Shown here: positions 1-64,000 of the stretch, piece after piece | Layout: every line of letters starts with the position of its first letter | How positions within the stretch are numbered: the stretch's first letter is position 1 | Assembly (NCBI GenBank): GCA_017615275.1 | Contig: JAGAAO010000017.1 | Location: forward strand, 79,028 to 143,027 | From: Butyrivibrio sp. | Lineage (GTDB): Bacteria > Bacillota > Clostridia > Lachnospirales > Lachnospiraceae | DNA: 64,000 nt | Direction: 5' to 3' | The notes under the pieces: generated by a model | What the model was told of the DNA's origin: nothing | The model's database searches: none | What the model saw: the letters and a program-made list of their open reading frames with translations, nothing else | Made by a program: the position numbers and the translations under genes

Positions 1-567
1 CATAAGATCTTTGTATGTCTCAATGACAAAGCTGATAGTGTCGTTGTAGACCTGTATCTGATATTCTTTCTTGGCATCTTCTGATTCCCATGTTGTTGCC
101 ATGTTCTCTTTGTATGCCTCAGCTTTGACTTTGTTTATTTCATTGGCTTCTTCGCAGCCGATAATATTTATTGGAAATGCGGTATTGATGGTAGCAACTA
201 CGCTTGCTATACCTTTCTTGTCAACGGAAACCGAAGTAATCTCGTATCCTGTGACCATATCTGTCAGGTGACTGCAGAAGGCATCAAGTTTCTGTTTGGT
301 TTCGTCGTTGATCTTCTCAGAGTCGACACCTGCCATAACTTGTTCTGCAAGATACGATGCGTCAAACGCCTTCACGGAAGATCCGTTTACAACATCGGAA
401 CTGGCATATTGCTCAATATTATCTGTTGAGCCACTCTTAACAATGTCTAGGAAATTTGTTGCGGTTTCTGATATGGCTTCCTTATTTTCTGAAGAACATC
501 CCGTTAGAGAGGAAGCAGCAATTGTCAATGATGATAGAATAAGTATTATATTTTTTTTAATATGCAT
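1..567 (-). CDS. Lipoprotein of unknown function (3' end outside window)
   Basis: This minus-strand reading frame stays open from the ATG at 567 to the window edge, so only the first 189 codons are visible. The N-terminus has two lysines, a hydrophobic stretch and a lipobox ending LTGC, so it should be exported and lipid-anchored. The mature part starts with a helical segment containing ETATNFLDIVKSG, resembling lipoproteins with a DUF5105-like domain, but that assignment is weak. A GGAG element lies about 11 bases before the start. Two plus-strand frames over the same bases are shadows. Function unknown. Confidence 0.75.
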   Translation of the reverse strand, partial: MHIKKNIILILSSLTIAASSLTGCSSENKEAISETATNFLDIVKSGSTDNIEQYASSDVVNGSSVKAFDASYLAEQVMAGVDSEKINDETKQKLDAFCSHLTDMVTGYEITSVSVDKKGIASVVATINTAFPINIIGCEEANEINKVKAEAYKENMATTWESEDAKKEYQIQVYNDTISFVIETYKDLM

Positions 568-660
568 AGAAGTTAATTCTCCGTACATTTTAATTACATT
601 TTATGTAATACACAAAGAGTAGTATAGCATATTTGGTGAAATAATCAAAGAATATCGTAA

Positions 661-688
661 TTGCATTCTTTTAGTGGTAAAATATAGA
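661..688 (+). promoter_or_regulatory. Possible sigma-A promoter for the small gene at 715
   Basis: TTGCAT at 661-666 and TATAGA at 683-688 are separated by 16 bases, close to the housekeeping consensus, and lie just before the ribosome site of the next gene. Weak evidence from sequence alone. Confidence 0.35.
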
Positions 689-714
689 TTACAAGAGGAA
701 AAGGAGGTATTCCG

Positions 715-966
715 ATGTTAGTTCTTTTTGGTGAAGGTGTTATTAAAGATGTTTGTGCGGTAGAAGTTAAGCCTATGGATGTAGGAGACGGCAAGATTGT
801 CGGAACGCAGATCAATTTTACTTTGACAACAGGTGACAGGCTTGAATATATCTACGGACAAAATATACCGCTCGATCAATCAGGACAGAGAGCGATTGAT
901 TTTGTAAAGAAGCTCTATGAAAACGGAAAGGCTGACTTTTCGCATGAACCGGTGGAATTAATGTAA
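715..966 (+). CDS. Small hypothetical protein, 83 aa
   Basis: The frame follows an excellent ribosome site (AAAGGAGG, eight bases before the ATG) and ends before a strong terminator, so it is very probably a single-gene transcript. The product is a small soluble protein without signal peptide or membrane segment. Hydrophobic and charged residues alternate as in a compact beta-rich domain (for example TLTTGDRLEYIYG), followed by a helix near residues 57-70. No family was recognised. Its partners run on the opposite strand. Confidence 0.7.
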   Translation: MLVLFGEGVIKDVCAVEVKPMDVGDGKIVGTQINFTLTTGDRLEYIYGQNIPLDQSGQRAIDFVKKLYENGKADFSHEPVELM

Positions 967-971
967 ATGTT

Positions 972-1003
972 TTTTATTTGATAGAAATTTCTATCAAATA
1001 AAA
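972..1003. repeat. AT-rich perfect inverted repeat
   Basis: A 32-base perfect palindrome with arms of TTTTATTTGATAGAAA type sits between the stop codon at 966 and the terminator at 1004. It may add to termination or act as a separate hairpin. It has too little GC to terminate on its own. Confidence 0.5.
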
Positions 1004-1048
1004 GAAGTCCTATGCCGCAACAAGCATAGGACTTCTAATTTTCTTTCT
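1004..1048. terminator. Bidirectional intrinsic terminator
   Basis: A perfect 12-bp stem (GAAGTCCTATGC at 1004-1015 pairing with 1024-1035) with an 8-base loop is followed by TAATTTTCTTTCT on the plus strand. Read on the minus strand, the same stem is followed by TTTTATTT. It can serve the convergent genes at 715 (plus) and 1083 (minus). Confidence 0.85.
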
Positions 1049-1082
1049 GATCGTCCATTATTGATCTCCGTTTAATGGCGAA

Positions 1083-1256
1083 TCATCTCTTGCCGAGACA
1101 ACCCTGGTTTTTAAGTTCTATGAGCATATCAAAAACTTCCCCTAAAGGTAATCCTGTAATATGAGCTACTTTTTCGGGATCGGGATAATATTCGTTTTCG
1201 CAATCCTTTCTAATGCAGTTAATTACTTCGGCTTTTAAGTCTAATGTAGCTGTCAT
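1083..1256 (-). CDS. Small hypothetical protein, 57 aa
   Basis: This frame is short but well supported: AAAGGAG lies eight bases before the ATG, and the product looks like a compact helical domain beginning MTATLDLKAEVINC. Residues 25-50 (PDPEKVAHITGLPLGEVFDM) look like a helix-turn-helix or winged-helix core with a typical turn before GLPLGEV. A small DNA- or protein-binding regulator is therefore possible. It has two cysteines near residues 14 and 19 and one near residue 53. It converges with the gene at 715 across the shared terminator. The function is inferred only from this pattern. Confidence 0.65.
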   Translation of the reverse strand: MTATLDLKAEVINCIRKDCENEYYPDPEKVAHITGLPLGEVFDMLIELKNQGCLGKR

Positions 1257-1483
1257 ATAAGTAAACTCTCCTTTCGTAAATAGTCAGATAATTATGCGTG
1301 AGTCATAATCTGTTATTTATATATTATATCGTAAAAACGTACACAAACTTAATTCTTTTGTGTTAAAAAGTATGAAAATTTCATAAACTTTTACGAACAA
1401 TATATATTGAGAAAAATTTATTAACATTCTAACATATGATGCTATATTAAATCAAGTTTTTGCAGAAAAATGCCGAATAGAAA
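1257..1483. other. AT-rich intergenic region
   Basis: About 230 bases between the small minus-strand gene and the chemotaxis gene hold no convincing gene on either strand. The region is very AT-rich and should include the promoter of the 57-residue gene on the minus strand, but no clear box pair was picked out. Confidence 0.5.
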
Positions 1484-1511
1484 GCCCCGTAAATGTTAAC
1501 ATTTACGGGGC
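1484..1511 (-). terminator. Palindromic terminator of the chemotaxis gene
   Basis: A 28-base perfect palindrome (arms GCCCCGTAAATGTT) lies 16 bases beyond the stop codon of the chemotaxis receptor. On the minus strand it is followed by TTTCT, a short uridine tract. It probably ends that transcript. Confidence 0.65.
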
Positions 1512-1527
1512 GAAAGTTTATATAAAA

Positions 1528-2997
1528 TTATGCTTTTGCGTTTTGAATGTCACGAAGTTTGTTGGCCTGCTTGGAGATGTCTTCAAGGATGGTCTTAAAT
1601 GCCTTGAACTTGTCGACTGCATCTTCGGCGGATTGAGCGCCTTCGTGGGAGAGGGATGCGACCTCCTGGCTTGTTGCGGAGAGGCTTGAAATACTCTCGT
1701 TGATCTCGATTGTTGAAGTTGCGATTGATTTCATACCTTCTTCGATGAGAGCGAAGCGTGAGATCATCTCGGAAACATTGTTGTTTATGCTGGTAAAGCT
1801 TTCGCCTACGGATTCGATCATGTCGTTCTGCTCATCGACTGTTGTAACCGTATCGTCGATGCTGACCATTGCCTTTTGAACATCTTCATTGAGCTCGTTT
1901 ATGATATTTGTGATCTCAGTTGACGCTGTGTTTGTCTCTGCTGCAAGTTCGCGGACGTTGTTTGCAACAACAGCAAACCCTTTTCCGGATTCACCTGCTC
2001 TTGCTGCTTCGATGCTGGCGTTGAGGGCGAGGAGATTGGTCTGTGTTGAGATAGACATGATGGAACCTACGATATTCTGAACTTCCTCAACCTTGTTGAT
2101 AACTGCCTGTGTTGCGTCGACAGTTACCTGACTTGCCTTTGATACGTCCTGAGATTTTACTTTCAATTCTTCGATTATCTTTACGCCGTCGTTTATTGCT
2201 GTCTGAGTTACTTCTGAGGCCGATGTCATTTCAATTCTGTGCTGCTCTGTGTTGGATGTTTCATCACGGATGAGCTGGACTTTTTCAGCCTGAGTGATGA
2301 TAGACTGGGCGGTGTTTTCCATGTTTGTTGCGATGTTTTGCATTCCCTTGTGCTGGGATTCGATTATTTTATGAATTGCAGCGAGATCTTCCTGTGATCT
2401 GTTAAAAAGATCGGTGATGGTATTTGCGATTTCAGCCATGTTGTTTCCTGCTGCGAGGGCTTTTTCGGCGTTTGAACTTATAAGCGAGTTGTTCTCGTTA
2501 TTAAATCTTGTGTTGAGTGAGATTGTTGAAATACATGAGATAAATGAAAGGATAAGAGTTGTCGCACCCGGAAGAAGCACGGGATCGATACCGTTATTAG
2601 CAATAAGATTCTTAACAATCGAAACGGTATAGGTGAGTATGATGACAACGATTCCATATACACACATTTTAACGTTCAGATAGATCATGCTGCAGATAAG
2701 TATCGGCAGACCGAATGCATAATATAACGGGCTGTCACCTGCGATCATGAGAAATATGTAGAATAGGCTTGCACCTCCCATTATGAGTATTGCGCCTGTT
2801 TTAGCTTCGGAAAATTTGGTGTTTCCAAGAATGATAAGGATAGAACTGACTACGGCACTTGCCAATATGACCGCCTTTCCTGTTCCAAAACCTTTAGTCA
2901 GTAGAGATAGCAACGTTATGATGAATCCTGTTGCCACAATGATGATACTTACGTAAAAACTGTTTCTGTTAGCGCGCTTGTACTGTTCAGCGTTCAT
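1528..2997 (-). CDS. Methyl-accepting chemotaxis protein
   Basis: This is a membrane chemoreceptor that should bind CheW and CheA and steer the flagellar motor. About five or six hydrophobic segments fill residues 15-165, with almost no extracellular ligand domain, so it may sense through the membrane. A long helical region follows, with the signalling hairpin near residues 315-350, recognised from [17 protein letters not shown], the hallmark of the family. At 489 residues it lacks the usual periplasmic Cache or four-helix sensor. Its terminator is the palindrome at 1484. No other chemotaxis gene is nearby, so it is an orphan receptor. The ligand is unknown. Confidence 0.93.
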
Positions 2998-3150
2998 AAT
3001 TATGCCTCCGTAGATGTGGATATTTAGTTTTAGATAATTATGATACTACCACAAAAGCCACAGTATATCTATATTAAAGAGTTTTTTGGAACGCAAAATT
3101 ATGATATAATAAGCAACTGAGAGAAATGATCTGTTTGGAGGATTGTGTTT

Positions 3151-4068
3151 ATGCTATCTGTCATAATTCCCGCATACAATGAAGAGGAAATGATCGGCAA
3201 GACTTCCGAGGTTATATCAGGAATATTGGCCGGAGAAAATATTGATTACGAGTTGCTTTTCGTCAACGACGGATCCAAGGATAATACTTGGAACGTTATT
3301 GAGGAGGCTTCTTCAAAGAACCCTAAAGTAAAGGGAATATGTTTTTCCAGGAATTTCGGCAAAGAATCAGCTGTTTTTGCCGGCATAGCGGAGGCAAAGG
3401 GAGACTGCTGCGTCGTTATCGACTGTGATCTTCAGCATCCGCCGGAAAAGATTGTTGATATGTACAGGCTTTGGGAACAGGGCTATGAAATAGTTGAAGG
3501 CGTTAAGGCGAGCAGAGGAAGAGAGTCCGCGCTTCATAAGTTTGCGGCAAAGAGTTTTTACAGCATGATGACTGATGCCGTGGGCTTTGATATGTCAAGA
3601 GCTTCGGATTATAAGCTTCTCGACAGGAAGGCTATGAATGTTCTTCTGAATATGCGTGAAAAGAATGCGTTTTTCAGAGCTCTTTCTTCATGGGTAGGAT
3701 TTAAGAGCACGGAAGTCAGCTACGAAGTAAGAGAAAGAGAAGCGGGAGTATCCAAATGGAGCACGAGAGCGCTGTTTAAATACGCCGTTACCAATATAAC
3801 GTCGTTTACTTCGGCGCCTTTGCAGCTTGTTACCATCGCAGGTGTTGTTGTCGCGGCAATCGGATTTTTGTCTGTGATCGAAGCGCTTTACAGGTTCTTT
3901 AGTAAAACTGCGTCGCCCGGATTTACCGAGGTTATTATCCTTATATGCTTCACTTCGTCCATAATCATGTTGGGGCTTGGCGTTATTGGAATCTATATAG
4001 CCAAGATCTATGATGAAGTTAAGGGAAGACCCCGTTACATAATTGATAAGACTACATATGAGAAATAA
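3151..4068 (+). CDS. Family 2 glycosyltransferase, GtrB/dolichol-phosphate type
   Basis: The product should transfer a sugar from a nucleotide donor to undecaprenyl phosphate. The N-terminal GT-A fold opens with LSVIIPAYNEEEMI, has the nucleotide-binding NDGSKDNT, and a metal-binding DCDLQHP near residue 93. Two membrane helices near residues 225-250 and 260-285 close the protein, the layout of GtrB and related bactoprenol glucosyltransferases. The ATG at 3151 is preferred because GGAGGA lies eight bases upstream; an in-frame GTG at 3145 is too close. It stands alone, so the sugar and acceptor pathway are not given by context. Confidence 0.92.
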   Translation: MLSVIIPAYNEEEMIGKTSEVISGILAGENIDYELLFVNDGSKDNTWNVIEEASSKNPKVKGICFSRNFGKESAVFAGIAEAKGDCCVVIDCDLQHPPEKIVDMYRLWEQGYEIVEGVKASRGRESALHKFAAKSFYSMMTDAVGFDMSRASDYKLLDRKAMNVLLNMREKNAFFRALSSWVGFKSTEVSYEVREREAGVSKWSTRALFKYAVTNITSFTSAPLQLVTIAGVVVAAIGFLSVIEALYRFFSKTASPGFTEVIILICFTSSIIMLGLGVIGIYIAKIYDEVKGRPRYIIDKTTYEK

Positions 4069-4162
4069 CGGAATTTTATAAAAAATCTTGGTTAAATTAA
4101 CGAAATAATGGTAAAATGTAATTAAGCGGATTATGTCTTTTGGAGGAGAAAGGAGACAGGCA

Positions 4163-5392
4163 ATGTTAGCTACACTAATTCCATTGTTCGACGAAAAAAT
4201 GTCTGTTTGTGCATATTCTGTGTTTGCGCGTAAAGATAACCACTTCTTGAATCCTGAATTGGAAGGCGGGGCAAGATATGACGGCGCCGGTACGGTTCAT
4301 GAACTTGAAGTGGTTAGCAGTATGGGGATGGCGATGCTTTCAGGGGGAAAAGAAGTCTTCGTTCCCGTCAATCAGTTTTCCGTTTTCGCCGAAATCTCCC
4401 TTCAGTGCACAGTTCCGGCGAATAAAGTCGTTCTCCTCATGGACAACAGTATCACACCCGAACCGCAATACGTTAAAAGGGTAAGAGAACTTAAAATGCA
4501 GGGATACAAGCTGGCAATGAGAAAACTTCCCATTTCGAGTTTTGAACCCTACAAAGAGATCCTCAATCAGTGTGATTACATCTTGCTCAATCACTCCAAG
4601 ATCGATATAGAAAAGGCTAAGATCTATTTCGGTCAGGTTTATCCCAATATCAAATTGTGTGCGGTAAATGTCGACACACAGGAACAGTATGATACTTTGA
4701 GATCTCACGGTGGATACGATCTGTATGAAGGCGGATTTTTCAGAATGCCTGTATGTGAGTCTGAGACTGAAGTCAATCCCTTAAAGATCAATTACATAGA
4801 ACTTTTGAATGTGGTAAATGCTCCGGACTACGATCTTACCGATGCTGCAGATGTTATCGGCAAGGATCCGGCGCTTGTTATCTCTCTTTTGGAGATGGTA
4901 AACAGGATCGCAATCAACTCTGAGATCACATCAATCCGTCACGCAGCTGCAATGCTCGGACAGAAAGAACTCAAGAGATGGATAAATACTGCGGTTACCA
5001 AGGAACTCTGTGCTGACAAGCCTTCAGAGATCACAAGACTTGTCATGATAAGAGCTAAGTTTGCCGAGAACCTTGCAGAATGCTTTGAGATGGCTATGCA
5101 GGCACAAGAATTGTTTATTATGGGGCTTTTCTCTGTAATTGACATCATGCTCGGAATGACTATGGAAGAAGCCCTTGCAATGGTTGTTGTTCCCAAGAAG
5201 GTTAAACAGGCACTTTTGGATAACGAAGGAGAATTCGCACCTGTCCTTAACTTTATCAAGAGATATGAGGATGCGGATTGGACGGAAGTATCAAGACTCA
5301 TGGTTTTGGGTAATTTGAGTATGACAAAGGTTTATGAAGCCTACCTGTCAGCTCTCAGATGGTATAGAGATCTTTTCCCGAAAGAGCGTTAA
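4163..5392 (+). CDS. EAL-like/HDOD signalling protein (YuxH type)
   Basis: This 409-residue protein combines an N-terminal degenerate EAL-like half (about 1-200) with a C-terminal HDOD domain (about 205-400). The HDOD part is seen in LTDAADVIGKDPALVISLLE, a core shared with YuxH and other regulators. The EAL half lacks the EAL and metal-binding signatures, so it probably binds a ligand or partner and is not expected to cleave cyclic di-GMP. The ATG at 4163 has AAAGGAG seven bases upstream and gives the natural start MLATLIPLFDEKM. It leads into the sensor cluster at 5439, only 46 bases downstream, so a shared pathway is likely. Confidence 0.85.
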   Translation: MLATLIPLFDEKMSVCAYSVFARKDNHFLNPELEGGARYDGAGTVHELEVVSSMGMAMLSGGKEVFVPVNQFSVFAEISLQCTVPANKVVLLMDNSITPEPQYVKRVRELKMQGYKLAMRKLPISSFEPYKEILNQCDYILLNHSKIDIEKAKIYFGQVYPNIKLCAVNVDTQEQYDTLRSHGGYDLYEGGFFRMPVCESETEVNPLKINYIELLNVVNAPDYDLTDAADVIGKDPALVISLLEMVNRIAINSEITSIRHAAAMLGQKELKRWINTAVTKELCADKPSEITRLVMIRAKFAENLAECFEMAMQAQELFIMGLFSVIDIMLGMTMEEALAMVVVPKKVKQALLDNEGEFAPVLNFIKRYEDADWTEVSRLMVLGNLSMTKVYEAYLSALRWYRDLFPKER

Positions 5393-5438
5393 GCGTTCTG
5401 TTATTTCGGGATAATGCTTTATACAACGGGGTGACTTT

Positions 5439-8400
5439 ATGGTCGGTACTGAAGTGATAGGCGCCAGCGCCTTCAATTTATCCGCCCTAGTGATCAGCAT
5501 CACGTGCATTGTTTATAAACTGATCATCAGAGGTAAGGTAAAGCTTAAGAATTGGCTTTTCATTGCCTTCATAGTAATAATCGCTGTAGATTCTCTTTCG
5601 GGTATTTTCGGAGAGTTTCTCAAATATAACATCGAGCTCTCGTATACCGCTGAGCTTGTGGTTAGCCATGCAAATCACATGGTGTACTTCATTACGCATT
5701 TCGCGATGGCTCCCATTTTTGCAGATTACATAATAATGGAGTGTGGTGTTCAACACAAATATACGGGAAAGGTGCGTCTGTATTTAGCGTTACCTTTGAT
5801 TTTTATTGAACTTCTGATTCTTTCCAATCCAATTTTTAAGTGCATTTACAGTATTGACGAGAATCTTGTTTATTCAAGGAGTAAGGGTGTATATATTGCC
5901 TATGCGGTCAGCTGTTTCTACGCTATCTTTTCAATGATAGTTCTTTACTTGTACCGCGATGCTCTGAACAGGCTTAAGAAAATAGCAATCATATATTTCT
6001 ATGTCCTTGTTCTGGGCGGCACGTTTATTCAGATGTCGGTTCCGACTGTAAGATGCGAGCTGATGTGTGAAGCGATAGGCGCTATGGGAATAATGATAAT
6101 GCTTGAGGACGATGATGACAGAAGAGATTTCTCGACAAAAGCCCTTAACAGAAACGCTTTCGTGAACGATATCGGCAACAATTTTAAATATAGGATTCCT
6201 TTTAACTCAATCTGCGTAAAAATATTGAACGGCGATATCCTGAGGAAGATATCAAGCCACGAGGAATATGAGAAAGTCCTCATGCAGGTGGTAGCTTTTC
6301 TTATGAATGCCGGGAAAAAGTTTGAAGTCTACCGAGTAGGAATGGAATGCTTTTTTTTGGTGTGTCCCGATATTACCAAGGATCAGGCAAAAGACATCGC
6401 GGATGAAATTTACACAAGATTTGAGAACAGTTTTCTGCTCGACGGAAACAACGTAAAGCTGAACACGCTTGTTATTCAGGCTTGCTCACCGGAGAAATTT
6501 GAGAGCCTTGATAACCTGCTTCTTTTGTCGGATACACATATTGATAAGAGAATCGGAAGAGCTCTTTACAGCAATGAGCTTGATTTCATCATAAGACGTT
6601 CCGATGTCGAGAAGGCGGTTAGAAGAGGACTTGAGAGCTCGAGCTTCAGAGTCTTCTATGAGCCTATTTATACAAAAGACGATATTTCCATATGTGCGGC
6701 TGAGGCGGTTCTTAAGTTCAAGGACAAGGAGCTTGGCGAGATATCCGAAGAAGAATTCCTTCCGATAGCCAATCAGACGGGAACAATCGAGAAACTGGGA
6801 CTTTTCATGATCGAAGAAGTTCTCTATTTTATCGGTGGCGGTATCGTAGAGGAAATGGGGCTTGAATTTATCTGCGTCAAACTCTCGTCGGCGCAGATAA
6901 TAAAGACGGATTTCATACCGCAGGTAAGAGAACTTTTCTCAAGATACGGAGTTAAACCCGAGAAGATTGTCTTTGGAATAACGGAAAATGCAGCAGTTAC
7001 CGATAAGAACATTATCTATCAGGTAATATCGGATCTCGGAGATATGGGAATCAGGTTCTATATGGATGAGTACGGAACCAGCTTCTTTGGAATGAAGTCC
7101 TCGACATCCTATCTGTTTGAAGGAATAAAGATAAATGCAAGTCTTCTTCACGATACCGATAAGTCATCGCAGAAGAGGATAATTCTTGAAGACCGTCTTT
7201 CTACAATGAATCAGACGGGCAAAAAGATAATAATAGGCGGAGTGGATTCCAAGACTTACGCGGATTCTATAAAAGGCGTGAAGGCTGACTTCGTAAAGGG
7301 TACATATTACTCGAGAGCTGTCAGCAAAAATGACTTTATTGCTATTCTTAAGGCGACTGAGACAGCCAGAATGGAGGAGAGACGTGCAAAGGCTGCGAAT
7401 GAGGCAAAGAGTGATTTCCTTGCGAATATGTCTCATGAGATAAGAACGCCTATAAATGCCGTTTTGGGAATGAATGAGGTCATTTTAAGAGAGTGCAAGG
7501 ATGAAAAGATACTTGAATATTCACGAAAGATAGAGAGTGCCGGAAAAACTCTTTTATCCCTTATAAATGATATCCTGGATTTCTCCAAGATCGAAGCGGG
7601 AAACATGGAGATAAACGAGAGCAATTACGAGTTGAGCTCTGTGCTTAACGATGCTTATAATCTTACGGGAATCAAGACTTCGCAAAAGAATCTTGAGCTT
7701 GAATTTGAGGTTGACGAAAATCTTCCCGAGGATCTGTGCGGAGATGAAGTAAGACTCAGGCAGATCATCGTTAATATTCTGAATAATGCTGTCAAATACA
7801 CGATGGAGGGAAGCATAACCCTAAAGATAAGAGGAGAGGACGTCTCCGAGGATAAGGTAAATCTTCTCATAGATATCAGCGATACGGGTATCGGAATCAA
7901 ACAGGAGAATATCGACGACCTGTTCATGAAATTTAAGAGACTTGATATCGAGAGGAACAAGACTATCGAAGGAACGGGACTGGGACTTGCCATCACAAGC
8001 AATCTCCTTCAGCTTATGAACGGTTCGATATCCGTTGAGAGTGAGTATGGCAAAGGCTCGACATTTAAGATTATTCTTCCTCAGAAGAAGGTCGGAACCG
8101 ATAAGAAGATCGGAGATTTCAGAGCCAAGATCGCGGAACTTAATAAGGTTCGCAAGGAGTACAAAGAGAAGTTTACCGCAAAGGATGCAACAATCCTTGT
8201 TGTTGACGATACTCCCGTAAACCACGTTGTAATGCAGGAGTTGTTAAAGACAACGCTTGTTAATATTGAGACCGCATTAAGCGGCGAGGAGTGCCTGAGA
8301 AAACAGAGAGAGAAAAAGTACGATACTATTTTCCTTGATTACAGAATGCCTGTAATGGACGGAATCGAAACTCTTCACCGCATAAAGGAAGATGATGAGA

Positions 8401-9209
8401 GTAAGAACTTTGATACACCTATAATCGTTCTTACGGCAAATGCCATTTCGGGAGCTAAAGATAATTTCTTAAGAGAGGGATTTACGGATTATCTCACAAA
8501 GCCCGTTGAGAGCGATAAGCTTGAAGATGCGCTTATAAAGTACCTTCCGAAAGACAAGATCAATTTCACGCAGGAAGCCGGAGTTCAGCCGGTTGAAACT
8601 GCAAAGGCAGATATAAGTGAGGCTATGGCGGGATTTGCAGAGACGGATGCTTCACTTGGAATAAAGAACTGCGGAGGTAAAGACGGATACTTTAATATCC
8701 TCAAGGTATACTTTGACTCTATCGATATTTCACGGGGAAATATTGAAAAGGCATACGAAGAGGAAAATTGGAAAGATTACACGAGCTATGTGCATTCGCT
8801 CAAGAGTACCAGCAGGACGATTGGAGCGGTTGCTCTTTCCGGTCTTGCGGAGAAGCTTGAAGAGGCGGGAATAGCGGATGACATTGACTATATCAGGGAA
8901 CACAACACAGAGCTCCTTGACAAATATGCTCTTGTAAAAAAGGAACTTTCATCGGTTCCCGGACTTGCGAAAGAGGAGGAGAAAGACAGCGGCAAGCCTG
9001 AGATAAAGGCGGATGAGTTAAAAGATGCATACGGAAGTATTGTTGAAGCCTGCAAAGGTCTTAATTATGACATGCTTGAGCTGATCCTTGAGTCTTTGAA
9101 GGATTATAAGCTTCCGGACAACGACAAGAAAAAAGTGGGGAATATAGAGCAACTTCTTAAAAAGCTTGATTGGGAGAGTATAGAGAGAATTGCAGCGAAT
9201 GAACTGTAG
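5439..9209 (+). CDS. Hybrid sensor kinase with degenerate GGDEF and EAL domains
   Basis: Order of parts in this 1256-residue protein: about seven membrane helices (1-205), a GGDEF-like domain (215-375), an EAL-like domain (385-640), a HisKA helix with the phospho-acceptor His near 666 in NMSHEIRTP, an ATPase domain with DTGIGI near 815, a receiver with phospho-Asp near 967 (FLDYRMP), and a C-terminal Hpt domain with His near 1119 (YVHSLKS). The GGDEF site is replaced by RVGMECF and the EAL motif by EAV, with the catalytic Asn and Asp positions changed, so both should be non-catalytic. It probably phosphorylates the regulator at 9223, which begins 13 bases later. Confidence 0.92.
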   Translation: MVGTEVIGASAFNLSALVISITCIVYKLIIRGKVKLKNWLFIAFIVIIAVDSLSGIFGEFLKYNIELSYTAELVVSHANHMVYFITHFAMAPIFADYIIMECGVQHKYTGKVRLYLALPLIFIELLILSNPIFKCIYSIDENLVYSRSKGVYIAYAVSCFYAIFSMIVLYLYRDALNRLKKIAIIYFYVLVLGGTFIQMSVPTVRCELMCEAIGAMGIMIMLEDDDDRRDFSTKALNRNAFVNDIGNNFKYRIPFNSICVKILNGDILRKISSHEEYEKVLMQVVAFLMNAGKKFEVYRVGMECFFLVCPDITKDQAKDIADEIYTRFENSFLLDGNNVKLNTLVIQACSPEKFESLDNLLLLSDTHIDKRIGRALYSNELDFIIRRSDVEKAVRRGLESSSFRVFYEPIYTKDDISICAAEAVLKFKDKELGEISEEEFLPIANQTGTIEKLGLFMIEEVLYFIGGGIVEEMGLEFICVKLSSAQIIKTDFIPQVRELFSRYGVKPEKIVFGITENAAVTDKNIIYQVISDLGDMGIRFYMDEYGTSFFGMKSSTSYLFEGIKINASLLHDTDKSSQKRIILEDRLSTMNQTGKKIIIGGVDSKTYADSIKGVKADFVKGTYYSRAVSKNDFIAILKATETARMEERRAKAANEAKSDFLANMSHEIRTPINAVLGMNEVILRECKDEKILEYSRKIESAGKTLLSLINDILDFSKIEAGNMEINESNYELSSVLNDAYNLTGIKTSQKNLELEFEVDENLPEDLCGDEVRLRQIIVNILNNAVKYTMEGSITLKIRGEDVSEDKVNLLIDISDTGIGIKQENIDDLFMKFKRLDIERNKTIEGTGLGLAITSNLLQLMNGSISVESEYGKGSTFKIILPQKKVGTDKKIGDFRAKIAELNKVRKEYKEKFTAKDATILVVDDTPVNHVVMQELLKTTLVNIETALSGEECLRKQREKKYDTIFLDYRMPVMDGIETLHRIKEDDESKNFDTPIIVLTANAISGAKDNFLREGFTDYLTKPVESDKLEDALIKYLPKDKINFTQEAGVQPVETAKADISEAMAGFAETDASLGIKNCGGKDGYFNILKVYFDSIDISRGNIEKAYEEENWKDYTSYVHSLKSTSRTIGAVALSGLAEKLEEAGIADDIDYIREHNTELLDKYALVKKELSSVPGLAKEEEKDSGKPEIKADELKDAYGSIVEACKGLNYDMLELILESLKDYKLPDNDKKKVGNIEQLLKKLDWESIERIAANEL

Positions 9210-9222
9210 ACAGGAGTGAATT

Positions 9223-9981
9223 ATGTTTGATAAGAAAATTCTGTTAGTCAGGAAAGACACAACGTTCATGGTTAATGCAATAAAAAAGTGTCTGCTCGAT
9301 AATCATTTTATAGTTGCGGAGACGTCTTATTCCATTTCCGATATCAGCTCCAACAAAGCTGATGCATGTCTCGCAATCTTATATACCGACTCCGATTTTG
9401 CCGATTATCAGGACGCAATTATATACTTTAAGGACTTGTGCATAGAAGAGAATATGATCGTCATAATAATCGGTGACAATGATACCTTTAAGTTTATTCA
9501 CAGGTTCATTCCTAAAGAGGACATAGCATGTGAGCTTACAAGACCTCTTGATATGGAAGAGCTTCTGAATAAGGTCTACATCGTTACGGATGAAGAATAT
9601 ATTCAGCTTAAAAGAAAATGCATTCTCGTTGTTGATGACGATTTTACCTATCTTCAGATGCTGAGGGAATGGCTCAAGGATGATTTCAGAGTGGGCGTTG
9701 CCAATTCCGGAGCGCAGGCGATTGCCTGGCTTACCAATAACAAGGCGGACCTCATTCTGCTCGACTACGATATGCCTGTAATAGATGGACCAAAGGTCAT
9801 GGAGATGCTAAAAAAAGAGTCTTTTTCAAGCGGCATTCCTGTAATGTTCCTTACAGGTAAAAATGACAAAAAGAGCGTTACGGAAGTAATATCACTTAAG
9901 CCCGCGGACTATCTGCTTAAGTCAATTGACAAAGAAAAACTGCTGGATACACTTAGAAACTTTTTTGATTCGAGGGAATAG
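9223..9981 (+). CDS. Response regulator with two receiver domains
   Basis: The protein has two receiver-like domains and no output domain. The first (1-125) begins KILLVRKD and lacks the acidic pair and phospho-Asp, so it is a pseudo-receiver. The second (130-250) is complete: acidic residues in VVDDD near 136-138, phospho-Asp near 181 in LLDYDMP, and the conserved Lys near 231. It is probably the phosphate acceptor of the neighbouring hybrid kinase and acts through protein contacts. The gene lies 13 bases after the kinase and six bases before the next sensor gene, so one operon is likely. The start has AGGAG nearby. Confidence 0.88.
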   Translation: MFDKKILLVRKDTTFMVNAIKKCLLDNHFIVAETSYSISDISSNKADACLAILYTDSDFADYQDAIIYFKDLCIEENMIVIIIGDNDTFKFIHRFIPKEDIACELTRPLDMEELLNKVYIVTDEEYIQLKRKCILVVDDDFTYLQMLREWLKDDFRVGVANSGAQAIAWLTNNKADLILLDYDMPVIDGPKVMEMLKKESFSSGIPVMFLTGKNDKKSVTEVISLKPADYLLKSIDKEKLLDTLRNFFDSRE

Positions 9982-9987
9982 AACAGT

Positions 9988-11916
9988 ATGGTTGAAGGAT
10001 ACGCGGAAGGCAGTCTCACTTTCAGTGTGGCGTCATTCATAATCAGCTTAACATGTATCTTTTGCGCGATAGTGATCAGGAAAAAGAGAAACATTAAGAA
10101 TCGCTTGCTGATCACGCTCCTTTTGATTGTCTTCATCGACTCCTGTACAGGAATCGCGTCAAATTATGCTTATAACTACGACCACCCTTATGCATTTAAG
10201 TTCGTGGTCTGTTACCTGAGCAAATATATATATTACGCGACTCATTTCCTTATGATGCCGATTCTTTTGTATTACATTATCATCGTCTGCGGAATATATC
10301 ACATTTTCTCAAGAGATATGAGAATTTTCTTTGCGATTCCGATGGGTATTGTTGAGCTGGTTCTTTTTTCCAATCCCATGACGAGACTTGGCTTTACGGC
10401 GGATTCCGATCTTGTATTCCACAGAGGACCGGTAGTGTATGCCGCGTATATATTAAGTGCCTTTTATTTCATTCTTTGCGTACTTTTACTTGCAAGATAC
10501 TGGAAGTATATAAATCACCTCAAAAAGGGAGCTATGGTCTACTTTTTGTCCCTTGCGATAGTCGGTGTTATTATCCAGCTTCTTTTCCCCACAATCACCT
10601 GTGAGATCATGCTCGAGTCCATAGGACTTATGGGAATCATGATCATTCTTGAAAAAGATGACGACAGAATAGATACGGGAACGGGTCTTTTGAACAGAAC
10701 GGCGCTTCTTCAGGATATAAAGAATTATATTGCCTTAAACAGAAGTTTCAGGACGATATGCGTGCGAATAGAGAATGCGGAAGCATATATTAACATTACG
10801 GGATATGCGGGCTTTGACGCGATCATAAAGCAGATATCCAAGTATCTTTTTGAAGTTGCAGAAAAATATGATGTTTATATCAGCGGTGTCGCCTGCTTCT
10901 ATATTCTTTGCGTTGATGCGACGGAGAATGAGAGCAATAAGCTTGCATATGCCATTAGGGACAGGTTCGATAAGAGCTGGAAACTTGACGACAATATGGT
11001 CAATATTAACGCTGTCATGCTTTGTGCGGGCGTTCCGGATATGTTCGTGAGTGAAGAGGATATTCTTATGCTCTCGGAGGCATATATTGAGAATGAGAGC
11101 AAAAACATTCTTATCGGACACGACCTTGATTTCCTTTTGAGAAAAATTGATGTTGAAAAAGCTATTGCGAGAGGAATGAACAAGAATTATTTCAATGTCA
11201 AATACAGACCGCTTTTTGACAAGACGGGAACAAATATCTGCGGTGCGGAGGCTCTTTTGTACTTGAATGACTCTGTGCTCGGAGAGGTTTCTTTTGATGA
11301 GTTCATGAGTGTTGCGGAGAAAGCGGGATTTACGGAAGAGATCGAAAACAGGATGATCGGTTCGATATTTAAGTTTGCAGGTGAGCTTTTTGAGGAAAAC
11401 AGCGGCTGCATCAACTTTATTCTGGTACATACTGTTTCGTCGGAGATAATAAGCAAGGAATTTGTCGGCGTTATAAGAGAATACGCCAAGCAGTACAATG
11501 TAGATCTGTCCAGAATAGCGATAGATATAAATGACAATGTACTTTATGTCGAGACGGATTCTGTCAGCTACATAATAGAAAGACTTCGTGAAGACAGAGT
11601 AAAGATATTTATGGGAAGTTACAACAGCGATTCCATGGGCGTGAGGTACGATGTGCTCAGTGGCTTTAACGGTGTTGTTGTAAATATAAAGAATTTTATG
11701 GAAAATGCAGGCGGAGCGAAGCGCAGCATAATACTTAAGAACAGGATGGATATGCTTAAGCAGATAAATAAGACTGTGATCGTTACCGATGTGGATTCTT
11801 TCGAATACTATGATAAGATAAAAGATATCTATGCAGATTACATACTGGGCGATTATCTATCACCCGCCGTGTCAAAGGCTGAGTTTATGGAAATGGCAAG
11901 AACGGGGAAAATATAG
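9988..11916 (+). CDS. Membrane sensor with pseudo-GGDEF and pseudo-EAL domains
   Basis: This 642-residue protein matches the first half of the hybrid kinase at 5439 domain for domain: about seven membrane helices (1-205), GGDEF-like (215-370) and EAL-like (385-640). The shared wording, such as ICGAEALLYL versus ICAAEAVLKF and ESIGLMGIMIILE versus EAIGAMGIMIMLE, shows they are paralogues. The GGDEF motif is absent. The EAL triplet survives near residue 418, but later catalytic positions are lost (MGSYNSD in place of DDFGTG). It likely binds a ligand or partners with the kinase. No kinase domain is present. It is the last gene of the signalling operon before the transporter locus. Confidence 0.87.
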   Translation: MVEGYAEGSLTFSVASFIISLTCIFCAIVIRKKRNIKNRLLITLLLIVFIDSCTGIASNYAYNYDHPYAFKFVVCYLSKYIYYATHFLMMPILLYYIIIVCGIYHIFSRDMRIFFAIPMGIVELVLFSNPMTRLGFTADSDLVFHRGPVVYAAYILSAFYFILCVLLLARYWKYINHLKKGAMVYFLSLAIVGVIIQLLFPTITCEIMLESIGLMGIMIILEKDDDRIDTGTGLLNRTALLQDIKNYIALNRSFRTICVRIENAEAYINITGYAGFDAIIKQISKYLFEVAEKYDVYISGVACFYILCVDATENESNKLAYAIRDRFDKSWKLDDNMVNINAVMLCAGVPDMFVSEEDILMLSEAYIENESKNILIGHDLDFLLRKIDVEKAIARGMNKNYFNVKYRPLFDKTGTNICGAEALLYLNDSVLGEVSFDEFMSVAEKAGFTEEIENRMIGSIFKFAGELFEENSGCINFILVHTVSSEIISKEFVGVIREYAKQYNVDLSRIAIDINDNVLYVETDSVSYIIERLREDRVKIFMGSYNSDSMGVRYDVLSGFNGVVVNIKNFMENAGGAKRSIILKNRMDMLKQINKTVIVTDVDSFEYYDKIKDIYADYILGDYLSPAVSKAEFMEMARTGKI

Positions 11917-11950
11917 AGGAAATATGCCCGGCTGACGGGGTGTGTCTGAA

Positions 11951-12958
11951 ATGAAGAGATGGGGAGTAACACTTATAATAGCAGCTTTGGCAGCAGGCTG
12001 TCTTATCGGATGCAAAGATAAAGAGGAAGATACATCTTCCATAGTTGTGGTATCGCCTCACCCAAATGGCTTTATCAAGCCTCTTATTCATGAGTTTGAG
12101 AACTCGACTGGGATAGAGGTCAGGATGATAGAGTGCGGAACGGCGGATGCCATTGACAAGGTGGCGGAAGATGATGATGTCGATATAATGTGGGGCGGTT
12201 CCGTCCTTACCGTGGGTCCTTTCAGCGACCTTTTTTATCAATATGAAACTCCAAACGAAAAGTATTTTAAAGATGAATATAAGGCTAGTGATATAGCGTG
12301 CACGTTCTTTTCCGATGTGCCAAGTGTCATTATCATAAACAACGATATGATCGGCGGCAAAAAGATAAAGGGGTACGCGGATCTTCTTGACAGTGATCTT
12401 GTGGGAAAAATAGCGTTTGCCAATCCTGCGAAATCATCGTCTTCTTTTGAGCACCTTGTAAACATGCTCTATGCAATGGGTGGCGGCGATCCCGAAAAAG
12501 GCTGGGACTATGTCGGCAAGTTTACAAAGAGCCTTAGCGGCAATCTTCTTGACAGTTCATCAATGGTATATGAAGGCGTTGCAAACGGAAGATACGCTGT
12601 TGGGCTTACCTTTGAAGAAGCGGCTGTCACCATGCTAAAAAGCGATAAGCATGTGAGCATCATATATATGGATGAAGGGGTGGTATCGACTCCCGACGGC
12701 ATATATATAAACAAGAATTCCAAAAAGATCGATAAATGCAAGAAGTTTGTTGACTTTATGACTGACAGGAACACCCAGATATATATAGCGCAGACTCTCG
12801 GAAGGCGCTCTGTCAGAATTGACGTTGAAGCTTCAGGTCTTGTACTTCCAAAGAACGATATAAACAACATCACTGTAGATAAAAAGACTGTTACGGAAAA
12901 TAAGGATAAATGGATAGCAAAGTTTAAGGATATTTATGAGGAGGGAATTGATGGGTAA
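11951..12958 (+). CDS. Substrate-binding lipoprotein, regulatory partner of the kinase at 12951
   Basis: The product is a 335-residue extracellular solute-binding protein of the iron/phosphoglycerate (AfuA/PgtC-like) type. It has a signal peptide and a Cys lipobox in the first 25 residues, then SIVVVSPHPNGF and VDIMWGG, typical of this fold. It lies directly before a YesM kinase gene and overlaps it by eight bases. That suggests it presents ligand to the kinase, much as PgtC acts with PgtB and PgtA in Salmonella; this role is inferred. The start at 11951 is chosen because it begins the signal peptide. A GTG at 11942 is less likely. Confidence 0.85.
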   Translation: MKRWGVTLIIAALAAGCLIGCKDKEEDTSSIVVVSPHPNGFIKPLIHEFENSTGIEVRMIECGTADAIDKVAEDDDVDIMWGGSVLTVGPFSDLFYQYETPNEKYFKDEYKASDIACTFFSDVPSVIIINNDMIGGKKIKGYADLLDSDLVGKIAFANPAKSSSSFEHLVNMLYAMGGGDPEKGWDYVGKFTKSLSGNLLDSSSMVYEGVANGRYAVGLTFEEAAVTMLKSDKHVSIIYMDEGVVSTPDGIYINKNSKKIDKCKKFVDFMTDRNTQIYIAQTLGRRSVRIDVEASGLVLPKNDINNITVDKKTVTENKDKWIAKFKDIYEEGIDG

Positions 12959-14615
12959 AGAAGTCAGATCCTTCCATGAGAACATAAAGAGAATATTCAT
13001 GCGCTTTGCTCTTTTGCCCGTTGCGTCGATAGCGGCGATACTCCTTGTCATGTTTGTCTTTTTGTGGAACATGTTCATGGTTGCGGGAAACAGGAAGGAC
13101 AATACCGAGATAAGCGAAAAACTGAGCGGCATCATGGACAATTATATAAGTATGGTCGATGAGACTGCGCAGATAGTGGCAAGAGAAGGACTTTCGATAG
13201 AGGCGGACGACATATATCCCATTATTTACGAAAAGACCGCCGAATACGGTGATATAGGCAACTATGTGCTTCTGTCTTCGGACGGATCGGTGATTTTTTC
13301 AAGTAAGGACTATGCACCTGTTTTCATAACGGGGCAAGAGTACCTGAATTGGGGTGTATGGAGGAAAATTCGTGACAATGAGGGTATAACAAGCGTTGTC
13401 CTGTACGAGGGAAATCTGTGCGTTACAAAGGGCATATATCAAAACGATAAGCTCTTTAGGGCAATCGTATATATAATTCCCGGTGAAGTTATAAGCTCGG
13501 CTGTAGGAGACAAGGGAAGATATGTATTTGTCACGGATAAGAACGGCTGGATATATGCAAGTAATACGAAGGGATTAAGAGACAGCTTCGGGCAGATTCG
13601 CGATGAGCTTTTTGCAAAGACCGGGTATATAAGATCCGGAACAACTACGTATTACAGTTATATGACAGATATTCCGGGGAAGAACCTAAGAGTATATACG
13701 GTCAATGATGTTACGGGCAGCATCAGGATAGTAATAATGCTTGCCGCGGTCATAGTGGTCATATTTACGGCGATATCTATCATCACGGTAAAAAGTACGG
13801 AGATAAGCTCAGAGAGGCTTACAAAGGATATAAAGAAGATGGCGGATGCCTTTGAAGAAGTTCAGAAGGGGAATCTTGACGTCTCTCTTAATATAAGCAG
13901 CAGTAAGGAATTTCAGATAATCGGAAATGACTTTAATGAAATGCTCGGAGGCCTCAAGAACCAGATTGAGCAGAACAAGGAACTTGAGCACAACGCGGCG
14001 TTCTTTCAGGTTAAACAGCTGGAGAGTCAGTTCAATCCGCATTTTCTTTTTAATACTCTCGATAATATAAGATTCATGGCAAAGATAGACGAGAAGGCAG
14101 CAGATAAGATGATTGTGTCTTTGTCGGGGCTTCTTAGATACAGCATAAGAGAGATAAGGGAAGAAGTTACGGTAAGGGAAGATCTCGATAATCTTCAGTA
14201 CTATCTGAACATTTTGCAGATAAGGTTCAATAAGAGATTTTCGTACAGCATAGATGTATCGGAAGATATTATGGACTGCCTTATTCCTAAGCTTCTTTTG
14301 CAGCCTCTTTTGGAAAATTCGGTGAAATACGGATTTGCAGGAAGAGAGAAGCTCAATGTGAAAATAAAAGGTTATCTGCTTACGGGGCAACTTATATTTA
14401 TATGTGATGATGACGGAGCGGGAATGGATGAAGCTCTTTTGAATGAGATCAAGGCGAATCTCAATGAGCCTGCAAATAAGTCGTCGCACTACGGATTGTA
14501 CAATATCAACCGCAGGATAAACCTTATGTATAACGGAAGCGCAAAGCTTGATATTATGGGCAAAAAAGGCGAAGGTACGCTTATCAGGATAACAATTCCT
14601 AAGAAAAAGGGGTAA
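12951..14615 (+). CDS. YesM-type sensor histidine kinase
   Basis: A membrane kinase of 554 residues: helix one near 20-42, an extracellular sensor of about 215 residues, helix two near 260-283, HAMP to about 335, then a His_kinase domain with the phospho-acceptor His near 364 in QFNPHFLFNTL and a terminal ATPase domain with DDGAGM. This pattern defines the YesM/LytS class. The ATG at 12951 has GAGGAGGG seven bases upstream and overlaps the binding-protein gene. It should phosphorylate the regulator whose gene begins two bases after its stop, reporting ligand captured by the lipoprotein encoded upstream. Confidence 0.93.
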   Translation: MGKEVRSFHENIKRIFMRFALLPVASIAAILLVMFVFLWNMFMVAGNRKDNTEISEKLSGIMDNYISMVDETAQIVAREGLSIEADDIYPIIYEKTAEYGDIGNYVLLSSDGSVIFSSKDYAPVFITGQEYLNWGVWRKIRDNEGITSVVLYEGNLCVTKGIYQNDKLFRAIVYIIPGEVISSAVGDKGRYVFVTDKNGWIYASNTKGLRDSFGQIRDELFAKTGYIRSGTTTYYSYMTDIPGKNLRVYTVNDVTGSIRIVIMLAAVIVVIFTAISIITVKSTEISSERLTKDIKKMADAFEEVQKGNLDVSLNISSSKEFQIIGNDFNEMLGGLKNQIEQNKELEHNAAFFQVKQLESQFNPHFLFNTLDNIRFMAKIDEKAADKMIVSLSGLLRYSIREIREEVTVREDLDNLQYYLNILQIRFNKRFSYSIDVSEDIMDCLIPKLLLQPLLENSVKYGFAGREKLNVKIKGYLLTGQLIFICDDDGAGMDEALLNEIKANLNEPANKSSHYGLYNINRRINLMYNGSAKLDIMGKKGEGTLIRITIPKKKG

Positions 14616-14617
14616 AG

Positions 14618-15385
14618 ATGTACAGGGTAATAATAGTTGAAGATGAAGATATCATAAGAAAAGGTATAGCGTACACCATGGACTGGACTTCTATGGGATG
14701 CACCATTGTGGGCGAAGCTGCAAGCGGAGAAGAGGGGATAGCCAAGATAAGTGAGCTGCGCCCTGATATCATCCTTGTGGACATTATGATGCCCGGAATG
14801 GACGGCATTGAGATGATAAGGAAGGCAAAAGAGGGAGCGTATTGCGATTTTAAGTCGGTAATACTTACGAGCTATGCGGATTTTGACTATGCAAAAAAGG
14901 CGATAGATCTGGATGTGTCAGCCTATCTTATGAAGCCCGCTTCCGAGGAAGAGGTAAAAAAGAGTATAGAGAAGGTTATTTCGGAAATTGAAAAAGAGAA
15001 GATGATAAAGCAGTACGAAGAGAAGAAGTCTTTGTTTGACGATATAGACAAGATTTATATAAAGTCGGGCAAGGATAACGAGTATGTACAGCAGATCATT
15101 GAAAAGACGAAGAAATTCTATGCGGAAAAGATAAGCATTGAGGGCTTTTCCGAAGAGCTTGGCATATCGGCGAGTTATTTATCGAGGAAGTTCAAAGAAG
15201 CTACGGGGCTTACCTATCTTGATTTTCTTAATAAATACAGGGTAAGGCAGGCGGTAAAGCTTCTTGAGACCGGCAAGTACAAGGTATATGAAGTTTCGGA
15301 TATGACGGGATTTACCGATTATAAGCACTTCAATGCAGTATTTAAGCGGTATACGGACGCTTCGCCATCTGAATTTTTGAAATAA
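14618..15385 (+). CDS. YesN-type response regulator (receiver plus AraC HTH)
   Basis: Residues 1-120 form a receiver with IVEDED at the N-terminus, phospho-Asp near 55 (ILVDIMMPG) and the conserved Lys in LMKPAS. Residues 155-255 form an AraC-type double helix-turn-helix with the family signature ending GFTDYKHFNAVFKRYTDASPSEF. It is the natural partner of the kinase at 12951. It most likely controls the transporter genes that begin at 15498, since the 110-base gap between them is the obvious target promoter. A close analogue is encoded at 26985. Confidence 0.93.
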   Translation: MYRVIIVEDEDIIRKGIAYTMDWTSMGCTIVGEAASGEEGIAKISELRPDIILVDIMMPGMDGIEMIRKAKEGAYCDFKSVILTSYADFDYAKKAIDLDVSAYLMKPASEEEVKKSIEKVISEIEKEKMIKQYEEKKSLFDDIDKIYIKSGKDNEYVQQIIEKTKKFYAEKISIEGFSEELGISASYLSRKFKEATGLTYLDFLNKYRVRQAVKLLETGKYKVYEVSDMTGFTDYKHFNAVFKRYTDASPSEFLK

Positions 15386-15497
15386 AATTTCTACTAGTTC
15401 AGAAATTCGGATAACAAAACAGAAAAATGGGTATTTCAAAAATGTGCAACTAAGTATCATAAAATCAACAAGTACCAACTGAAAGGAGAAGGGATTT
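15386..15497 (+). promoter_or_regulatory. Probable regulated promoter region of the ABC transporter operon
   Basis: The gap between the regulator gene and the transporter holds an inverted repeat, AATTTCT near 15387 and AGAAATT near 15401, followed by AT-rich DNA. No strong sigma-A boxes stand out, which fits activation by the AraC-type regulator encoded upstream. Binding is inferred only. Confidence 0.35.
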
Positions 15498-16655
15498 ATG
15501 AGAAATAAAGTTGCATTGGTATTGGCGGGAATTATGACACTTAGTCTTATAGGCTGTGCGTCAAAAACACCCGATACACAGGAAACATCCAAAGAACAGG
15601 AAAAAACAGAGGCTCCTGCAGAGGGCGGAAATACAGATAACGCTACAGCAGGTCTCGATGAACTTATTGAAGCAGCTAAGGCAGAAGGCGAGCTTGTAGT
15701 TTACGGTTCATGCGAAGAGGAATATCTGGCAGCAGCTTGTGAGAACTTTGAGAAACTTTATGGGGTTAAAGTTCAGTATCAGCGTCTTTCAACAGGTGAG
15801 GTTCAGAGTAAGATCGAAGAAGAGAAAGGAAATCCTTCAGGCGATGTTTGGTTCGGCGGAACAACAGACCCTTATAATGTGGCAGCAGGTGAGGGACTTC
15901 TTGAAGCTTATGAAGCACAGAACGCAAGCCATCTTATGAGCGATATGTATCGCGATGCCGATGGCTATTGGTATGGAATATATAAAGGAATCCTCGGATT
16001 TATGGTAAATGAGGATGAGCTTTCACGTATGGGAGTTGAGGCTCCTAAGGATTGGAAGGATCTTCTTGACCCTAAGTATAAAGGTCTTGTGTGGCTTTCA
16101 AACTACAACACAGCAGGAACAGCTAAGCTTGTTATCAATACAATGATCCAGAAGTACGGCCATGACGAAGGTATTCAGTATCTTGTAGATCTCGATAAGA
16201 ATATCGAAGTATATACAAAGTCAGGTTCAGGCCCTTCTAAGAACGTTGGAACAGGTGAGTGCGTTGTAGGTATCGGATTCCTTCACGATGGAATCACACA
16301 GATCGTTGATAACGGATACGGCAATGTTTCTCTTATAATTCCTTCAACAGGAACTTCTTTCGAAGTAGGAGCAACAGCTATTTTCAAGGGATGTAAGCAT
16401 CCAAACGCAGCTAAGCTTTGGATCGAGTACGCACTCAGCCCTGATTGCGTAGAGCTTGCAGCTCAGAACGGTTCATATCAGTTCCTCGTTATTGACAATG
16501 CTAAGCAGCCTGAAGTTGCTGCACAGTTTGGTCTTGATCCCGAGAACGTAATGAAATACGACTTCGAGGATGCCAAGGAAAATACATCCAAGTATATTGA
16601 GGAAGTTATGAATGCACTCGGAAGCGCAGCAGACGATCGTTTCCAGACAGAATAA
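15498..16655 (+). CDS. ABC transporter substrate-binding lipoprotein
   Basis: A 385-residue extracellular binding protein with signal peptide and lipobox LIGC near residue 16, a Thr/Glu-rich linker, and an AfuA-like body starting with ELVVYGSCEEEYL. The motif GDVWFGGTTDPY is typical of the group that includes ferric-iron, phosphonate and phosphoglycerate binders, so the substrate cannot be named. It starts the transport operon with a strong AAAGGAG. It is probably made in excess of the permease, because a hairpin follows its stop codon. Codon use favours a narrower set than neighbouring regulators, consistent with high expression. Confidence 0.9.
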   Translation: MRNKVALVLAGIMTLSLIGCASKTPDTQETSKEQEKTEAPAEGGNTDNATAGLDELIEAAKAEGELVVYGSCEEEYLAAACENFEKLYGVKVQYQRLSTGEVQSKIEEEKGNPSGDVWFGGTTDPYNVAAGEGLLEAYEAQNASHLMSDMYRDADGYWYGIYKGILGFMVNEDELSRMGVEAPKDWKDLLDPKYKGLVWLSNYNTAGTAKLVINTMIQKYGHDEGIQYLVDLDKNIEVYTKSGSGPSKNVGTGECVVGIGFLHDGITQIVDNGYGNVSLIIPSTGTSFEVGATAIFKGCKHPNAAKLWIEYALSPDCVELAAQNGSYQFLVIDNAKQPEVAAQFGLDPENVMKYDFEDAKENTSKYIEEVMNALGSAADDRFQTE

Positions 16656-16672
16656 TTCAGGAAAGTTCACTT

Positions 16673-16702
16673 CGGGCGGATGCGCTAGAAATCATCCGCC
16701 CG
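16673..16702 (+). terminator. Intercistronic hairpin after the binding-protein gene
   Basis: Perfect 10-bp arms CGGGCGGATG (16673-16682) and CATCCGCCCG (16693-16702) surround a 10-base loop, with only ATTTCTAT after it. Such hairpins between a binding-protein gene and its permease often protect the upstream message or partly terminate. The lack of a uridine run favours partial read-through. Confidence 0.7.
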
Positions 16703-16748
16703 ATTTCTATAAGAGGGGACCACATATCAGGCAAGGAGGATTTGGAAA

Positions 16749-18461
16749 ATGGCAAAAAGTCAAAGTGCCAGCCTTGACAGAAAAAAGCTTCTGGCAGATC
16801 CGGTAATGGTGACGACCATTGTGCTTTTGATTGTCTTTTTAACGATTTTCATACTGTATCCACTGGCAATATTGCTGGTAGACAGTTTTTTATCGGATTC
16901 GGGATTTACTCTTGATACATTCAAGAGAGTTATGGAGCTTGCAAACTTCAGAAGAGCCATAACAAATACATTAAAAGTAGGATTTTTGGTAGGTATAGCT
17001 TCGGCGTTCATAGGTCTTTTGTTTGCGTATGTCGAAGTGTATGTTAAGCTCAGAACAAAATTTATGGAGGGGCTTTTTAAGGTCGTTTCGATGCTGCCTG
17101 TAGTTTCACCTCCGTTTGTTCTTTCGTTGTCGATGATCATGCTTTTCGGAAAAGCCGGAATCATCACACGTTTTTTGCTTAAGATTTACGACAACAGCGT
17201 ATATGGCTTCTGGGGAATAGCCATAGTTCAGACGCTCACATTCTTCCCTGTGTGCTATATGATGCTCAAGGGACTTCTTAAGAATATCGATCCCTCTTTG
17301 GAAGAGGCGGCAAGAGATATGGGCGCTTCACGTTCCAAAGTATTTATGACTGTGACATTACCATTGATACTTCCCGGTCTCGGAAATGCATTTCTCGTAA
17401 CATTCATTGAGTCTATCGCAGATTTTGCAAACCCGATGATCATAGGAGGATCATATGATACTCTTGCAACAACCATATATCTCCAGATAACGGGAGCATA
17501 CGACAAGGAAGGCGCAGCTGCGATGGCGGTTGTTCTTCTTGGAATCACGCTTCTTATGTTTGTAGTACAGAAGTACTATCTGGAGGCTAAGAGTACAGCG
17601 ACTTTGTCAGGTAAGGCATCGAGAGAGCGTATGCTCATTACCGACAAGAGCGTTACCGTACCTCTTACAATTTTGTGCTCGGCACTGGCAAGCTTTGTTG
17701 TACTTATGTATATATGCGTTCCATTCGGAGCTATGTTCCGCACATGGGGCTATGATTTCCATCTTACATTTAAGTGGTTCGGTCAGGTGTTTACCAAGTA
17801 CAAAGGATTCAAAGCGTTTAAGGACAGTTTTATTCTTTCACTTATTTCGGCGCCTATAACGGCACTTCTTTCGATGATAATTTCTTATCTTGTTGTAAAG
17901 AAGAAGTTTAAGGCAAAAGGCTTTATTGAAGCAGTTTCGATGCTTGCCATGGCTGTTCCCGGAACGGTTCTTGGTATCGGATATATCAGAGGTTTCTCGG
18001 GCGGTCTCTTTGGAAGCGGCGTGCTTCAGGGACTTTACGGAACAGGAGCAATCCTTGTTATCGTATTTATCGTTCGAAGCCTTCCGACAGGTACACGAAG
18101 CGGTATCTCTGCTCTGAGACAGATTGATAAGAGCATTGAGGAATCGGCTTATGACATGGGAGCCGACAGCTTCAAGGTGTTTATGACTGTAACACTGCCT
18201 CTTATAAAAGATAGCTTCTTAAGCGGTTTTGTTACATCATTTGTTCGAAGCATTACAGCGATCAGTGCGATCATTCTTCTTGTTACACCGTCGTATCTGC
18301 TGATCACGGTTCAGATCAACGAATTTGCGGAGAAGGGTTCCTACGGAATCGCTTGCGCATTCGCATCTATACTGATCCTGATTACATACAGCTCGGTGCT
18401 TATCATGAACATATTGATGAAATACTTCGGAACAAGCCGCAAGGTGCAAATTAAGGATTGA
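16749..18461 (+). CDS. ABC transporter permease, two fused modules
   Basis: This 570-residue membrane protein carries two permease modules in one chain, the FbpB/ThiP arrangement. Each has about six helices and an EAA loop: EEAARDMGASRSKVF near residue 195 and EESAYDMGADSFKVF near 460. The repeated loop shows internal duplication and gives both contact points for the ATPase encoded at 18475. It lies after a strong AAGGAGG site. With the binding protein at 15498 it forms an importer for an oxyanion, iron or related small solute; the substrate is not decidable from sequence. Confidence 0.93.
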   Translation: MAKSQSASLDRKKLLADPVMVTTIVLLIVFLTIFILYPLAILLVDSFLSDSGFTLDTFKRVMELANFRRAITNTLKVGFLVGIASAFIGLLFAYVEVYVKLRTKFMEGLFKVVSMLPVVSPPFVLSLSMIMLFGKAGIITRFLLKIYDNSVYGFWGIAIVQTLTFFPVCYMMLKGLLKNIDPSLEEAARDMGASRSKVFMTVTLPLILPGLGNAFLVTFIESIADFANPMIIGGSYDTLATTIYLQITGAYDKEGAAAMAVVLLGITLLMFVVQKYYLEAKSTATLSGKASRERMLITDKSVTVPLTILCSALASFVVLMYICVPFGAMFRTWGYDFHLTFKWFGQVFTKYKGFKAFKDSFILSLISAPITALLSMIISYLVVKKKFKAKGFIEAVSMLAMAVPGTVLGIGYIRGFSGGLFGSGVLQGLYGTGAILVIVFIVRSLPTGTRSGISALRQIDKSIEESAYDMGADSFKVFMTVTLPLIKDSFLSGFVTSFVRSITAISAIILLVTPSYLLITVQINEFAEKGSYGIACAFASILILITYSSVLIMNILMKYFGTSRKVQIKD

Positions 18462-18474
18462 TGGAGAAAAAACT

Positions 18475-19536
18475 ATGGCAAAAGAGAAAAAGGGTGTTCG
18501 TTTGGAACACATTTCAAAAATTTATAAAGATCCCAAGACAGGAAAAGATTTTTATGCTGTAAAGGATGCAAATATAGTAATAGAGCCCGGAAGTTTTGTT
18601 ACACTTTTGGGACCTTCGGGATGCGGAAAGACAACAACACTTCGTATGATAGCAGGATTTGAGAGCCCTGACGAAGGTGAGATATATCTGGGCGACGAAG
18701 CGATCAATGCACTTACGCCCAATAAGAGAGATACGGCTATGGTATTCCAGAGCTATGCGCTTCTTCCTCACTACAATATCTTTGATAATGTGGCATATGG
18801 ACTTAGGCTCAGAAAGATGCCTGCGGATGTTATCAAGCAGAAAGTTACGGATATTCTCGGACTCGTAGGTCTTGAGGGAATGGAAAACCGTATGACAAAC
18901 CAGCTTTCAGGTGGTCAGCAGCAGAGAGTTGCTCTTGCAAGAGCACTTGTAATAGAGCCCGGAGTTCTTTTGTTTGATGAACCGCTCTCGAATCTTGACG
19001 CCAAGCTCAGAGTGTCAATGAGAACAGAGATCAGAAGAATTCAGCAGGAAGCCGGAATCACAGCGGTATATGTAACACACGATCAGAGTGAGGCTATGGC
19101 TATTTCCGATCAGGTTATCATTATGAACGGTGGTATCGTAGAGCAGATCTCAACTCCTCAGGAAGCATATTATTATCCGAACAATAAGTTTGTTGCAGAT
19201 TTTATCGGTGAGGCAAACTTTCTTAAGGGAAAAGTTTCGGCTCAGGATACGGTTGAAGTTGAAAAAACAGAGATCAAATGCGCAACCGGAAGCATGGACA
19301 TAGGTGCCGAGTGCAATGTTGTATTAAGACCCGAGGGTGCAACACTCTCAGATTCGGGAGAACTTAAAGGAATCGTTAAATATTCCTGCTTTATGGGCGC
19401 ATATCAGGACTATCACGTTGCTGTCGGAGATGCCCTTGTTAAGATTCAGGAGTATAATCCTAAGAATAAGAAGATATATAATGTCGGTGACGAAGTTTTC
19501 CTTAACTTCGAGAACAACACATTGTATGCACTTTAA
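18475..19536 (+). CDS. ABC transporter ATP-binding protein (PotA/FbpC type)
   Basis: A 353-residue ATPase with Walker A GPSGCGKTT near residue 45, Q-loop FQSYALLPH, signature LSGGQQQR near 143 and Walker B LLFDEP near 164. A C-terminal TOBE-like domain (about 240-350) is typical of importers for iron, polyamine or phosphonate. It should power the fused permease encoded 13 bases upstream. No key residue is missing. Confidence 0.95.
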   Translation: MAKEKKGVRLEHISKIYKDPKTGKDFYAVKDANIVIEPGSFVTLLGPSGCGKTTTLRMIAGFESPDEGEIYLGDEAINALTPNKRDTAMVFQSYALLPHYNIFDNVAYGLRLRKMPADVIKQKVTDILGLVGLEGMENRMTNQLSGGQQQRVALARALVIEPGVLLFDEPLSNLDAKLRVSMRTEIRRIQQEAGITAVYVTHDQSEAMAISDQVIIMNGGIVEQISTPQEAYYYPNNKFVADFIGEANFLKGKVSAQDTVEVEKTEIKCATGSMDIGAECNVVLRPEGATLSDSGELKGIVKYSCFMGAYQDYHVAVGDALVKIQEYNPKNKKIYNVGDEVFLNFENNTLYAL

Positions 19537-19557
19537 TATTTGAGAGGGAACAGTGAT

Positions 19558-20256
19558 ATGAATATTGAACATGCTATAACTTTTCTGGAAAGTACAAATG
19601 ATATTGCGGTCTCGATAAGGCTTGTTATCGCGATGCTTTTCGGATGCATTATAGGATGGGAGAGAATACTGAAAAGACATAATGCCGGAATAAAGACATT
19701 TGCGCTTGTGAGCCTCGGCTCTGCTGTGGCGACGGCTCTGAATGTATATCTTGCGCAACTTCCGGGTCTCAGCGCCGATGTAAGCCGTATACCCGCAGGC
19801 GTAGTCAGCGGTATCGGCTTCCTTGGTGCAGGAACGATACTTGTTACAGGGCGTCAGCAGATTAAAGGTCTTACAACCGCGGCTTCCCTGTGGGTTACTT
19901 CCTGTATGGGTATGGCAATCGGCGGAGGATATATTATAATAGGTTTTACATGCTTCTTACTTGTGATGATCGCCAATGTTATACTGATGCATTTCAGTCA
20001 GAGAGTAGAGGATAACAGTAAGTTTATGAGCATCTATGTTGAGGTAAATAAGAACAGAGGTGTTTCAAAGCTCACCAAAGCCCTTACCGATGAGCATTGC
20101 AAGATAAGCAGTATGACGAAAAGTAAAGAAAAGACGCTCCAGTCGTCGGATGCAGCTATTTTGGTCGACATTGATTTTGAGAAAAAGAGGTCACACAAGG
20201 AAGTTCTTGACTTTTTAAACGAGCTTGAATTTGTTAATTATGTTGAAGAAATATAA
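19558..20256 (+). CDS. MgtC/SapB family membrane protein
   Basis: The 232-residue product has the family N-terminus RLVIAMLFGCIIGWER, followed by LVSLGSAVAT and GVVSGIGFLGAGTI, the conserved segments of MgtC-type proteins with about four or five helices. A soluble C-terminal ACT-like domain (about 155-232) follows. MgtC proteins act in low-magnesium survival and phosphate handling in other bacteria. Its place at the end of the ABC operon, 21 bases after the ATPase, hints at a phosphate-related substrate, but this is only inference. The ATG at 19558 follows GAGAGGG; an upstream TTG is less likely. Confidence 0.88.
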   Translation: MNIEHAITFLESTNDIAVSIRLVIAMLFGCIIGWERILKRHNAGIKTFALVSLGSAVATALNVYLAQLPGLSADVSRIPAGVVSGIGFLGAGTILVTGRQQIKGLTTAASLWVTSCMGMAIGGGYIIIGFTCFLLVMIANVILMHFSQRVEDNSKFMSIYVEVNKNRGVSKLTKALTDEHCKISSMTKSKEKTLQSSDAAILVDIDFEKKRSHKEVLDFLNELEFVNYVEEI

Positions 20257-20292
20257 AGACAAAAAAATCCAGAAAAAAAGTACGAATTTTAG

Positions 20293-20321
20293 TTGACAAA
20301 CAGTTGCAAATATAATATCTT
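20293..20321 (+). promoter_or_regulatory. Possible promoter of the PrsW-like gene
   Basis: A consensus TTGACA at 20293-20298 is followed 17 bases later by TATCTT. A better-looking TATAAT at 20311 is too close (12 bases) to pair with it. It lies in the 129-base gap before the gene at 20386. Confidence 0.45.
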
Positions 20322-20385
20322 TACAGAAATATAAATTTTATTTTAACCTCAAATAATTTTTGGGAGAAGAAGGGGAAATTTAGTT

Positions 20386-21810
20386 ATGGATACTTTATTG
20401 GCAATTTTGGCTATATTGCCTGCAGCTGTTTTGCTGACTATTATTTACAAGGCTGACAAGATCGAGAAAGAGCCTATCGGACTTATGGCATTGGTATTCT
20501 TTTTGGGAATGGTCTCTACCGCAACCGCAGTTATATTGGAAGGCATCGGAGGATATGTTTTATCGCTGATATTCGGTGTCGATATGGAGTACAATATCAT
20601 CGCACTTGCACTTGAGTATTTTCTTGTTGTAGCCTGCTCGGAGGAGTTGGGAAAATATGTAATGCTCAAACTCGCTACATGGAAAAACAAAGAATTTAAC
20701 TTTGCGTTTGACGGAGTTGTATATTCCGTATGTTCAACATTGGGCTTCGCCGCAGTTGAAAATGTTTTGTATGTATTTAATTTCAGAGTTCTTTCCGTTG
20801 CGGTTGTAAGAGGAATACTTTCTGTTCCCGGACATTGCATTTTCGGTATCTTCATGGGAATCTATTACGGTATTGCCAAGGGATATGAGCTCAGAGGAAA
20901 CGTACAGAAGATGAAGGCGAATTTGAGAAAGGCATTCTGGATTCCCGTAGGACTTCACGGAATGTATGATTTCTGCCTTTCAGCAGGTTCTGCACTCACA
21001 ATAATTCTGTTCATCGCACTTGAAATCTTTATGGTTGTCAATGCGATCAAGCTTGTTAAGAGAATGTCTGCAAATGATATGCCTCTTATGCCCGGTGTTA
21101 CCGCAGAAGAAGCAATTAATGCAAATAAAGCTCAGCAGCCTTTGTTTACGGGAGCACAGCCTGCATACGGACAGCAGCCTGTATACGGACAGCAGCCTGC
21201 ATACGGACAGCAGCCTGCATACGGTCAGCCTATGAACGGTCAGTCTGCACAGCCTCAGTACTTCCAGGGACAGCAGACATACGGACAGAATCCATATGCA
21301 CAGCCTGTTAACAATCAGGCTATGAACGGCCAGTCTGCACAGCCTCAGTACTTCCAGGGACAGCAGACATACGGACAGAATCCATATGCACAGTCTGTTA
21401 ACAATCAGGCTATGAACAATCAGTCTGCACAGCCTCAGTTTTTCCAGGAGCAGCAGACATACAGACAGGGTGCATACGCACAAACTGTTAATAATCAGCC
21501 TGTTAACAACCAGCCCGTAAACAATCAGCCTGCACAGCCTCAGTATTACCAGGAGCAGCAGACATACGGACAGGATTCATATACACAGGATTCGTATGCG
21601 CAGGATTCATATACACAGGATTCGTATGCGCAGGATACATATGCACAGGATGCTAATAATGAGCCTGCATATGAGCAGTATGAGGAGCATTCCGTACAGG
21701 CATCACCAGTAGAAGAATTGAATCTCGGTCCCGCCACAGAGGAGCTCAGCGATGCTCTTACCAACCGTGCACCTGTTTTTTCAGCCGCAGATTTTGACGG
21801 ATGGTCTTAA
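20386..21810 (+). CDS. PrsW-family intramembrane protease with repeat tail
   Basis: Residues 1-225 form a polytopic PrsW-like domain: the acidic pair in ACSEELGKY, then FDGVVYSVCSTLGFAAVEN, GHCIFGIFMG and a late GLHGMYDF, which hold the likely metal ligands and catalytic Glu. In Bacillus, PrsW starts cleavage of the anti-sigma factor RsiW; no sigma or anti-sigma gene is nearby here. Residues 240-430 are a long Gln/Pro/Tyr/Asn-rich tail of tandem repeats (YGQQPAYGQQP units, then 30-residue units, then AQDSYTQDSY units). That is a strong addition to the usual length of about 220 residues. The ribosome site is AGGGG. Confidence 0.88.
   Translation: MDTLLAILAILPAAVLLTIIYKADKIEKEPIGLMALVFFLGMVSTATAVILEGIGGYVLSLIFGVDMEYNIIALALEYFLVVACSEELGKYVMLKLATWKNKEFNFAFDGVVYSVCSTLGFAAVENVLYVFNFRVLSVAVVRGILSVPGHCIFGIFMGIYYGIAKGYELRGNVQKMKANLRKAFWIPVGLHGMYDFCLSAGSALTIILFIALEIFMVVNAIKLVKRMSANDMPLMPGVTAEEAINANKAQQPLFTGAQPAYGQQPVYGQQPAYGQQPAYGQPMNGQSAQPQYFQGQQTYGQNPYAQPVNNQAMNGQSAQPQYFQGQQTYGQNPYAQSVNNQAMNNQSAQPQFFQEQQTYRQGAYAQTVNNQPVNNQPVNNQPAQPQYYQEQQTYGQDSYTQDSYAQDSYTQDSYAQDTYAQDANNEPAYEQYEEHSVQASPVEELNLGPATEELSDALTNRAPVFSAADFDGWS
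21166..21660 (+). repeat. In-gene tandem repeats (18 bp and 90 bp units)
   Basis: Inside the PrsW-like gene, short units encoding YGQQPA run from about 21166 to 21237. Three 90-bp units then start at 21238, 21328 and 21418; the first two differ at only about two bases. A partial, diverged fourth copy and short AQDSYTQ units follow to about 21660. Near-identity of neighbouring units points to recent slippage or recombination, so copy number may vary between strains. Confidence 0.9.
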
Positions 21811-21873
21811 TGGAAAAAATGTGCTATTTAATATTAAAAATGTCCGCTTTTTATTAAATGTGGAATAAATTAT

Positions 21874-21911
21874 AATGACATTGTCGAACAGACTATGTCA
21901 TTATTTTTTTT
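21874..21911 (+). terminator. Intrinsic terminator between prsW-like and dctP genes
   Basis: Arms AATGACAT (21874) and ATGTCATT (21895) extend inward through GTC/GAC around a GAACA loop, then A and eight T residues follow. It can end the PrsW-like transcript. Because it is only 20 bases before the dctP start, with a TATAAT overlapping its left arm, it could instead act as an attenuator of dctP if transcription begins upstream. Confidence 0.75.
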
Positions 21912-21930
21912 ATTATTAGGGAGGTCATAA

Positions 21931-23007
21931 ATGAAGAAGAAACTTATTTCGACACTTTTAACTGTAGTTACAGTTGTATCAATGACAGCTTGTGGTGTAT
22001 CAGCACCCGAGGCACCTGCTCAGGCACCTGCAGCACCTGCAACACCTGCAGCTGATGCGTCAGCAGATACAGCAAACGCAACACAGCCTGCAGCTGATGC
22101 AATTACTCTTGTAATGGCTGAGGTTAACCCTTTGGACACTATCGTTGGTATGACAGATCAGCGTTTCAAAGAGGAAGTTGAGAAGAGATCAAACAACTCA
22201 ATCATTATCGATCTTCAGCCCAACCAGGTTCTTGGTGCAGAGAACGACGTACTTGACACAATGATGGGTAAAGGTGGAACAATTCAGCTTGCAAGAATTT
22301 CCGCATTCTCACTTACAAGTTACGGCGGAGAGTCATCAAAGCTCCTTTCACTTCCTTACACATTCGTAAGCCGTGAGCATTATTGGAACTTTGCTAAGTC
22401 AGATCTTGCACAGGAATTCCTTGTTGAGCCTCAGGCAAGTGGCGTTAGAGGACTTTTCTATGGTGAGGAAGGTTTCCGTCATTTCTTCACAGCAAAAGAG
22501 ATCAAAGACATTGATTCATTAAAGGGAATGAAGCTTCGTGTTTCTAACGACCCTGTTATGAACGGTCTTGTTGAAGGTCTTGGTGCTTCACCTACAGTTG
22601 TAAGCTTCACAGAGCTCTACGGTGCTCTTCAGACCGGTGTGGTAGACGGTGCTGAGCAGCCTATAGCTAACTACAAGTCAAATGCTTTTGATGAAGTTGC
22701 TCCTTACATGATCCTTGACGGACATACACTCGGAGCATTCGAAGTTATCATCACAAATGAAGCTTGGGATGGTCTTACACCTGAGCAGCAGCAGATCCTT
22801 ACAGATGCAGGTAAGGCAGCAGCTGAGTACAACCAGGAGATCTCTCAGCAGAAAGAGGACGAAGTTCTTGCAGAGCTCAAGTCAAGCGGTGCTCACATCA
22901 TCGATGTTGAGGATATCACACCTTGGCAGGATGCTGTAAAGAAAGTTGTTGAAGAGAATATTAAGGGTAAGGAAGAGCTTTATCAGCAGATTCTTGACAT
23001 GCAGTAA
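21931..23007 (+). CDS. dctP: TRAP transporter substrate-binding lipoprotein DctP
   Basis: A 358-residue binding protein of the TRAP family. It has a signal peptide, lipobox SMTACG near residue 22 and an Ala/Pro-rich linker. The DctP body contains GMKLRVSNDPVMN, where the Arg binds the substrate carboxylate, followed by TELYGALQTGVVDGAEQP, the family signature. It should deliver an organic acid to the DctQ/DctM permease encoded downstream. GGGAGG precedes the ATG. Codons are strongly biased, consistent with abundance. A second DctP-like protein is encoded at 27770. Confidence 0.93.
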   Translation: MKKKLISTLLTVVTVVSMTACGVSAPEAPAQAPAAPATPAADASADTANATQPAADAITLVMAEVNPLDTIVGMTDQRFKEEVEKRSNNSIIIDLQPNQVLGAENDVLDTMMGKGGTIQLARISAFSLTSYGGESSKLLSLPYTFVSREHYWNFAKSDLAQEFLVEPQASGVRGLFYGEEGFRHFFTAKEIKDIDSLKGMKLRVSNDPVMNGLVEGLGASPTVVSFTELYGALQTGVVDGAEQPIANYKSNAFDEVAPYMILDGHTLGAFEVIITNEAWDGLTPEQQQILTDAGKAAAEYNQEISQQKEDEVLAELKSSGAHIIDVEDITPWQDAVKKVVEENIKGKEELYQQILDMQ

Positions 23008-23041
23008 TTTTTGACCCGTAGTAGTAACTTTAAAATAACGC

Positions 23042-23070
23042 GGCACAGGGAGGGATTCCCTTCCTGTGCC
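23042..23070 (+). terminator. Intercistronic hairpin after dctP
   Basis: A 29-base hairpin has arms GGCACAGG (23042) and CCTGTGCC (23063), extended by AGGG/CCCT, with a three-base ATT loop. It lies between the binding protein and the small permease subunit. There is no long T run, so it more likely stabilises dctP message or reduces downstream expression than ends transcription. The same arrangement occurs at 16673. Confidence 0.75.
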
Positions 23071-23092
23071 TTATTAGAAGAAAAGAGGAATT

Positions 23093-23617
23093 ATGGAAGG
23101 CTTTTTTAAAACGGTGGATAAGTGCAAGCCTTTATATGACATAACATATAAACTCATGCTCTTTATCTGTAAACTTTTGCTTATTGCAGATATCCTTATC
23201 ACATCAATGGCTGTTGCCGGAAGATATGTATCTTTCATTCCGGATCCGTCATGGAGTGAGGAGGTAGTACTTACACTTATGGTTTACATGGCTGTTATTT
23301 CAGCAGCTTTGGCTATAAGACGTGGCGCTCATATAAGAATGACAGCATTGGATTCATATTTGCCAACAGGTCTTATTAAAGTGCTTGATTTATTAAATGA
23401 CATTTGCGTAACAGTTCTTGCTGTAGTTATGATCGTAGTAGGAATGTCATACGCACAGGGAATCGGCGGCAAGGGATTTTATGTTAGTATGCCTTGGCTT
23501 TCAAGATTCTGGTTATATTTCCCTATTCCTGTAGCAGGAATAGCAATGCTCATTTTTGAAATTGAGGCTATCTATAACGATATTAAACGCATGGTATTAA
23601 AGGAGGAGAATAAGTAA
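23093..23617 (+). CDS. dctQ: TRAP transporter small permease DctQ
   Basis: A 174-residue protein with four membrane helices, the length and layout of DctQ. It carries WSEEVVLTLMVYMAVISAALAIRRGAHIRM, split by the conserved RRGAHI step that marks this family. It forms the membrane complex with DctM, whose ATG overlaps its stop codon by one base (TAATG), so translation is probably coupled. Confidence 0.92.
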   Translation: MEGFFKTVDKCKPLYDITYKLMLFICKLLLIADILITSMAVAGRYVSFIPDPSWSEEVVLTLMVYMAVISAALAIRRGAHIRMTALDSYLPTGLIKVLDLLNDICVTVLAVVMIVVGMSYAQGIGGKGFYVSMPWLSRFWLYFPIPVAGIAMLIFEIEAIYNDIKRMVLKEENK

Positions 23618-24915
23618 TGGCAGTAAATGGAACAGCTATTGCAGTATTGCTTGTAAGCTTTCTTGTAATGATCATGCTGAGATTTCAGATAGCTTACGCA
23701 GTTGCATTATCTTCAATGTTTTGTTTGATGTATCAGGGACTCCCGCTCACAACTATATGCCAGCATATGGTTAAGGGAATCAATTCATTCAGTTTGATGG
23801 CGGTACCGTTCTTCATCACAATGGGTTGTATCATGGGATCCGGTGGTATTTCTGAGAAGCTTATCGCTTTGGCCAACGCTTGTGTAGGTTGGATGACAGG
23901 TGGTATGGCGATGGTTAACATCGTAGCTTCATATTTCTTTGGTGGAATTTCAGGATCAGCTGCAGCTGATACCGCTTCACTCGGAAGTATTCTTATCCCT
24001 ATGATGGTAGAAGAGGGATATGATGATGACTTCTCAACAGCGGTAACAATCACATCTTCATGTGAAGGACTCCTTGTTCCTCCCAGTCATAACATGGTAA
24101 TTTATGCCATGAGTGCAGGTGGAATTTCCGTAGGAAGCTTATTCCTTGCTGGATATATTCCCGGAGCGCTTCTTGCAATCTCACTCATGGTTGGATCATA
24201 TATCATCTCTAAGAAGAGACATTATCCCAAGGGAGATAAGTTTAGCATTGTAACTTTTGGTAAACAGTTTTTAACATCTTTCTGGGCACTCGCTGCAGTA
24301 GTTATTGTAGTATTCGGTGTTGTAGGCGGTGTGTTTACAGCTACTGAGTCAGCTGCTGTGGCTGTTATTTACAGCTTGCTTGTAAGCGTTTTCATTTACA
24401 AGGGACTTGATCTTAAGGGCGTTTGGAAGACTCTTGAGAGCTGTATCGATACACTTTCAATCGTGCTTATCCTTATCGCTACATCAAGTGTATTCGGATA
24501 TTGCCTTACAACACTTCACGTTCCGGATCTTGCTGCAAACTGGATCATCGGTATCACACAGAACCCGATCATCATTGCACTTTTGATCGATTTGATACTT
24601 CTTGTACTTGGATGTATCATGGATATGGCTCCTATCATCCTGATAGCAACACCTATCCTTCTTCCTATTGCACAGTCTATAGGAATCAGTCCAATCCAGT
24701 TTGGTATCATGATCATCCTCAACTGTGGTATCGGACTTTTGACACCTCCTGTTGGAGCCGTTCTTTTCATCGGTTCTGCTGTTGGTAAGGTTAAGATGGA
24801 GAAAGTAGTAAAGGCAACACTTCCTTTCTACCTTTGCATGATCATCGTACTTCTCCTTCTTACATTTGTACCTGAGATTAGTATGTTCTTACCTAATCTT
24901 CTTGGAAGTAAATAA
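23617..24915 (+). CDS. dctM: TRAP transporter large permease DctM
   Basis: A 432-residue protein with about 12 helices and the DctM signatures MAVPFFITMGCIMG, GGISGSAAADTASLG and LLTPPVGAVLF. It forms the transport channel of the TRAP system and uses a sodium or proton gradient. All expected segments are present, so the transporter should be functional. The acid taken up cannot be named. A YcxB-like gene follows at a 12-base gap. Confidence 0.95.
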   Translation: MAVNGTAIAVLLVSFLVMIMLRFQIAYAVALSSMFCLMYQGLPLTTICQHMVKGINSFSLMAVPFFITMGCIMGSGGISEKLIALANACVGWMTGGMAMVNIVASYFFGGISGSAAADTASLGSILIPMMVEEGYDDDFSTAVTITSSCEGLLVPPSHNMVIYAMSAGGISVGSLFLAGYIPGALLAISLMVGSYIISKKRHYPKGDKFSIVTFGKQFLTSFWALAAVVIVVFGVVGGVFTATESAAVAVIYSLLVSVFIYKGLDLKGVWKTLESCIDTLSIVLILIATSSVFGYCLTTLHVPDLAANWIIGITQNPIIIALLIDLILLVLGCIMDMAPIILIATPILLPIAQSIGISPIQFGIMIILNCGIGLLTPPVGAVLFIGSAVGKVKMEKVVKATLPFYLCMIIVLLLLTFVPEISMFLPNLLGSK

Positions 24916-24927
24916 GGATGTGTGTTT

Positions 24928-25398
24928 ATGGAGTATCGTTACATATCTGATGTAAAACCTAAGGATTTATGGTTTATTTCAATGCTGCGTACGTACAGAT
25001 CGTTTTTGGGCGTGATAAATGTAGTATTTTCCGTGGCAATGATCATGATGACAATAAGGTTTTGGGGAACATCAGGTGCTTTTATCAGAACATTGCTTAT
25101 ATTGGCATGTATGCTATTTCCGGTGTTTCAGCCGCTTGCTGTTTATCTTAGAAGTATCAAACAGCTTGAGACTTTGCCTGGAAGAGTCGAGCTCTTGTTC
25201 GATGATTCAGGCGTACATGTGAGCAGTGAAGGGAAACAGGAAGACATTAAGTGGAGCAAGATCAACAATGCGATCAAGCAGTCCAACATGATAGTTGTTA
25301 TGTCGGACAGAACCCACGGATATATGTTGACCAATCGTATTCTCGGTGATGAAAAAGATGAGTTCTATGAATATCTTTGCAAAAAGATACGTAACTAA
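24928..25398 (+). CDS. YcxB-like membrane protein
   Basis: A 156-residue protein with two helices (about 28-50 and 55-75) and a C-terminal domain with the YcxB pattern DDSGVHVSSEGKQEDIKW, followed by beta-strand repeats. The biochemical role of this family is unknown. It ends the TRAP operon and lies before a large hairpin and the kinase gene, so it may be linked to transport or sensing. The ATG at 24928 has AAGGA nine bases upstream; a GTG at 24922 is an alternative. Confidence 0.75.
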   Translation: MEYRYISDVKPKDLWFISMLRTYRSFLGVINVVFSVAMIMMTIRFWGTSGAFIRTLLILACMLFPVFQPLAVYLRSIKQLETLPGRVELLFDDSGVHVSSEGKQEDIKWSKINNAIKQSNMIVVMSDRTHGYMLTNRILGDEKDEFYEYLCKKIRN

Positions 25399-25420
25399 AA
25401 GACAATAGAAATTTAGTGAT

Positions 25421-25461
25421 GGCAGCGCTATAATACTTTCGAAAGTAACTATAACGCTGCT
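25421..25461 (+). terminator. Large hairpin just before the second kinase gene
   Basis: GCAGCG at 25422-25427 pairs with CGCTGC at 25455-25460. The stem continues through TATA/TATA to an apex of CTTTC/GAAAG. It is followed by TATCTTTATA, a weak uridine stretch, and then the start codon at 25475. It may terminate the TRAP transcript, or control the kinase, which has no clear ribosome site of its own. Confidence 0.6.
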
Positions 25462-25474
25462 ATCTTTATAAAAA

Positions 25475-26980
25475 ATGAGAAATTTAAAAAACTTTTGGTA
25501 CACGATCACAATTAAAAACAAAATATCACTTTTCACGGGAAGCGTTTTTTTCACGATTTTGGTCGCGGTCTTTTTTGATGCGATTTTGATCAGATTGTTT
25601 ATGATCGATGTAAATGACATTATGGAAGACAATTCCAGATGCGGTGAGATAATTACTGTCATAGACAAGGAAAAGGAACTGTTTGACCAACTTATAAACA
25701 GCGCTACCACGGAAAATGAAGATGCGCTTAAACAGGCGATGTCGCAGACGCAGTCAACCATCTATGCAATTCCGCTTGATTATTCGAGACTTGGTGAGAA
25801 CAGATATGCACAGCTTTTTTCACTTCAGTCATGCTATGAGGTTTATTGCGGCTACAGAGACGATGTGCTTACGAAGGACCTTCCCAGAAGCGAATACGTA
25901 AGCAGGCTTTATGCTGTTTACAATATGCAAAATTATATGCATACATATGCTCAGCGCTTTATAGATCTTACTCTTAAAGACGGTAACGCTAAGTATAATA
26001 AACTTATACCAAAAGTTTTTGCGGTTCCGATTGTTGCGGTAATAATGGGGATAGTACTGTTTTCAACGGTTCTGGAAATATCAAGAATGATGAATAAATC
26101 TATTACCGAACCTGTGCTTAAGCTTGCAAATGCTTCGAGAAGGATCGCGGCGAATGACTTTTATATAGATGATATCGATTCGAACAGCAAGGATGAGCTC
26201 GGTGAACTTATCCAGGCATTTAACAAGATGAAATATGCCACAGGTGAGTACATAGGTGCTTTAGAGGAAAGAAAAGATGCTCTTGATAAGCTTCACGCCA
26301 AAGAAGTTGAGACGCTTGAAGCGGAGAAACAGCTTGATGCAATGAATCTTGAGCTTCTTAAGAATCAGATCAACCCGCATTTTCTTTTTAATACGCTTAA
26401 TGTTATAGGCGGTATGGCAAATCTTGAGGGAGCAACGACTACGGAACAGATGATCGCTGCCCTCAGTTCTTTGTTCAGATACAACTTAAAGCATCAGGAG
26501 AAGGAGGTGCTTCTTTCTCAGGAGCTCAAAGTTGCTGCCGATTATATGTATTTGCAGAAGATGCGTTTTGGAGACAGAGTGACGTATACGGTTGATTGTA
26601 AGGTCAATGCGGACAACGTAATGGTTCCGACTTTTACGCTGCAGCCTATAATTGAGAACTGTATTATTCACGGTATTTCTCCTAAAGTAGAGGGTGGAGC
26701 GGTATCGGTAGAAGTATGTAAAACAGGGGATAGATTACAGATATCCATCAATGACACCGGAATAGGAATCAAGGAAAAAGTTCTTGAAGAGATAAGAGAG
26801 AGTTTGGGCGGAAAAAAATCTGATACAGTTGGTATCGGCATGGGTAATATTTTTAGAAGAATAAAGGCTATGTACGCGGATGCCGATATGAAAATCGACA
26901 GTTTGGAAAGCGTAGGTACAACAATTACTATTATTCTTCCTTACCGTGCCGGAGATGATTTATATACTCGAGGAGAATGA
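25475..26980 (+). CDS. YesM-type sensor histidine kinase (TRAP-linked)
   Basis: A 501-residue kinase: helix one near 18-40, an extracellular helical sensor, helix two near 180-205, HAMP to about 255, a short coiled segment, the His_kinase domain with phospho-acceptor His near 302 in QINPHFLFNTL, and an ATPase domain with NDTGIGI. No good Shine-Dalgarno motif precedes the ATG at 25475, unlike most genes here. It is placed there because later starts would remove the first helix. The regulator gene follows four bases after its stop. The extracellular part may contact the DctP-like protein encoded at 27770. Confidence 0.9.
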   Translation: MRNLKNFWYTITIKNKISLFTGSVFFTILVAVFFDAILIRLFMIDVNDIMEDNSRCGEIITVIDKEKELFDQLINSATTENEDALKQAMSQTQSTIYAIPLDYSRLGENRYAQLFSLQSCYEVYCGYRDDVLTKDLPRSEYVSRLYAVYNMQNYMHTYAQRFIDLTLKDGNAKYNKLIPKVFAVPIVAVIMGIVLFSTVLEISRMMNKSITEPVLKLANASRRIAANDFYIDDIDSNSKDELGELIQAFNKMKYATGEYIGALEERKDALDKLHAKEVETLEAEKQLDAMNLELLKNQINPHFLFNTLNVIGGMANLEGATTTEQMIAALSSLFRYNLKHQEKEVLLSQELKVAADYMYLQKMRFGDRVTYTVDCKVNADNVMVPTFTLQPIIENCIIHGISPKVEGGAVSVEVCKTGDRLQISINDTGIGIKEKVLEEIRESLGGKKSDTVGIGMGNIFRRIKAMYADADMKIDSLESVGTTITIILPYRAGDDLYTRGE

Positions 26981-26984
26981 CAAG

Positions 26985-27770
26985 ATGTACAGAGTACTGA
27001 TTGCTGATGATGAGCCTATAGAGAGACAGGTTATATCAAAAAAATTAAATGTATTTTTTAAAGATCAGATAGAGGTTTTTTTGGCAACAAACGGAGTAGA
27101 AGCCGTGGAAGAGTTTAAGAAGAATGATTGTCAGATTGCACTTCTTGATATCTCAATGCCCGGAAAGAGCGGATTGGATGCCGCAGAAGAGATCAGGACT
27201 TTTGATGAAAGATGCAGCATCATTTTCCTTACGGCTTTCGATGAGTTTAGTTATGCCAAGAAGGCAATAGAAGTAAAAGCACTGGATTATTTGCTTAAGC
27301 CCGGTGCAGATGAAGAGCTTATAAATGTTTTGGAAGAGGCATTTTCTATCGCGGACAAAAACAAAGAAGATGTCAAAGACGTTGAGATTAAAAAACAAAA
27401 CACGGTTAAATCCGAGTTTGATCTTGAAGATAAGGATCAGTCAAAGTCGGGAGAAATCGTGCGTGAAGCTAAGAAATTTATAGATGAACACTACAAGGAA
27501 GATATTTCACTCCAGGATGTTGCGGGAGTTTTGGGATATTCCGATGTGTATTTCTGTAAACTTTTCAAGCAAAATTTCGGAAAAAGTTTTATAGTATATT
27601 TAAACGAATTAAGAATCAGTAAGGCAAAAGAATTTTTGGCAAATCCTGCTATCAATATTAAAGATATAAGTTCGGAAGCAGGCTACAGGGATGCCAATTA
27701 TTTTACGAGAGTTTTTAAACGTATGACGGGGCAGACCCCCAGTGAGTACAGAAACGGAGTCATTGACTGA
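26985..27770 (+). CDS. YesN-type response regulator (TRAP-linked)
   Basis: The 261-residue product has a receiver with IADDEP, phospho-Asp near 55 (ALLDISMPG) and Lys in LLKPGA. A linker rich in Lys and Asp (about 125-155) leads to a C-terminal AraC double helix-turn-helix ending GYRDANYFTRVFKRMTGQTPSEYR. It likely responds to the kinase at 25475 and activates the TRAP genes. The ATG at 26985 lies four bases after the kinase stop, with GAGGAG upstream. Its stop overlaps the next start by one base (TGATG). Confidence 0.92.
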   Translation: MYRVLIADDEPIERQVISKKLNVFFKDQIEVFLATNGVEAVEEFKKNDCQIALLDISMPGKSGLDAAEEIRTFDERCSIIFLTAFDEFSYAKKAIEVKALDYLLKPGADEELINVLEEAFSIADKNKEDVKDVEIKKQNTVKSEFDLEDKDQSKSGEIVREAKKFIDEHYKEDISLQDVAGVLGYSDVYFCKLFKQNFGKSFIVYLNELRISKAKEFLANPAINIKDISSEAGYRDANYFTRVFKRMTGQTPSEYRNGVID

Positions 27771-28777
27771 TGAAAAAAAGATGGCCCATTGTGGCGATGA
27801 TAGTATGCATAGTTTTGATTATGTCTGCTGTCTTATTCTTTTTTAATAACAGAAAAGATAATTCTACGTCTCCCGAATATGTTTTCCTGTATGCAGAGAA
27901 CCAGACACCCGGATATCCAACTACATTAGGCGGAGAGAGGTTTGCGGATCTTGTCTACGAGAAGACAAACGGAAGAATAAAGATAATCGTAAAATGTAAC
28001 GCCGAACTCGGAAGCGAAGCCGAAGTCATCAATCAGATGAAGTACGGAGGCATAGCTTTTGCGAGAGTTTCGGTTTCACAGCTTGCTGAGAAAATTCAGC
28101 TTATGAACGTTCTTCTTTTACCTTATCTCTACAATGATTCGGATCATATGTGGAGAGTTTTGGAAGGGGAAATAGGAGACGAGTTTTTATTAAAGACAAA
28201 AGATTATGATCTTGTCGGTCTTTCCTGGTACGATGCCGGTGCCAGAAATTTCTACAGTACCAAGCCGATCACCTGCGTTGAGGACTGCAAAGGAATGAAA
28301 ATAAGAGTGCAGGAATCGACGATGATGGCTGATATGGTGTCAGCGCTTGGTGCAACACCTGTTGAGGTAGTTTATTCGGAAGTTTACTCAGCTTTTGAGC
28401 AGGGAATTGTCGACGGAGCTGAGAATAACTGGCCTTCATATGAGGCTATGAGGCATTACAGAGTAGCCGGATATTATACAATAGATGAACATGTAAGAGT
28501 TCCCGAGATGCAGATCTGTTCCAAAGTTATATGGGATAAACTCAGTGAAGAAGACCAGAAGATAATAACAGAGTGCGCAAAGGAATCTTCAATATATGAG
28601 AGACAGCTTTGGAAGCAAAGAGAAGCCAGTTCCAGAAAGATTGCCGTTTCATACGGCACGCAGGTGATTACTCTTTCTCCCGAAGAGAAAAAGAAATTCA
28701 GAGAAGCCATGAGTGACGTATATGAGCGGTACAGTGGCAGTTATATGAATATTGTAAGAAGAATACGTGATTATTGA
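27770..28777 (+). CDS. DctP-like binding protein, probable sensing partner
   Basis: A second DctP-family protein of 335 residues, with the same signature blocks as the transporter's own binding protein (GMKIRVQESTMMADMVSALG, then EVYSAFEQGIVDGAENNW). Its N-terminus is a hydrophobic helix without a lipobox Cys, so it is probably membrane-tethered. Translation is coupled to the regulator gene. In known three-component systems a dedicated binding protein of this kind reports ligand to the kinase. This role is inferred from operon order. Confidence 0.85.
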   Translation: MKKRWPIVAMIVCIVLIMSAVLFFFNNRKDNSTSPEYVFLYAENQTPGYPTTLGGERFADLVYEKTNGRIKIIVKCNAELGSEAEVINQMKYGGIAFARVSVSQLAEKIQLMNVLLLPYLYNDSDHMWRVLEGEIGDEFLLKTKDYDLVGLSWYDAGARNFYSTKPITCVEDCKGMKIRVQESTMMADMVSALGATPVEVVYSEVYSAFEQGIVDGAENNWPSYEAMRHYRVAGYYTIDEHVRVPEMQICSKVIWDKLSEEDQKIITECAKESSIYERQLWKQREASSRKIAVSYGTQVITLSPEEKKKFREAMSDVYERYSGSYMNIVRRIRDY

Positions 28778-28784
28778 TGCGGTT

Positions 28785-29348
28785 TTATCTGTATGCGATC
28801 TTTCCGATGGCTGCGGAGATGCCGAGGAATGCAAATACTATTGCTTCAAGCATGAGATAAGATGTATTTTTTAAGATATAAAGAAGGACAGATATAGCGG
28901 TTGCAAATGCGATCGTTATATTTGTTCTTTTTTTAAATGTTGAATTCTCGGATGCATCAACTTCTCTGTTCGGATGATCTACAGGGCCGATAAGAACAAT
29001 AAAAAGCGCGAAAAAAATAAATATAATAAGTGATGCAGTGAGCGGAAGAGTGAGGTGTTTTATCGCAAGGAGCGATAACGTAAGAACAAGGCATGAGCCT
29101 ATGTAACAAGCAAAATAGTTTCTGAAATGAAGTCCGCCTCCGAATGAGCGCATCGGGATAAACAACAAAAAGAAGAAGAGACAGGGGAGCAACATCTTAA
29201 GGAAAAGAGCTATGAATATACTTGTAACGGTGCTCATGAATACTTCAAGAAAGCACAGAAAACCGTACTTGTATATTTCATATTCTTTTTCTTCGATGAC
29301 TCCTCTTTTTAAGATGTAATTTGTCAGCTTTGTTGCCATATGATCCAT
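28785..29348 (-). CDS. agrB: AgrB peptide-processing membrane protease
   Basis: A 187-residue integral membrane cysteine protease of the AgrB family. The catalytic pair is in place: His74 and Cys81 in RSFGGGLHFRNYFACY, seven residues apart as in Staphylococcus (His77 and Cys84). AgrB cuts the AgrD precursor and closes the thiolactone ring. It is transcribed after the LytTR regulator gene on the minus strand (gap 16 bases) and converges with the DctP-like gene, with only seven bases between stops. AGGA lies seven bases before the ATG. Unusually, no agrD lies beside it: the likely precursor gene is 2.4 kb away at 31727. Confidence 0.93.
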   Translation of the reverse strand: MDHMATKLTNYILKRGVIEEKEYEIYKYGFLCFLEVFMSTVTSIFIALFLKMLLPCLFFFLLFIPMRSFGGGLHFRNYFACYIGSCLVLTLSLLAIKHLTLPLTASLIIFIFFALFIVLIGPVDHPNREVDASENSTFKKRTNITIAFATAISVLLYILKNTSYLMLEAIVFAFLGISAAIGKIAYR

Positions 29349-29364
29349 TACATATTCCTGTGCC

Positions 29365-30105
29365 TTATTCGGTATAATTGTTGTTTCCTACCATTTCGAC
29401 AAGGCGTTTTCGAACCTCTTTTTGCCTGTTTTCACTGATCTTGAGGCAGAATTCCTTGCCGTCGTAGGTGATTGTCATGCTGCTGTAGTTCATGCGGCAT
29501 ACATATTTGTAATTTACGAGGTATGACTGATGTATCCTGAAGAAACAATGTCTTGAGCACTCGAGCTCTTTTTGTATATCGTTCAGTTTGCCGTAAAAAA
29601 TATCGCTTGTACCGTCGTTAAAGTGTATCGTGATGACGCGGTTTTTGCTCTCGAAGTAAACGATATTGTTTATGGATGTCTTTTTTACTTTTCTGTTATA
29701 GGTGTACTGGAAATACCCTTCGGCCTTATCTATCTTACTGAGCGCCTGGGAGAAGTATTTTTTGAATATTTTTTCATCGATCGGTTTGGAAAGAAATCTG
29801 AAAGGCTCAACTTCAAACAACTCTTTCAGATAGCTTTCGTAGCTTGAAACATAGATTATAAGAGAATCTCTGTCTATCGTGCGGATCATACGTGCTGTGG
29901 TTATGCCGTCGAGTTCCTTCATCTCTATGTCCATAAAGATTATGCTGTAGCGGTCGCCTTTTATGACGTTGCGGGCAAGCGGGGTCCCGTCGTAATAGAC
30001 GTCGATCTCGGGACGAATTCCTCTTGCGAGACATTCGCTGTTTAGAAGCGTTTCAAGTTTTCCTGAAAGCTTTATATCATCGTCGCAGATTGCAATTTTT
30101 ATCAT
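29365..30105 (-). CDS. agrA: AgrA-type response regulator (receiver plus LytTR)
   Basis: Residues 1-125 form a receiver with phospho-Asp59 in IIFMDIEMKELDG, and residues 140-240 a LytTR DNA-binding domain, recognised from NNIVYFESKNRVITIHF and FFRIHQSYLVNY. LytTR proteins bind pairs of short direct repeats spaced about two helical turns. Exactly such pairs occur before agrC and agrD in this window. It is divergent from agrC and followed by agrB. AGGTAGG precedes the start. Confidence 0.94.
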   Translation of the reverse strand: MIKIAICDDDIKLSGKLETLLNSECLARGIRPEIDVYYDGTPLARNVIKGDRYSIIFMDIEMKELDGITTARMIRTIDRDSLIIYVSSYESYLKELFEVEPFRFLSKPIDEKIFKKYFSQALSKIDKAEGYFQYTYNRKVKKTSINNIVYFESKNRVITIHFNDGTSDIFYGKLNDIQKELECSRHCFFRIHQSYLVNYKYVCRMNYSSMTITYDGKEFCLKISENRQKEVRKRLVEMVGNNNYTE

Positions 30106-30183
30106 GTCCTACCTCCGAAAAAATCAAGTAAAAAACTAAGCCGGTTAATAAATGCGCAGGGGCGAAATCATGACTGCAAAGGT

Positions 30184-30207
30184 AGTATAGCACATTTTTT
30201 GAAATCA
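30184..30207 (-). promoter_or_regulatory. Possible promoter of agrA-agrB
   Basis: On the minus strand, TATACT (plus 30184-30189) is preceded by a poor -35 region about 16 bases upstream. No LytTR-type repeat is seen for this direction, so agrA-agrB expression may be constitutive and low. Confidence 0.35.
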
Positions 30208-30221
30208 TACAGAAAGGAAAT

Positions 30222-30283
30222 AATTACATGAAAATCCGTAAATATTACATATGGCTAACGCACCCGTATTTTTATGCTATTAT
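30222..30283 (+). promoter_or_regulatory. agrC promoter with tandem LytTR-type sites
   Basis: ATTACATG at 30223 and ATTACATA at 30244 form direct repeats exactly 21 bp apart. A -10 box TATTAT at 30278-30283, preceded by an extended TGC, starts 34 bp after the second repeat. The -35 region is poor (CTAACG), as expected for an activated promoter. The same geometry occurs before agrD. Confidence 0.75.
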
Positions 30284-30324
30284 TTTGAATAGTGGTTATT
30301 AAAGGGAAAGAAGGGGCTTATAAG

Positions 30325-31629
30325 ATGGGAGTGTCAATTTTTTCGGGAGTTTTTTTGGCTTTTTTGCAGGTAGTGATCATTCAGAAATTTATGGATGTGT
30401 TTCTGGGTGAGAAAAATGAAGGTATCATCCATATCGTTGTATGTGCCATGTACTTTACTTTTTTAGCGGTATCGAATCTTGCAGATATTGTACCGCCGCA
30501 GATTCTGATAACGCTGAACATCTTGTCGATATTCGTTTTGGGAATCGTTGACAGAAAGGCTTCGATAAAGAGCAGTTGCTTTTTCTCCATTTTGATCTGT
30601 TCCGTATGGATGTTGGTGGAAGTCGGGTCTGTGATAGTGGTTGAAAAAGCCGGCATAGATATTGTGGCATATCAGGATGCCGTAAGCTTTGCTTCAAAGC
30701 TGATAATGTTTCTTTTGTTTTTGTTGTCACTTAAGTATTGCAAAGGACCCGGATACGGGAATATTCCTTTAAAATATTTTTTGATGATTCTGGCTATACC
30801 GCTCATCAGTATCTTTTTGATGAATCAGATATTCTTGATCGCAACACATCATGGTGAGTATGATAACTTTGCAGTTATATCGAGTATTTTTCTCCTAATG
30901 ATCAATTTTATAATTTTTGAAGTATATACGTGGATGAGCAGAGATGCGGAGCTACGGTCTCTTAATAAGCTGTACGGGCAGCAACTTGAACTTTGCAGCA
31001 GGCAGGCGGCGGAGCAGGAGCAGCTGTATCTTGAGATAAAAAGAACAAGACATGATATGAAGAGCCATTTGTCGAGCCTTTTGGGAATGGTTGAAGCAGG
31101 AGAGAGCGAAGAGGCTTCAAACTATATAGGCAGGCTTCTGGCGGACGGCGTAGGGAAATCGGGTGAAGAGATATCGCGCAGCGGAAATATTGTCATTGAT
31201 TCTCTTATTAATTACAAATATTCCATTGCACAAAAAGAGGGTATAGCCTTTGAGGCATCTGTATTTGTACCTGCTTCCATGCCGTTTAAGAGCGAACATC
31301 TGGTAATTATTTTGGGAAATCTTCTGGAAAATGCCTTCGATGCATGTAAGAAAGTCCAGCCAAAGGGCAGATTTATCAAACTTGATATGGGATTTGAAAA
31401 GAATATGCTCAATATTTGCATAAAAAACAGTTGTATTTCCGAGAACAGAAGAGATAAACACGGTAATTTTTTCTCCACCAAACATGACGCGGAACATCAC
31501 GGAATAGGGCTTGCATCGGTCAAACAAGCGGTTGAAGGATATGACGGAGAGATGGTGATCGATGACAAAGGAAATCAGTTCAGTGTTTCTGTTGTAATGT
31601 ACGGAAACGACATTAATTCCAATACGTAA
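30325..31629 (+). CDS. agrC: AgrC-type sensor histidine kinase (GHKL)
   Basis: A 434-residue receptor kinase: six or seven membrane helices (1-205), then a coiled dimerisation segment with the phospho-acceptor His near 244 in RTRHDMKSHL, and a GHKL ATPase domain with ILGNLLENAFDAC and HGIGLASVKQAV. This is the AgrC layout, so it should sense the cyclic peptide made from AgrD and phosphorylate AgrA. The ATG at 30325 follows AAGGGG; a GTG at 30292 would overlap the promoter. It is divergent from agrA and precedes agrD by about 100 bases. Confidence 0.9.
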   Translation: MGVSIFSGVFLAFLQVVIIQKFMDVFLGEKNEGIIHIVVCAMYFTFLAVSNLADIVPPQILITLNILSIFVLGIVDRKASIKSSCFFSILICSVWMLVEVGSVIVVEKAGIDIVAYQDAVSFASKLIMFLLFLLSLKYCKGPGYGNIPLKYFLMILAIPLISIFLMNQIFLIATHHGEYDNFAVISSIFLLMINFIIFEVYTWMSRDAELRSLNKLYGQQLELCSRQAAEQEQLYLEIKRTRHDMKSHLSSLLGMVEAGESEEASNYIGRLLADGVGKSGEEISRSGNIVIDSLINYKYSIAQKEGIAFEASVFVPASMPFKSEHLVIILGNLLENAFDACKKVQPKGRFIKLDMGFEKNMLNICIKNSCISENRRDKHGNFFSTKHDAEHHGIGLASVKQAVEGYDGEMVIDDKGNQFSVSVVMYGNDINSNT

Positions 31630-31630
31630 A

Positions 31631-31692
31631 AATTACATGAAAATCCGATATTTTTACATGCAATCTTTTTTTATTTCAAATAGACGTATAAT
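31631..31692 (+). promoter_or_regulatory. agrD promoter with tandem LytTR-type sites
   Basis: ATTACATG at 31632 and TTTACATG at 31653 are direct repeats 21 bp apart, and the -10 box TATAAT at 31687-31692 starts 34 bp after the second one. The 17 bases AATTACATGAAAATCCG at 31631 are identical to those at 30222 before agrC. The -35 region (TCTTTT) is poor, pointing to activator dependence. Confidence 0.78.
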
Positions 31693-31726
31693 ACTTATAG
31701 CGTTTAAAATAAGGAGGGTATTTGAA

Positions 31727-31864
31727 ATGAAGAAAGAGAGCGTTATTGTGGCGAAAGTTCTGAAAGAAGTTTCGCGCAAGGCAGTTCAGGCAGGAGCGGA
31801 CAGCAGATGTATGTTTGTTTTGCATCAGCCTAAGATGCCTTCTGGTATTAAGAAAATGAAATAA
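31727..31864 (+). CDS. agrD: AgrD autoinducer peptide precursor, 45 aa
   Basis: The 45-residue product has the three parts of AgrD: an amphipathic helix (residues 1-22, KVLKEVSRKAV), a short core with Cys28 in CMFVL, and a charged C-terminal tail HQPKMPSGIKKMK of the type AgrB recognises. By analogy with the staphylococcal precursor, where Cys28 also closes a five-residue thiolactone, the ring is predicted to be Cys28-Leu32. AGGAGGG lies eight bases before the ATG. An upstream in-frame extension would cross the promoter and is rejected. A strong terminator follows. Confidence 0.87.
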   Translation: MKKESVIVAKVLKEVSRKAVQAGADSRCMFVLHQPKMPSGIKKMK

Positions 31865-31874
31865 TCATAAGAAA

Positions 31875-31907
31875 ACCCGGCACAGAAACTGTGCCGGGTC
31901 GTTTTTT
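31875..31907. terminator. Strong bidirectional terminator after agrD
   Basis: An 11-bp stem (ACCCGGCACAG at 31875-31885 with 31889-31899), loop AAA, then TCG and six T residues. On the minus strand it is followed by TTTTCTT, so it also ends the convergent gene at 31909. Confidence 0.9.
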
Positions 31908-31908
31908 A

Positions 31909-33687
31909 TTATTTCTTCAATAACCAGTCGTATCTTTCGATGTCGATATCAAAAACAGTATTTTTGCTATCGGCAATATCAATTCTGATGCTCTGTCTGT
32001 TGGTATAGTCATCTTCATCGGTGCCATTTAAGAAGATTTCATAGTTGTTGTATTTCTCTTCATATTTATAGTCTGTAATCTTCTTGTCCTTAAGTGTTTT
32101 ATCAAGCTCATCCTTTGACATTCCGCGCTTGATTCCTCCGGGAAGAGTGAAATCAAAGTCATCGCTGAATCCTGAAGCAGATATAGATACAACGATTGAA
32201 TTTTCAAGTGTAACCGCGCTGTCAAGAGGATTCAATGCTTCAACGAAAATACGATAATTACCGTTTTCAAGAGTTACAAGAGCTGAATGCTTTGAAGGGA
32301 TAGCATCTATTCTGTCTCTGTTCTTCCAACCGTTTTTAGCCAATTCACTATATGGAACGGGCACATTATATACAACGCCGTTGATAGAAACATTACCTGA
32401 TAATATATCGTCTCCGAGTTTTGTAGGAGCCTGGTATAAGCTGAGGTATTCGGGAGTCTCGGTGCTTACTTCGGGCTGCTCAAAATCTTCAGGAGCTTTC
32501 TTGTTGCGCATAGTAACGCTGGTCAAAATTTCATTTTCAAAAGAATAAACAGTTGAGAGGTTAAACTCATCATCGTCGCTTCCTCTGTATGTGTAGGTTA
32601 TTGTATTGTCTCTTGTTGATGTTGAGTTGGGTTCTCCGAGTACATCTTTAACTTCGTCGGGAGTGGTTTTCTGCAATGTGAACTGATCGTTGCAGAATTT
32701 CACTTCAGCACCTGTTCTTTTTACAAATGAATCGGAAATACTTACATCGGCGATCATACATTCGGAAACGGGTCTTGCATCTATTGAATGATTGATCACA
32801 AACATAGATACAGTTGAATCTCCTTTTCCGGAGTATGTCATCGAAATGATCTCAGTCTGATCTTTATTGATCTTTACATCTGCATCTTCGGGATCTCTGT
32901 ACTTCCATCCGTTGTCAAGGAACTCGTTGATATCAACGGGAAGAGTGTACTGTTTGCCGTCTACGCTGAAATTGGAAATGTTAGTTTCTCCGCTGACAGG
33001 AGCAGCTTTCGAGGTTTTATCATCATCTTCCTCGGGTTCTTCTTCCGGCTCTTCCTCGGGTTCTTCTTCGGGCTCTACATCCTCTACGATCTCTTTATCA
33101 GGTTCATAATCATCTTTGGAACTCTTTGAACCCATGCCGAATAATACCGCTACAATAGCGATAAGTGCTACAGCAGCAACAACGATGATTATGATCTGTG
33201 TTGTGCTGAGACCCTTTTTGGGAGCCTGTCCGGGGAATGTACCGAACTGATTACCTGCAGGCTGACCAAAAGGTGGCTGACCGGGCTGATTTCCCATAGG
33301 CTGACCGAAAGGCTGACCGGGCTGATTTCCCATGGGCTGACCGAAAGGCTGACCGGGCTGGTTGCCTGCGGGCTGGCCAAAAGGTGCCTGACCGGGCTGA
33401 TTTCCTGCGGGTTTACCAAAAGGCTGACCCGGCTGATTTCCTGTGGGCTGACCAAAGGGCTGTCCGGGCTTATTACCTGTAGGCTCTCCAAAAAGATTAG
33501 TGTTCTGGTTGCCTATAGGTTGTCCGGGCTGTTTGTTTGCAGGCGGTACAGGCTGGCTGAATGTGTTGCCTGCCGGCTGCTGATTCATATTGTTCTGCCC
33601 AACAGGCTGCTGGGGGTTGGGCGCTGACGTCGGGGTATTGTCAGTAATTGGTTGTCCTGTAATAGGATCAAATTTTCTTTCACTCAT
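31909..33687 (-). CDS. Membrane protein with Gln/Pro/Gly repeats and duplicated domain
   Basis: Of 592 residues, 10-155 are repeats of [11 protein letters not shown] type, 160-187 form one membrane helix, and 195-225 is a Glu/Asp/Pro stretch. The rest holds two related domains: [21 protein letters not shown] near 240 and [21 protein letters not shown] near 440. Each is followed by a segment resembling the BamE/SmpA-like fold ([11 protein letters not shown]). The N-terminal repeat tail should be cytoplasmic and the paired domains outside. Function unknown. RBS GGAGG lies before the ATG. The tail style resembles that of the PrsW-like protein at 20386. Confidence 0.82.
33195..33540 (-). repeat. 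In-gene tandem repeats encoding Gly-Asn-Gln-Pro-Gly-Gln-Pro
   Basis: Units of about 45-54 bp encoding [11 protein letters not shown] variants repeat at least seven times with small changes. The pattern suggests growth by slippage and possible length variation between strains. Confidence 0.85.
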
Positions 33688-33839
33688 TTTTTAGTGTCCT
33701 CCACACTACAAATTAATATATATGATATTTTATTGTATTGTTATCGAAATGTAAATATTTATTAACAAAAAATAAAAAACTACAATTCGAAAATTTCGCG
33801 AAATGTGGTATAGTAATTATATTTGGGAGGAAAAATAAG

Positions 33840-34274
33840 ATGAGAGTTGTTATAACGCGAGTAACATCGGCGTCTGTCACCATTGATGGGACGTGTGTTT
33901 CAGAAATAGAGCAGGGGTTTCTTGTACTCCTTGGTGTACATAAAGATGATACGGAGGAAAAAGCTGTAAAGATTGCCGATAAGATATGCGGGCTGCGAAT
34001 CTTTGAGGATGAGAACGGCAAAATGAACGTCAATCCTAAAGATGCGGGCGCAGAACTTCTTATTGTCAGCCAATTCACGCTTTACGCGGATTGCAGTTCC
34101 AGAAGACCGGGATTTTCCGATGCCGGAAGGCCGGAGATGTCGAAACCGCTATATGAAAAGGTGGTTTCTGAATGCAGAAATCGCGGATTTGTCGTTAAAA
34201 CCGGGGAATTCGGGGCAGATATGAAAGTTGCTTCGATTAACGACGGACCTGTGACGATAGTTATCGATTTATAA
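33840..34274 (+). CDS. dtd: D-aminoacyl-tRNA deacylase
   Basis: A 144-residue proofreading enzyme that removes D-amino acids (and glycine) from mischarged tRNA. It begins [17 protein letters not shown], has the active-site motif SQFTLYAD near residue 80 and the C-terminal [10 protein letters not shown] that supplies the cross-subunit Gly-Pro loop. Length and motifs match the family throughout. The ATG at 33840 has GGGAGG upstream; an in-frame start at 33738 would add unrelated residues. It is a single gene with its own terminator. Confidence 0.96.
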
Positions 34275-34303
34275 TAAACGGCAAATGAATTTGCCGTTTA
34301 TTA
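34272..34303 (+). terminator. Palindromic terminator after dtd
   Basis: Fifteen-base arms (TAATAAACGGCAAAT at 34272 and its complement to 34303) with a two-base loop begin at the stop codon of dtd. The 3' arm ends in TTTATTA, a modest uridine stretch. Confidence 0.65.
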
Positions 34304-34321
34304 TAAATCAAGTGATACGCA

Positions 34322-34389
34322 CGGATTTTGTAATGAAAATGCCACTTTCAGTGGCCAAAATCCGGCGCAGCAAACGACAGCCGTTTGCT
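34322..34389 (+). ncRNA. Structured leader or small RNA before the zinc-ribbon gene
   Basis: An outer stem CGGATTTTG (34322-34330) with CAAAATCCG (34356-34364) encloses an inner GCCAC/GTGGC hairpin. A second hairpin, AGCAAACG (34369-34376) with CGTTTGCT (34382-34389), follows directly, and then the ribosome site AAAGGAGG. All three stems are perfect. It may be a cis-regulatory leader of the gene at 34410 or a dispersed repeat. It matches no RNA class that I recognise. Confidence 0.45.
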
Positions 34390-34409
34390 ATTAAAAAGGA
34401 GGAATAAAA

Positions 34410-34757
34410 ATGTTTATTATCTATGGAACAAAAGCGTTCAGGAAGGATCTAGGGTATACCAATAAGGTATATCATTGCAACAATTGCAATAATAACAATC
34501 AGCAATTGATTCTTCGAAACAGAAAGTTTTTTACATTGTACTGGATCCCGCTTATTCCGTTCTCATCAAAGTATTACGTATCTTGCCCTGTATGCGGCGC
34601 CGGTTATGAGATCAGAAAGGCTGACGCTATGAGCAGCATGGCACAGATAGTGGATGTGCAGGCTCAACCGCAGGTACAGGCACAGATACAGGATCGTGCA
34701 AATACGACATATCTGAACGGAAGCCCTATTGATACAAGCAACTCCGGCAATATGTAA
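34410..34757 (+). CDS. Zinc-ribbon domain protein
   Basis: A 115-residue protein with two CxxC knuckles, YHCNNCNN near residues 22-29 and SCPVCGAGYEI near 59-69, separated by KFFTLYWIPLIPFSSKYYV. This spacing marks the zinc-ribbon family often found in small membrane-associated or house-keeping proteins of Firmicutes. The hydrophobic part between the knuckles is probably a beta-structure, not a helix. The C-terminus (75-115) is Gln-rich and disordered. It follows a structured leader and precedes the HD hydrolase by 17 bases, suggesting cotranscription. Exact role unknown. Confidence 0.82.
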   Translation: MFIIYGTKAFRKDLGYTNKVYHCNNCNNNNQQLILRNRKFFTLYWIPLIPFSSKYYVSCPVCGAGYEIRKADAMSSMAQIVDVQAQPQVQAQIQDRANTTYLNGSPIDTSNSGNM

Positions 34758-34774
34758 GGAGATAAATTGATAAT

Positions 34775-35416
34775 ATGAGTATGGAACCTAATACAGAATC
34801 AAATATGGAAACAAAAGAAGCAATCTATGACTGGGAACATATGAGGACATTCGTAAAGACCAGTGCAAAGAATTTCAAGCTCGAGAATACTTTGAAAGCA
34901 ATAGATTATGCAATTGCCGCGCATGAGGGACAGACCAGAAAGAAGTCGGATGTTCCTTATATCTATCATCCTCTTAATCTGGCGTGCCATGCGCTTTCGA
35001 TGGGGATAAAAGATGATGCGATAATTGCGGCGTGCCTGCTTCATGATGTCGTAGAGGATTGCGAAAGAGGCGTAGACGAACTTCCGGTAGATGATGAGAC
35101 CAAAAAGATCGTAGAACTTCTTACATGTGAAGATACAACAGATGAAAATCGAAAAGAGATTCTTGATGCATATTATGATGCTATTGAAAAGAATCCGAAG
35201 GCTGCCCTTATCAAATGTATGGACAGATGCAATAATCTTACCACCATGTCATGGGGGCTTAGACGTGAGCGAATCTTCAGAATGATCAGAGAGACGGAAG
35301 AGTATTTCCCGCGACTTATAAAGACAATAAAATGTACCGTTGAATACAACAATGCGGCGTGGCTCCTTAAATATCATATTGAGAGCATGCTGGACATATA
35401 TAAGAGATTGCTTTGA
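34775..35416 (+). CDS. HD-domain hydrolase, RelA/SpoT-hydrolase-like
   Basis: The 213-residue protein has the metal-binding HD pattern of guanosine tetraphosphate hydrolases: AIAAHEGQTRKKSDVPYIYH near 47-66, then CLLHDVVEDCERG near 87-99 and a later KCMDRCNNL near 150. Only the hydrolase half is present, with no synthetase or TGS/ACT domain, so it is like the small alarmone hydrolases. A role in (p)ppGpp breakdown is likely but related HD enzymes act on other nucleotides. AAGGAG lies 13 bases before the ATG, somewhat far. Confidence 0.8.
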   Translation: MSMEPNTESNMETKEAIYDWEHMRTFVKTSAKNFKLENTLKAIDYAIAAHEGQTRKKSDVPYIYHPLNLACHALSMGIKDDAIIAACLLHDVVEDCERGVDELPVDDETKKIVELLTCEDTTDENRKEILDAYYDAIEKNPKAALIKCMDRCNNLTTMSWGLRRERIFRMIRETEEYFPRLIKTIKCTVEYNNAAWLLKYHIESMLDIYKRLL

Positions 35417-35529
35417 ATCTTAACATATGTCAATGCAAACAATGCGGCATTGTTGTAAAGTTTTTATCGGAAAAAGGAAATCGAATAGAACACAGGAATA
35501 TTATTGGAGCACAAAAAATGCAACGATAA
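35413..35529 (+). pseudogene. Possible decayed cysteine-rich reading frame
   Basis: A 38-codon frame from a TTG at 35413 reads with cysteines in CQCKQCG and then KFLSEKGNRIEH, in protein-like codon use, but it lacks an ATG and a good ribosome site and overlaps the previous stop. It could be a tiny zinc-binding protein or a remnant. Confidence 0.25.
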
Positions 35530-35725
35530 TCTGATACATACAGCATAAGACCCCTATGCATAAATGTTCTTCATCCCATCCATCAAAATAGAAGAGCAGA
35601 TAACTTTTTTGGTAGAAGATAAGTGTATATGTTGCGGCCCCGTGCGCCAATAATTATCCCGTCTTTTCGATTCGCTTCGGAAGCGGAATGACTTTAAGGC
35701 ATAGTCAGTATACGATCCGAATAAT
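35530..35725. other. Intergenic region with no clear gene
   Basis: About 200 bases lie between the HD hydrolase and the Crp-type regulator. A short plus-strand frame near 35564-35653 ends with FLVEDKCICCGPVRQ, which recalls an iron-sulphur motif, but it has no ribosome site. A small CGCTTC/GAAGCG hairpin lies near 35672. Nothing here is a convincing gene. Confidence 0.4.
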
Positions 35726-36322
35726 TTACTGCTTATTTTTGAGTGAGTTCTTGATCCTGCTCAAGGACTCAGGAGTAATGCCAAGATAAGTAGCAAGATG
35801 CTTTTGAGGGACTCTATCAACCACATCCGGATAGAGTTCCTTAAAATGCATATATCTTTCTTTGGCTGATTCAATCAGGAATCCGCCTTCTCTGTAATAC
35901 TTATAAGGAATGGTGCTTTCCAAAAGTGCTATCCAAAGATTCTTGAATTCAACATTTTCATTGATAAAATTTCTTACAGCCTTAACTTCAAAGAAAATAG
36001 CAATGGAATCTTCCAAAGCTTCGATGGTCCAGATTCTTTCTTTATATCCAAAAAATCCTTCATCCATGCACATATATCCAGCGGGCATAAACCCTCTTGT
36101 TATGTCATTCCCATCTGAATCAATGTAGTAGCTTCGAAGTATTCCCGATAATACGATTCCGGCAGTTTGCGTGTTATCTCCGACAGAAGCTAGGAGAGAG
36201 CCCTTTTTGATCTCTTTTATCGTACTTACGCTGAGCAGACATTCCATGAGATCTGCGGATATCGGGGCATTTCGCCTTTTTCCGAATAAAATAAGCTGAT
36301 CGATAAGTTCTTTCTTGTCCAT
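35726..36322 (-). CDS. Crp/Fnr-family transcription regulator
   Basis: Residues 1-120 form a cyclic-nucleotide-type beta-barrel (GSLLASVGDNTQTAGIVLSG), and 150-198 a helix-turn-helix with VPQKHLATYLGITPESLSRIKN, the short form common in anaerobes. No cysteines for an iron-sulphur cluster or heme motif are seen in the N-terminus, so the ligand is unknown. Its start is within 100 bases of the divergent small gene at 36418, which could be a target. Confidence 0.9.
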   Translation of the reverse strand: MDKKELIDQLILFGKRRNAPISADLMECLLSVSTIKEIKKGSLLASVGDNTQTAGIVLSGILRSYYIDSDGNDITRGFMPAGYMCMDEGFFGYKERIWTIEALEDSIAIFFEVKAVRNFINENVEFKNLWIALLESTIPYKYYREGGFLIESAKERYMHFKELYPDVVDRVPQKHLATYLGITPESLSRIKNSLKNKQ

Positions 36323-36417
36323 GTTATTCCTTTTTGAAAAAAATAAATAAGTGTATTGGTAGAATTGAGCGAAATGCTCATATGTGAAGTATAATGGATA
36401 GGAAGAGGGGGATTCAA

Positions 36418-36639
36418 ATGTTTTTTGGAAAAAAGATTAAAAAAGAGCAGAAAACATATGACAAAGAGAATCAAAAACCTGTGATCAGAGCCAGCATCTG
36501 TACAGGAGAGATGGTCGCGTGTTTTAAAGATCTTCGCACAGGTGAGCTTCAGGAAATCATGCTTGTAAAGGATGAGAGTGATATTGAAGATTTCATGCAG
36601 CAGTATGGTATTACGGAGCGACCGGAGAAGATATACTGA
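36418..36639 (+). CDS. Small conserved hypothetical protein, 73 aa
   Basis: Starts MFFGKKIKKEQ and then reads KPVIRASICTGEMVACFKDL, a pattern I recall from small Lachnospiraceae proteins sometimes labelled aspartate dehydrogenase without evidence. There is no enzyme domain in 73 residues. AGGGGG lies seven bases before the ATG at 36418; an in-frame ATG at 36394 is less likely. It is divergent from the Crp-type gene and converges with the beta-helix gene. Confidence 0.75.
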   Translation: MFFGKKIKKEQKTYDKENQKPVIRASICTGEMVACFKDLRTGELQEIMLVKDESDIEDFMQQYGITERPEKIY

Positions 36640-36671
36640 AATAGAATATATAAGTGTTACATAATGAAAAA

Positions 36672-36704
36672 GGCGCAATTACCTTTCGGTAACTGCGTCT
36701 TTTC
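36672..36704. terminator. Bidirectional terminator
   Basis: A 12-bp stem (GGCGCAATTACC at 36672 with GGTAACTGCGTC at 36688) has a TTTC loop and TTTTCT after it. On the minus strand TTTTT follows, so it serves both convergent genes. Confidence 0.85.
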
Positions 36705-36722
36705 TAGGTATGTATGGAAAAG

Positions 36723-38063
36723 TTAGTTGTTAACTTTGGTCTGAGGAGCACCATAGCCGCTAAGATCGTCTGAAGTTGAAATTTCAACAGACATCTTATT
36801 GGATGAAGCACCCTTGAGCTTGAATGTAGAATTGTCGCTTGCAGACATCTTCTGGTTTGACTTGTTGTCTTTTACTACATTATGCTTACTGTTGTTTCCG
36901 CATTCTTCCGAATATGCTTCAGCGGAATCTGTAGCAATAAAGATATTGTTGTGAATCTTGTTTGAGTCATCGTGAGCATTCTGGATACGGAGACATGCTT
37001 CTTCTGTATTGTAAACCGTGTTATTGTAAATTTCGTTTTCCTTTGCTTCTCCGTTATCTTTGGGATCCGATCCACCTATGCAGATACCTGCCCATCCGTT
37101 GTTTCTTACGAGCACATTGTTATATACTTTTACGCCGGTGACAACTTTTTTCTTACATTCAGCTGATACTTCGATTCCGATATCGGCATCCGAAATATAG
37201 TTGTCGTGAATTTCAACATCATATCCGCCGTCGACATAGATTCCACCTGCACTGATATCGCCGCCATATGCGACATTATCTCTGGATGAGATTGTGCATA
37301 CGGTATTGTTGAAGATTTCTCCGTTGTGAGCTCTGTCATCATCGTTATGCTTATCCTTTTCGTAACCGATAGCATCAATAGCGATGTTGTCGCAGTTGTG
37401 GATGTAGTTGTTTTCTATCTTGAAACCATCAACATTTCCGTTTACTACGAGAGCTTCACTCTGTCCAAGTTTAAGGTTATATAATTCGCAACCTGAGATC
37501 GTAACATCTTTTATGGGCTCATCCGGTTCAGCGCTGACAAGGATTCCGTGAGCGTTGTAGTCTTCACTATTTTTGGTGTAATTTACGCCCATGTCGTGAA
37601 TCTTACAATCGGAAATTGTTATATGTTCTGAATTACCGTCAACTTCGATTGCCTTCGGAGATACATCTGATGATGGTCCGCTAAGTACGAAATTTGTAAA
37701 TTCGAGATTTGATACGGTAATGTTATTACCCTCTATTTGTATAAGAGATTCTTTTCCACTTTTTGGTTTAAGTTTCTCGCTGCCGCTGATAACAGCGCCT
37801 TCTTCACCGACTATAGTTAGGCCATCCTTTTTAATGGATATTGTTTCATTATATGTGCCGGGATAAACTTTGATAGTATCATTTTCCGTAGCGTTTTTTA
37901 CAGCTTCATTGATAGAATTGTATGTTTTTTCTTTGCCGACAATAACTGCGCAATTCTTCAGTCCTTCTTCAGCGTGTGCTTCGATAGAAATTGATGGAAT
38001 AATGTTAGATGCTGCGAGGGAAATTAACATTCCTGCAACAAAGATACTAGCTTTCTTTTTCAT
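36723..38063 (-). CDS. Secreted right-handed beta-helix protein
   Basis: A 446-residue exported protein. The signal peptide ends near AHA at about residue 31. The rest is a parallel beta-helix: the N-terminal capping part has the pattern TYNSINEAVKNATENDTIKVYPG, then many coils with repeated NNxIHNC, NNTV and YNN turns between residues 70 and 420. Proteins of this shape are pectate-lyase-like enzymes or surface adhesins. No catalytic motif could be identified, and there is no LPXTG or membrane anchor. The ATG at 38063 has AAAGGAT upstream; earlier in-frame starts lack a ribosome site. Confidence 0.85.
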   Translation of the reverse strand: MKKKASIFVAGMLISLAASNIIPSISIEAHAEEGLKNCAVIVGKEKTYNSINEAVKNATENDTIKVYPGTYNETISIKKDGLTIVGEEGAVISGSEKLKPKSGKESLIQIEGNNITVSNLEFTNFVLSGPSSDVSPKAIEVDGNSEHITISDCKIHDMGVNYTKNSEDYNAHGILVSAEPDEPIKDVTISGCELYNLKLGQSEALVVNGNVDGFKIENNYIHNCDNIAIDAIGYEKDKHNDDDRAHNGEIFNNTVCTISSRDNVAYGGDISAGGIYVDGGYDVEIHDNYISDADIGIEVSAECKKKVVTGVKVYNNVLVRNNGWAGICIGGSDPKDNGEAKENEIYNNTVYNTEEACLRIQNAHDDSNKIHNNIFIATDSAEAYSEECGNNSKHNVVKDNKSNQKMSASDNSTFKLKGASSNKMSVEISTSDDLSGYGAPQTKVNN

Positions 38064-38091
38064 AGGTATATCCTTTCTTTTGTGCCTGATA

Positions 38092-38147
38092 TAGTGTCGT
38101 GATACCAAATGTAGATTAGCTAATCTGATAACACTTTATCACACTAC
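38092..38147. promoter_or_regulatory. Dyad-symmetric region upstream of the beta-helix gene
   Basis: A 14-base perfect palindrome AGATTAGCTAATCT at 38113-38126 is centred within a longer imperfect dyad whose outer arms are TAGTGTCGTGATA and TATCACACTA. It lies about 50 bases upstream of the start codon at 38063 and may be an operator or hairpin. Confidence 0.4.
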
Positions 38148-38283
38148 AATAAATTTTTAAAGTAATAATTTAAAGAATTGTAACATAAAAATGTGAAAAT
38201 TTTGTTTCCTCTCTAATTTGTAGAAGCAAATGTGAGAACTATGGTATGATGTGGAAGACAAAAGAGATTTTATGGAGGGATGT

Positions 38284-39300
38284 ATGGAAAAAATAAAGAA
38301 GAGCTATTCCACCCTGGGAATGGGGTATCTGGTTCCTTACTTTGGCTACATGCTTATTATGATTATCTATGAGATCATAATAAGTAAAACGGTGGGAGAG
38401 GGAGTTGTGTCCGGTGATCTGAGCATAATCATCAATTACGCGATAAGAGTATTGCTTCTTTATCCTGTAATGTATCTTGCTATCAGAAAGGTCCCAAAGT
38501 TTGAGATAAAAAAGAATAAGCTTGGTTTCGGCGGTTTTATTGCATGTATCTGCATAACTTATGCAATCATGGTCATATGTAACGGCGTTGGAATCATGAT
38601 AAACAATGCAATAGGAAGGATCACGGGACTTGGAAATGTTAATCCGCTTCTTCAGACTATTGATGTCATTTCACCCGGAGTACAGGTCGTAGTGGTGGTA
38701 ATCCTGGCGCCTATCTGCGAAGAGCTGTTGTTTAGGAAATTCATTGTCGACAGAATTGTAAATTACAGTGAAGTTGTTGCAATGCTGCTTTCCGGTGTGA
38801 TGTTCGGACTTTATCACGGAAACCTTGCCCAGTTCATGTATGCGTTCGGTCTCGGCGTATTTTTTGCATTCATATACATCAGAACCGGAAAAATCATATA
38901 TACGATAATACTTCACATGATAGTTAACGGCTTCGGCACGTTCTTTACCAAAGTTCTTCTCGGCGGTATCAATATGACTGAATTTATGAACGTATATTCC
39001 AGCGGAGATTCCGAAGCAATCACAGAATATGCGATGGAGCACGCTGATACCTTTGCAATGGCCGGACTTGCCATGCTTGTGGTATTTGCGGTGATTTTCG
39101 CAGGAGTGATATTGATGATCGCTCTTCACAAGAAGTTTGTTTTCGAGCATCACGAGGAAGAGATTGAAAAGGGAAAAAGATTTCAGGTTGCGATCCTCAA
39201 TCCCGGAATGCTTACATACATCATCTTCTGGGTGGTTGTGATCGTTACGACGCAGGTCGGAGTTAATATATTTGACAGTATCTATGAGTTGTTCGGATAA
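38284..39300 (+). CDS. CPBP-family intramembrane protease
   Basis: A 338-residue multi-pass membrane protein with the CPBP (Abi/CAAX protease-like) motifs: EELLFRKFIVDR near 145, FGLYHGN near 177 and HMIVNGFG near 216, which hold the catalytic Glu and His ligands. The family includes immunity and processing proteases. The C-terminus has further helices to residue 335. The start may be the ATG at 38284 (GGAGGG nearby, spacing short) or the ATG at 38272. It lies 30 bases before the next gene, so the two may be cotranscribed. Confidence 0.88.
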   Translation: MEKIKKSYSTLGMGYLVPYFGYMLIMIIYEIIISKTVGEGVVSGDLSIIINYAIRVLLLYPVMYLAIRKVPKFEIKKNKLGFGGFIACICITYAIMVICNGVGIMINNAIGRITGLGNVNPLLQTIDVISPGVQVVVVVILAPICEELLFRKFIVDRIVNYSEVVAMLLSGVMFGLYHGNLAQFMYAFGLGVFFAFIYIRTGKIIYTIILHMIVNGFGTFFTKVLLGGINMTEFMNVYSSGDSEAITEYAMEHADTFAMAGLAMLVVFAVIFAGVILMIALHKKFVFEHHEEEIEKGKRFQVAILNPGMLTYIIFWVVVIVTTQVGVNIFDSIYELFG

Positions 39301-39330
39301 AAAAATAATTGGAGTACACAGATCGTTAAT

Positions 39331-40686
39331 ATGAGATATCGTTTGTTAGCAGTATTCTTTTTGCTTGTATTCTACGGAATATATTATGCGAAGATGCTGA
39401 TTCAGAAAAAGAAGGGGATCGTTACCAACCAAATCGCAAAGGGAAGTGAACATGACAAGACCTACTATGTCGAAGTTGTTCTGAAATACGTGTCTTTGCT
39501 TGTCCCGATTGCGCAAGTAATTTCTATTATACTTGGAACTATCGGGCTTCCGCTTATCTATCAGGTGTTCGGAATGTACTTTGCATTTCTTGGAGATGCC
39601 GTGTTCTTAATTGCTGTTGTTACAATGAAAGACAGCTGGAGAGCGGGCGTTGCCAAGGATGAAAAAAGAGATCTGGTACGCGAGGGAATCTATAAATATT
39701 CGAGGAATCCCGCGTTTCTGGGATTTGATATGGTCTATATCGGGATAATGCTTATGTTCTCTAATCCCGTTTTATGTGTCATCACGATATTATTCATAGT
39801 CGTTCTTCATTTTCAGATTCTTCAGGAAGAGAAGTACCTTGAAGGTGAGTTTGGAGAAGCATACCTTGATTATAAGGAAAAGACCTGCAGATACGCGGGA
39901 TATGGCAAGCCTACGTCGTCAAAGATACTGCTTTATGTGTACTTTGTTCTTGGAATATGGTCGTTTTTCTATTTCTTTACATGCATAGCTTACGGTGGCG
40001 GACTGCGTCTTTCGTGGTCGTGGCTGTGGCTTATCGTATCGGCTTTTTCTTTTGTAAGAGTATTTTTGATAAAAAGAAAGATAGACGGACGGGAATTTAT
40101 TAAAGTTCCCCAAGCTCTTGTGTGGGCGTACCGAGTTATATTTGTTGCTTTTCTTAGCTTTTTCGTCATCACGGAAGTGAAGATAATAGGGGCAATGACT
40201 GCCGTTCCTGAAAAAGATCTTGATTACATCATAGTTCTCGGAGCGGGACTTCACGGAACCGAGCCGTCCAATCCTTACAGAGCAAGGATTGAAAGAGCCG
40301 CAGAGTATCTTAAAGAAAATGAGCGCACGATCGCGGTGGCATCGGGCGGACAGGGCAGATATGAAGCCATAAGCGAGGCTGAGTGCGCAAGAAGAAAACT
40401 TACCGAAGTATACGGAGTTTCAAATGACAGGATTCTTCTTGAAGATAAGTCTCTGGATACGGAACAGAACCTTAAGTACAGCCTCGAGGTAATAGGGGAT
40501 CCGAAGGCAAGAGTCGGAATCGTGACAAACGGGTTCCATGAGCTCAGAGCACTTTCTATTGCAAAGGAAGCGGGCTTTGAGAACGTTTCGTCCGTTCCTG
40601 CGATAACGCTTATGCCGGTTGGAATTCACTATATTGTCAGAGAGTTCTTCGGAATGGTGGAATTCTATATAAAATACAGCTTGTAA
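39331..40686 (+). CDS. Fusion of isoprenylcysteine-methyltransferase-like and YdcF-like domains
   Basis: Residues about 1-200 are a membrane methyltransferase domain of the ICMT/phospholipid N-methyltransferase kind: VREGIYKYSRNPAFLGFD, then EEKYLEGEFGEAYLDYK, the conserved HNxH-less RxPxF/EE region. Residues about 205-285 add further helices. Residues 295-451 are a DUF218/YdcF-SanA-like domain with IVLGAGLHG, ASGGQGRYE, and LDTEQNLKYS. The two are normally separate proteins, the latter linked to envelope functions. The joined protein could act on a cell-envelope lipid. The ribosome site is weak (GGAG about 17 bases upstream). Confidence 0.87.
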   Translation: MRYRLLAVFFLLVFYGIYYAKMLIQKKKGIVTNQIAKGSEHDKTYYVEVVLKYVSLLVPIAQVISIILGTIGLPLIYQVFGMYFAFLGDAVFLIAVVTMKDSWRAGVAKDEKRDLVREGIYKYSRNPAFLGFDMVYIGIMLMFSNPVLCVITILFIVVLHFQILQEEKYLEGEFGEAYLDYKEKTCRYAGYGKPTSSKILLYVYFVLGIWSFFYFFTCIAYGGGLRLSWSWLWLIVSAFSFVRVFLIKRKIDGREFIKVPQALVWAYRVIFVAFLSFFVITEVKIIGAMTAVPEKDLDYIIVLGAGLHGTEPSNPYRARIERAAEYLKENERTIAVASGGQGRYEAISEAECARRKLTEVYGVSNDRILLEDKSLDTEQNLKYSLEVIGDPKARVGIVTNGFHELRALSIAKEAGFENVSSVPAITLMPVGIHYIVREFFGMVEFYIKYSL

Positions 40687-40694
40687 GAGCTTAC

Positions 40695-40723
40695 TTGACT
40701 ATAAAACAGGACAGTGTTACTAT
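40695..40723 (+). promoter_or_regulatory. Sigma-A promoter of the ZIP gene
   Basis: TTGACT at 40695-40700 and TACTAT at 40718-40723 are 17 bases apart, an almost ideal pair. The operator palindrome starts seven bases after the -10 box and so covers the likely start site. Confidence 0.7.
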
Positions 40724-40728
40724 CTGGA

Positions 40729-40748
40729 TTGTTAGTAGGGGCTAACAA
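40729..40748. promoter_or_regulatory. Operator palindrome (copy 1)
   Basis: Arms TTGTTAG and CTAACAA around six bases lie just downstream of the ZIP -10 box. The 18-base core, TGTTAGTA then three variable bases then GCTAACA, recurs at 43691 before the Fur-family remnant. The position is that of a repressor site. Confidence 0.72.
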
Positions 40749-40768
40749 GAAAAAGAGGTGATAGTCTG

Positions 40769-41336
40769 ATGAATAGTGAAATTATAATGGGACTTTTATT
40801 TCCTTTTACTGCTTGATTCTGTTATTCCCCATATTCATATGAACGCGGAAAAGGCGGAAGGCCCGAGAGCAAAGCTTAAGAAAACGACGATGATGGTTTT
40901 GGCGGTAACACTTCACAATATACCCGAAGGAATGGCTGTCGGAGTGGTATATGCCGGATATATGGCAGGGACTAACACGATAACCGCAGGTGGGGCATTG
41001 GCACTTGCGCTGGGAATCGCGATACAGAACTTTCCTGAGGGAGCGATCATTTCGTTGCCGCTTCGAGCTGAGGGAAAGAGCAAATGGAAAGCGTTCCTTG
41101 ACGGAGTGTGGTCGGGAGCTGTTGAGCCTGTAGGTGCACTTATTACAATATTGGCATCAGGCCTTATCATTCCGGTTATGCCGTACCTTCTCAGTTTTGC
41201 GGCAGGAGCAATGATGTATGTTGTAGTCGAGGAGCTTATTCCCGAGATGTCGGCGGGAGAACATTCCAACATAGGAGTTATTATGTTCGCAGTCGGCTTT
41301 ACACTTATGATGGCGCTTGATGTTGCGCTTGTTTAA
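40769..41336 (+). pseudogene. ZIP-family metal transporter with internal deletion
   Basis: The gene begins with a good ribosome site and MNSEIIMGLLFPF, the usual N-terminus of this ZIP group. After residue 15 it stops in frame (40816) and the rest continues in another frame, from LLDSVIPHIHMNAEKAEGP to the end. The missing part is about 80 residues (helices two and three) by comparison with the remembered family length of about 260. The retained half has the metal-site segments TLHNIPEGMAVG and IQNFPEGAIIS. A restart at 40839 could yield 165 residues, but without the first helices transport is unlikely. Zinc or iron would be the usual substrate. Confidence 0.82.
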
Positions 41337-41344
41337 AATAATAC

Positions 41345-41385
41345 AGCGGGTTACAGCAAAGTTATCGTTGTGACTCGCTTTTTTA
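41345..41385 (+). terminator. Intrinsic terminator after the ZIP remnant
   Basis: Arms AGCGGGTTACA (41345) and TGTGACTCGCT (41369) pair with G-U allowances, followed by a run of six T residues. Confidence 0.8.
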
Positions 41386-41414
41386 TTGGATATAATCATG
41401 TATAGTTTAACGCG

Positions 41415-41455
41415 TTGCTTTGATATCACAAAAAATCAAGGCAATGTATTATTTT
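41415..41455 (+). terminator. Hairpin with T run in the leader of the esterase-like gene
   Basis: TTGCTTTGAT (41415) pairs with ATCAAGGCAA (41435), followed by TGTATTATTTTTT. It lies 20 bases before the start codon and could be an attenuator, or a second terminator. Confidence 0.45.
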
Positions 41456-41474
41456 TTGACAACGGGAGGAAGGC

Positions 41475-42761
41475 ATGAAAGTATTAAAGAAAGTTCTAAA
41501 GGTGTTGCTGATCATAGTTCTTGTGATTGTTGTATTGGCAGCGGTATTGGATGCGGCATGGATATTTGTACCACAGATTCAGGCATCCAAGAAATTGGCG
41601 GATATCAAGGATTACGGTCACGAGGGATATCAGATAGAGATTCCTGAAGGAAAGACTGTTATCGCGCTTGGGGAAGCAAGTCATGGAAATGTTGAGTTTC
41701 AGGAGCTTAAGCTCTCTGTTTTAAAACATTTGGTTGAAACTACGGGAGTAAGGTCTTTTTCACTGGAAGCAGACTATGCAGAAGGAATCATTGTGAATGA
41801 ATATATTCACGGAGTCGGCGATATCAAGGATGCGAGAGAGGCTGTAAAAATGCTTACTTATGGCATTTATCAGACGCAGCAGATGGTTGACCTTGTTCAG
41901 TGGATGCACGATTATAATCAGGGTGCAGATGAGGCAGACAAACTCTCTTTTTACGGATTTGATATTCGTTGCCCGGAAATTGATGCCAAAGTTATTGCTG
42001 ATTATTGCGATAAAAACGGCATTACACCAAATAGCGGAAGCACAGCGCTTTTAAAAGAATTTGCGGAAAAAGAGAGCGCGATTGATGATAGTAAAAAGGA
42101 TGCTTTTTATGCGGATATAAACGGAATAAGAGATAATCTTGATACTTCTGATGCAGAGGCACACAGTATTGCGATTTCCTGCGAATGTGTAATTAAGGCA
42201 AAAGAGCATTCAGAGCTGGATCCGACAGATTATATCGCAAGTAGCAACGAAAGAGATAAGGCAATGGCAGAGAACGTGTCAAAGATTGCAGCTCTTGAAA
42301 AAGAGCTTGGTCATGACATGATCTTTATTACGGGACATGACGGTCACGTGAGCACGCATCCTCTTTTCTATACTCCGATGGGTATAAATATAAAGAATGA
42401 ATTTGCAGACGGTTATTACATTATCGGAACCGATTATTTTAAAACAACATGTAATATAGTAAATAGTAAAGGGCGCGGAAATTATAATTTCTGTTCCGCA
42501 GATCCAATGGCTTATCAGGCAAAGCAGTTTAACGGTATGTATTGCATCAGATTCCAAGATGTTTTGGATGGAGAGAATAAGGGTGCAACATATGAGCTTA
42601 TTCAGAAGCCGATGAACGCAGGAAGTCTTGGAGAGTCATATACACCGGTTATGAGTTTTGTACCTATAACCAACAGGGTAAAAAATGTTATGCCTGAGGG
42701 GTATGATGCAATGATCTATGTGTACAAAGCAACACCGACCAAGATACTTCCGAGGGATTGA
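41475..42761 (+). CDS. Erythromycin-esterase-family protein
   Basis: A 428-residue protein with one N-terminal membrane helix (about 8-30) and an erythromycin-esterase-like domain. The catalytic-type motifs are present: ALGEASHGNVEFQELK with the active His, then EADYAEG, and a late ITGHDGHVST. Known members open the macrolide lactone ring, but many in the family have other, unknown substrates, so resistance should not be assumed. The membrane anchor would place the domain outside the cell. RBS GGGAGG precedes the ATG. It lies inside the decayed metal region. Confidence 0.82.
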   Translation: MKVLKKVLKVLLIIVLVIVVLAAVLDAAWIFVPQIQASKKLADIKDYGHEGYQIEIPEGKTVIALGEASHGNVEFQELKLSVLKHLVETTGVRSFSLEADYAEGIIVNEYIHGVGDIKDAREAVKMLTYGIYQTQQMVDLVQWMHDYNQGADEADKLSFYGFDIRCPEIDAKVIADYCDKNGITPNSGSTALLKEFAEKESAIDDSKKDAFYADINGIRDNLDTSDAEAHSIAISCECVIKAKEHSELDPTDYIASSNERDKAMAENVSKIAALEKELGHDMIFITGHDGHVSTHPLFYTPMGINIKNEFADGYYIIGTDYFKTTCNIVNSKGRGNYNFCSADPMAYQAKQFNGMYCIRFQDVLDGENKGATYELIQKPMNAGSLGESYTPVMSFVPITNRVKNVMPEGYDAMIYVYKATPTKILPRD

Positions 42762-42776
42762 TAATAGGAGATTGCT

Positions 42777-43469
42777 TTGAAAAAGAATGTCGGATGTTTG
42801 TACGGAATAGGAGTGGGGCCCGGGGATCCGGAGCTGCTCACGCTTAAGGCTCTTCGAATAATGAACGGATGCGAGGTTATTGCGCATCCGGGGAACGATT
42901 GCGGCTGTGGAGTTGCGCTTTCTTTTGTGGAACAAGTTGTTGAGAGGTTTGATGAAAAGAAGATCATTTCCTGTGAAGTTCCCATGACAAAGGATGCAGA
43001 GGTACTTAACAGCGCATATGAAAAAAATGTATCGGTGATATGTTCGCATTTGGATGCAGGAGAAGATGTCGCATTCCTTAATTTGGGAGATCCGACGATC
43101 TACGGTAGTTACATGGTTATACATGAGAAGGTACGCGAACTTGGATATGAGGCACATATTATCTCAGGCGTGCCTTCTTTTTGCGCCGCAGCGGCAGCGC
43201 TTGATGAGGAATTATGCAGAAGATCGGAAGAATTGCATATCATTCCCGCAACTTATGGCATAGAAGAAGCGTTGCAGTTATCGGGAACGAAAGTTTTTAT
43301 GAAGTCCGGAAAGAATTATCAAGAACTGCGAAAGGTGCTGAAGGATAGAAAACTTCAGGTTTTGGTTGTATGTAATGCGTCCATGGAACAGCAGATGTGT
43401 TACAGAGGTGTGGACGAAATGCCTGAAGAAGCAGGTTATCTTACGCTTGTTATTGTGTTTGATCGTTAG
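42777..43469 (+). CDS. cbiL: Cobalt-factor-II C20-methyltransferase
   Basis: A 230-residue SAM-dependent methyltransferase of the cobalamin pathway (CbiL/CobI). It has the family opening GCLYGIGVGPGDPELLTLKA, then EVIAHPG, and FLNLGDPTIYGSYMVI, which binds SAM. It methylates the C20 position of the precorrin-2 or cobalt-factor-II ring. No other cobalamin gene is adjacent, so it is either a detached pathway member or part of a scattered set. The start appears to be TTG at 42777 with GGAG seven bases upstream. No cobalamin riboswitch was seen. Confidence 0.9.
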   Translation: MKKNVGCLYGIGVGPGDPELLTLKALRIMNGCEVIAHPGNDCGCGVALSFVEQVVERFDEKKIISCEVPMTKDAEVLNSAYEKNVSVICSHLDAGEDVAFLNLGDPTIYGSYMVIHEKVRELGYEAHIISGVPSFCAAAAALDEELCRRSEELHIIPATYGIEEALQLSGTKVFMKSGKNYQELRKVLKDRKLQVLVVCNASMEQQMCYRGVDEMPEEAGYLTLVIVFDR

Positions 43470-43539
43470 AAGTGCAGAAGGATATAATTGCTTCGAAATA
43501 ACGCGTGCGAAAGAGTTGCAAGCGATTCTTTGTCCTATG

Positions 43540-43692
43540 TCACTTTGACAGTGAGATCATATCTATGTGTTTCAGGATCCCGATATCTTCAAGGAGTCTG
43601 ATCACTCTGTAAACAGTAGCGGTGCCGACTGTGTTGTCTCTTGCGATGACTTTGTGGTAGATCTCTTTGCATGAAGCACCGTCAAATATCTG
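43540..43692 (-). pseudogene. Fur-family regulator remnant
   Basis: A 51-codon stretch on the minus strand reads CKEIYHKVIARDNT and then VGTATVYRVIRLLEDIGIL, the winged helix of Fur/Zur proteins. It starts without a start codon at a stop next to the operator palindrome and ends after a few residues of the hinge. The N-terminal part and the whole metal-binding C-terminal domain are gone, so it is a non-functional fragment. Confidence 0.75.
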
Positions 43693-43708
43693 TTAGTATA
43701 TGCTAACA
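43691..43708. promoter_or_regulatory. Operator palindrome (copy 2)
   Basis: TGTTAG, six bases, CTAACA: the same 18-base core as before the ZIP gene, now at the upstream edge of the Fur-family remnant. On the minus strand a TTGACT lies just upstream and TATATT overlaps the palindrome region, as expected for an autoregulated promoter. Confidence 0.68.
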
Positions 43709-43833
43709 ATATATTGCGCAGAGCACGCAGTCAATACGTGATGATGACAAAATATCTCAAAAGATTATGCAAATATGAAGCATTGGTTTATACTGTCTAA
43801 AAGAGATTTAAAGAGGAGAACTTGCAAACAGTA

Positions 43834-44553
43834 ATGGCAACGATCATAAAAACAAAGAAGTTAACTATAAATGATACGGGCAGGAAACTTGCATTGTCCA
43901 AAGACGCGGAGAAAAAAATAAACGACTTCTGGGAAGATCTTTTAAAAGTTTATCCGTGGATGTTTAACGGCCCTGTTTATTCGACGGAAAAAATGGAGAA
44001 CAACGACGGAGAAGTTTATCTCGAAATAGAGCTGTCCGATTACGCCAATTATAAGTGCGGACAGGTAAACGATCTTGGAGATTACGCATGTAAGAACACA
44101 TATGCAGGCGGTATTCTTAAATCTGCCGACAATAAGTTTTTTGTCTCATTAAATGGAACAGGCTCTGAGAATAAAGGAAAGATACAGTTTATAGGCGGCG
44201 TTATCGATCCTGACGACAGAGATGAGGAAGGCAAGCTCGATCCCGTTAAGGCAGCGCTGCGAGAGTTTGAAGAAGAAGCCGGCAAAGCTATCAGGGACAG
44301 CATTGTTTCAACGGGCGATACTTATCTTATTACCAATGAAAAGAAATACGGCATTCAGACGGTATTTTATTCAAGCATGAATTCAGAAGAGATCCTTGCG
44401 GCATTTGATGCGTTCAAAAACGGATCTGACAATGATGAGATAGCAAGAATAGTTTCTTTTGGAAAAGATAATATAGATGAGCTTAAGGAATATGCAGAAA
44501 GGCATGATATAGGAGTTATCGACCTATTGACTGCTCTTATAAAAGATATGTAA
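43834..44553 (+). CDS. NUDIX-family hydrolase
   Basis: A 239-residue protein with a NUDIX box near residues 135-157: GGVIDPDD then ALREFEEEAGKA, matching REx2EExGx. The expected Glu eight positions before the Arg is a Leu and the region before it is stretched, so the box is atypical. NUDIX enzymes cleave nucleoside diphosphates linked to other groups. The start is uncertain: GAGGAG lies three bases before a TTG at 43822 and 15 bases before the ATG at 43834. It stands alone with a 364-base gap upstream that holds the Fur remnant. Confidence 0.75.
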   Translation: MATIIKTKKLTINDTGRKLALSKDAEKKINDFWEDLLKVYPWMFNGPVYSTEKMENNDGEVYLEIELSDYANYKCGQVNDLGDYACKNTYAGGILKSADNKFFVSLNGTGSENKGKIQFIGGVIDPDDRDEEGKLDPVKAALREFEEEAGKAIRDSIVSTGDTYLITNEKKYGIQTVFYSSMNSEEILAAFDAFKNGSDNDEIARIVSFGKDNIDELKEYAERHDIGVIDLLTALIKDM

Positions 44554-44601
44554 GCTTAAGGAAATGAGATAACAGGTCTATTTTGACAGAAAGGAAGAAG
44601 T

Positions 44602-45129
44602 ATGAAAAAAGCTGTAGTTATATTGGATGGTCTGTTCGTATATTTGTTTTTGTGCATGATCGCGTGTCTTTTCGCAGAGGCTTCAAGTGATATGGACATA
44701 GTTGATTATATGAAGATCGTTTTTCGTTCCGGTGCGGTTTTGGGCGTGATCACAATAATTTGGACGATCGCAAACTGCCTGAAAAGTTGCATGATAGAGC
44801 CGAAAGAAGCAGTATCACTTGCAAAATTGCAGATGATACTTCGACTGGTTCAGATTCCGGCATATATAGTTATATTTTTGCTGGGAGTAATCCTGGTGTT
44901 CACATTTTTCGGCTTAGTCATGGCTATGATATTGGCAGTTATCGACGGGATCAGTATTGCGCTTACGGGCACAGCATCTATTGCCGTTTATGCACATCTT
45001 TTGAAAAATAATCTGATCACCAAAAAGCAGTTTATCGGTTACTCCATCTTGTCATATATATATGTTCTGGATGTTATAGCTTCAATACTTTGCTATACAA
45101 ACGTAAAGAGGAAAATATCTTCATTATAA
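44602..45129 (+). CDS. Four-helix membrane protein, paralogue of the gene at 47633
   Basis: A 175-residue membrane protein with helices near 7-27, 40-60, 82-112 and 140-165. It begins MKKAVVILDGLFVYLFLC. The central segment EAVSLAKLQMILRLVQIPAYI is shared with EAIVLAKVQMIVRLVQIPICG in the gene at 47633, so the two are paralogues. No function is known. AAAGGAAG precedes the ATG. The last six bases overlap the convergent gene at 45124. Confidence 0.75.
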   Translation: MKKAVVILDGLFVYLFLCMIACLFAEASSDMDIVDYMKIVFRSGAVLGVITIIWTIANCLKSCMIEPKEAVSLAKLQMILRLVQIPAYIVIFLLGVILVFTFFGLVMAMILAVIDGISIALTGTASIAVYAHLLKNNLITKKQFIGYSILSYIYVLDVIASILCYTNVKRKISSL

Positions 45130-45498
45130 TAAAAAGAAATTTGCGTAGATTGCGGCTATCGCAAACGTAAGACCAAGAAATATTGCGGTTCCTGCTATAA
45201 GATATTGCACTTTGTGAATTTCTTTGGAAAAGATAAGAAGCTTGGGGAAGGATTTACAGATATATACTTCGTATTCTTCCCCTCTTTTTATAGGATCCTT
45301 TTTGGGACACAGACTCATAGGATATGTCGTTATTTCTTTGTTGTTTCTTGTAAAAACAAAAGCGCCCGGTGCTTTATCGGGAGAGTAGACCGCTTTAATT
45401 TTTTCGTTGCAGATTTTATCTATAAATATCATCAATATTCCAATAATAATAAATCCAAGTCCGAGTGCTATCTGTATAAGTCCCATAATTATTTTCAT
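45124..45498 (-). CDS. Two-helix membrane protein, DUF3592-like
   Basis: A 124-residue protein with a helix at each end (about 5-27 and 100-122) and a middle domain of about 70 residues with a CxxGEEYEVYIC-like pattern (RGEEYEVYICKS). The layout resembles DUF3592-type membrane proteins. Its 3' end overlaps the convergent neighbour by six bases. Role unknown. Confidence 0.7.
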   Translation of the reverse strand: MKIIMGLIQIALGLGFIIIGILMIFIDKICNEKIKAVYSPDKAPGAFVFTRNNKEITTYPMSLCPKKDPIKRGEEYEVYICKSFPKLLIFSKEIHKVQYLIAGTAIFLGLTFAIAAIYANFFLL

Positions 45499-45599
45499 TT
45501 CTGCAATGTCCTTTCCTTAGTTAAAGCGCAATAAATGTTTTTGCTATCATTATAACACTGTACATTTATTCTGAGCTTTTTTAAAATAACATTAGGTAT

Positions 45600-46283
45600 A
45601 TGTGGCGAGAAAATATTTGCAGAAAGGCGGAAAGATATAATTTGTTGGAGTTAAAGGGCATAAGGAAGAGCTATGACCGAAATGTGATCTTCGAAGATGT
45701 GAATATTTCTTTTAAGGAAGGCACAGTTACTTGTTTTGCGGGGCATAACGGTTGCGGGAAAAGTACGATGTTAAAAGTCATCGGAGGGCTGATTCCAAAG
45801 GACGCGGGCGAGATAGTCAGTGATCGGAGGATGAAGTTTGCATATGTTCCGGAAAAATTTCCTGCTGTAAATATGAAGGGCAGAGCATATTTAAAGCACA
45901 TGGCAAAGATTGACGGCATATATTCGGAGAAAGAACAGGATGAGATAATCGGCAGGTTTGCGGAGGATTTCTTTTTGACGGAGATGCTTGATAAACAGAT
46001 GAAAGATATGTCAAAGGGAACTCTTCAGAAAATCGGTGTTATTCAGGCACTTATGTGTGATCCCGATGTTTTGCTGCTGGATGAACCGCTTTCAGGACAG
46101 GATGCGGATTCTCAGGAAGTTTTTATTAAGAAGATACTTGACCTTAAGAAAAAGCAAAAGATCATTTTGCTGTCTGCGCATGAAAAGAATCTTATAGAGG
46201 TACTTAGTGACCGCATTTACACTATTGAAAAAGGTAAGGTTATTTTATGCAACGAGGAAACTAAGCAGGAGGGCAGCAGATAG
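45600..46283 (+). CDS. ABC transporter ATP-binding protein (exporter type)
   Basis: A short ABC ATPase of 227 residues: Walker A GHNGCGKST near 55, signature MSKGTLQKI near 137 and Walker B LLLDEPLSGQD near 158. It resembles the CcmA group used by small exporters. The ATG at 45600 has weak AGG spacing; a TTG at 45642 gives the more typical start MLELKGIRKSYD. It should work with the membrane protein encoded three bases downstream. Confidence 0.87.
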   Translation: MWRENICRKAERYNLLELKGIRKSYDRNVIFEDVNISFKEGTVTCFAGHNGCGKSTMLKVIGGLIPKDAGEIVSDRRMKFAYVPEKFPAVNMKGRAYLKHMAKIDGIYSEKEQDEIIGRFAEDFFLTEMLDKQMKDMSKGTLQKIGVIQALMCDPDVLLLDEPLSGQDADSQEVFIKKILDLKKKQKIILLSAHEKNLIEVLSDRIYTIEKGKVILCNEETKQEGSR

Positions 46284-46286
46284 AAA

Positions 46287-47021
46287 ATGGTTATGAAACT
46301 TTGTAATAGTATTAACTACAGACTTCACAGGTATTTTGCCGGTTCAAAACCGGTTTTTCCCATGATAATTATTTTGTGCTTTATTGGGAGTATGTACACT
46401 TTTAAACCTATGGACGTCATAAGCGGATACATTATTTCCGGTGTATTTGTATTTGGACTTATGACTTTTGTGACATTTAATATAGGTGGCAGTGAGGAAA
46501 AGGTAGAAGAGCAGATATTGTTCCTTAGAGGAAATAGTCTGATTGATTATTATATTTCAAGAGAGCTGGGGCTTATTGTGATCTGCGCTCTGTATTCGTT
46601 TATAACAGCGATTGCTCCGGTGTTTGTAAATGCGATGAACGGATTTAACTTTTTTACCCGAAGCCTTACCGTACATGATGTCGTGATGGGAATTATATTG
46701 CTGTTTGGAAGCGGGCTTGCGGGAACGCTGATCGGAGATTTGCTCAATCTAAGGATAATGAAGAACAGAAAGCTTTCGCTTATGCTGACCGCGATGATAG
46801 CATTGCTGACATTCTCAAATGACGGTATTCAGCAGAAGGTAAGTTATCTTGGGATATTGAAATTTCTGCTTCCGCCGATCATGACTCCCGCCAAAATTTT
46901 CAGCGGAGCGGATGTGATCAATACCGGGAAGATGCTCATTATTTTTTTACAGATAATAATTAATTATGTTGTATTTACTGCGATAAAAATTGCTGTGATG
47001 AACAAAAACAGGTTTAATTAA
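46287..47021 (+). CDS. ABC transporter membrane subunit
   Basis: A 244-residue protein with about six helices in the ABC-2 layout, directly after the ATPase gene, giving a minimal two-gene exporter. The substrate is unknown. Because two paralogous four-helix proteins flank the pair (44602 and 47633), they may be linked functionally, but that is only positional. Confidence 0.78.
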   Translation: MVMKLCNSINYRLHRYFAGSKPVFPMIIILCFIGSMYTFKPMDVISGYIISGVFVFGLMTFVTFNIGGSEEKVEEQILFLRGNSLIDYYISRELGLIVICALYSFITAIAPVFVNAMNGFNFFTRSLTVHDVVMGIILLFGSGLAGTLIGDLLNLRIMKNRKLSLMLTAMIALLTFSNDGIQQKVSYLGILKFLLPPIMTPAKIFSGADVINTGKMLIIFLQIIINYVVFTAIKIAVMNKNRFN

Positions 47022-47041
47022 ATAGCGATATATGTTAAATG

Positions 47042-47086
47042 GCATTCTTTTGGTTGGAAAAACGTTATGATAAAAGAATGCTATTT
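47042..47086 (+). terminator. Terminator of the ABC exporter genes
   Basis: GCATTCTTTT (47042) pairs with AAAAGAATGC (47072), a 20-base loop between, followed by TATTTTTA. Confidence 0.7.
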
Positions 47087-47191
47087 TTATGCTAATAAAG
47101 TTTCTTGATTTTGAATATATGTCCGTGATAATATGTTAAAAATATATTCGCATATTTTATTGTTTATATAGAAGATAAAAGGAGAGAAAAA

Positions 47192-47578
47192 ATGCATTTA
47201 ATTGGGGTTAAAGAGGAGAATGGATGGGACCTTTCAAGATGGGAACTTACATATCGTGTTAGTTGGGGAATGATCAAAAAGGCCATAGCTTTAGCTTATG
47301 AATATTATGACCATGTAGAGATTTTTGTAGATAACAGACCTGTTAATGTTAGTAGCAAAGAGGATATTCTTAGAATTGAAGAGAGCAGAGATATGGTTAT
47401 CAGAGGAATGTCCAAGATAATCAATGCACCTGTTATGATCGTACTTTACAATCAGCTGACTGCTGTTGATGTTAACGTGGCACAGCTTAACGATGAGTTT
47501 AAGGATACTGACTACGAGAAGTTCAATCATTCGATGTGTCAGTTCCTGGATAGCCTGGAAATTGCCATGTACAGATAA
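47192..47578 (+). CDS. Hypothetical cytoplasmic protein, 128 aa
   Basis: The 128-residue product is acidic and lacks signal and membrane segments. It opens MHLIGVKEENGWDLSRWELTYRV with a pattern of alternating strands and helices (residues 25-60 and 95-125 helical). AAAGGAG precedes the ATG by six bases, so it is well expressed. No family recognised. A membrane protein gene follows 54 bases later. Confidence 0.7.
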   Translation: MHLIGVKEENGWDLSRWELTYRVSWGMIKKAIALAYEYYDHVEIFVDNRPVNVSSKEDILRIEESRDMVIRGMSKIINAPVMIVLYNQLTAVDVNVAQLNDEFKDTDYEKFNHSMCQFLDSLEIAMYR

Positions 47579-47632
47579 TATACGATGGCTTGCCGTATTG
47601 TCTGCGATTATTGGAGATCGGAGGAAGCAGAT

Positions 47633-48157
47633 ATGAAAAAAAGCGTAATTATCATTGATGGACTTTATATGTTGATGCTCGCGATTGTTTCTTTGATAGT
47701 ATTTGGAAAAGAAACATATATATCAAACAGAGCAGCAGGAAGATCTGTCAAGCTTTTTGCTGCATGCGGACTCATTCTTATAATCGTGACGTTGATGCAT
47801 ACATTAAGTTGCTGCGGCAATGAATATATAGCAGATGCCAAGGAAGCGATAGTACTTGCCAAAGTCCAGATGATAGTACGACTTGTGCAGATTCCGATAT
47901 GCGGCTTCGTGTTCCTGTTCTGTACAGCAATGACATTTTCATTTGTAAATATCAATTTCGGATTTGCTCTAATGCTTGGGAAATTGATCAATTACATAAT
48001 TACAGGAATGGCTTCCGTCGGAGTATATACAATGCTATATAAAAGCGGTCTGATCACGAAGAGGCAGCGAACCGAGTATTCGATATTTTCATTTTTTTAC
48101 ATGTTTGACTTATTTATCGCGCTTAAATGTTATAGGGAAGTTAAGAACAGAGCGTGA
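47633..48157 (+). CDS. Four-helix membrane protein, paralogue of the gene at 44602
   Basis: A 174-residue membrane protein, MKKSVIIIDGLYMLMLAI at the start, with about four helices and the same core block as the gene at 44602. The ATG at 47633 follows GGAGGAAG; an in-frame ATG at 47585 lacks one. The two copies flank an ABC exporter and a small soluble gene. Role unknown. Confidence 0.73.
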   Translation: MKKSVIIIDGLYMLMLAIVSLIVFGKETYISNRAAGRSVKLFAACGLILIIVTLMHTLSCCGNEYIADAKEAIVLAKVQMIVRLVQIPICGFVFLFCTAMTFSFVNINFGFALMLGKLINYIITGMASVGVYTMLYKSGLITKRQRTEYSIFSFFYMFDLFIALKCYREVKNRA

Positions 48158-48202
48158 AAAATTGATTCAGGGACAGAGACAATTATATTGACATTTAGAG
48201 AT

Positions 48203-48250
48203 AGAAACAGTTTTTCGTTTTGGGATGAAGAACTGTTTCTTTATTTTTTA
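48203..48250 (+). terminator. Intrinsic terminator
   Basis: AGAAACAGTT (48203) pairs with AACTGTTTCT (48231), followed by TTATTTTTTA. Confidence 0.8.
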
Positions 48251-48363
48251 AAATTAACATGCAACGTTTTGAAAGTGCCGTTTGTGTATAGAGTGTAATA
48301 AGTATTTGGGGGAAATAAATCAGGTTGTAATTGTTTTTTTCACGATAAGAGGAGAGAAAAAAG

Positions 48364-49071
48364 ATGAAAAAGAGAAGTTTAACAACAATATTTTTTGCTG
48401 CAGTTATGATGCTTACACTTGTGGGATGCAGTACCAATCCGATGGGACAGGGCTTTGCATTTAACAATGATGACGATTTTGACGATGATTATGATTTAGA
48501 TACAGATGATGACGATTTTGATGATGATTTTGACGATGATGATATAGATATTGATGATATCGAAGACGACGATGATGAGTACATTGCAGATGTTTCTTCA
48601 GGCGGTAATGCTTTATCTGAATATGATCTGTATTTTGAGTATGAAGGAGAAATAGTTTCTATCCACGATGACATCGAGACTATCATTGATACTTTAGGTG
48701 CTGCGGATAAAGAGAGCATGCTCAACGGGCAGAAAGTATATACATGGGGAACTTTCCCTTTGATGCTTTCTGTTGTAACGGTTGAAGATGAGATTACCGG
48801 TGAAGAGAAGGTATATCAGATCGCAACAACCGATGCTACTGTCAGGACTTTGGAAGATATCGGTTGCGGAGACACCGAGGAAGATGTAATCAAAGCGTAT
48901 GGTGAGCCTCATGCCAGAAACAGAATCGATGATGAGAGTCACGATATTGCATATTTTGACGGAGATTATGGTATCATCTTCGGATTCTATGACGGATCTG
49001 AGACAATCAGCATGGTTGCATATGTTAACTACTTTACCAATATGGATGATGTAAGGATTGGAGATTTCTAA
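48364..49071 (+). CDS. Asp-rich lipoprotein with repeated BamE-like segments
   Basis: A 235-residue exported lipoprotein with lipobox LVGCST near residue 21. Residues 35-72 are almost only Asp with Phe, Tyr and Ile at intervals (DDDFDDDYDLDTDDDDF), a strongly acidic stretch that could bind calcium or the cell wall. The rest has two related segments (DDIETIIDTLGAADKESM and TEEDVIKAYGEPHAR), each resembling the BamE/SmpA-like fold. Two genes follow on the same strand. Confidence 0.78.
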   Translation: MKKRSLTTIFFAAVMMLTLVGCSTNPMGQGFAFNNDDDFDDDYDLDTDDDDFDDDFDDDDIDIDDIEDDDDEYIADVSSGGNALSEYDLYFEYEGEIVSIHDDIETIIDTLGAADKESMLNGQKVYTWGTFPLMLSVVTVEDEITGEEKVYQIATTDATVRTLEDIGCGDTEEDVIKAYGEPHARNRIDDESHDIAYFDGDYGIIFGFYDGSETISMVAYVNYFTNMDDVRIGDF

Positions 49072-49072
49072 T

Positions 49073-49432
49073 ATGAAAAAGACTTTTTCCGTACGTAACT
49101 TATTGCTCAGTATTTTTATCGGCGCTATTTTTTCGCTGATCATAAATGGCGCATATTACGCCGTAGAAAGCTTTTGTGCAAAGAATGATAAAGCTTTCCC
49201 TATACATAAAATTGAATACGGTAGTGATTGCGAAGTGAACAGTGGGATATATTGGTACGGAATTGTCGGAAATCCTGAAACAGATGGCGAAGAAATCGTG
49301 GAGTATTGCTATGAATACTATTTTGATGATAGAAAATTTAAGAAGTATGTATTTAATATGGCACTTATAAGCTCGGCTGTCTGTTTTGTGGTGATGGTCT
49401 TAAAAGGAATAAAAAATAAGCAGACCGAATGA
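49073..49432 (+). CDS. Two-helix membrane protein, 119 aa
   Basis: A 119-residue protein with helices near 8-30 and 95-115 and an extracellular middle. The ATG at 49073 begins just after the previous stop codon, so the two genes are probably coupled. Unrecognised family. Confidence 0.7.
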   Translation: MKKTFSVRNLLLSIFIGAIFSLIINGAYYAVESFCAKNDKAFPIHKIEYGSDCEVNSGIYWYGIVGNPETDGEEIVEYCYEYYFDDRKFKKYVFNMALISSAVCFVVMVLKGIKNKQTE

Positions 49433-49448
49433 TCTCGGGGAGACAGGC

Positions 49449-50003
49449 ATGAAAAAGCATTTAAAAAGTATTCTGTTCTACAGCGTTGTTGCGCTGGCAA
49501 TATATATTTTGTCACAATGCATTCTCGGGATATTTGGTCTGCAATTCAGAGCAAAGATTAATGTTTGGTGGCTTGGGATCACGTTTGGTTTATTTGTGAT
49601 CGGCGTGGTCCAGCAATGCATTATAAGGAAGAGCAAAAAGTTAGTATTTTCGGTGGTTATCGGTGTTGTTTCTTTTGCAGTACTGTGCCTTAATCCGTTT
49701 TTTGGAATTTTTGTTATAGATTCAATTGAACGAATTCCACATAAAGAACATGTTTTGGTGATTGATGGCTACAAGTTTGTCGGATATGAAGACGACTTTT
49801 GGGATGTTTTCATAGATTTTTATGATTACAAGAATGGGATTGTATCCGGAACAAAAAAGAGATTTACAGCAATTGGTTATGAAACCGATGACGCCGGGAA
49901 TAAAGTTTTTTATGATGATCTGCGTTATTATAAACATCTTGATGATATATATGAATTTAAATATGGCGAGTTCGATACAAGCGAATTGACTGTGGCTGAA
50001 TAA
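49449..50003 (+). CDS. Membrane protein with C-terminal outer domain
   Basis: The 184-residue protein has about three or four helices in the first 95 residues, then a soluble domain of strands (residues 100-184) reading HVLVIDGYKFVGYEDDFWDVF. GGGGAG precedes the ATG. It follows 16 bases after the previous gene, so the three genes from 48364 form a likely operon. A possible reading-frame remnant follows its stop (see 50000). Confidence 0.72.
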   Translation: MKKHLKSILFYSVVALAIYILSQCILGIFGLQFRAKINVWWLGITFGLFVIGVVQQCIIRKSKKLVFSVVIGVVSFAVLCLNPFFGIFVIDSIERIPHKEHVLVIDGYKFVGYEDDFWDVFIDFYDYKNGIVSGTKKRFTAIGYETDDAGNKVFYDDLRYYKHLDDIYEFKYGEFDTSELTVAE

Positions 50004-50098
50004 AAGGTAAAGGGAAGAGACGTATAGAAGAGGCACGAAAGAAAGCTACCGAATTGGAAACGAAGATAAATAATATAAATATCAATACAAATTCCTAA
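50000..50098 (+). pseudogene. Coiled-coil reading-frame remnant
   Basis: A 33-codon frame without a start codon reads KRRIEEARKKATELETKI, a coiled-coil-like stretch, directly after the stop of the previous gene and in another frame. It may be a lost C-terminal extension of that gene or a foreign fragment. Confidence 0.25.
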
Positions 50099-50178
50099 AA
50101 AGAATTAACATTTTTTCGACAACAGAATAATGATAAAATTAAAGAGGTGTACCTATAAAACTACTTGGAGGAAAAGAC

Positions 50179-50940
50179 ATGATGAACATTAACAACTTAG
50201 CAATTGCGGTAACACTTCTTTTTAGTTTGGCTCTGCCGCTTGGTCTGGTAATCTGGTGGAAGAAAAAGACAGGTGCGGGGCTATGGCCTTTCATTGCGGG
50301 AGCAATCTGTTTTACTGTATTTGCAATGGGGCTTGAGCAGATTCTTCATACATTCTGTCTGGTACAGGATAATTCCGTTTCAAATTTTATAGTGAATCAT
50401 ACTATTGCATACATGTTATACGGATCATTTGCCGCCGGTATATTTGAGGAAACGGCGCGACTTTTCGGATTCAATGTACTTCTGAAAAAATATAAAGATA
50501 AGAAAGACGCAATAGCATATGGAATAGGTCATGGTGGTATTGAGGTGATATTTATCATCGGACTTGCATATTTTTTTATTTTCCTTGCTATTTGCGGGGT
50601 GACTGTAGGAGATGAGGCAACGACGCAAACGCTGCTGACTACAGCAGAAACCGTTAAAGTGAGCACTTGCTGCATGGGTATGCTTGAGAGAATATCAGCA
50701 ATGCTGACCCATGTGGGCTTGTCGATGATCGTATTTGTAGCAGCCAGAGAAAAAGGAAAGTTTTGGTTATATCCGATTGCGATATTGCTTCATGCTGTTT
50801 TGGATGCGCCGGCAGCTCTTTTCCAGATAGGTGTACCGATACCTATGTGGGTGTTGGAAGCTGAGATGTTAGTGATGAGTGTTGTGGTTTTCATGATAGG
50901 AAAGAAGATCCTGAAGGATCATAAGGTAGAGAATGGATGA
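50179..50940 (+). CDS. YhfC-family intramembrane protease
   Basis: A 253-residue membrane protein with about seven helices. The motif FEETARLFGF near 97 supplies the catalytic Glu pair, and GIGHGGIEVIF near 122 and HAVLDAPAAL near 210 supply histidines, the pattern of YhfC-type glutamic proteases. Their substrates are mostly unknown. It overlaps the YitT gene by eight bases, so the two are coupled. Ribosome site GGAGG. Confidence 0.85.
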   Translation: MMNINNLAIAVTLLFSLALPLGLVIWWKKKTGAGLWPFIAGAICFTVFAMGLEQILHTFCLVQDNSVSNFIVNHTIAYMLYGSFAAGIFEETARLFGFNVLLKKYKDKKDAIAYGIGHGGIEVIFIIGLAYFFIFLAICGVTVGDEATTQTLLTTAETVKVSTCCMGMLERISAMLTHVGLSMIVFVAAREKGKFWLYPIAILLHAVLDAPAALFQIGVPIPMWVLEAEMLVMSVVVFMIGKKILKDHKVENG

Positions 50941-51811
50941 AAAGATAAAAAGTAAAAATTACAGATGGATGTCGCTTAGGCTTATTGTGGTGATTGTTGC
51001 TTCCGTGGTATTTGCGTTAAATATCAAATCTTTTGTCAGGGCAGGAGGAATTCTGCCCGGAGGAGCAACAGGTTTGACCTTGCTGATACAGGAAGTTGCG
51101 GCAAGATTTTTAGGGGTAAATATTCCGTATACCCCTATTAACGTTGCCATAAATGTTATTCCCGTCTACATAGGATTTAAGTTTATCGGGAAGAAGTTCA
51201 CATCACTTTCGTGTATTGTTATCGTACTGACGGGTATTCTGGCAGACCTTATTCCGGGCTTCGCAATAACCGACGACGTTATGCTGATAAGCTTATTCGG
51301 AGGCATTATAAACGGTGTGGCTGTCAGCATGTGCCTTCTGATGGACGCTACAAGCGGAGGATTGGATTTCATAGCTATTTACCTATACAAGAAGAATGGT
51401 ACGGATGGATTTAATGTGACGCTATATATAAATGCTTGCATTCTCATTGTTGCAGGTGCTTTGTTTGGATGGGAGAGAGCACTTTATTCCATCGTATTCC
51501 AATATGCATCTACGACAGTGATCCATGTCCTTTATCGCAAATATCAGCAGACTACGCTGTTCATAGTGACGCAGTATCCCGATGAGATCAGTGCTCTTAT
51601 ATACAACATGTCAAATCATGGCTCTACGATAATCTACGGCAGGGGCTCTCATGAAGAGGGCAAAGGAAAATCTGTGGTATATTCTGTCGTCACTGCAACT
51701 CAGGTAAATCAGATAATCAATGCTATAAAGGGAATTGATCCCGGTGCATTTGTAAACGCCTTCAAGTCAGAGAGAATCTCCGGCAGGTTCTATCGCATTC
51801 CGGAAGATTAG
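50933..51811 (+). CDS. YitT-family membrane protein
   Basis: A 292-residue protein with five or six helices (1-200) and a C-terminal cytoplasmic DUF2179 domain. Family motifs include GGILPGGATGLTLLIQ, GGLDFIAIYLYKKNG and the C-terminal SERISGRFYRIPED-like end. Members are widespread in Firmicutes; the role is not settled. The start overlaps the upstream protease gene. Confidence 0.92.
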   Translation: MDEKIKSKNYRWMSLRLIVVIVASVVFALNIKSFVRAGGILPGGATGLTLLIQEVAARFLGVNIPYTPINVAINVIPVYIGFKFIGKKFTSLSCIVIVLTGILADLIPGFAITDDVMLISLFGGIINGVAVSMCLLMDATSGGLDFIAIYLYKKNGTDGFNVTLYINACILIVAGALFGWERALYSIVFQYASTTVIHVLYRKYQQTTLFIVTQYPDEISALIYNMSNHGSTIIYGRGSHEEGKGKSVVYSVVTATQVNQIINAIKGIDPGAFVNAFKSERISGRFYRIPED

Positions 51812-51877
51812 TGAAGTATATAGAAAAAGAAACGCCGGTTTTGTCAGCGGTTTCGGAGGATAACCAAGGAGGACGGT

Positions 51878-52594
51878 ATGGATAAAAAAGCGATGGTTTC
51901 AGCGATTAACGAAAAATATGAGGCATTGAAAGCAGCACTTGAGGGTGATGATCTTACAAAGATTCGAGAGCTGACTTTGGAACTGCACGCGATGGTTCAT
52001 CCTGCGGAAATTTCGGGAAGAGAAGAAAAGACAATTGCGGATTACGTTTTGGATTATATGATGCAAGGACATCAAAATGAGTTTGTTCAGAGAGAGCCTT
52101 GGGATACGGATCTTAAGTATGCCGGTTCGAAAACAGTTCCTATCTGTTGGCAATTGTGGCATACATATAGAATCGAGGATCTGGTCAGCAACATACTTAT
52201 GGAGAATGGCACGCAGGTCTTTAATGCGGATTGGCAGAAAAGAATCGGCTCTTCCATAACAGATACGGGCAATGCTCTTGAACCTGATGAGCTGGCATTA
52301 TGGGCAGAAGCAATCAACGCGGAAGAGCTGCGAAATTATATGATCGCGGTCGGAAAGAATACGCGGCGTATTTTATCGGGATTGAAGCTAGAGCAGATTA
52401 AATCCATGGTACCGGAAGAATGGGTTATGAGGATCCTGGAAGAGGGCGGCGTTACGACTGATTTCCGCTCGGTCTGGCTCCTTGTTTTCTGGGGCAGGCT
52501 TACGATTGGCGGGATGATCCTGACTCCGATGACTTCGCATCATATGATGCATCTTCCGACATGTATAGATAGGATAGAAGCTATCGGTATATAA
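51878..52594 (+). CDS. DinB-like metal-binding protein
   Basis: The 238-residue product is mostly helical. WQLWHTYRIEDL near residue 90 resembles the first metal-ligand helix of the DinB/YfiT four-helix family, and TSHHMMHLPTCID near the C-terminus resembles the last. Members often act as thiol-dependent detoxification enzymes. The assignment rests on these two histidine segments only. AAGGAGG precedes the ATG by eight bases. Confidence 0.65.
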   Translation: MDKKAMVSAINEKYEALKAALEGDDLTKIRELTLELHAMVHPAEISGREEKTIADYVLDYMMQGHQNEFVQREPWDTDLKYAGSKTVPICWQLWHTYRIEDLVSNILMENGTQVFNADWQKRIGSSITDTGNALEPDELALWAEAINAEELRNYMIAVGKNTRRILSGLKLEQIKSMVPEEWVMRILEEGGVTTDFRSVWLLVFWGRLTIGGMILTPMTSHHMMHLPTCIDRIEAIGI

Positions 52595-52683
52595 TGGGAG
52601 AATTGTCAAATGTGACACTTTCATGGTTATATTGGGGGAATCAGGCGAGTTTGAATGCTATAGTTAGTGAAATTTTTAGAAAA

Positions 52684-52845
52684 ACACTCGATATAGCAAA
52701 GGGTTACAGTAGGAGTGTCTAAATTAGGTGGCGTGAACACTTGTAAATCAATTAGATAGCTTGACGAGTGTTGAATTTACTAAAATCAATGGGATTTGGG
52801 CCGAAAAAGACACTTGTATTGGAAGCAAAGCTTAATACAAGTGTC
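52684..52845. repeat. Cluster of three related inverted repeats
   Basis: ACACTC (52684) with GAGTGT (52713); AACACTTGT (52736) with ACGAGTGTT (52764); and GACACTTGTATT (52809) with AATACAAGTGTC (52834, twelve perfect pairs). All share the ACACTYGT arm. The region has no gene and lies before the lipoprotein at 52886. Confidence 0.6.
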
Positions 52846-52885
52846 GTGGTTTAAAAGTTTGTATGAAAGGGGAAGTGGGAGCATA

Positions 52886-53716
52886 ATGATTGGTGGAAAA
52901 AAGGTAATAAAGTGCCTGGTCGCGACATCACTGATAACAGGTCTTATATTTACAGGATGCGGGAAGGCGGAGCGACAGACTTCTGATGATAACATTGAAG
53001 AGTCGGATGCAAACATTGAGGAGCCTGATGCAAATACTGAAGAGCCGACTATAGAATCGAGTGAACAGAGCGAGGGTGTAGAAAAAACGGAGGAAAATAG
53101 CATGGCAGCGACATTACTTTATCAGGGACATGGTAGTGTAAGAATCGTTACAGGCGAAGGCAAAGTGATCTATATCGATCCGTTCATGGGAAACGGCTAC
53201 GACCTTCCGGCAGACCTTATCCTCATGACACATGGGCATTACGATCACACTCAGGAGGATCTGATTGCCAATAAGAATGAAGGCTGCACTGTTATTAAAT
53301 GGTCGGACGCTCTCAAAGATGGCGAGTATCAGACTTATGATCTTGGTTTTGTATCCATTGAGACTGTGGAAGCCGGATATAACAAGAATCATGATGTTTC
53401 GGAATGTGTTGGATTTATACTTACATTTTCAGATGGAGTGAAGGCTTATTTCTCCGGCGATACATCAACAACACCCTCAATGGCAGGATTTGCAGATAAG
53501 AAACTTGATTACGCTTTCCTGTGCTGCGACGGAGTCTATAACATGGATGCTGCGGAAGCATCAGAATGTGCAAAGGCTATAAGCGCTAAGCATACAATAC
53601 CTTACCACATGGAGCCTGCAAAAGATAAAAGCGGTTTCGATATGAGCGTGGCTAAGAGCTTTGATGCGCCAGGGAAGATAATTCTTCAGCCCGGAGAAGA
53701 ACTTGTTTTGGAGTGA
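52886..53716 (+). CDS. Metallo-beta-lactamase-fold lipoprotein
   Basis: A 276-residue exported protein: lipobox FTGCG near residue 23, an acidic linker with three NIEEPDA-like repeats, and a metallo-hydrolase domain from about 70 with GHGSVRI, DPFMGNG, then the zinc site THGHYDHTQED. It resembles the UPF0173 (YtkL-like) group. A related but cytoplasmic copy is encoded at 60277. The ATG at 52886 opens a clean signal peptide and has GGGAG upstream. Substrate unknown. Confidence 0.85.
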   Translation: MIGGKKVIKCLVATSLITGLIFTGCGKAERQTSDDNIEESDANIEEPDANTEEPTIESSEQSEGVEKTEENSMAATLLYQGHGSVRIVTGEGKVIYIDPFMGNGYDLPADLILMTHGHYDHTQEDLIANKNEGCTVIKWSDALKDGEYQTYDLGFVSIETVEAGYNKNHDVSECVGFILTFSDGVKAYFSGDTSTTPSMAGFADKKLDYAFLCCDGVYNMDAAEASECAKAISAKHTIPYHMEPAKDKSGFDMSVAKSFDAPGKIILQPGEELVLE

Positions 53717-53768
53717 AATGTGGGCAGGATCTATTTAGGAATTTATAATATGAAAATTGGAGGTTGTT

Positions 53769-54119
53769 ATGAATAAAGTGTATTGCTATTCAAGGTGTTC
53801 AACATGTAAGAAGGCACTTAAGTGGCTTGATGACAATGATGTTCAATATGAGCAGATTGATATAAAGGAAAAACATCCTAATGAATCGGCTCTCAGAGAA
53901 TTCCATAAGAAAAGCGGGCTTCCGCTTAAGAAGTTTTTCAATACAAGTGGATTGATATACAAGGAAATGGAGCTTTCCAAAAAGCTTCCGGACATGAGTG
54001 AAGACGAGCAGTTTAAGCTACTTGCATCTAACGGAATGCTTGTAAAACGTCCACTATTAGTTACAGAAGATACGGTTTTGATCGGGTTTAAAGAAAATGA
54101 GTGGAAGGAAAGACTATGA
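53769..54119 (+). CDS. ArsC/Spx-like thioredoxin-fold protein
   Basis: A 116-residue protein with the family opening VYCYSRCSTCKKALKWL, where Cys11 and Cys14 form a CxxC pair, and the C-terminal KRPLLVTEDTVLIGF with the Arg near 97. Spx also has CxxC and the same fold. Without an arsenic operon nearby, a role in arsenate reduction cannot be assumed, and an Spx-like redox regulator is equally possible. GGAGG precedes the ATG. Its end overlaps the minus-strand gene at 54088 by 32 bases. Confidence 0.9.
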   Translation: MNKVYCYSRCSTCKKALKWLDDNDVQYEQIDIKEKHPNESALREFHKKSGLPLKKFFNTSGLIYKEMELSKKLPDMSEDEQFKLLASNGMLVKRPLLVTEDTVLIGFKENEWKERL

Positions 54120-54294
54120 CTGGAATTCCAAGGAACCACATAAGTGTAAATGCGGGTATTGGGTGTCCAAGTGTTTCTGCAGAACGCGCGGAATTTATCC
54201 ACAAAAGGTCCAGACCTGCGGCAAGAAAAAATGTGACTACGAGCCCTATGGCTATTCCCATAATAATTTTTAAAATTTTACTTATTACGTTCAT
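54088..54294 (-). CDS. Small two-helix membrane protein, 68 aa
   Basis: A 68-residue minus-strand protein with helices near 6-28 and 45-65 and a motif LWINSARSAETLGHPIPAF between. GAGGA nine bases before the ATG at 54294 supports it. It overlaps the convergent gene by 32 bases, so the two messages are antisense at their ends. Unknown family. Confidence 0.55.
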   Translation of the reverse strand: MNVISKILKIIMGIAIGLVVTFFLAAGLDLLWINSARSAETLGHPIPAFTLMWFLGIPVIVFPSTHFL

Positions 54295-54437
54295 AATGAT
54301 CAATCCTCAAAAAGTTATCAATATCTTATACTAACAATATAAGTATATATGAATAAAAAAATATCTTGAAAACAATTTTTAATCATATTAGCCTTTTCTT
54401 AGGACGTCCGAATCTTACCTAAGAGGAGGCTTTTATA

Positions 54438-55424
54438 ATGAATAAAGAACAACTTCACAGATACATTTCTGAGAGCACCGGAAATGAGAGCAACATCTGC
54501 CAGATATATGCGATAAAAGATGGTGATGTTGCCTACGAATATTGCCGGAATGGATTTAAGACTTTAGACGCAATGAATGTCAATTCCGTGACCAAGGGAA
54601 TTATGGCGTTGCTGGCGGGGATTGCTTTGGACAAAGGCTGTATTGGGAGTGTGGATCAGAAGGTGATGGATTTTTTTCCTGATTACTCTGTAAAACGTGG
54701 GGAGAAGACTATATATGATGTTACGATCAGGCATCTGCTTACGATGACGGCTCCGTATAAGGGGAAGTCAGAGCCTTGGAAAAAAGTGTGCACTTCTGAA
54801 GATTGGACTTTGGCGATACTCGATCATCTCGGAGGGCGCAAGGGAATAACAGGTGAATTCAGGTATGCTACGCTTGGTATTCAGATCTTGGCGGGAATAA
54901 TTGAGAGAGCAACAGGAGAGAAATGCATTGATTTTGCCAATAAGAACTTGTTTGAGCCGCTGGGGCTTCCGAAGCGCATATTGCACGGCGACAGTTCCAA
55001 GGAAGATCAGTTTGATTTCTTTATGAATAAGAATCCCAGAAAATATGAGTGGTACTCTGACCCTCAGGGAAGCGTTACCGCCGGTTGGGGATTATGCATG
55101 TCGGCAAAAGATATGGCGGTGATTGGTGCGCTGGTGCTTGATGACGGTCTTTGCAACGGTAAAAGAATACTCTCAAAAGAGTACCTGAAAGAAATGCTTG
55201 GGCCGCATCTTAAGCTCGGAGAGCGGTTTGGCTTTATGAATTATGGCTATTTATGGTACAAGCCTTATGATGACAGAGAGGTTTATGCTGCAATCGGTGA
55301 CAGCGGGAATATCATCTACGCAAACAAAGAGGAAAAGATATCTGTAGGAATTACAGGCACATTCAAGCCGCGAATCTTTGACAGAGTGGAGTTCATAGAG
55401 CAAAAGGTATTGCCGGCTATATAA
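54438..55424 (+). CDS. Serine hydrolase, beta-lactamase class C family
   Basis: A 328-residue protein with the SxxK active-site Ser in NVNSVTKGIMALL near 50-62, then LGIQILAGIIERATG and YGYLWYK with the later Tyr and Lys or His elements (AIGDSGN in place of HTG near residue 285). This is the class C/penicillin-binding-related fold used by esterases and peptidases. No signal peptide is seen, so it is probably cytoplasmic, which argues against antibiotic resistance. AAGAGGAGG precedes the ATG. Confidence 0.86.
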   Translation: MNKEQLHRYISESTGNESNICQIYAIKDGDVAYEYCRNGFKTLDAMNVNSVTKGIMALLAGIALDKGCIGSVDQKVMDFFPDYSVKRGEKTIYDVTIRHLLTMTAPYKGKSEPWKKVCTSEDWTLAILDHLGGRKGITGEFRYATLGIQILAGIIERATGEKCIDFANKNLFEPLGLPKRILHGDSSKEDQFDFFMNKNPRKYEWYSDPQGSVTAGWGLCMSAKDMAVIGALVLDDGLCNGKRILSKEYLKEMLGPHLKLGERFGFMNYGYLWYKPYDDREVYAAIGDSGNIIYANKEEKISVGITGTFKPRIFDRVEFIEQKVLPAI

Positions 55425-55431
55425 AGATAAA

Positions 55432-55457
55432 GTCTCCGCAAATTTGCGGAGACGTTT
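55432..55457 (+). terminator. Terminator of the serine hydrolase gene
   Basis: A 22-base perfect palindrome (arms GTCTCCGCAAA) at 55432-55453 is followed by GTTTTG, seven bases after the stop codon. Confidence 0.75.
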
Positions 55458-55463
55458 TGCCAT

Positions 55464-55548
55464 CCTTCCGAATGGTATTGCTAACCTTCCGAATGGCGTT
55501 GCTATCCTTCCGAATGATATTGCTATCCTTCCGAATAACACGTATAAT
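55464..55548 (+). promoter_or_regulatory. Promoter with four 21-bp tandem operator-like repeats
   Basis: CCTTCCGAAT occurs at 55464, 55485, 55506 and 55527, exactly every 21 bp, with intervening ATTGCTA-type sequence. TTGCTA at 55520-55525 and TATAAT at 55543-55548, 17 bases apart, form the promoter within the array. The start codon of the next gene is at 55582. The regular two-turn spacing suggests cooperative binding of a regulator along one face of the helix. Confidence 0.78.
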
Positions 55549-55581
55549 TATTTCGTAAAAGATTAGGAAGGAGGCTTGCTC

Positions 55582-57435
55582 ATGAAAACTTGTAAAGAAA
55601 TGGCAGAAATATGGGGAATTTCCGAGCGCAGGGTTACTGAGTTTTGTAAAAACGGAAAGATTCAGGGCGCTAAAAAGGTTGGCAAACAGTGGCAAATACC
55701 GGATAATTCTGAAAAGCCAATCGATGGTCGCAGTATTTCGGTAAAAAGCAGTGAGTATAAAGAAAAAAGATCTTTGCCTATCGGGATATCTGATTATGTG
55801 CGAGCCCAATCTGAGTATTATTATGTTGATAAGACACTTCTGATAAAGGAATTTCTTGATAATAAGCCGTTAGTATCCTTGTTTACCAGACCGAGAAGAT
55901 TCGGGAAAACCTTAAATATGGATATGCTAAGAGTCTTCTTCGAAATGTCGGATAAGGATACAAGTGTATATTTTAGGGATAAAGCCATTTGGGAATATGG
56001 AGAAAAATATACTGTTCACCAAGGGAAGTATCCGGTTATCTTTCTGACGTTTAAGGATGTCAAATTTGATTCTTGGAAAGCAACGTTTGCGAAGATTACT
56101 GAACTTGTGCAGGAAGAGTTCGGCCGACATTCTGAGTTGAAAGGCAGTAATGCGCTTGAACAGTATGAGAAAGACTATTATGACAAGGTTATGACCGGGG
56201 GCATCAATGAAGTCGAACTTTCTGCCGCTCTTCAAAAACTTTCAAAGATGCTTGCGTCGCATCATGGGAAGGCGCCTATAATTATCATTGATGAGTATGA
56301 TACTCCAATACAGGAAGGCTATTCAAAGGATTTCTATGATGAGATTACCGGATTTATGAGAAATTTCTTTTCCGGTGGATTTAAGGATAACAAGAATCTG
56401 TCATATGGATTTCTTACAGGCATCCTGAGAATCGCGCAGGAGAGTATCTTTAGTGGTTTAAATAATCTTTATGTAAATACAATTCTAAATGAAAAATATG
56501 ACAGTTTCTTTGGATTTACTTATTCGGAAGTAAAACAATTATTAGCGTATTATGGTGTTTCAGATAAGGAGGAAGAGTTAAAAGAATGGTATGACGGATA
56601 TCATTTTGGCAATGAAGAAATATATAATCCCTGGTCGGTAATCAATTATATTGCAAATGAATGCTTGCCGCAGGCTTATTGGGTTAATACCAGAAGAAAT
56701 GAATTTATTGCAGATGTAATGAGAATTGCATCGGATGATATTGTCGAAAAGTTATATTCTCTTTTACAGGGAAAAAAAGTTGTTGCTAAAATTGAGCAGA
56801 ACACAGTATATCGTGTTCTTACCGATGATCCGGCGAATATATATAGTCTTCTTATGGTAGCAGGCTATCTGAAAGCGAATAAGAAGACATTGCAGGATGA
56901 CGGCAGTTTTCTTTGTGAAGTTGCCATTCCTAACAAGGAAATAGCTGCTGTATACAAGAACGAGATTCTGTCATATTTGATGGGGGTAGGAGCTTTAACC
57001 AAGGCGACTGCCAATAAAATAGCAGAAAGTTTATATTCTAACGACACGGAGAAACTTCAAAAAGCAATCTGCGAATATATGATGAAGTCTATGAGTTTTT
57101 ACGATGCAGGTGCGGAAGGCTTCTATCACGGTTTGTTTCTTGGGCTTATTGCATTAATGGACAACCAATATAAGATAAGATCCAATCGTGAATCAGGAGA
57201 TGGAAGATATGATGTAAGTATGTTCCCTAAAGAGAATAGTCTTCCGGGAATTATTATTGAGGTCAAATGGGATAAAGACCTTGATGACAAAGCGCTGGAA
57301 AAGCTTGCAACTGGGGCATTGAAGCAGATAGACGATAAAAGCTATGAGACCGAAATGCGTGATGATGGAATAACTGACATTATGAAGTTTGGAATGGCTT
57401 TTTCAGGGAAGCACGTTTTGATAAAGACGAGATAG
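55582..57435 (+). CDS. HTH / AAA-ATPase-like / PD-(D/E)XK nuclease-like fusion
   Basis: This 617-residue protein opens with a MerR/excisionase-type helix-turn-helix (residues 1-45, TCKEMAEIWGISERRVTEFC). It continues with an AAA-ATPase-like domain (about 60-420) with Walker A RPRRFGKTLNMD near 95 and Walker B IIIIDEYDTPI near 230, and ends in a PD-(D/E)XK nuclease-like domain (about 510-600) with GRYDVSMFP and IIIEVKWDKD. The AAA-like plus nuclease-like pair is widespread in gut anaerobes; the added DNA-binding head is unusual. It probably binds the four repeats in its own promoter. The ATG at 55582 has GGAAGGAGG upstream. Confidence 0.88.
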   Translation: MKTCKEMAEIWGISERRVTEFCKNGKIQGAKKVGKQWQIPDNSEKPIDGRSISVKSSEYKEKRSLPIGISDYVRAQSEYYYVDKTLLIKEFLDNKPLVSLFTRPRRFGKTLNMDMLRVFFEMSDKDTSVYFRDKAIWEYGEKYTVHQGKYPVIFLTFKDVKFDSWKATFAKITELVQEEFGRHSELKGSNALEQYEKDYYDKVMTGGINEVELSAALQKLSKMLASHHGKAPIIIIDEYDTPIQEGYSKDFYDEITGFMRNFFSGGFKDNKNLSYGFLTGILRIAQESIFSGLNNLYVNTILNEKYDSFFGFTYSEVKQLLAYYGVSDKEEELKEWYDGYHFGNEEIYNPWSVINYIANECLPQAYWVNTRRNEFIADVMRIASDDIVEKLYSLLQGKKVVAKIEQNTVYRVLTDDPANIYSLLMVAGYLKANKKTLQDDGSFLCEVAIPNKEIAAVYKNEILSYLMGVGALTKATANKIAESLYSNDTEKLQKAICEYMMKSMSFYDAGAEGFYHGLFLGLIALMDNQYKIRSNRESGDGRYDVSMFPKENSLPGIIIEVKWDKDLDDKALEKLATGALKQIDDKSYETEMRDDGITDIMKFGMAFSGKHVLIKTR

Positions 57436-57444
57436 CTATCATAG

Positions 57445-57885
57445 ATGAGGAATATGTACGAGAATCTATTTGTTTATGCACTTTTATATGCCGTTGGGTA
57501 TGATACAGTACAGAAGTATCGGGATTCACTGGATTCTATAGTTCTGGCTGATTTGGAAGATTATGAAGCAATGGAACTTCAAGATATGTCTGACAAAGAG
57601 GCGATTCTACATACTCTGGTTATGATGGAGTCTGTTAATTTTGATAAGAATTCTTTTGGCCAAAAACTTATGGTGGCGCTCAAAGAAATATATGAGGGGA
57701 TGTCTGATATAACGGTGTTTGGAAATCGCATGTATGAACTGTGGAGGCTTCTTCCGGGTAGATTTAATATGGAGGAGCCGTTTCATACACTGAGTTATGC
57801 TGATGATTGTTTGTCTTATGGAGATGAGAAGCAGTGCCACGAATTGTATGAGGAGGCTTTTGGATTTTACGGAGATTGTGTTTAG
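57445..57885 (+). CDS. Unknown helical protein following the ATPase-nuclease gene
   Basis: A 146-residue, mostly helical, acidic protein with no membrane segments, rich in Tyr and Asp (LADLEDYEAMELQDM). It begins nine bases after the ATPase-nuclease stop, so it is almost surely cotranscribed and may be its partner or regulator. Ribosome signal is weak, either for the ATG at 57445 or for that at 57454. No family recognised. Confidence 0.62.
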   Translation: MRNMYENLFVYALLYAVGYDTVQKYRDSLDSIVLADLEDYEAMELQDMSDKEAILHTLVMMESVNFDKNSFGQKLMVALKEIYEGMSDITVFGNRMYELWRLLPGRFNMEEPFHTLSYADDCLSYGDEKQCHELYEEAFGFYGDCV

Positions 57886-57916
57886 GTGTTTACAACAATG
57901 ATGGGAGGGCGATGCG

Positions 57917-58099
57917 ATGTTAGGAAATTTCAGTTATAAGAATGCGACAAAACTTTATTTTGGTGAGGAATCGTTGAAGTTTCTAAATGAAGAACTTCCA
58001 AAGTATGGAAAAAATGTTCAGCTCATATACGGAGGCGGTTCCGTAAAGAAGAACGGAATCTATGATGAGGTTGTAAGAATCTTAAAGGAGAGTCTGTAA
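57917..58099 (+). pseudogene. Truncated iron-containing alcohol dehydrogenase
   Basis: A 60-residue frame matching the first part of butanol dehydrogenase-like enzymes: MLGNFSYKNATKLYFGEE and then VQLIYGGGSVKKNGIYDEV, the start of the NAD-binding GGGS region. The usual length is about 390 residues, so more than four fifths is missing after a stop at 58099. A good ribosome site is retained. It is a remnant and has no catalytic iron site. Confidence 0.8.
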
Positions 58100-58115
58100 A
58101 GGAAAACGCGGCGGT

Positions 58116-58145
58116 GCTCAGAGTGGCAGGGTGTCACTCTTGAGC
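58116..58145. repeat. Imperfect inverted repeat
   Basis: GCTCAGAGTG (58116) and its near complement CACTCTTGAGC (58135) with a nine-base loop lie just after the dehydrogenase remnant. It has no T run and could mark the deletion endpoint. Confidence 0.4.
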
Positions 58146-58195
58146 ATGGTGAAGGTGTTGGATGAGAGTTGCTTACAATAGTGGAGTGAATTGTT

Positions 58196-58855
58196 ATGAA
58201 CAAAATCAGAAGCATTTTGGCTGTGACATTAGCATCAATATTTTCTCTGACTCTTATTGCATGTGGAAACCGGACTACCGAAAGCTCGGAGGCACAGAAT
58301 ACAGAGGAGGTTACATCTGAAGCTACAGATGCCAGGACTGCAGAGCAGGTAAGTTCAGAAGACAACAGTACGGCATCGGGAACTATTGTAGTATATTTTT
58401 CCGCAACGGGAACAACAAAGGGTGTAGCAGAGACGATAGCTTCTGTAACCAATGCGGACATTTACGAGATTGTTCCTGCCAAGCCTTATACAGATGAGGA
58501 TCTTGACTATGGTGACAGCAACAGCCGTACATCTTTGGAGATGAATGATGAATCCGCACGCCCGGAAATTGCCGGTGAAACGATCTCGCTTGACGGGTAT
58601 TCAACAGTTTATATCGGATATCCTATCTGGTGGGGCGATGCACCAAGGATTATGAGCACTTTTGTTGAAGCATACAACTTTGATGGAAAAACAGTTATTC
58701 CTTTTTGTACGTCAGGCAGAAGCGAAATCGGACAGAGTGGCAAGCATCTTGCATCTCAGGCAGGAAGCGGCAACTGGCTTGACGGCGCTCGTTTAAACGG
58801 AGGTGCTTCAGAAGCAGATATTCAGAGCTGGATTGAAGGGATACTAAAGAGGTGA
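58196..58855 (+). CDS. Flavodoxin-like lipoprotein
   Basis: A 219-residue exported protein: lipobox LIACG near residue 23, a Glu/Thr/Ser linker, and a flavodoxin domain from about 60 with IVVYFSATGTTKGVAE, the FMN phosphate loop, then YIGYPIWWGDAPR. It should carry FMN outside the membrane, perhaps in extracellular electron transfer. AGTGAATTG precedes the ATG. A 77-residue Cys-rich gene starts two bases after its stop. Confidence 0.88.
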   Translation: MNKIRSILAVTLASIFSLTLIACGNRTTESSEAQNTEEVTSEATDARTAEQVSSEDNSTASGTIVVYFSATGTTKGVAETIASVTNADIYEIVPAKPYTDEDLDYGDSNSRTSLEMNDESARPEIAGETISLDGYSTVYIGYPIWWGDAPRIMSTFVEAYNFDGKTVIPFCTSGRSEIGQSGKHLASQAGSGNWLDGARLNGGASEADIQSWIEGILKR

Positions 58856-58857
58856 AA

Positions 58858-59091
58858 ATGAAATCTATTTTGATTAAAGACACTACAAGAGAAGAAAGAG
58901 AGCGCATCGTTGCTGAATCAATTGGCAATATTGATGGAAGTTGCGATGGCTGTAGTGCAGGATTGATAGAGATGTATCAGCCATACATTGATGGCGTTAA
59001 GGAAATTCGTGAGATTAATATGGAGTTCAGGGCGCATTACGAATCAGGAGTTGACGGACCTGTGAAAGCGGACTGCGGATATAAGATGTGA
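58858..59091 (+). CDS. Small Cys-containing protein, 77 aa
   Basis: The 77-residue protein has a CDGC pair (SCDGCSAGLIEMYQPY) near residues 24-28 and a Cys near the end (KADCGYKM). It is encoded two bases after the flavodoxin gene, so an operon with that redox protein is likely. No signal peptide. The ATG at 58858 follows AGAGGTG. A redox or metal-binding role is only a guess. Confidence 0.72.
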   Translation: MKSILIKDTTREERERIVAESIGNIDGSCDGCSAGLIEMYQPYIDGVKEIREINMEFRAHYESGVDGPVKADCGYKM

Positions 59092-59156
59092 ACTAGTCCT
59101 CTTAATGTAAAATTGCATGTGATGTCTAATATAGGTAAATTTGTGATCAACTTTAC

Positions 59157-59464
59157 AATACTGCGTTGAAGCATAACTATATACCAATAGATTATTTATT
59201 GTGAGGTGCCTATGAAAAATATTGGAAGAATATTATTATCTGCAGTTGTTATGTTGGCTTTGTTGCATAATTATCAGAGTAGTACCTACATTAAATCTAT
59301 AGATGACTTTAAGAACAGTATAGACAAAACCTTCCTAAGAAAAGGTGATACATATAATTTTGACAAAGAAAAAACACCGGATTTTCTTGAATATAATGAC
59401 AGGCTCGCGCCTTGGCCACCTATTGATTTTTAATTCGTAGTGAAGTTATGCTTCAGCGCGTATT
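59157..59464. mobile_element. 308-bp unit bounded by 21-22-bp inverted repeats (MITE-like)
   Basis: The left end (59157-59178) reads AATAC, T, GCGTTGAAGCATAACT; the right end (59444-59464), reversed, is AATACGCGCTGAAGCATAACT. They agree at 20 of 22 aligned positions. They bracket the small gene at 59212. No transposase lies inside and no target duplication is obvious, so this could be a miniature element or a large RNA stem. Confidence 0.5.
59212..59433 (+). CDS. Small exported or membrane-anchored protein, 73 aa
   Basis: A 73-residue protein with an N-terminal signal-like helix (IGRILLSAVVMLALL, residues 4-18) and a polar body ending APWPPIDF. GAGGTG precedes the ATG by five bases. It sits inside the inverted-repeat unit at 59157. 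It could be a secreted peptide or a lipid-free exported protein; no family recognised. Confidence 0.6.
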   Translation: MKNIGRILLSAVVMLALLHNYQSSTYIKSIDDFKNSIDKTFLRKGDTYNFDKEKTPDFLEYNDRLAPWPPIDF

Positions 59465-59562
59465 TCCTAAATAGAAAATGCAGTGGATTTCATGGTGATA
59501 TCTGAGAGAAAATCTCATATATCATTTTCAAACCTCCAATTCAGCCTGAGTATATCAAGTTT

Positions 59563-59802
59563 TTGAACAGTAAGTTCTCGGAGCTAAATCTTGACAAATA
59601 TGCAAAGAACATGGAAAACATATTTGATATATTGCTGGAACATGGGAATCCAAGGCTTGCAATCAGATATGTTAAGAGGATCATCAACGAACATCAAGGA
59701 ATGACGCCAACAATGATTGCGCCGGGAACAAAGGTATATGAATTGGTGGAAGAACTGGTAAAGTATCTACCGGAAGATATAAAGAAGGTTTTCATTGAAT
59801 AG
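59563..59802 (+). CDS. Possible remnant or small helical protein, 79 aa
   Basis: A frame from TTG at 59563, helical and charged (LDKYAKNMENIFDILLEHGN), with no ATG and no clear ribosome site. The reading frame stays open for about 15 codons upstream without an initiator, so it may be the end of a longer lost gene. The protein-like composition is the only support. It lies 35 bases before the deformylase gene. Confidence 0.4.
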   Translation: MNSKFSELNLDKYAKNMENIFDILLEHGNPRLAIRYVKRIINEHQGMTPTMIAPGTKVYELVEELVKYLPEDIKKVFIE

Positions 59803-59837
59803 AATAATAGATAAACTATAAATATAGAGGTTTTACG

Positions 59838-60248
59838 ATGGTAAAGAATATTGTTAGAGATCTTTTTTTTCTCAGGCAGAAGTCTGAACCTGCGACTGAG
59901 GCAGACTCGCAGGTGATTGAGGATCTTATTGATACGCTTGATGCCAACAGGGAGAGATGCGTTGGCATGGCGGCGAATATGATCGGGGTGAAGAAGAGAA
60001 TAATAGTAGTGGCTATGGGACCTTTTCTTTTTCCAATGATCAATCCTGTTATTACTAAGAAGAGCGGAGCGTATCAGACGCAGGAGAGCTGTCTGTCGCT
60101 GGAAGGTGTCAGACCGTGCACGAGGTATAAGGAGATTGAGGTTGATTATCTGGATCGTAACTTTAAGCCACAGCATGGGAAGTATGAGGATTTTGTCGCG
60201 CAGATCATCCAGCATGAGATTGACCATTTTGAAGGGATATTGATCTGA
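59838..60248 (+). CDS. def: Peptide deformylase
   Basis: A 136-residue deformylase that removes the formyl group from new proteins. All three motifs are visible: VGMAANMIG near 46 (in place of GxGLAAxQ), QESCLSLEG near 86 with the metal Cys, and HEIDHFEG near 125 with the two His ligands and catalytic Glu. It is a compact type; an additional, standard copy probably exists elsewhere in the chromosome. The ribosome site is GAGG before the ATG. Confidence 0.92.
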   Translation: MVKNIVRDLFFLRQKSEPATEADSQVIEDLIDTLDANRERCVGMAANMIGVKKRIIVVAMGPFLFPMINPVITKKSGAYQTQESCLSLEGVRPCTRYKEIEVDYLDRNFKPQHGKYEDFVAQIIQHEIDHFEGILI

Positions 60249-60276
60249 ATAATAAACATTTTCGAGGGAGAGATAT

Positions 60277-60921
60277 ATGCTAGACAATATTGAGGTTTTT
60301 ACCCAAAACAGCATAAGGATCAGGAGCGAACACGGCACGATCTATGTGGATCCGTTTCGCATGAAGGAGGAGCCGCATGATGCGGATTATGTTCTGATCA
60401 CGCATTCGCACGCTGATCATTTTTCGATTGAGGATATCAGGAAGGTGATTAAGGCGGAGTCGATTCTTGTTGTTCCTGCGAGGATGGAGGATGACGCCGG
60501 GGAACTTGGAGCTGAGGTAAAAGATATTGTGACGGTTAAGCCGGGCATTTCCAAGGAGATAAACGGTCTTGCGGTGGAGACGGTTCCTGCATACAACACG
60601 ATCAAACCGTTTCATCCAAGGCGTGCTGAGTGGGTCGGTTATATCCTGACGGTTAACGGTAAGCGCATTTACATTGCGGGAGACACGGGAGCCACGAAGG
60701 AGGCAAAGCAGGTGAAGTGTGATATAGCTCTTTTGCCCATTGGAGGGACGTTAACTTTGGATGCCAGGAGAGCTGCGGATCTTACGAATTTGATAAAGCC
60801 GGAATATGCTATCCCCGTCCACTATGGCGGGTCTGTCGGAAAAAAGAGTGATGGGAAGACTTTTGCTTCGCTTGTTAAGGAGCCTGTGAAGGTTGTGGAG
60901 AAGATACAGTATTTTGAGTGA
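60277..60921 (+). CDS. Metallo-beta-lactamase-fold hydrolase (cytoplasmic)
   Basis: The 214-residue protein has the zinc motif THSHADHFSIED near 45 and later IAGDTGATKEA near 130 and PVHYGGSVG near 182, typical of the UPF0173 group. It shares the domain with the lipoprotein at 52886 but lacks a signal peptide. GGGAG precedes the ATG. It follows the deformylase gene by 28 bases. Substrate unknown. Confidence 0.9.
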   Translation: MLDNIEVFTQNSIRIRSEHGTIYVDPFRMKEEPHDADYVLITHSHADHFSIEDIRKVIKAESILVVPARMEDDAGELGAEVKDIVTVKPGISKEINGLAVETVPAYNTIKPFHPRRAEWVGYILTVNGKRIYIAGDTGATKEAKQVKCDIALLPIGGTLTLDARRAADLTNLIKPEYAIPVHYGGSVGKKSDGKTFASLVKEPVKVVEKIQYFE

Positions 60922-60970
60922 GAGTTATTGGGGTGCGATGCCTCAATCTATGTACTTTCTATAGTTGAGT

Positions 60971-61006
60971 AATCCCTCGGTTAATGTAAAACCGAGGGAT
61001 TATTTT
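60971..61006. terminator. Bidirectional terminator
   Basis: Twelve-base arms AATCCCTCGGTT (60971) and AACCGAGGGATT (60990) around seven bases, then ATTTTTA. It serves the convergent genes at 60277 and 61022. Confidence 0.85.
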
Positions 61007-61021
61007 TATGTGAGGAACATA

Positions 61022-62476
61022 CTAACTCACGGGCAAATCTCTGATCAGATTATTGCATTCAGAAACAAATTCCTGAAGATCGTCATACATTGACTTGATT
61101 ATTGCAGGGTTTTCTGAGCTGTTTTCCTCCCAGCAAGAATGTATAATATTCTCGTAGAAATTAGCATTATTCTTTCCATTGGAGTTGTAGTAGTCCTTCA
61201 GCATATAATAAGTTTCATACATGGTAGCAAAATCGTTGCTGAAATTATTAGATACATCTGTTCCAAACCAGAACTCGTTTCCGGCTCCAATGTGCTGAGC
61301 TTTTTCTTTGAGTGACTCAGGCATGTTGTCTTTTCCGATTGTCTTCATGACCCATTTTCCAAGTATATAACTTTCTTCATAAACTGAAGATTCATTTCTT
61401 ACAGGCCGCGAAGCACGGAATTTTTCGAGAATATCATCTGCAACCAAATCTTTCAAAGGATCGGAGTCGGCGTCCGAAAGGTCGCCCGCAGCCTCTTTAT
61501 CTGATACTACTTCAATTTTAGTTGCTTTAACGCGGTTAATGGGCGGTTTCATATCTTTTTCAAAGGTATATGTTATCTTAAATTCATCATAGAAATGGTC
61601 TATTATATATTGTCTTTGCTTTTCAGTGATCTCGACAGTAAGGTCATAGGAATACTCAAGGTTATCGGCAGATCTGTCTATATCGAGCCATATCGTAAGC
61701 GAGTATTCGCTCTTAAGGAAGTATTCGTCACTGTACCATCCGTAGATGGAGTGTTCTGAACCCGGTTCAGCGTATACTGTTGTATCTGTTGCGTTAAGTG
61801 AAATAATGTTGTATCCGCCAAAGCAACTCTCGGGATTCTCCTTTAAGTAGACAATCAGGTTATAAGTATATACTTCGTCGCTGTTTGCAAAACCGGTTTC
61901 AAATTCTGCGTTCATATAGGTGGTATTTTCACCGAATGTTTTGTCTTTTTTTGTTTCATAATTTGTGATTTTACCGTATTGGTTATTTGTGGCATTTACA
62001 CTATTTTTCATATCAATAGTTTCACCATCTTTTATGGAATCAAAGGAAATATCGATTCCGGTCAGTGATCTCTGGATATATTCAACATCTTCCTTTGTAG
62101 CGATGCAGTCATTATCATTTTCAAGCTGTTTTTTATAAGAATATCCATCCCAATTTCCGCGGATAAAATGATCTATGAATGTTTGTTGCCAATTACTATC
62201 TTTGGTTTCCCTTTCCGAATCGAATTCTTTATAGGAAATCGCAAGCTGTTCTATTGCACCAAGCAGATCATCATTAATTTCCGGCTTATTATTTATTTGA
62301 GGGCTTGTCTGAATGTCATCAGGCATGGACACATAAGCAGAAGCGTTTTCTGTGCTGGCCTCGGTACTTGTTTCTTTATTGTTTTCAGTACTGGTTTGAG
62401 TGTTGGAATTGCTACAGGCGCATGTTGTAGCTATCATTGAAACTATCATCAAATAAGTTGCTATTTTCTTTTTCAT
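61022..62476 (-). CDS. Large lipoprotein of unknown function
   Basis: A 484-residue exported protein with lipobox TTCAC near residue 21, a Ser/Thr/Asn/Glu linker to about 50, and a body with a helical first half and a beta-rich middle (residues 200-330) that includes YSLTIWLDIDRSADN. No catalytic motif was recognised. It may be a substrate- or surface-binding protein. Its promoter lies in the 160-base gap upstream. Two other lipoproteins in the window have a similar acidic linker. Confidence 0.78.
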   Translation of the reverse strand: MKKKIATYLMIVSMIATTCACSNSNTQTSTENNKETSTEASTENASAYVSMPDDIQTSPQINNKPEINDDLLGAIEQLAISYKEFDSERETKDSNWQQTFIDHFIRGNWDGYSYKKQLENDNDCIATKEDVEYIQRSLTGIDISFDSIKDGETIDMKNSVNATNNQYGKITNYETKKDKTFGENTTYMNAEFETGFANSDEVYTYNLIVYLKENPESCFGGYNIISLNATDTTVYAEPGSEHSIYGWYSDEYFLKSEYSLTIWLDIDRSADNLEYSYDLTVEITEKQRQYIIDHFYDEFKITYTFEKDMKPPINRVKATKIEVVSDKEAAGDLSDADSDPLKDLVADDILEKFRASRPVRNESSVYEESYILGKWVMKTIGKDNMPESLKEKAQHIGAGNEFWFGTDVSNNFSNDFATMYETYYMLKDYYNSNGKNNANFYENIIHSCWEENSSENPAIIKSMYDDLQEFVSECNNLIRDLPVS

Positions 62477-62635
62477 AATATTTCATGTTCCTTATATTAA
62501 AAATAAATCAAAATGTATATGTAGTTTGATGTTTTATTCAGGGGGAGTATAGCATAGAAAAAAACGCAATGTCAATTTTTATGTAACGATTAATGGGGCG
62601 TTTTTAAACGTTGGGAGTATATTAAGAAAAGCCTT

Positions 62636-62920
62636 TTATATCGCAATTCTCCACTTGCAGTTGTGAGGCTCAAAGTACAATCGTACTTTCTTTTTATAAT
62701 CCAGTACAACAACGACGCATTCAAAAATATAAGTAGAACTGGACACATGAAGCCCATCCGGAGTTGTATACGGCCCCGGATGCGAGATGTTTCTGTATCC
62801 TTTTATTGTGTAATTTTCATATTGGCCATCTTCGTTCATCAGCCGGAAGCGGAGGGGGATTACTTCGCCATTCGACTTGTGCTGGCAGATGACGTCTACA
62901 GTTTCAATCACTCTACTCAT
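62636..62920 (-). CDS. Small hypothetical protein, 94 aa
   Basis: A 94-residue beta-rich protein with strands such as VIPLRFRLMNEDG and STYIFECVVVVLDYKKK, and no signal. I recall similar small proteins in clostridia but know no function. GAGG lies 11 bases before the ATG. It stands alone between two lipoprotein genes. Confidence 0.68.
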   Translation of the reverse strand: MSRVIETVDVICQHKSNGEVIPLRFRLMNEDGQYENYTIKGYRNISHPGPYTTPDGLHVSSSTYIFECVVVVLDYKKKVRLYFEPHNCKWRIAI

Positions 62921-63108
62921 AACTTATAACCTCAACAAAAAGAACTTATGTTCGGGTACAAATATAATACACCTTTGTATGTGATGTTTCAATCAGCAGA
63001 TTTTTGGTAAAATGTGATATGATATTAGGAAGTTAACAAAAAGTTTTAGCTTGGCGAAAAGATTTTTTTGCATGACTTATGATTGAAGAAATAATGGAGT
63101 AAATGATA

Positions 63109-63768
63109 ATGAAGAGAAAAATAGTGGGAGCAATTGTTTTTTGCATGCTTACAATGTCAGCGTGCGCTGCTCCAAATTCAATGGGACAAGATAATGGCGA
63201 TTCAATAGTGATCGTTTCTGATGAAGAAGGAAGTTCCTCTGAAAGTTCTACAGAAGCGATCCGCGAGGAAGCGGACACGGTAGAAGTAGACACGGTCGAA
63301 GCAGATTCGGCAGAATCGGACTCGGTCGAATTAGACACATCACTGATTATTGAAGAGCAGTCGTTTGATGTTCAGCTCAATGACTGGGGAAAGGTAAGAT
63401 TTTTATCATGCTCACCTGACAGTAGTGATCCGTTGGCCGATGCTACGTTTTATCTTATGGACGGTAAAAAAGTGGTTTATAAATTCCCCGCCGTTTTCAA
63501 AGATGATATCAGGGAATGGGGACTCTTTGAAGGCATTTCTTTTGTTGCATTCAAGGATATAAATGATGATAAAAAGGATGAAGTGATCGTTGGAGTGCAA
63601 TATAGTACCGGAGCCGGTCCGCAGGGAATGATTCCTCGCACTGAGGTAAGGATATTCGAGGATAAAGGAGATTCATTTGAGTATTCAAAGGATCTTAGCG
63701 AACATATCACTGATTCAATGCCTGAAGACGGAAGAATAGAGGATGTTTACAGTATAATTGAGGGATAG
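63109..63768 (+). CDS. Lipoprotein with acidic linker and beta-rich domain
   Basis: A 219-residue exported lipoprotein: lipobox MSACA near residue 19 and an acidic linker of Glu, Asp, Ser and Val with repeats of VEVDTVEADSAES type (residues 40-85). A C-terminal domain follows that reads DWGKVRFLSC and FVAFKDINDDKKDEVIVGVQYS, an Asp-rich loop like those of FG-GAP/calcium-binding repeats. GGAG is nine bases before the ATG at 63109; an ATG at 63103 is too close. The last 230 bases hold no plus-strand gene. Confidence 0.75.
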   Translation: MKRKIVGAIVFCMLTMSACAAPNSMGQDNGDSIVIVSDEEGSSSESSTEAIREEADTVEVDTVEADSAESDSVELDTSLIIEEQSFDVQLNDWGKVRFLSCSPDSSDPLADATFYLMDGKKVVYKFPAVFKDDIREWGLFEGISFVAFKDINDDKKDEVIVGVQYSTGAGPQGMIPRTEVRIFEDKGDSFEYSKDLSEHITDSMPEDGRIEDVYSIIEG

Positions 63769-63892
63769 AGTGTTCTACGCAAAACAGCAGCATTTGTTAC
63801 TTATATCTTGCATATTTCTTAACTATTTGATAATATCTTTTCGTTATATTAATGAGTTATATTCTATAGTAAACGACATTAACTTATGCTGA

Positions 63893-64000
63893 TTAACACC
63901 CAAAATCAAACGAGCACAATGACTTTAAATATTCGTTAGGCTCAGAATAAATACTGTAGTAATCATCTAATGCTACCTCGAGTTCAACAGCACTTGAGAA
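63893..64000 (-). CDS. C-terminal end of a minus-strand gene
   Basis: The final 36 codons of a frame entering from the right edge and ending at a TAA (63893-63895). The visible part, LEVALDDYYSIYSEPNEYLK and then SLCSFDFGC, is protein-like but too short to identify. The region 63769-63892 between this and the previous lipoprotein has no gene and may hold a terminator, though none was found. Confidence 0.5.
   Translation of the reverse strand, partial: FSSAVELEVALDDYYSIYSEPNEYLKSLCSFDFGC

Follow-up and report, generated by a model that had tools for sequence, protein, structure and literature searches.

A split, divergent agr locus in Butyrivibrio sp. with paired direct repeats upstream of agrC and agrD

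Results

The locus lies in a stretch of 64,000 nucleotides from a Butyrivibrio sp. contig (JAGAAO010000017.1), called the window here, to which all positions refer. Its genes form two divergent units, with agrB and agrA on the minus strand and agrC and agrD on the plus strand, an arrangement that had been predicted correctly to the base:

28785..29348, minus strand: agrB, AgrD-processing membrane peptidase (PF04647, E 8.7e-36, 123 bits against a cut-off of 23)
29365..30105, minus strand: agrA, response regulator with receiver domain PF00072 (Response_reg) and LytTR DNA-binding domain PF04397
30325..31629, plus strand: agrC, membrane receptor histidine kinase, ATG at 30325 (HATPase_c_5, PF14501, E 2.6e-21)
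31727..31864, plus strand: agrD, 45-residue signal precursor (TIGR04223, 35.8 bits against a cut-off of 19)
31875..31899, no strand assigned: bidirectional terminator-like hairpin 3' of agrD

AgrB contains His74 and Cys81 seven positions apart (H74-x6-C81, HFRNYFAC), like the His/Cys pair of known AgrB proteins. AgrC has seven hydrophobic segments, an RHDMKSH box and an NLLENA box; a mechanical ORF call places an alternative start of its gene at a GTG at 30292. In AgrD, the core CMFVL, followed by HQPKMP, is the predicted thiolactone ring; the core cysteine and a proline-containing tail are both present. The C-terminal end is basic (IKKMK), unlike the acidic tail of staphylococcal AgrD. AgrA is 86.6-88.6% identical to its counterparts in five close relatives (clade A, below). 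It scores 34.4 bits with the NCBIfam AgrA equivalog, far under the cut-off of 400, and slightly higher with the BtsR and LytR models; a phmmer search against the PDB returned nine sequences, all matching the receiver half only. The assembly (3.18 Mb, 84.8% complete) yielded one AgrB, one AgrD and three AgrC-like matches, agrC itself included.

Judged by its sequence, the locus encodes a complete peptide quorum-sensing system of the agr type, arranged as two divergent units, and all four genes have their diagnostic residues. The typical single co-directional operon is absent, with agrBA on the minus and agrCD on the plus strand. Since published gene orders vary, we did not take such an operon as defining for agr: the order agrBDCA, named as classical in the original prediction, holds for staphylococci, but agrACDB and fsrABDC have been published elsewhere (PMC3754575, in the part available).

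Both plus-strand genes are preceded by paired direct repeats and a -10 box, and the minus-strand unit by a likely -10 box:

30222..30251, plus strand: putative tandem operator of agrC, TTACAT at 30224 and 30245, 21 bp apart
30278..30283, plus strand: -10 box of agrC, TATTAT, 33 bp past the first base of the second TTACAT (in clade A, 5 of its 6 columns do not vary)
31631..31660, plus strand: putative tandem operator of agrD, TTACAT at 31633 and 31654, 21 bp apart
31687..31692, plus strand: -10 box of agrD, TATAAT, 33 bp past the first base of the second TTACAT (in clade A, none of its 6 columns varies)
30184..30189, minus strand: likely -10 box of the agrA-agrB unit, TATACT (AGTATA on the plus strand), preceded by TGC and thus an extended -10

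The octamers are ATTACATG (from 30223) and ATTACATA (from 30244) at agrC, and ATTACATG (from 31632) and TTTACATG (from 31653) at agrD. These coordinates bear out the claim that the repeats are exactly 21 bp apart at both promoters. Likewise, both -10 boxes begin 34 bp after the second repeat, as claimed, if one counts from the octamer (33 bp from TTACAT), and the 17 bases said to be identical at 30222 and 31631 are so without exception (AATTACATGAAAATCCG). The -35 boxes are indeed poor: with a 17-bp spacer, agrC has CTAACG (three of six consensus letters) and agrD TCTTTT (one of six), and neither promoter was among the calls of a sigma-70 scan. The agrD operator begins directly past the agrC stop codon. 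Since no terminator-like site was found in the gap between the two genes, transcription from the agrC promoter may extend into agrD as well.

The minus-strand unit was thought to lack such sites, and this held: no pair with at most one mismatch occurs on its strand, either here or elsewhere in clade A and its sister, clade B. By eye, TATACT stands at a similar place in all ten intergenic regions of the two clades, with TGN ahead of it in seven (three of six in clade A, four of four in clade B). Seen from the agrA -10 box, the agrC operator is about 35-61 bp upstream, and so it might also influence agrA.

The divergent order and the repeat pairs, for which a search of related genomes had been proposed, recur: both sites are found in all six clade A genomes, the window included, the agrD site being degenerate in one of them (G172, locus L044; 13.2 bits, E 0.45). 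Butyrivibrio hungatei XBD2006 is a named member of clade A. In the four genomes of clade B, agrBA and agrC are still divergent, but agrC has no site in any of them, and a single site lies upstream of a unit in which genes for a VTC protein and a DUF4956 protein stand between the site and agrD. Across the aligned sites of both clades, the spacing is 21 and the -10 distance 33, except that the -10 box of the G172 agrD copy is one base further. In clade A, 21 of 29 and 20 of 29 columns of the sites are invariant, against 88 of 182 and 22 of 69 in the flanks. A tree of AgrA (25 of 26 rows tried, the window included; L161 had no match of sufficient length) groups clades A and B as sisters with modest support (88/84). 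By parsimony, the ancestor probably had the operator only ahead of the agrD unit, and the agrC copy is a trait of clade A. Of the two sites, the one at the agrD unit is the more widespread, and the one at agrC is confined to a single clade; since agrC lacks a site in clade B, feedback on the receptor is not general.

Within the genus, sites of at least 38 bits occur in 10 of 79 genomes; these are the ten with this AgrC, and the remaining 69 gave none. Since the training set of model R1 consisted of these very sites, its recall of them is circular, and only its silence in the 69 genomes, where stricter filters were used, is informative. In the genome of the window, R1 gave two strong matches only. 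A third match (19.4 bits, contig C4, position 85422) was rejected, since it covers columns 14-63 only, misses the first repeat and points into an opposite-strand ORF.

A matrix trained on relatives only, without the window, gives the two sites 47.7 and 44.2 bits; the runner-up in the window reaches 4.8 bits, and the best place in 12 simulated sequences of 64 kb 11.2 bits. The core pattern with no or one mismatch occurs at these two places only in the whole assembly. At up to two mismatches there are 23 matches, against 14 for a reversed control, and across the six clade A genomes 138 against 106, the real sites counted. Several of the loose matches turn up almost unchanged in two or more species, and we took these for conserved coding sequence. 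Given only two strong R1 matches and loose matches near the control level, no external AgrA target is supported in clade A, though degenerate ones could be missed.

The repeat geometry was also scored upstream of 72 agrD genes from other genera; these came from a sample of 75 in the family, the window and two genes with less than 150 bp upstream being left out. A spacing of 21 with a -10 distance of 33 ranks top of 208 cells, with a score of 12.33 (mean 11.59, sd 0.138), against 11.37 for the same cell downstream of agrD. In a motif-free test, 21 bp came first among spacings of 12-40 upstream of agrD, but an excess at 21 bp of about 3 sd was seen downstream too, so part of this signal is not promoter-specific, and 14 or more of the 18 letters fit at 21/33 in only 11 of the 72 genes. 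Like LytTR operators, the sites consist of a pair of direct repeats, spaced by about 21 bp, ahead of a promoter. According to the accessible text of PMC6193735, this distance corresponds to 9-bp repeats with a 12-bp gap, and individual LytTR repeats are poorly conserved; compared by eye, TTACATGAA agrees only in part with the forms listed in its Tables 2 and 3. Among titles and the opening lines of abstracts, we found no published mapping of such an operator in Lachnospiraceae.

The separation of agrB from agrD had been called unusual. The separation itself is evident here, but it is not unique, being the rule in the genus (12 of 12 genomes having both genes) and recurring in the family. Of the 75 agrD genes sampled in the family, 13 have agrB within 10 kb but not next to them or on the opposite strand, and 17 lack an agrB over that distance, a single genome accounting for 13 of the 17. 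At three of the 17 (G131 C52, G131 C62 and G063 C154), agrB may be cut off, since a contig end lies within 110 bp.

Discussion

Together, our data suggest a model in which AgrA activates agrC and agrD through the paired sites while agrBA is expressed independently, a reading to which we assign a probability of roughly 80%. A sigma-A type promoter on the minus strand would supply AgrA and AgrB outside the loop. As in other members of the family, AgrB would cut and cyclize AgrD to a short thiolactone peptide, and AgrC would sense this peptide and phosphorylate AgrA. The LytTR domain of AgrA would then bind the two TTACAT direct repeats, offsetting the poor -35 box at both plus-strand promoters, and the resulting rise in agrC and agrD expression would be a positive feedback on receptor and signal only. 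The conserved spacing, -10 distance and position at the agrD unit, the restriction to one agr lineage within the genus and the recurrence of a similar geometry before agrD in the family support the view that the sites behave like a LytTR (AgrA) operator.

It is conceivable, but in our judgment unlikely, that agrC and agrD form one operon transcribed mainly from the agrC promoter, with the agrD site a relic or a minor internal promoter. The absence of a terminator-like site between the genes and the degenerate agrD site of G172 would fit this idea. However, the agrD site and its -10 box are as conserved as those of agrC, and in clade B the only site seen is the one upstream of the agrD unit. 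Somewhat less probable still is that the sites serve a different LytTR regulator, or that AgrA is a repressor, so that no AgrA-driven positive loop exists. The three AgrC-like matches in the genome make other LytTR-type regulators likely, but within the genus strong sites occur only in genomes with this AgrA/AgrC lineage and adjoin its genes, and their position just upstream of a poor -35 box is activator-like. Chance similarity in AT-rich DNA has virtually no likelihood, since the sites score far above the simulated maximum and ten genomes conserve them, even though the control has nearly as many core matches at up to two mismatches.

If AgrA indeed activates agrC and agrD, its direct regulon in clade A may have shrunk to these two genes, leaving a self-contained switch that amplifies sensitivity and signal supply and keeps processing and regulator fixed. 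In clade B, the same operator might drive a polyphosphate-polymerase-like VTC and DUF4956 output on one transcript with agrD. We regard this pair of ideas as tentative and rather doubtful.

The split layout with paired sites is a real, conserved variant within known agr systems. A search in 'near' mode for plasmid matches to 28700-31910 found none, mobile origin having been looked for only lightly, and two proteins tried for a defence-family match gave none. In this natural agr circuit, the gains of receptor and signal are separated by promoter from processing enzyme and regulator, so it becomes testable in a rumen commensal which quorum-sensing component must be autoinduced. The 21/33 tendency before agrD also gives a simple way to look for AgrA targets in Lachnospiraceae by computer.

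The agr system of Staphylococcus aureus (agrBDCA, P2/P3) shares the four components; there, as proposed here, the LytTR regulator AgrA acts through paired direct repeats, which precede promoters whose spacers are suboptimal, and the feedback is positive (PMC4227749 and PMC3754575, both in part). All four S. aureus genes lie in one operon with RNAIII as divergent partner, while here agrBA stands apart, without a site and in another order. No Rfam family matched the window at gathering scores, and hence it holds no RNAIII homologue of a described family. In the agr2 system of Clostridioides difficile (agrACDB), as here, the receptor gene is followed by the signal gene (PMC3754575, in part). It is one co-directional locus, however, while agrA and agrB are on the other strand here.

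In Enterococcus faecalis, fsrA has a separate promoter. The fsr system (fsrABDC; order from the part of PMC3754575 at hand) thus resembles our locus in that the regulator gene lies outside the induced unit, but fsrD lies inside fsrB (PMC3673130, in part), while signal and processing genes are apart and divergent here. The LytTR regulatory systems HdrRM and BrsRM, which autoactivate, have direct repeats upstream of the -35 box, as here, each 9 bp long and separated by a 12-bp gap (21 bp). Those repeats are of the ACCNCTTAN type, in most cases some 10 bp ahead of the -35 box, and lie further from the -10 box than the ones here (PMC6193735, in part). The components differ too, a regulator plus a membrane protein taking the place of peptide, kinase and response regulator. 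At locus L054 of Roseburia faecis M72, agrA, agrC and agrB are co-directional, unlike here, but agrD is divergent from them and, by eye, preceded by a 21/33 repeat, as in the Butyrivibrio locus.

The agr locus and its two sites

The window contains a complete agr-type gene set, divided between the two strands, with a pair of TTACAT direct repeats before each plus-strand gene:

28785–29348, minus strand: agrB
29365–30105, minus strand: agrA
30224 and 30245, plus strand: TTACAT copies of the agrC site; the -10 box TATTAT starts 33 bp after the start of the second copy
30325–31629, plus strand: agrC
31633 and 31654, plus strand: TTACAT copies of the agrD site; the -10 box TATAAT starts 33 bp after the start of the second copy
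31727–31864, plus strand: agrD
31909–33687, minus strand: gene for a 592-residue protein

AgrB matches PF04647 (E 8.7e-36), AgrA combines a receiver with a LytTR domain, the C-terminal end of AgrC is a HATPase_c_5 domain, and AgrD exceeds the curated cut-off of TIGR04223 (35.8 versus 19 bits). Diagnostic residues were found in all four: the His/Cys pair of AgrB, the RHDMKSH and NLLENA boxes of AgrC, FMDI in AgrA, and the AgrD cysteine; the predicted peptide ring is CMFVL. The assembly (84.8% complete) yielded a single AgrB and a single AgrD. A search with AgrC returned seven loci of named organisms, the four closest (72–75% identity) all from Butyrivibrio. In the 592-residue protein the N-terminal repeats are PG/Q-rich and a single membrane segment is likely; a Pfam search at E 0.01 gave no match for it.

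All coordinates given in the original prediction were correct on re-reading the sequence. A matrix trained on the sites of ten relatives, with the window left out, gave 47.7 and 44.2 bits for the two sites; the next best site in the window scored 4.8, and the maximum in twelve simulated 64-kb sequences was 11.2 bits. The core pattern occurs at 0 or 1 mismatch only in these two places of the 3.18-Mb assembly.

Conservation among close relatives

AgrC of this type (E<=1e-30) is encoded in 10 of the 79 Butyrivibrio genomes, which fall into two sister clades. Clade A comprises the window and G153, G154, G172, G199 and G218, all six with the identical split order, and the search of relatives with this order found repeat pairs before both agrC and agrD in every one. 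A single copy is degenerate, the agrD site of G172 (ATACAC/CTACAT, with the -10 box more distant by one base; 13.2 bits, E 0.45). Within the clade, 21/29 and 20/29 columns of the sites are invariant, versus 88/182 and 22/69 in the remaining intergenic DNA. The gene for the 592-residue protein adjoins agrD in the five other loci as well.

In clade B (G177, G185, G196, G219), agrBA is likewise divergent from agrC, and upstream of the locus, as read in G177 and G219, lie genes for an AraC-type regulator and a TRAP-binding protein that resemble the window's neighbours by eye, with a WYL-domain gene in between (domain shown for G177). None of the four genomes has a site before agrC. The site, with the 21/33 geometry (repeats 21 bp apart, -10 box 33 bp on) in 4/4, lies directly 3' of agrC, before a VTC-domain gene; in G185, TGACA replaces TTACA. 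In G177 and G219, agrD comes about 20 bp after a VTC and a DUF4956 gene (domains run for G177 only), and G185 and G196 show the same reading frames by eye, with an AgrD match at the corresponding place. The operator thus goes with the unit whose last gene is agrD. Both clades share this site, and only clade A has the one before agrC; the most parsimonious account is a gain of the latter in clade A. The AgrA tree groups the two clades (88/84), beside Roseburia faecis, the relative GAM79 and G022.

In two clade B loci (L157, 5844–7465; L160, 8058–9679) VTC, DUF4956 and, in last place, agrD form a tight unit behind the AgrA-type site; the gene for the signal precursor and an output gene resembling a polyphosphate polymerase are apparently co-transcribed. 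In G177, the reading frame of a large RHS-repeat protein (L157, 8366–13822) starts about 0.9 kb downstream of agrD, past two small ORFs.

A 64-column sequence model (R1), searched over all 79 genomes with stricter filters and 67 candidates scored per genome, gave 15 matches of at least 38 bits, all within the 10 genomes that have this AgrC, and two weaker ones of 19.4 bits, one each in G000 and G164. Its recall is circular, since it was built on sites from those genomes, but this does not apply to the lack of strong matches in the other 69. With 150 candidates scored, R1 found no third strong site in the window's own genome.

Geometry before agrD across the family

As an independence test, we collected 75 agrD genes from 42 genomes among 150 Lachnospiraceae genomes searched. 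For 72 of these genes, the window excluded, the 400 bp upstream were scored for TTACAT-x-TTACAT-x-TATAAT in 208 geometries. The top cell was 21/33, as read off the window (12.33 versus a mean of 11.59, sd 0.138); downstream of agrD the same cell scored 11.37. At least 14 of 18 letters matched at 21/33 in 11/72 genes, versus 2.4 for the average cell. Because 61/72 fall below this threshold, 21/33 before agrD is no universal motif but a tendency, within which the sequence has drifted.

A motif-free test also gave 21 bp as the best upstream repeat spacing among 12 to 40 (z 5.3 and 6.6). An excess at 21 is present downstream too (5.71 and 6.67, roughly 3 sd above the respective means, 5.37 and 6.29), and part of the motif-free signal is therefore not promoter-specific. 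By eye, 21-bp repeats precede agrD in G104, G025, G086, R. faecis and GAM79, with 22 bp in G088; G173 and G203 have a 21-bp repeat before agrD, and G213 one before agrB. In G226 (L161, 5490–5770), where agrD is divergent from agrC-agrA-agrB, a different 21-bp direct repeat, GGGACGG, lies upstream of agrD; the repeat sequence may vary with the AgrA lineage at constant spacing.

In R. faecis M72 (L054, 953–2615), a minus-strand 21-bp TTACA repeat pair lies upstream of a gene that by eye resembles one for a radical SAM peptide maturase and is followed by a small Cys-rich ORF; the agr system may here control a peptide natural product.

Separation of agrB and agrD

The separation of peptide maker and peptide gene had been considered unusual, which holds for the family and not for the genus, where it is usual; nor is it unique to this locus. 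Across the family, agrD adjoins agrB on the same strand in 45/75 cases (31 D-B, 14 B-D). Another 13 lie within 10 kb but are placed otherwise, four of them, the window included, on opposite strands, and for the remaining 17 no agrB lies that close (13 in G054, three others at contig ends). In the genus, AgrB and AgrD each occur in 14/79 genomes and both in 12, and in all 12 the genes are non-adjacent (11 on opposite strands, one with a 2.3-kb separation on a shared strand).

The 13 G054 precursors (L205, L208, L212, L218, L222, L223, L227, L236, L240, L245, L248, L257, L269) have different cores (CFFFF, CLFWF, CWFLW and others); AgrB matches number only two, none within 10 kb of any agrD, and 11 of the 13 genes score under 14 at 21/33. 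In GAM79 (L053, L055) some 9 kb separate two AgrC genes, one within agrA-agrC-agrB and one with agrD behind it, which looks like a duplicated, partly split agr system.

A model for the locus and known systems

Both promoters have poor -35 boxes with the repeats ending directly upstream, the position expected for activation. On the agrA side a TATACT is conserved and repeats are absent, in line with the suggestion that agrB and agrA lack such sites. The LytTR-like spacing of the repeats, their activator-like position and the repeat-free agrA side suggest that AgrA would bind and activate at agrC and agrD, and that agrBA would be produced independently, perhaps constitutively. Since no terminator-like site was found between agrC and agrD (one is present after agrD), the two may be on a common transcript as well.

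No report of this layout or operator in Butyrivibrio was found among titles and abstract beginnings in the part of the journals covered. A review counts 199 rumen genomes with agrA/agrB genes; layout and operators are absent from the part of its text examined (PMC10838665). According to the excerpts consulted, gene order varies elsewhere, with agrACDB in C. difficile and fsrABDC in E. faecalis (PMC3754575), and C. thermocellum has agrD without an apparent agr operon (PMC5322536). In the same kind of excerpts, most LytTR systems have 9-bp repeats separated by 12 bp (a 21-bp period), placed upstream of the -35 box (PMC6193735), and at promoters whose spacers are suboptimal, the AgrA of staphylococci binds a pair of direct repeats (PMC4227749).
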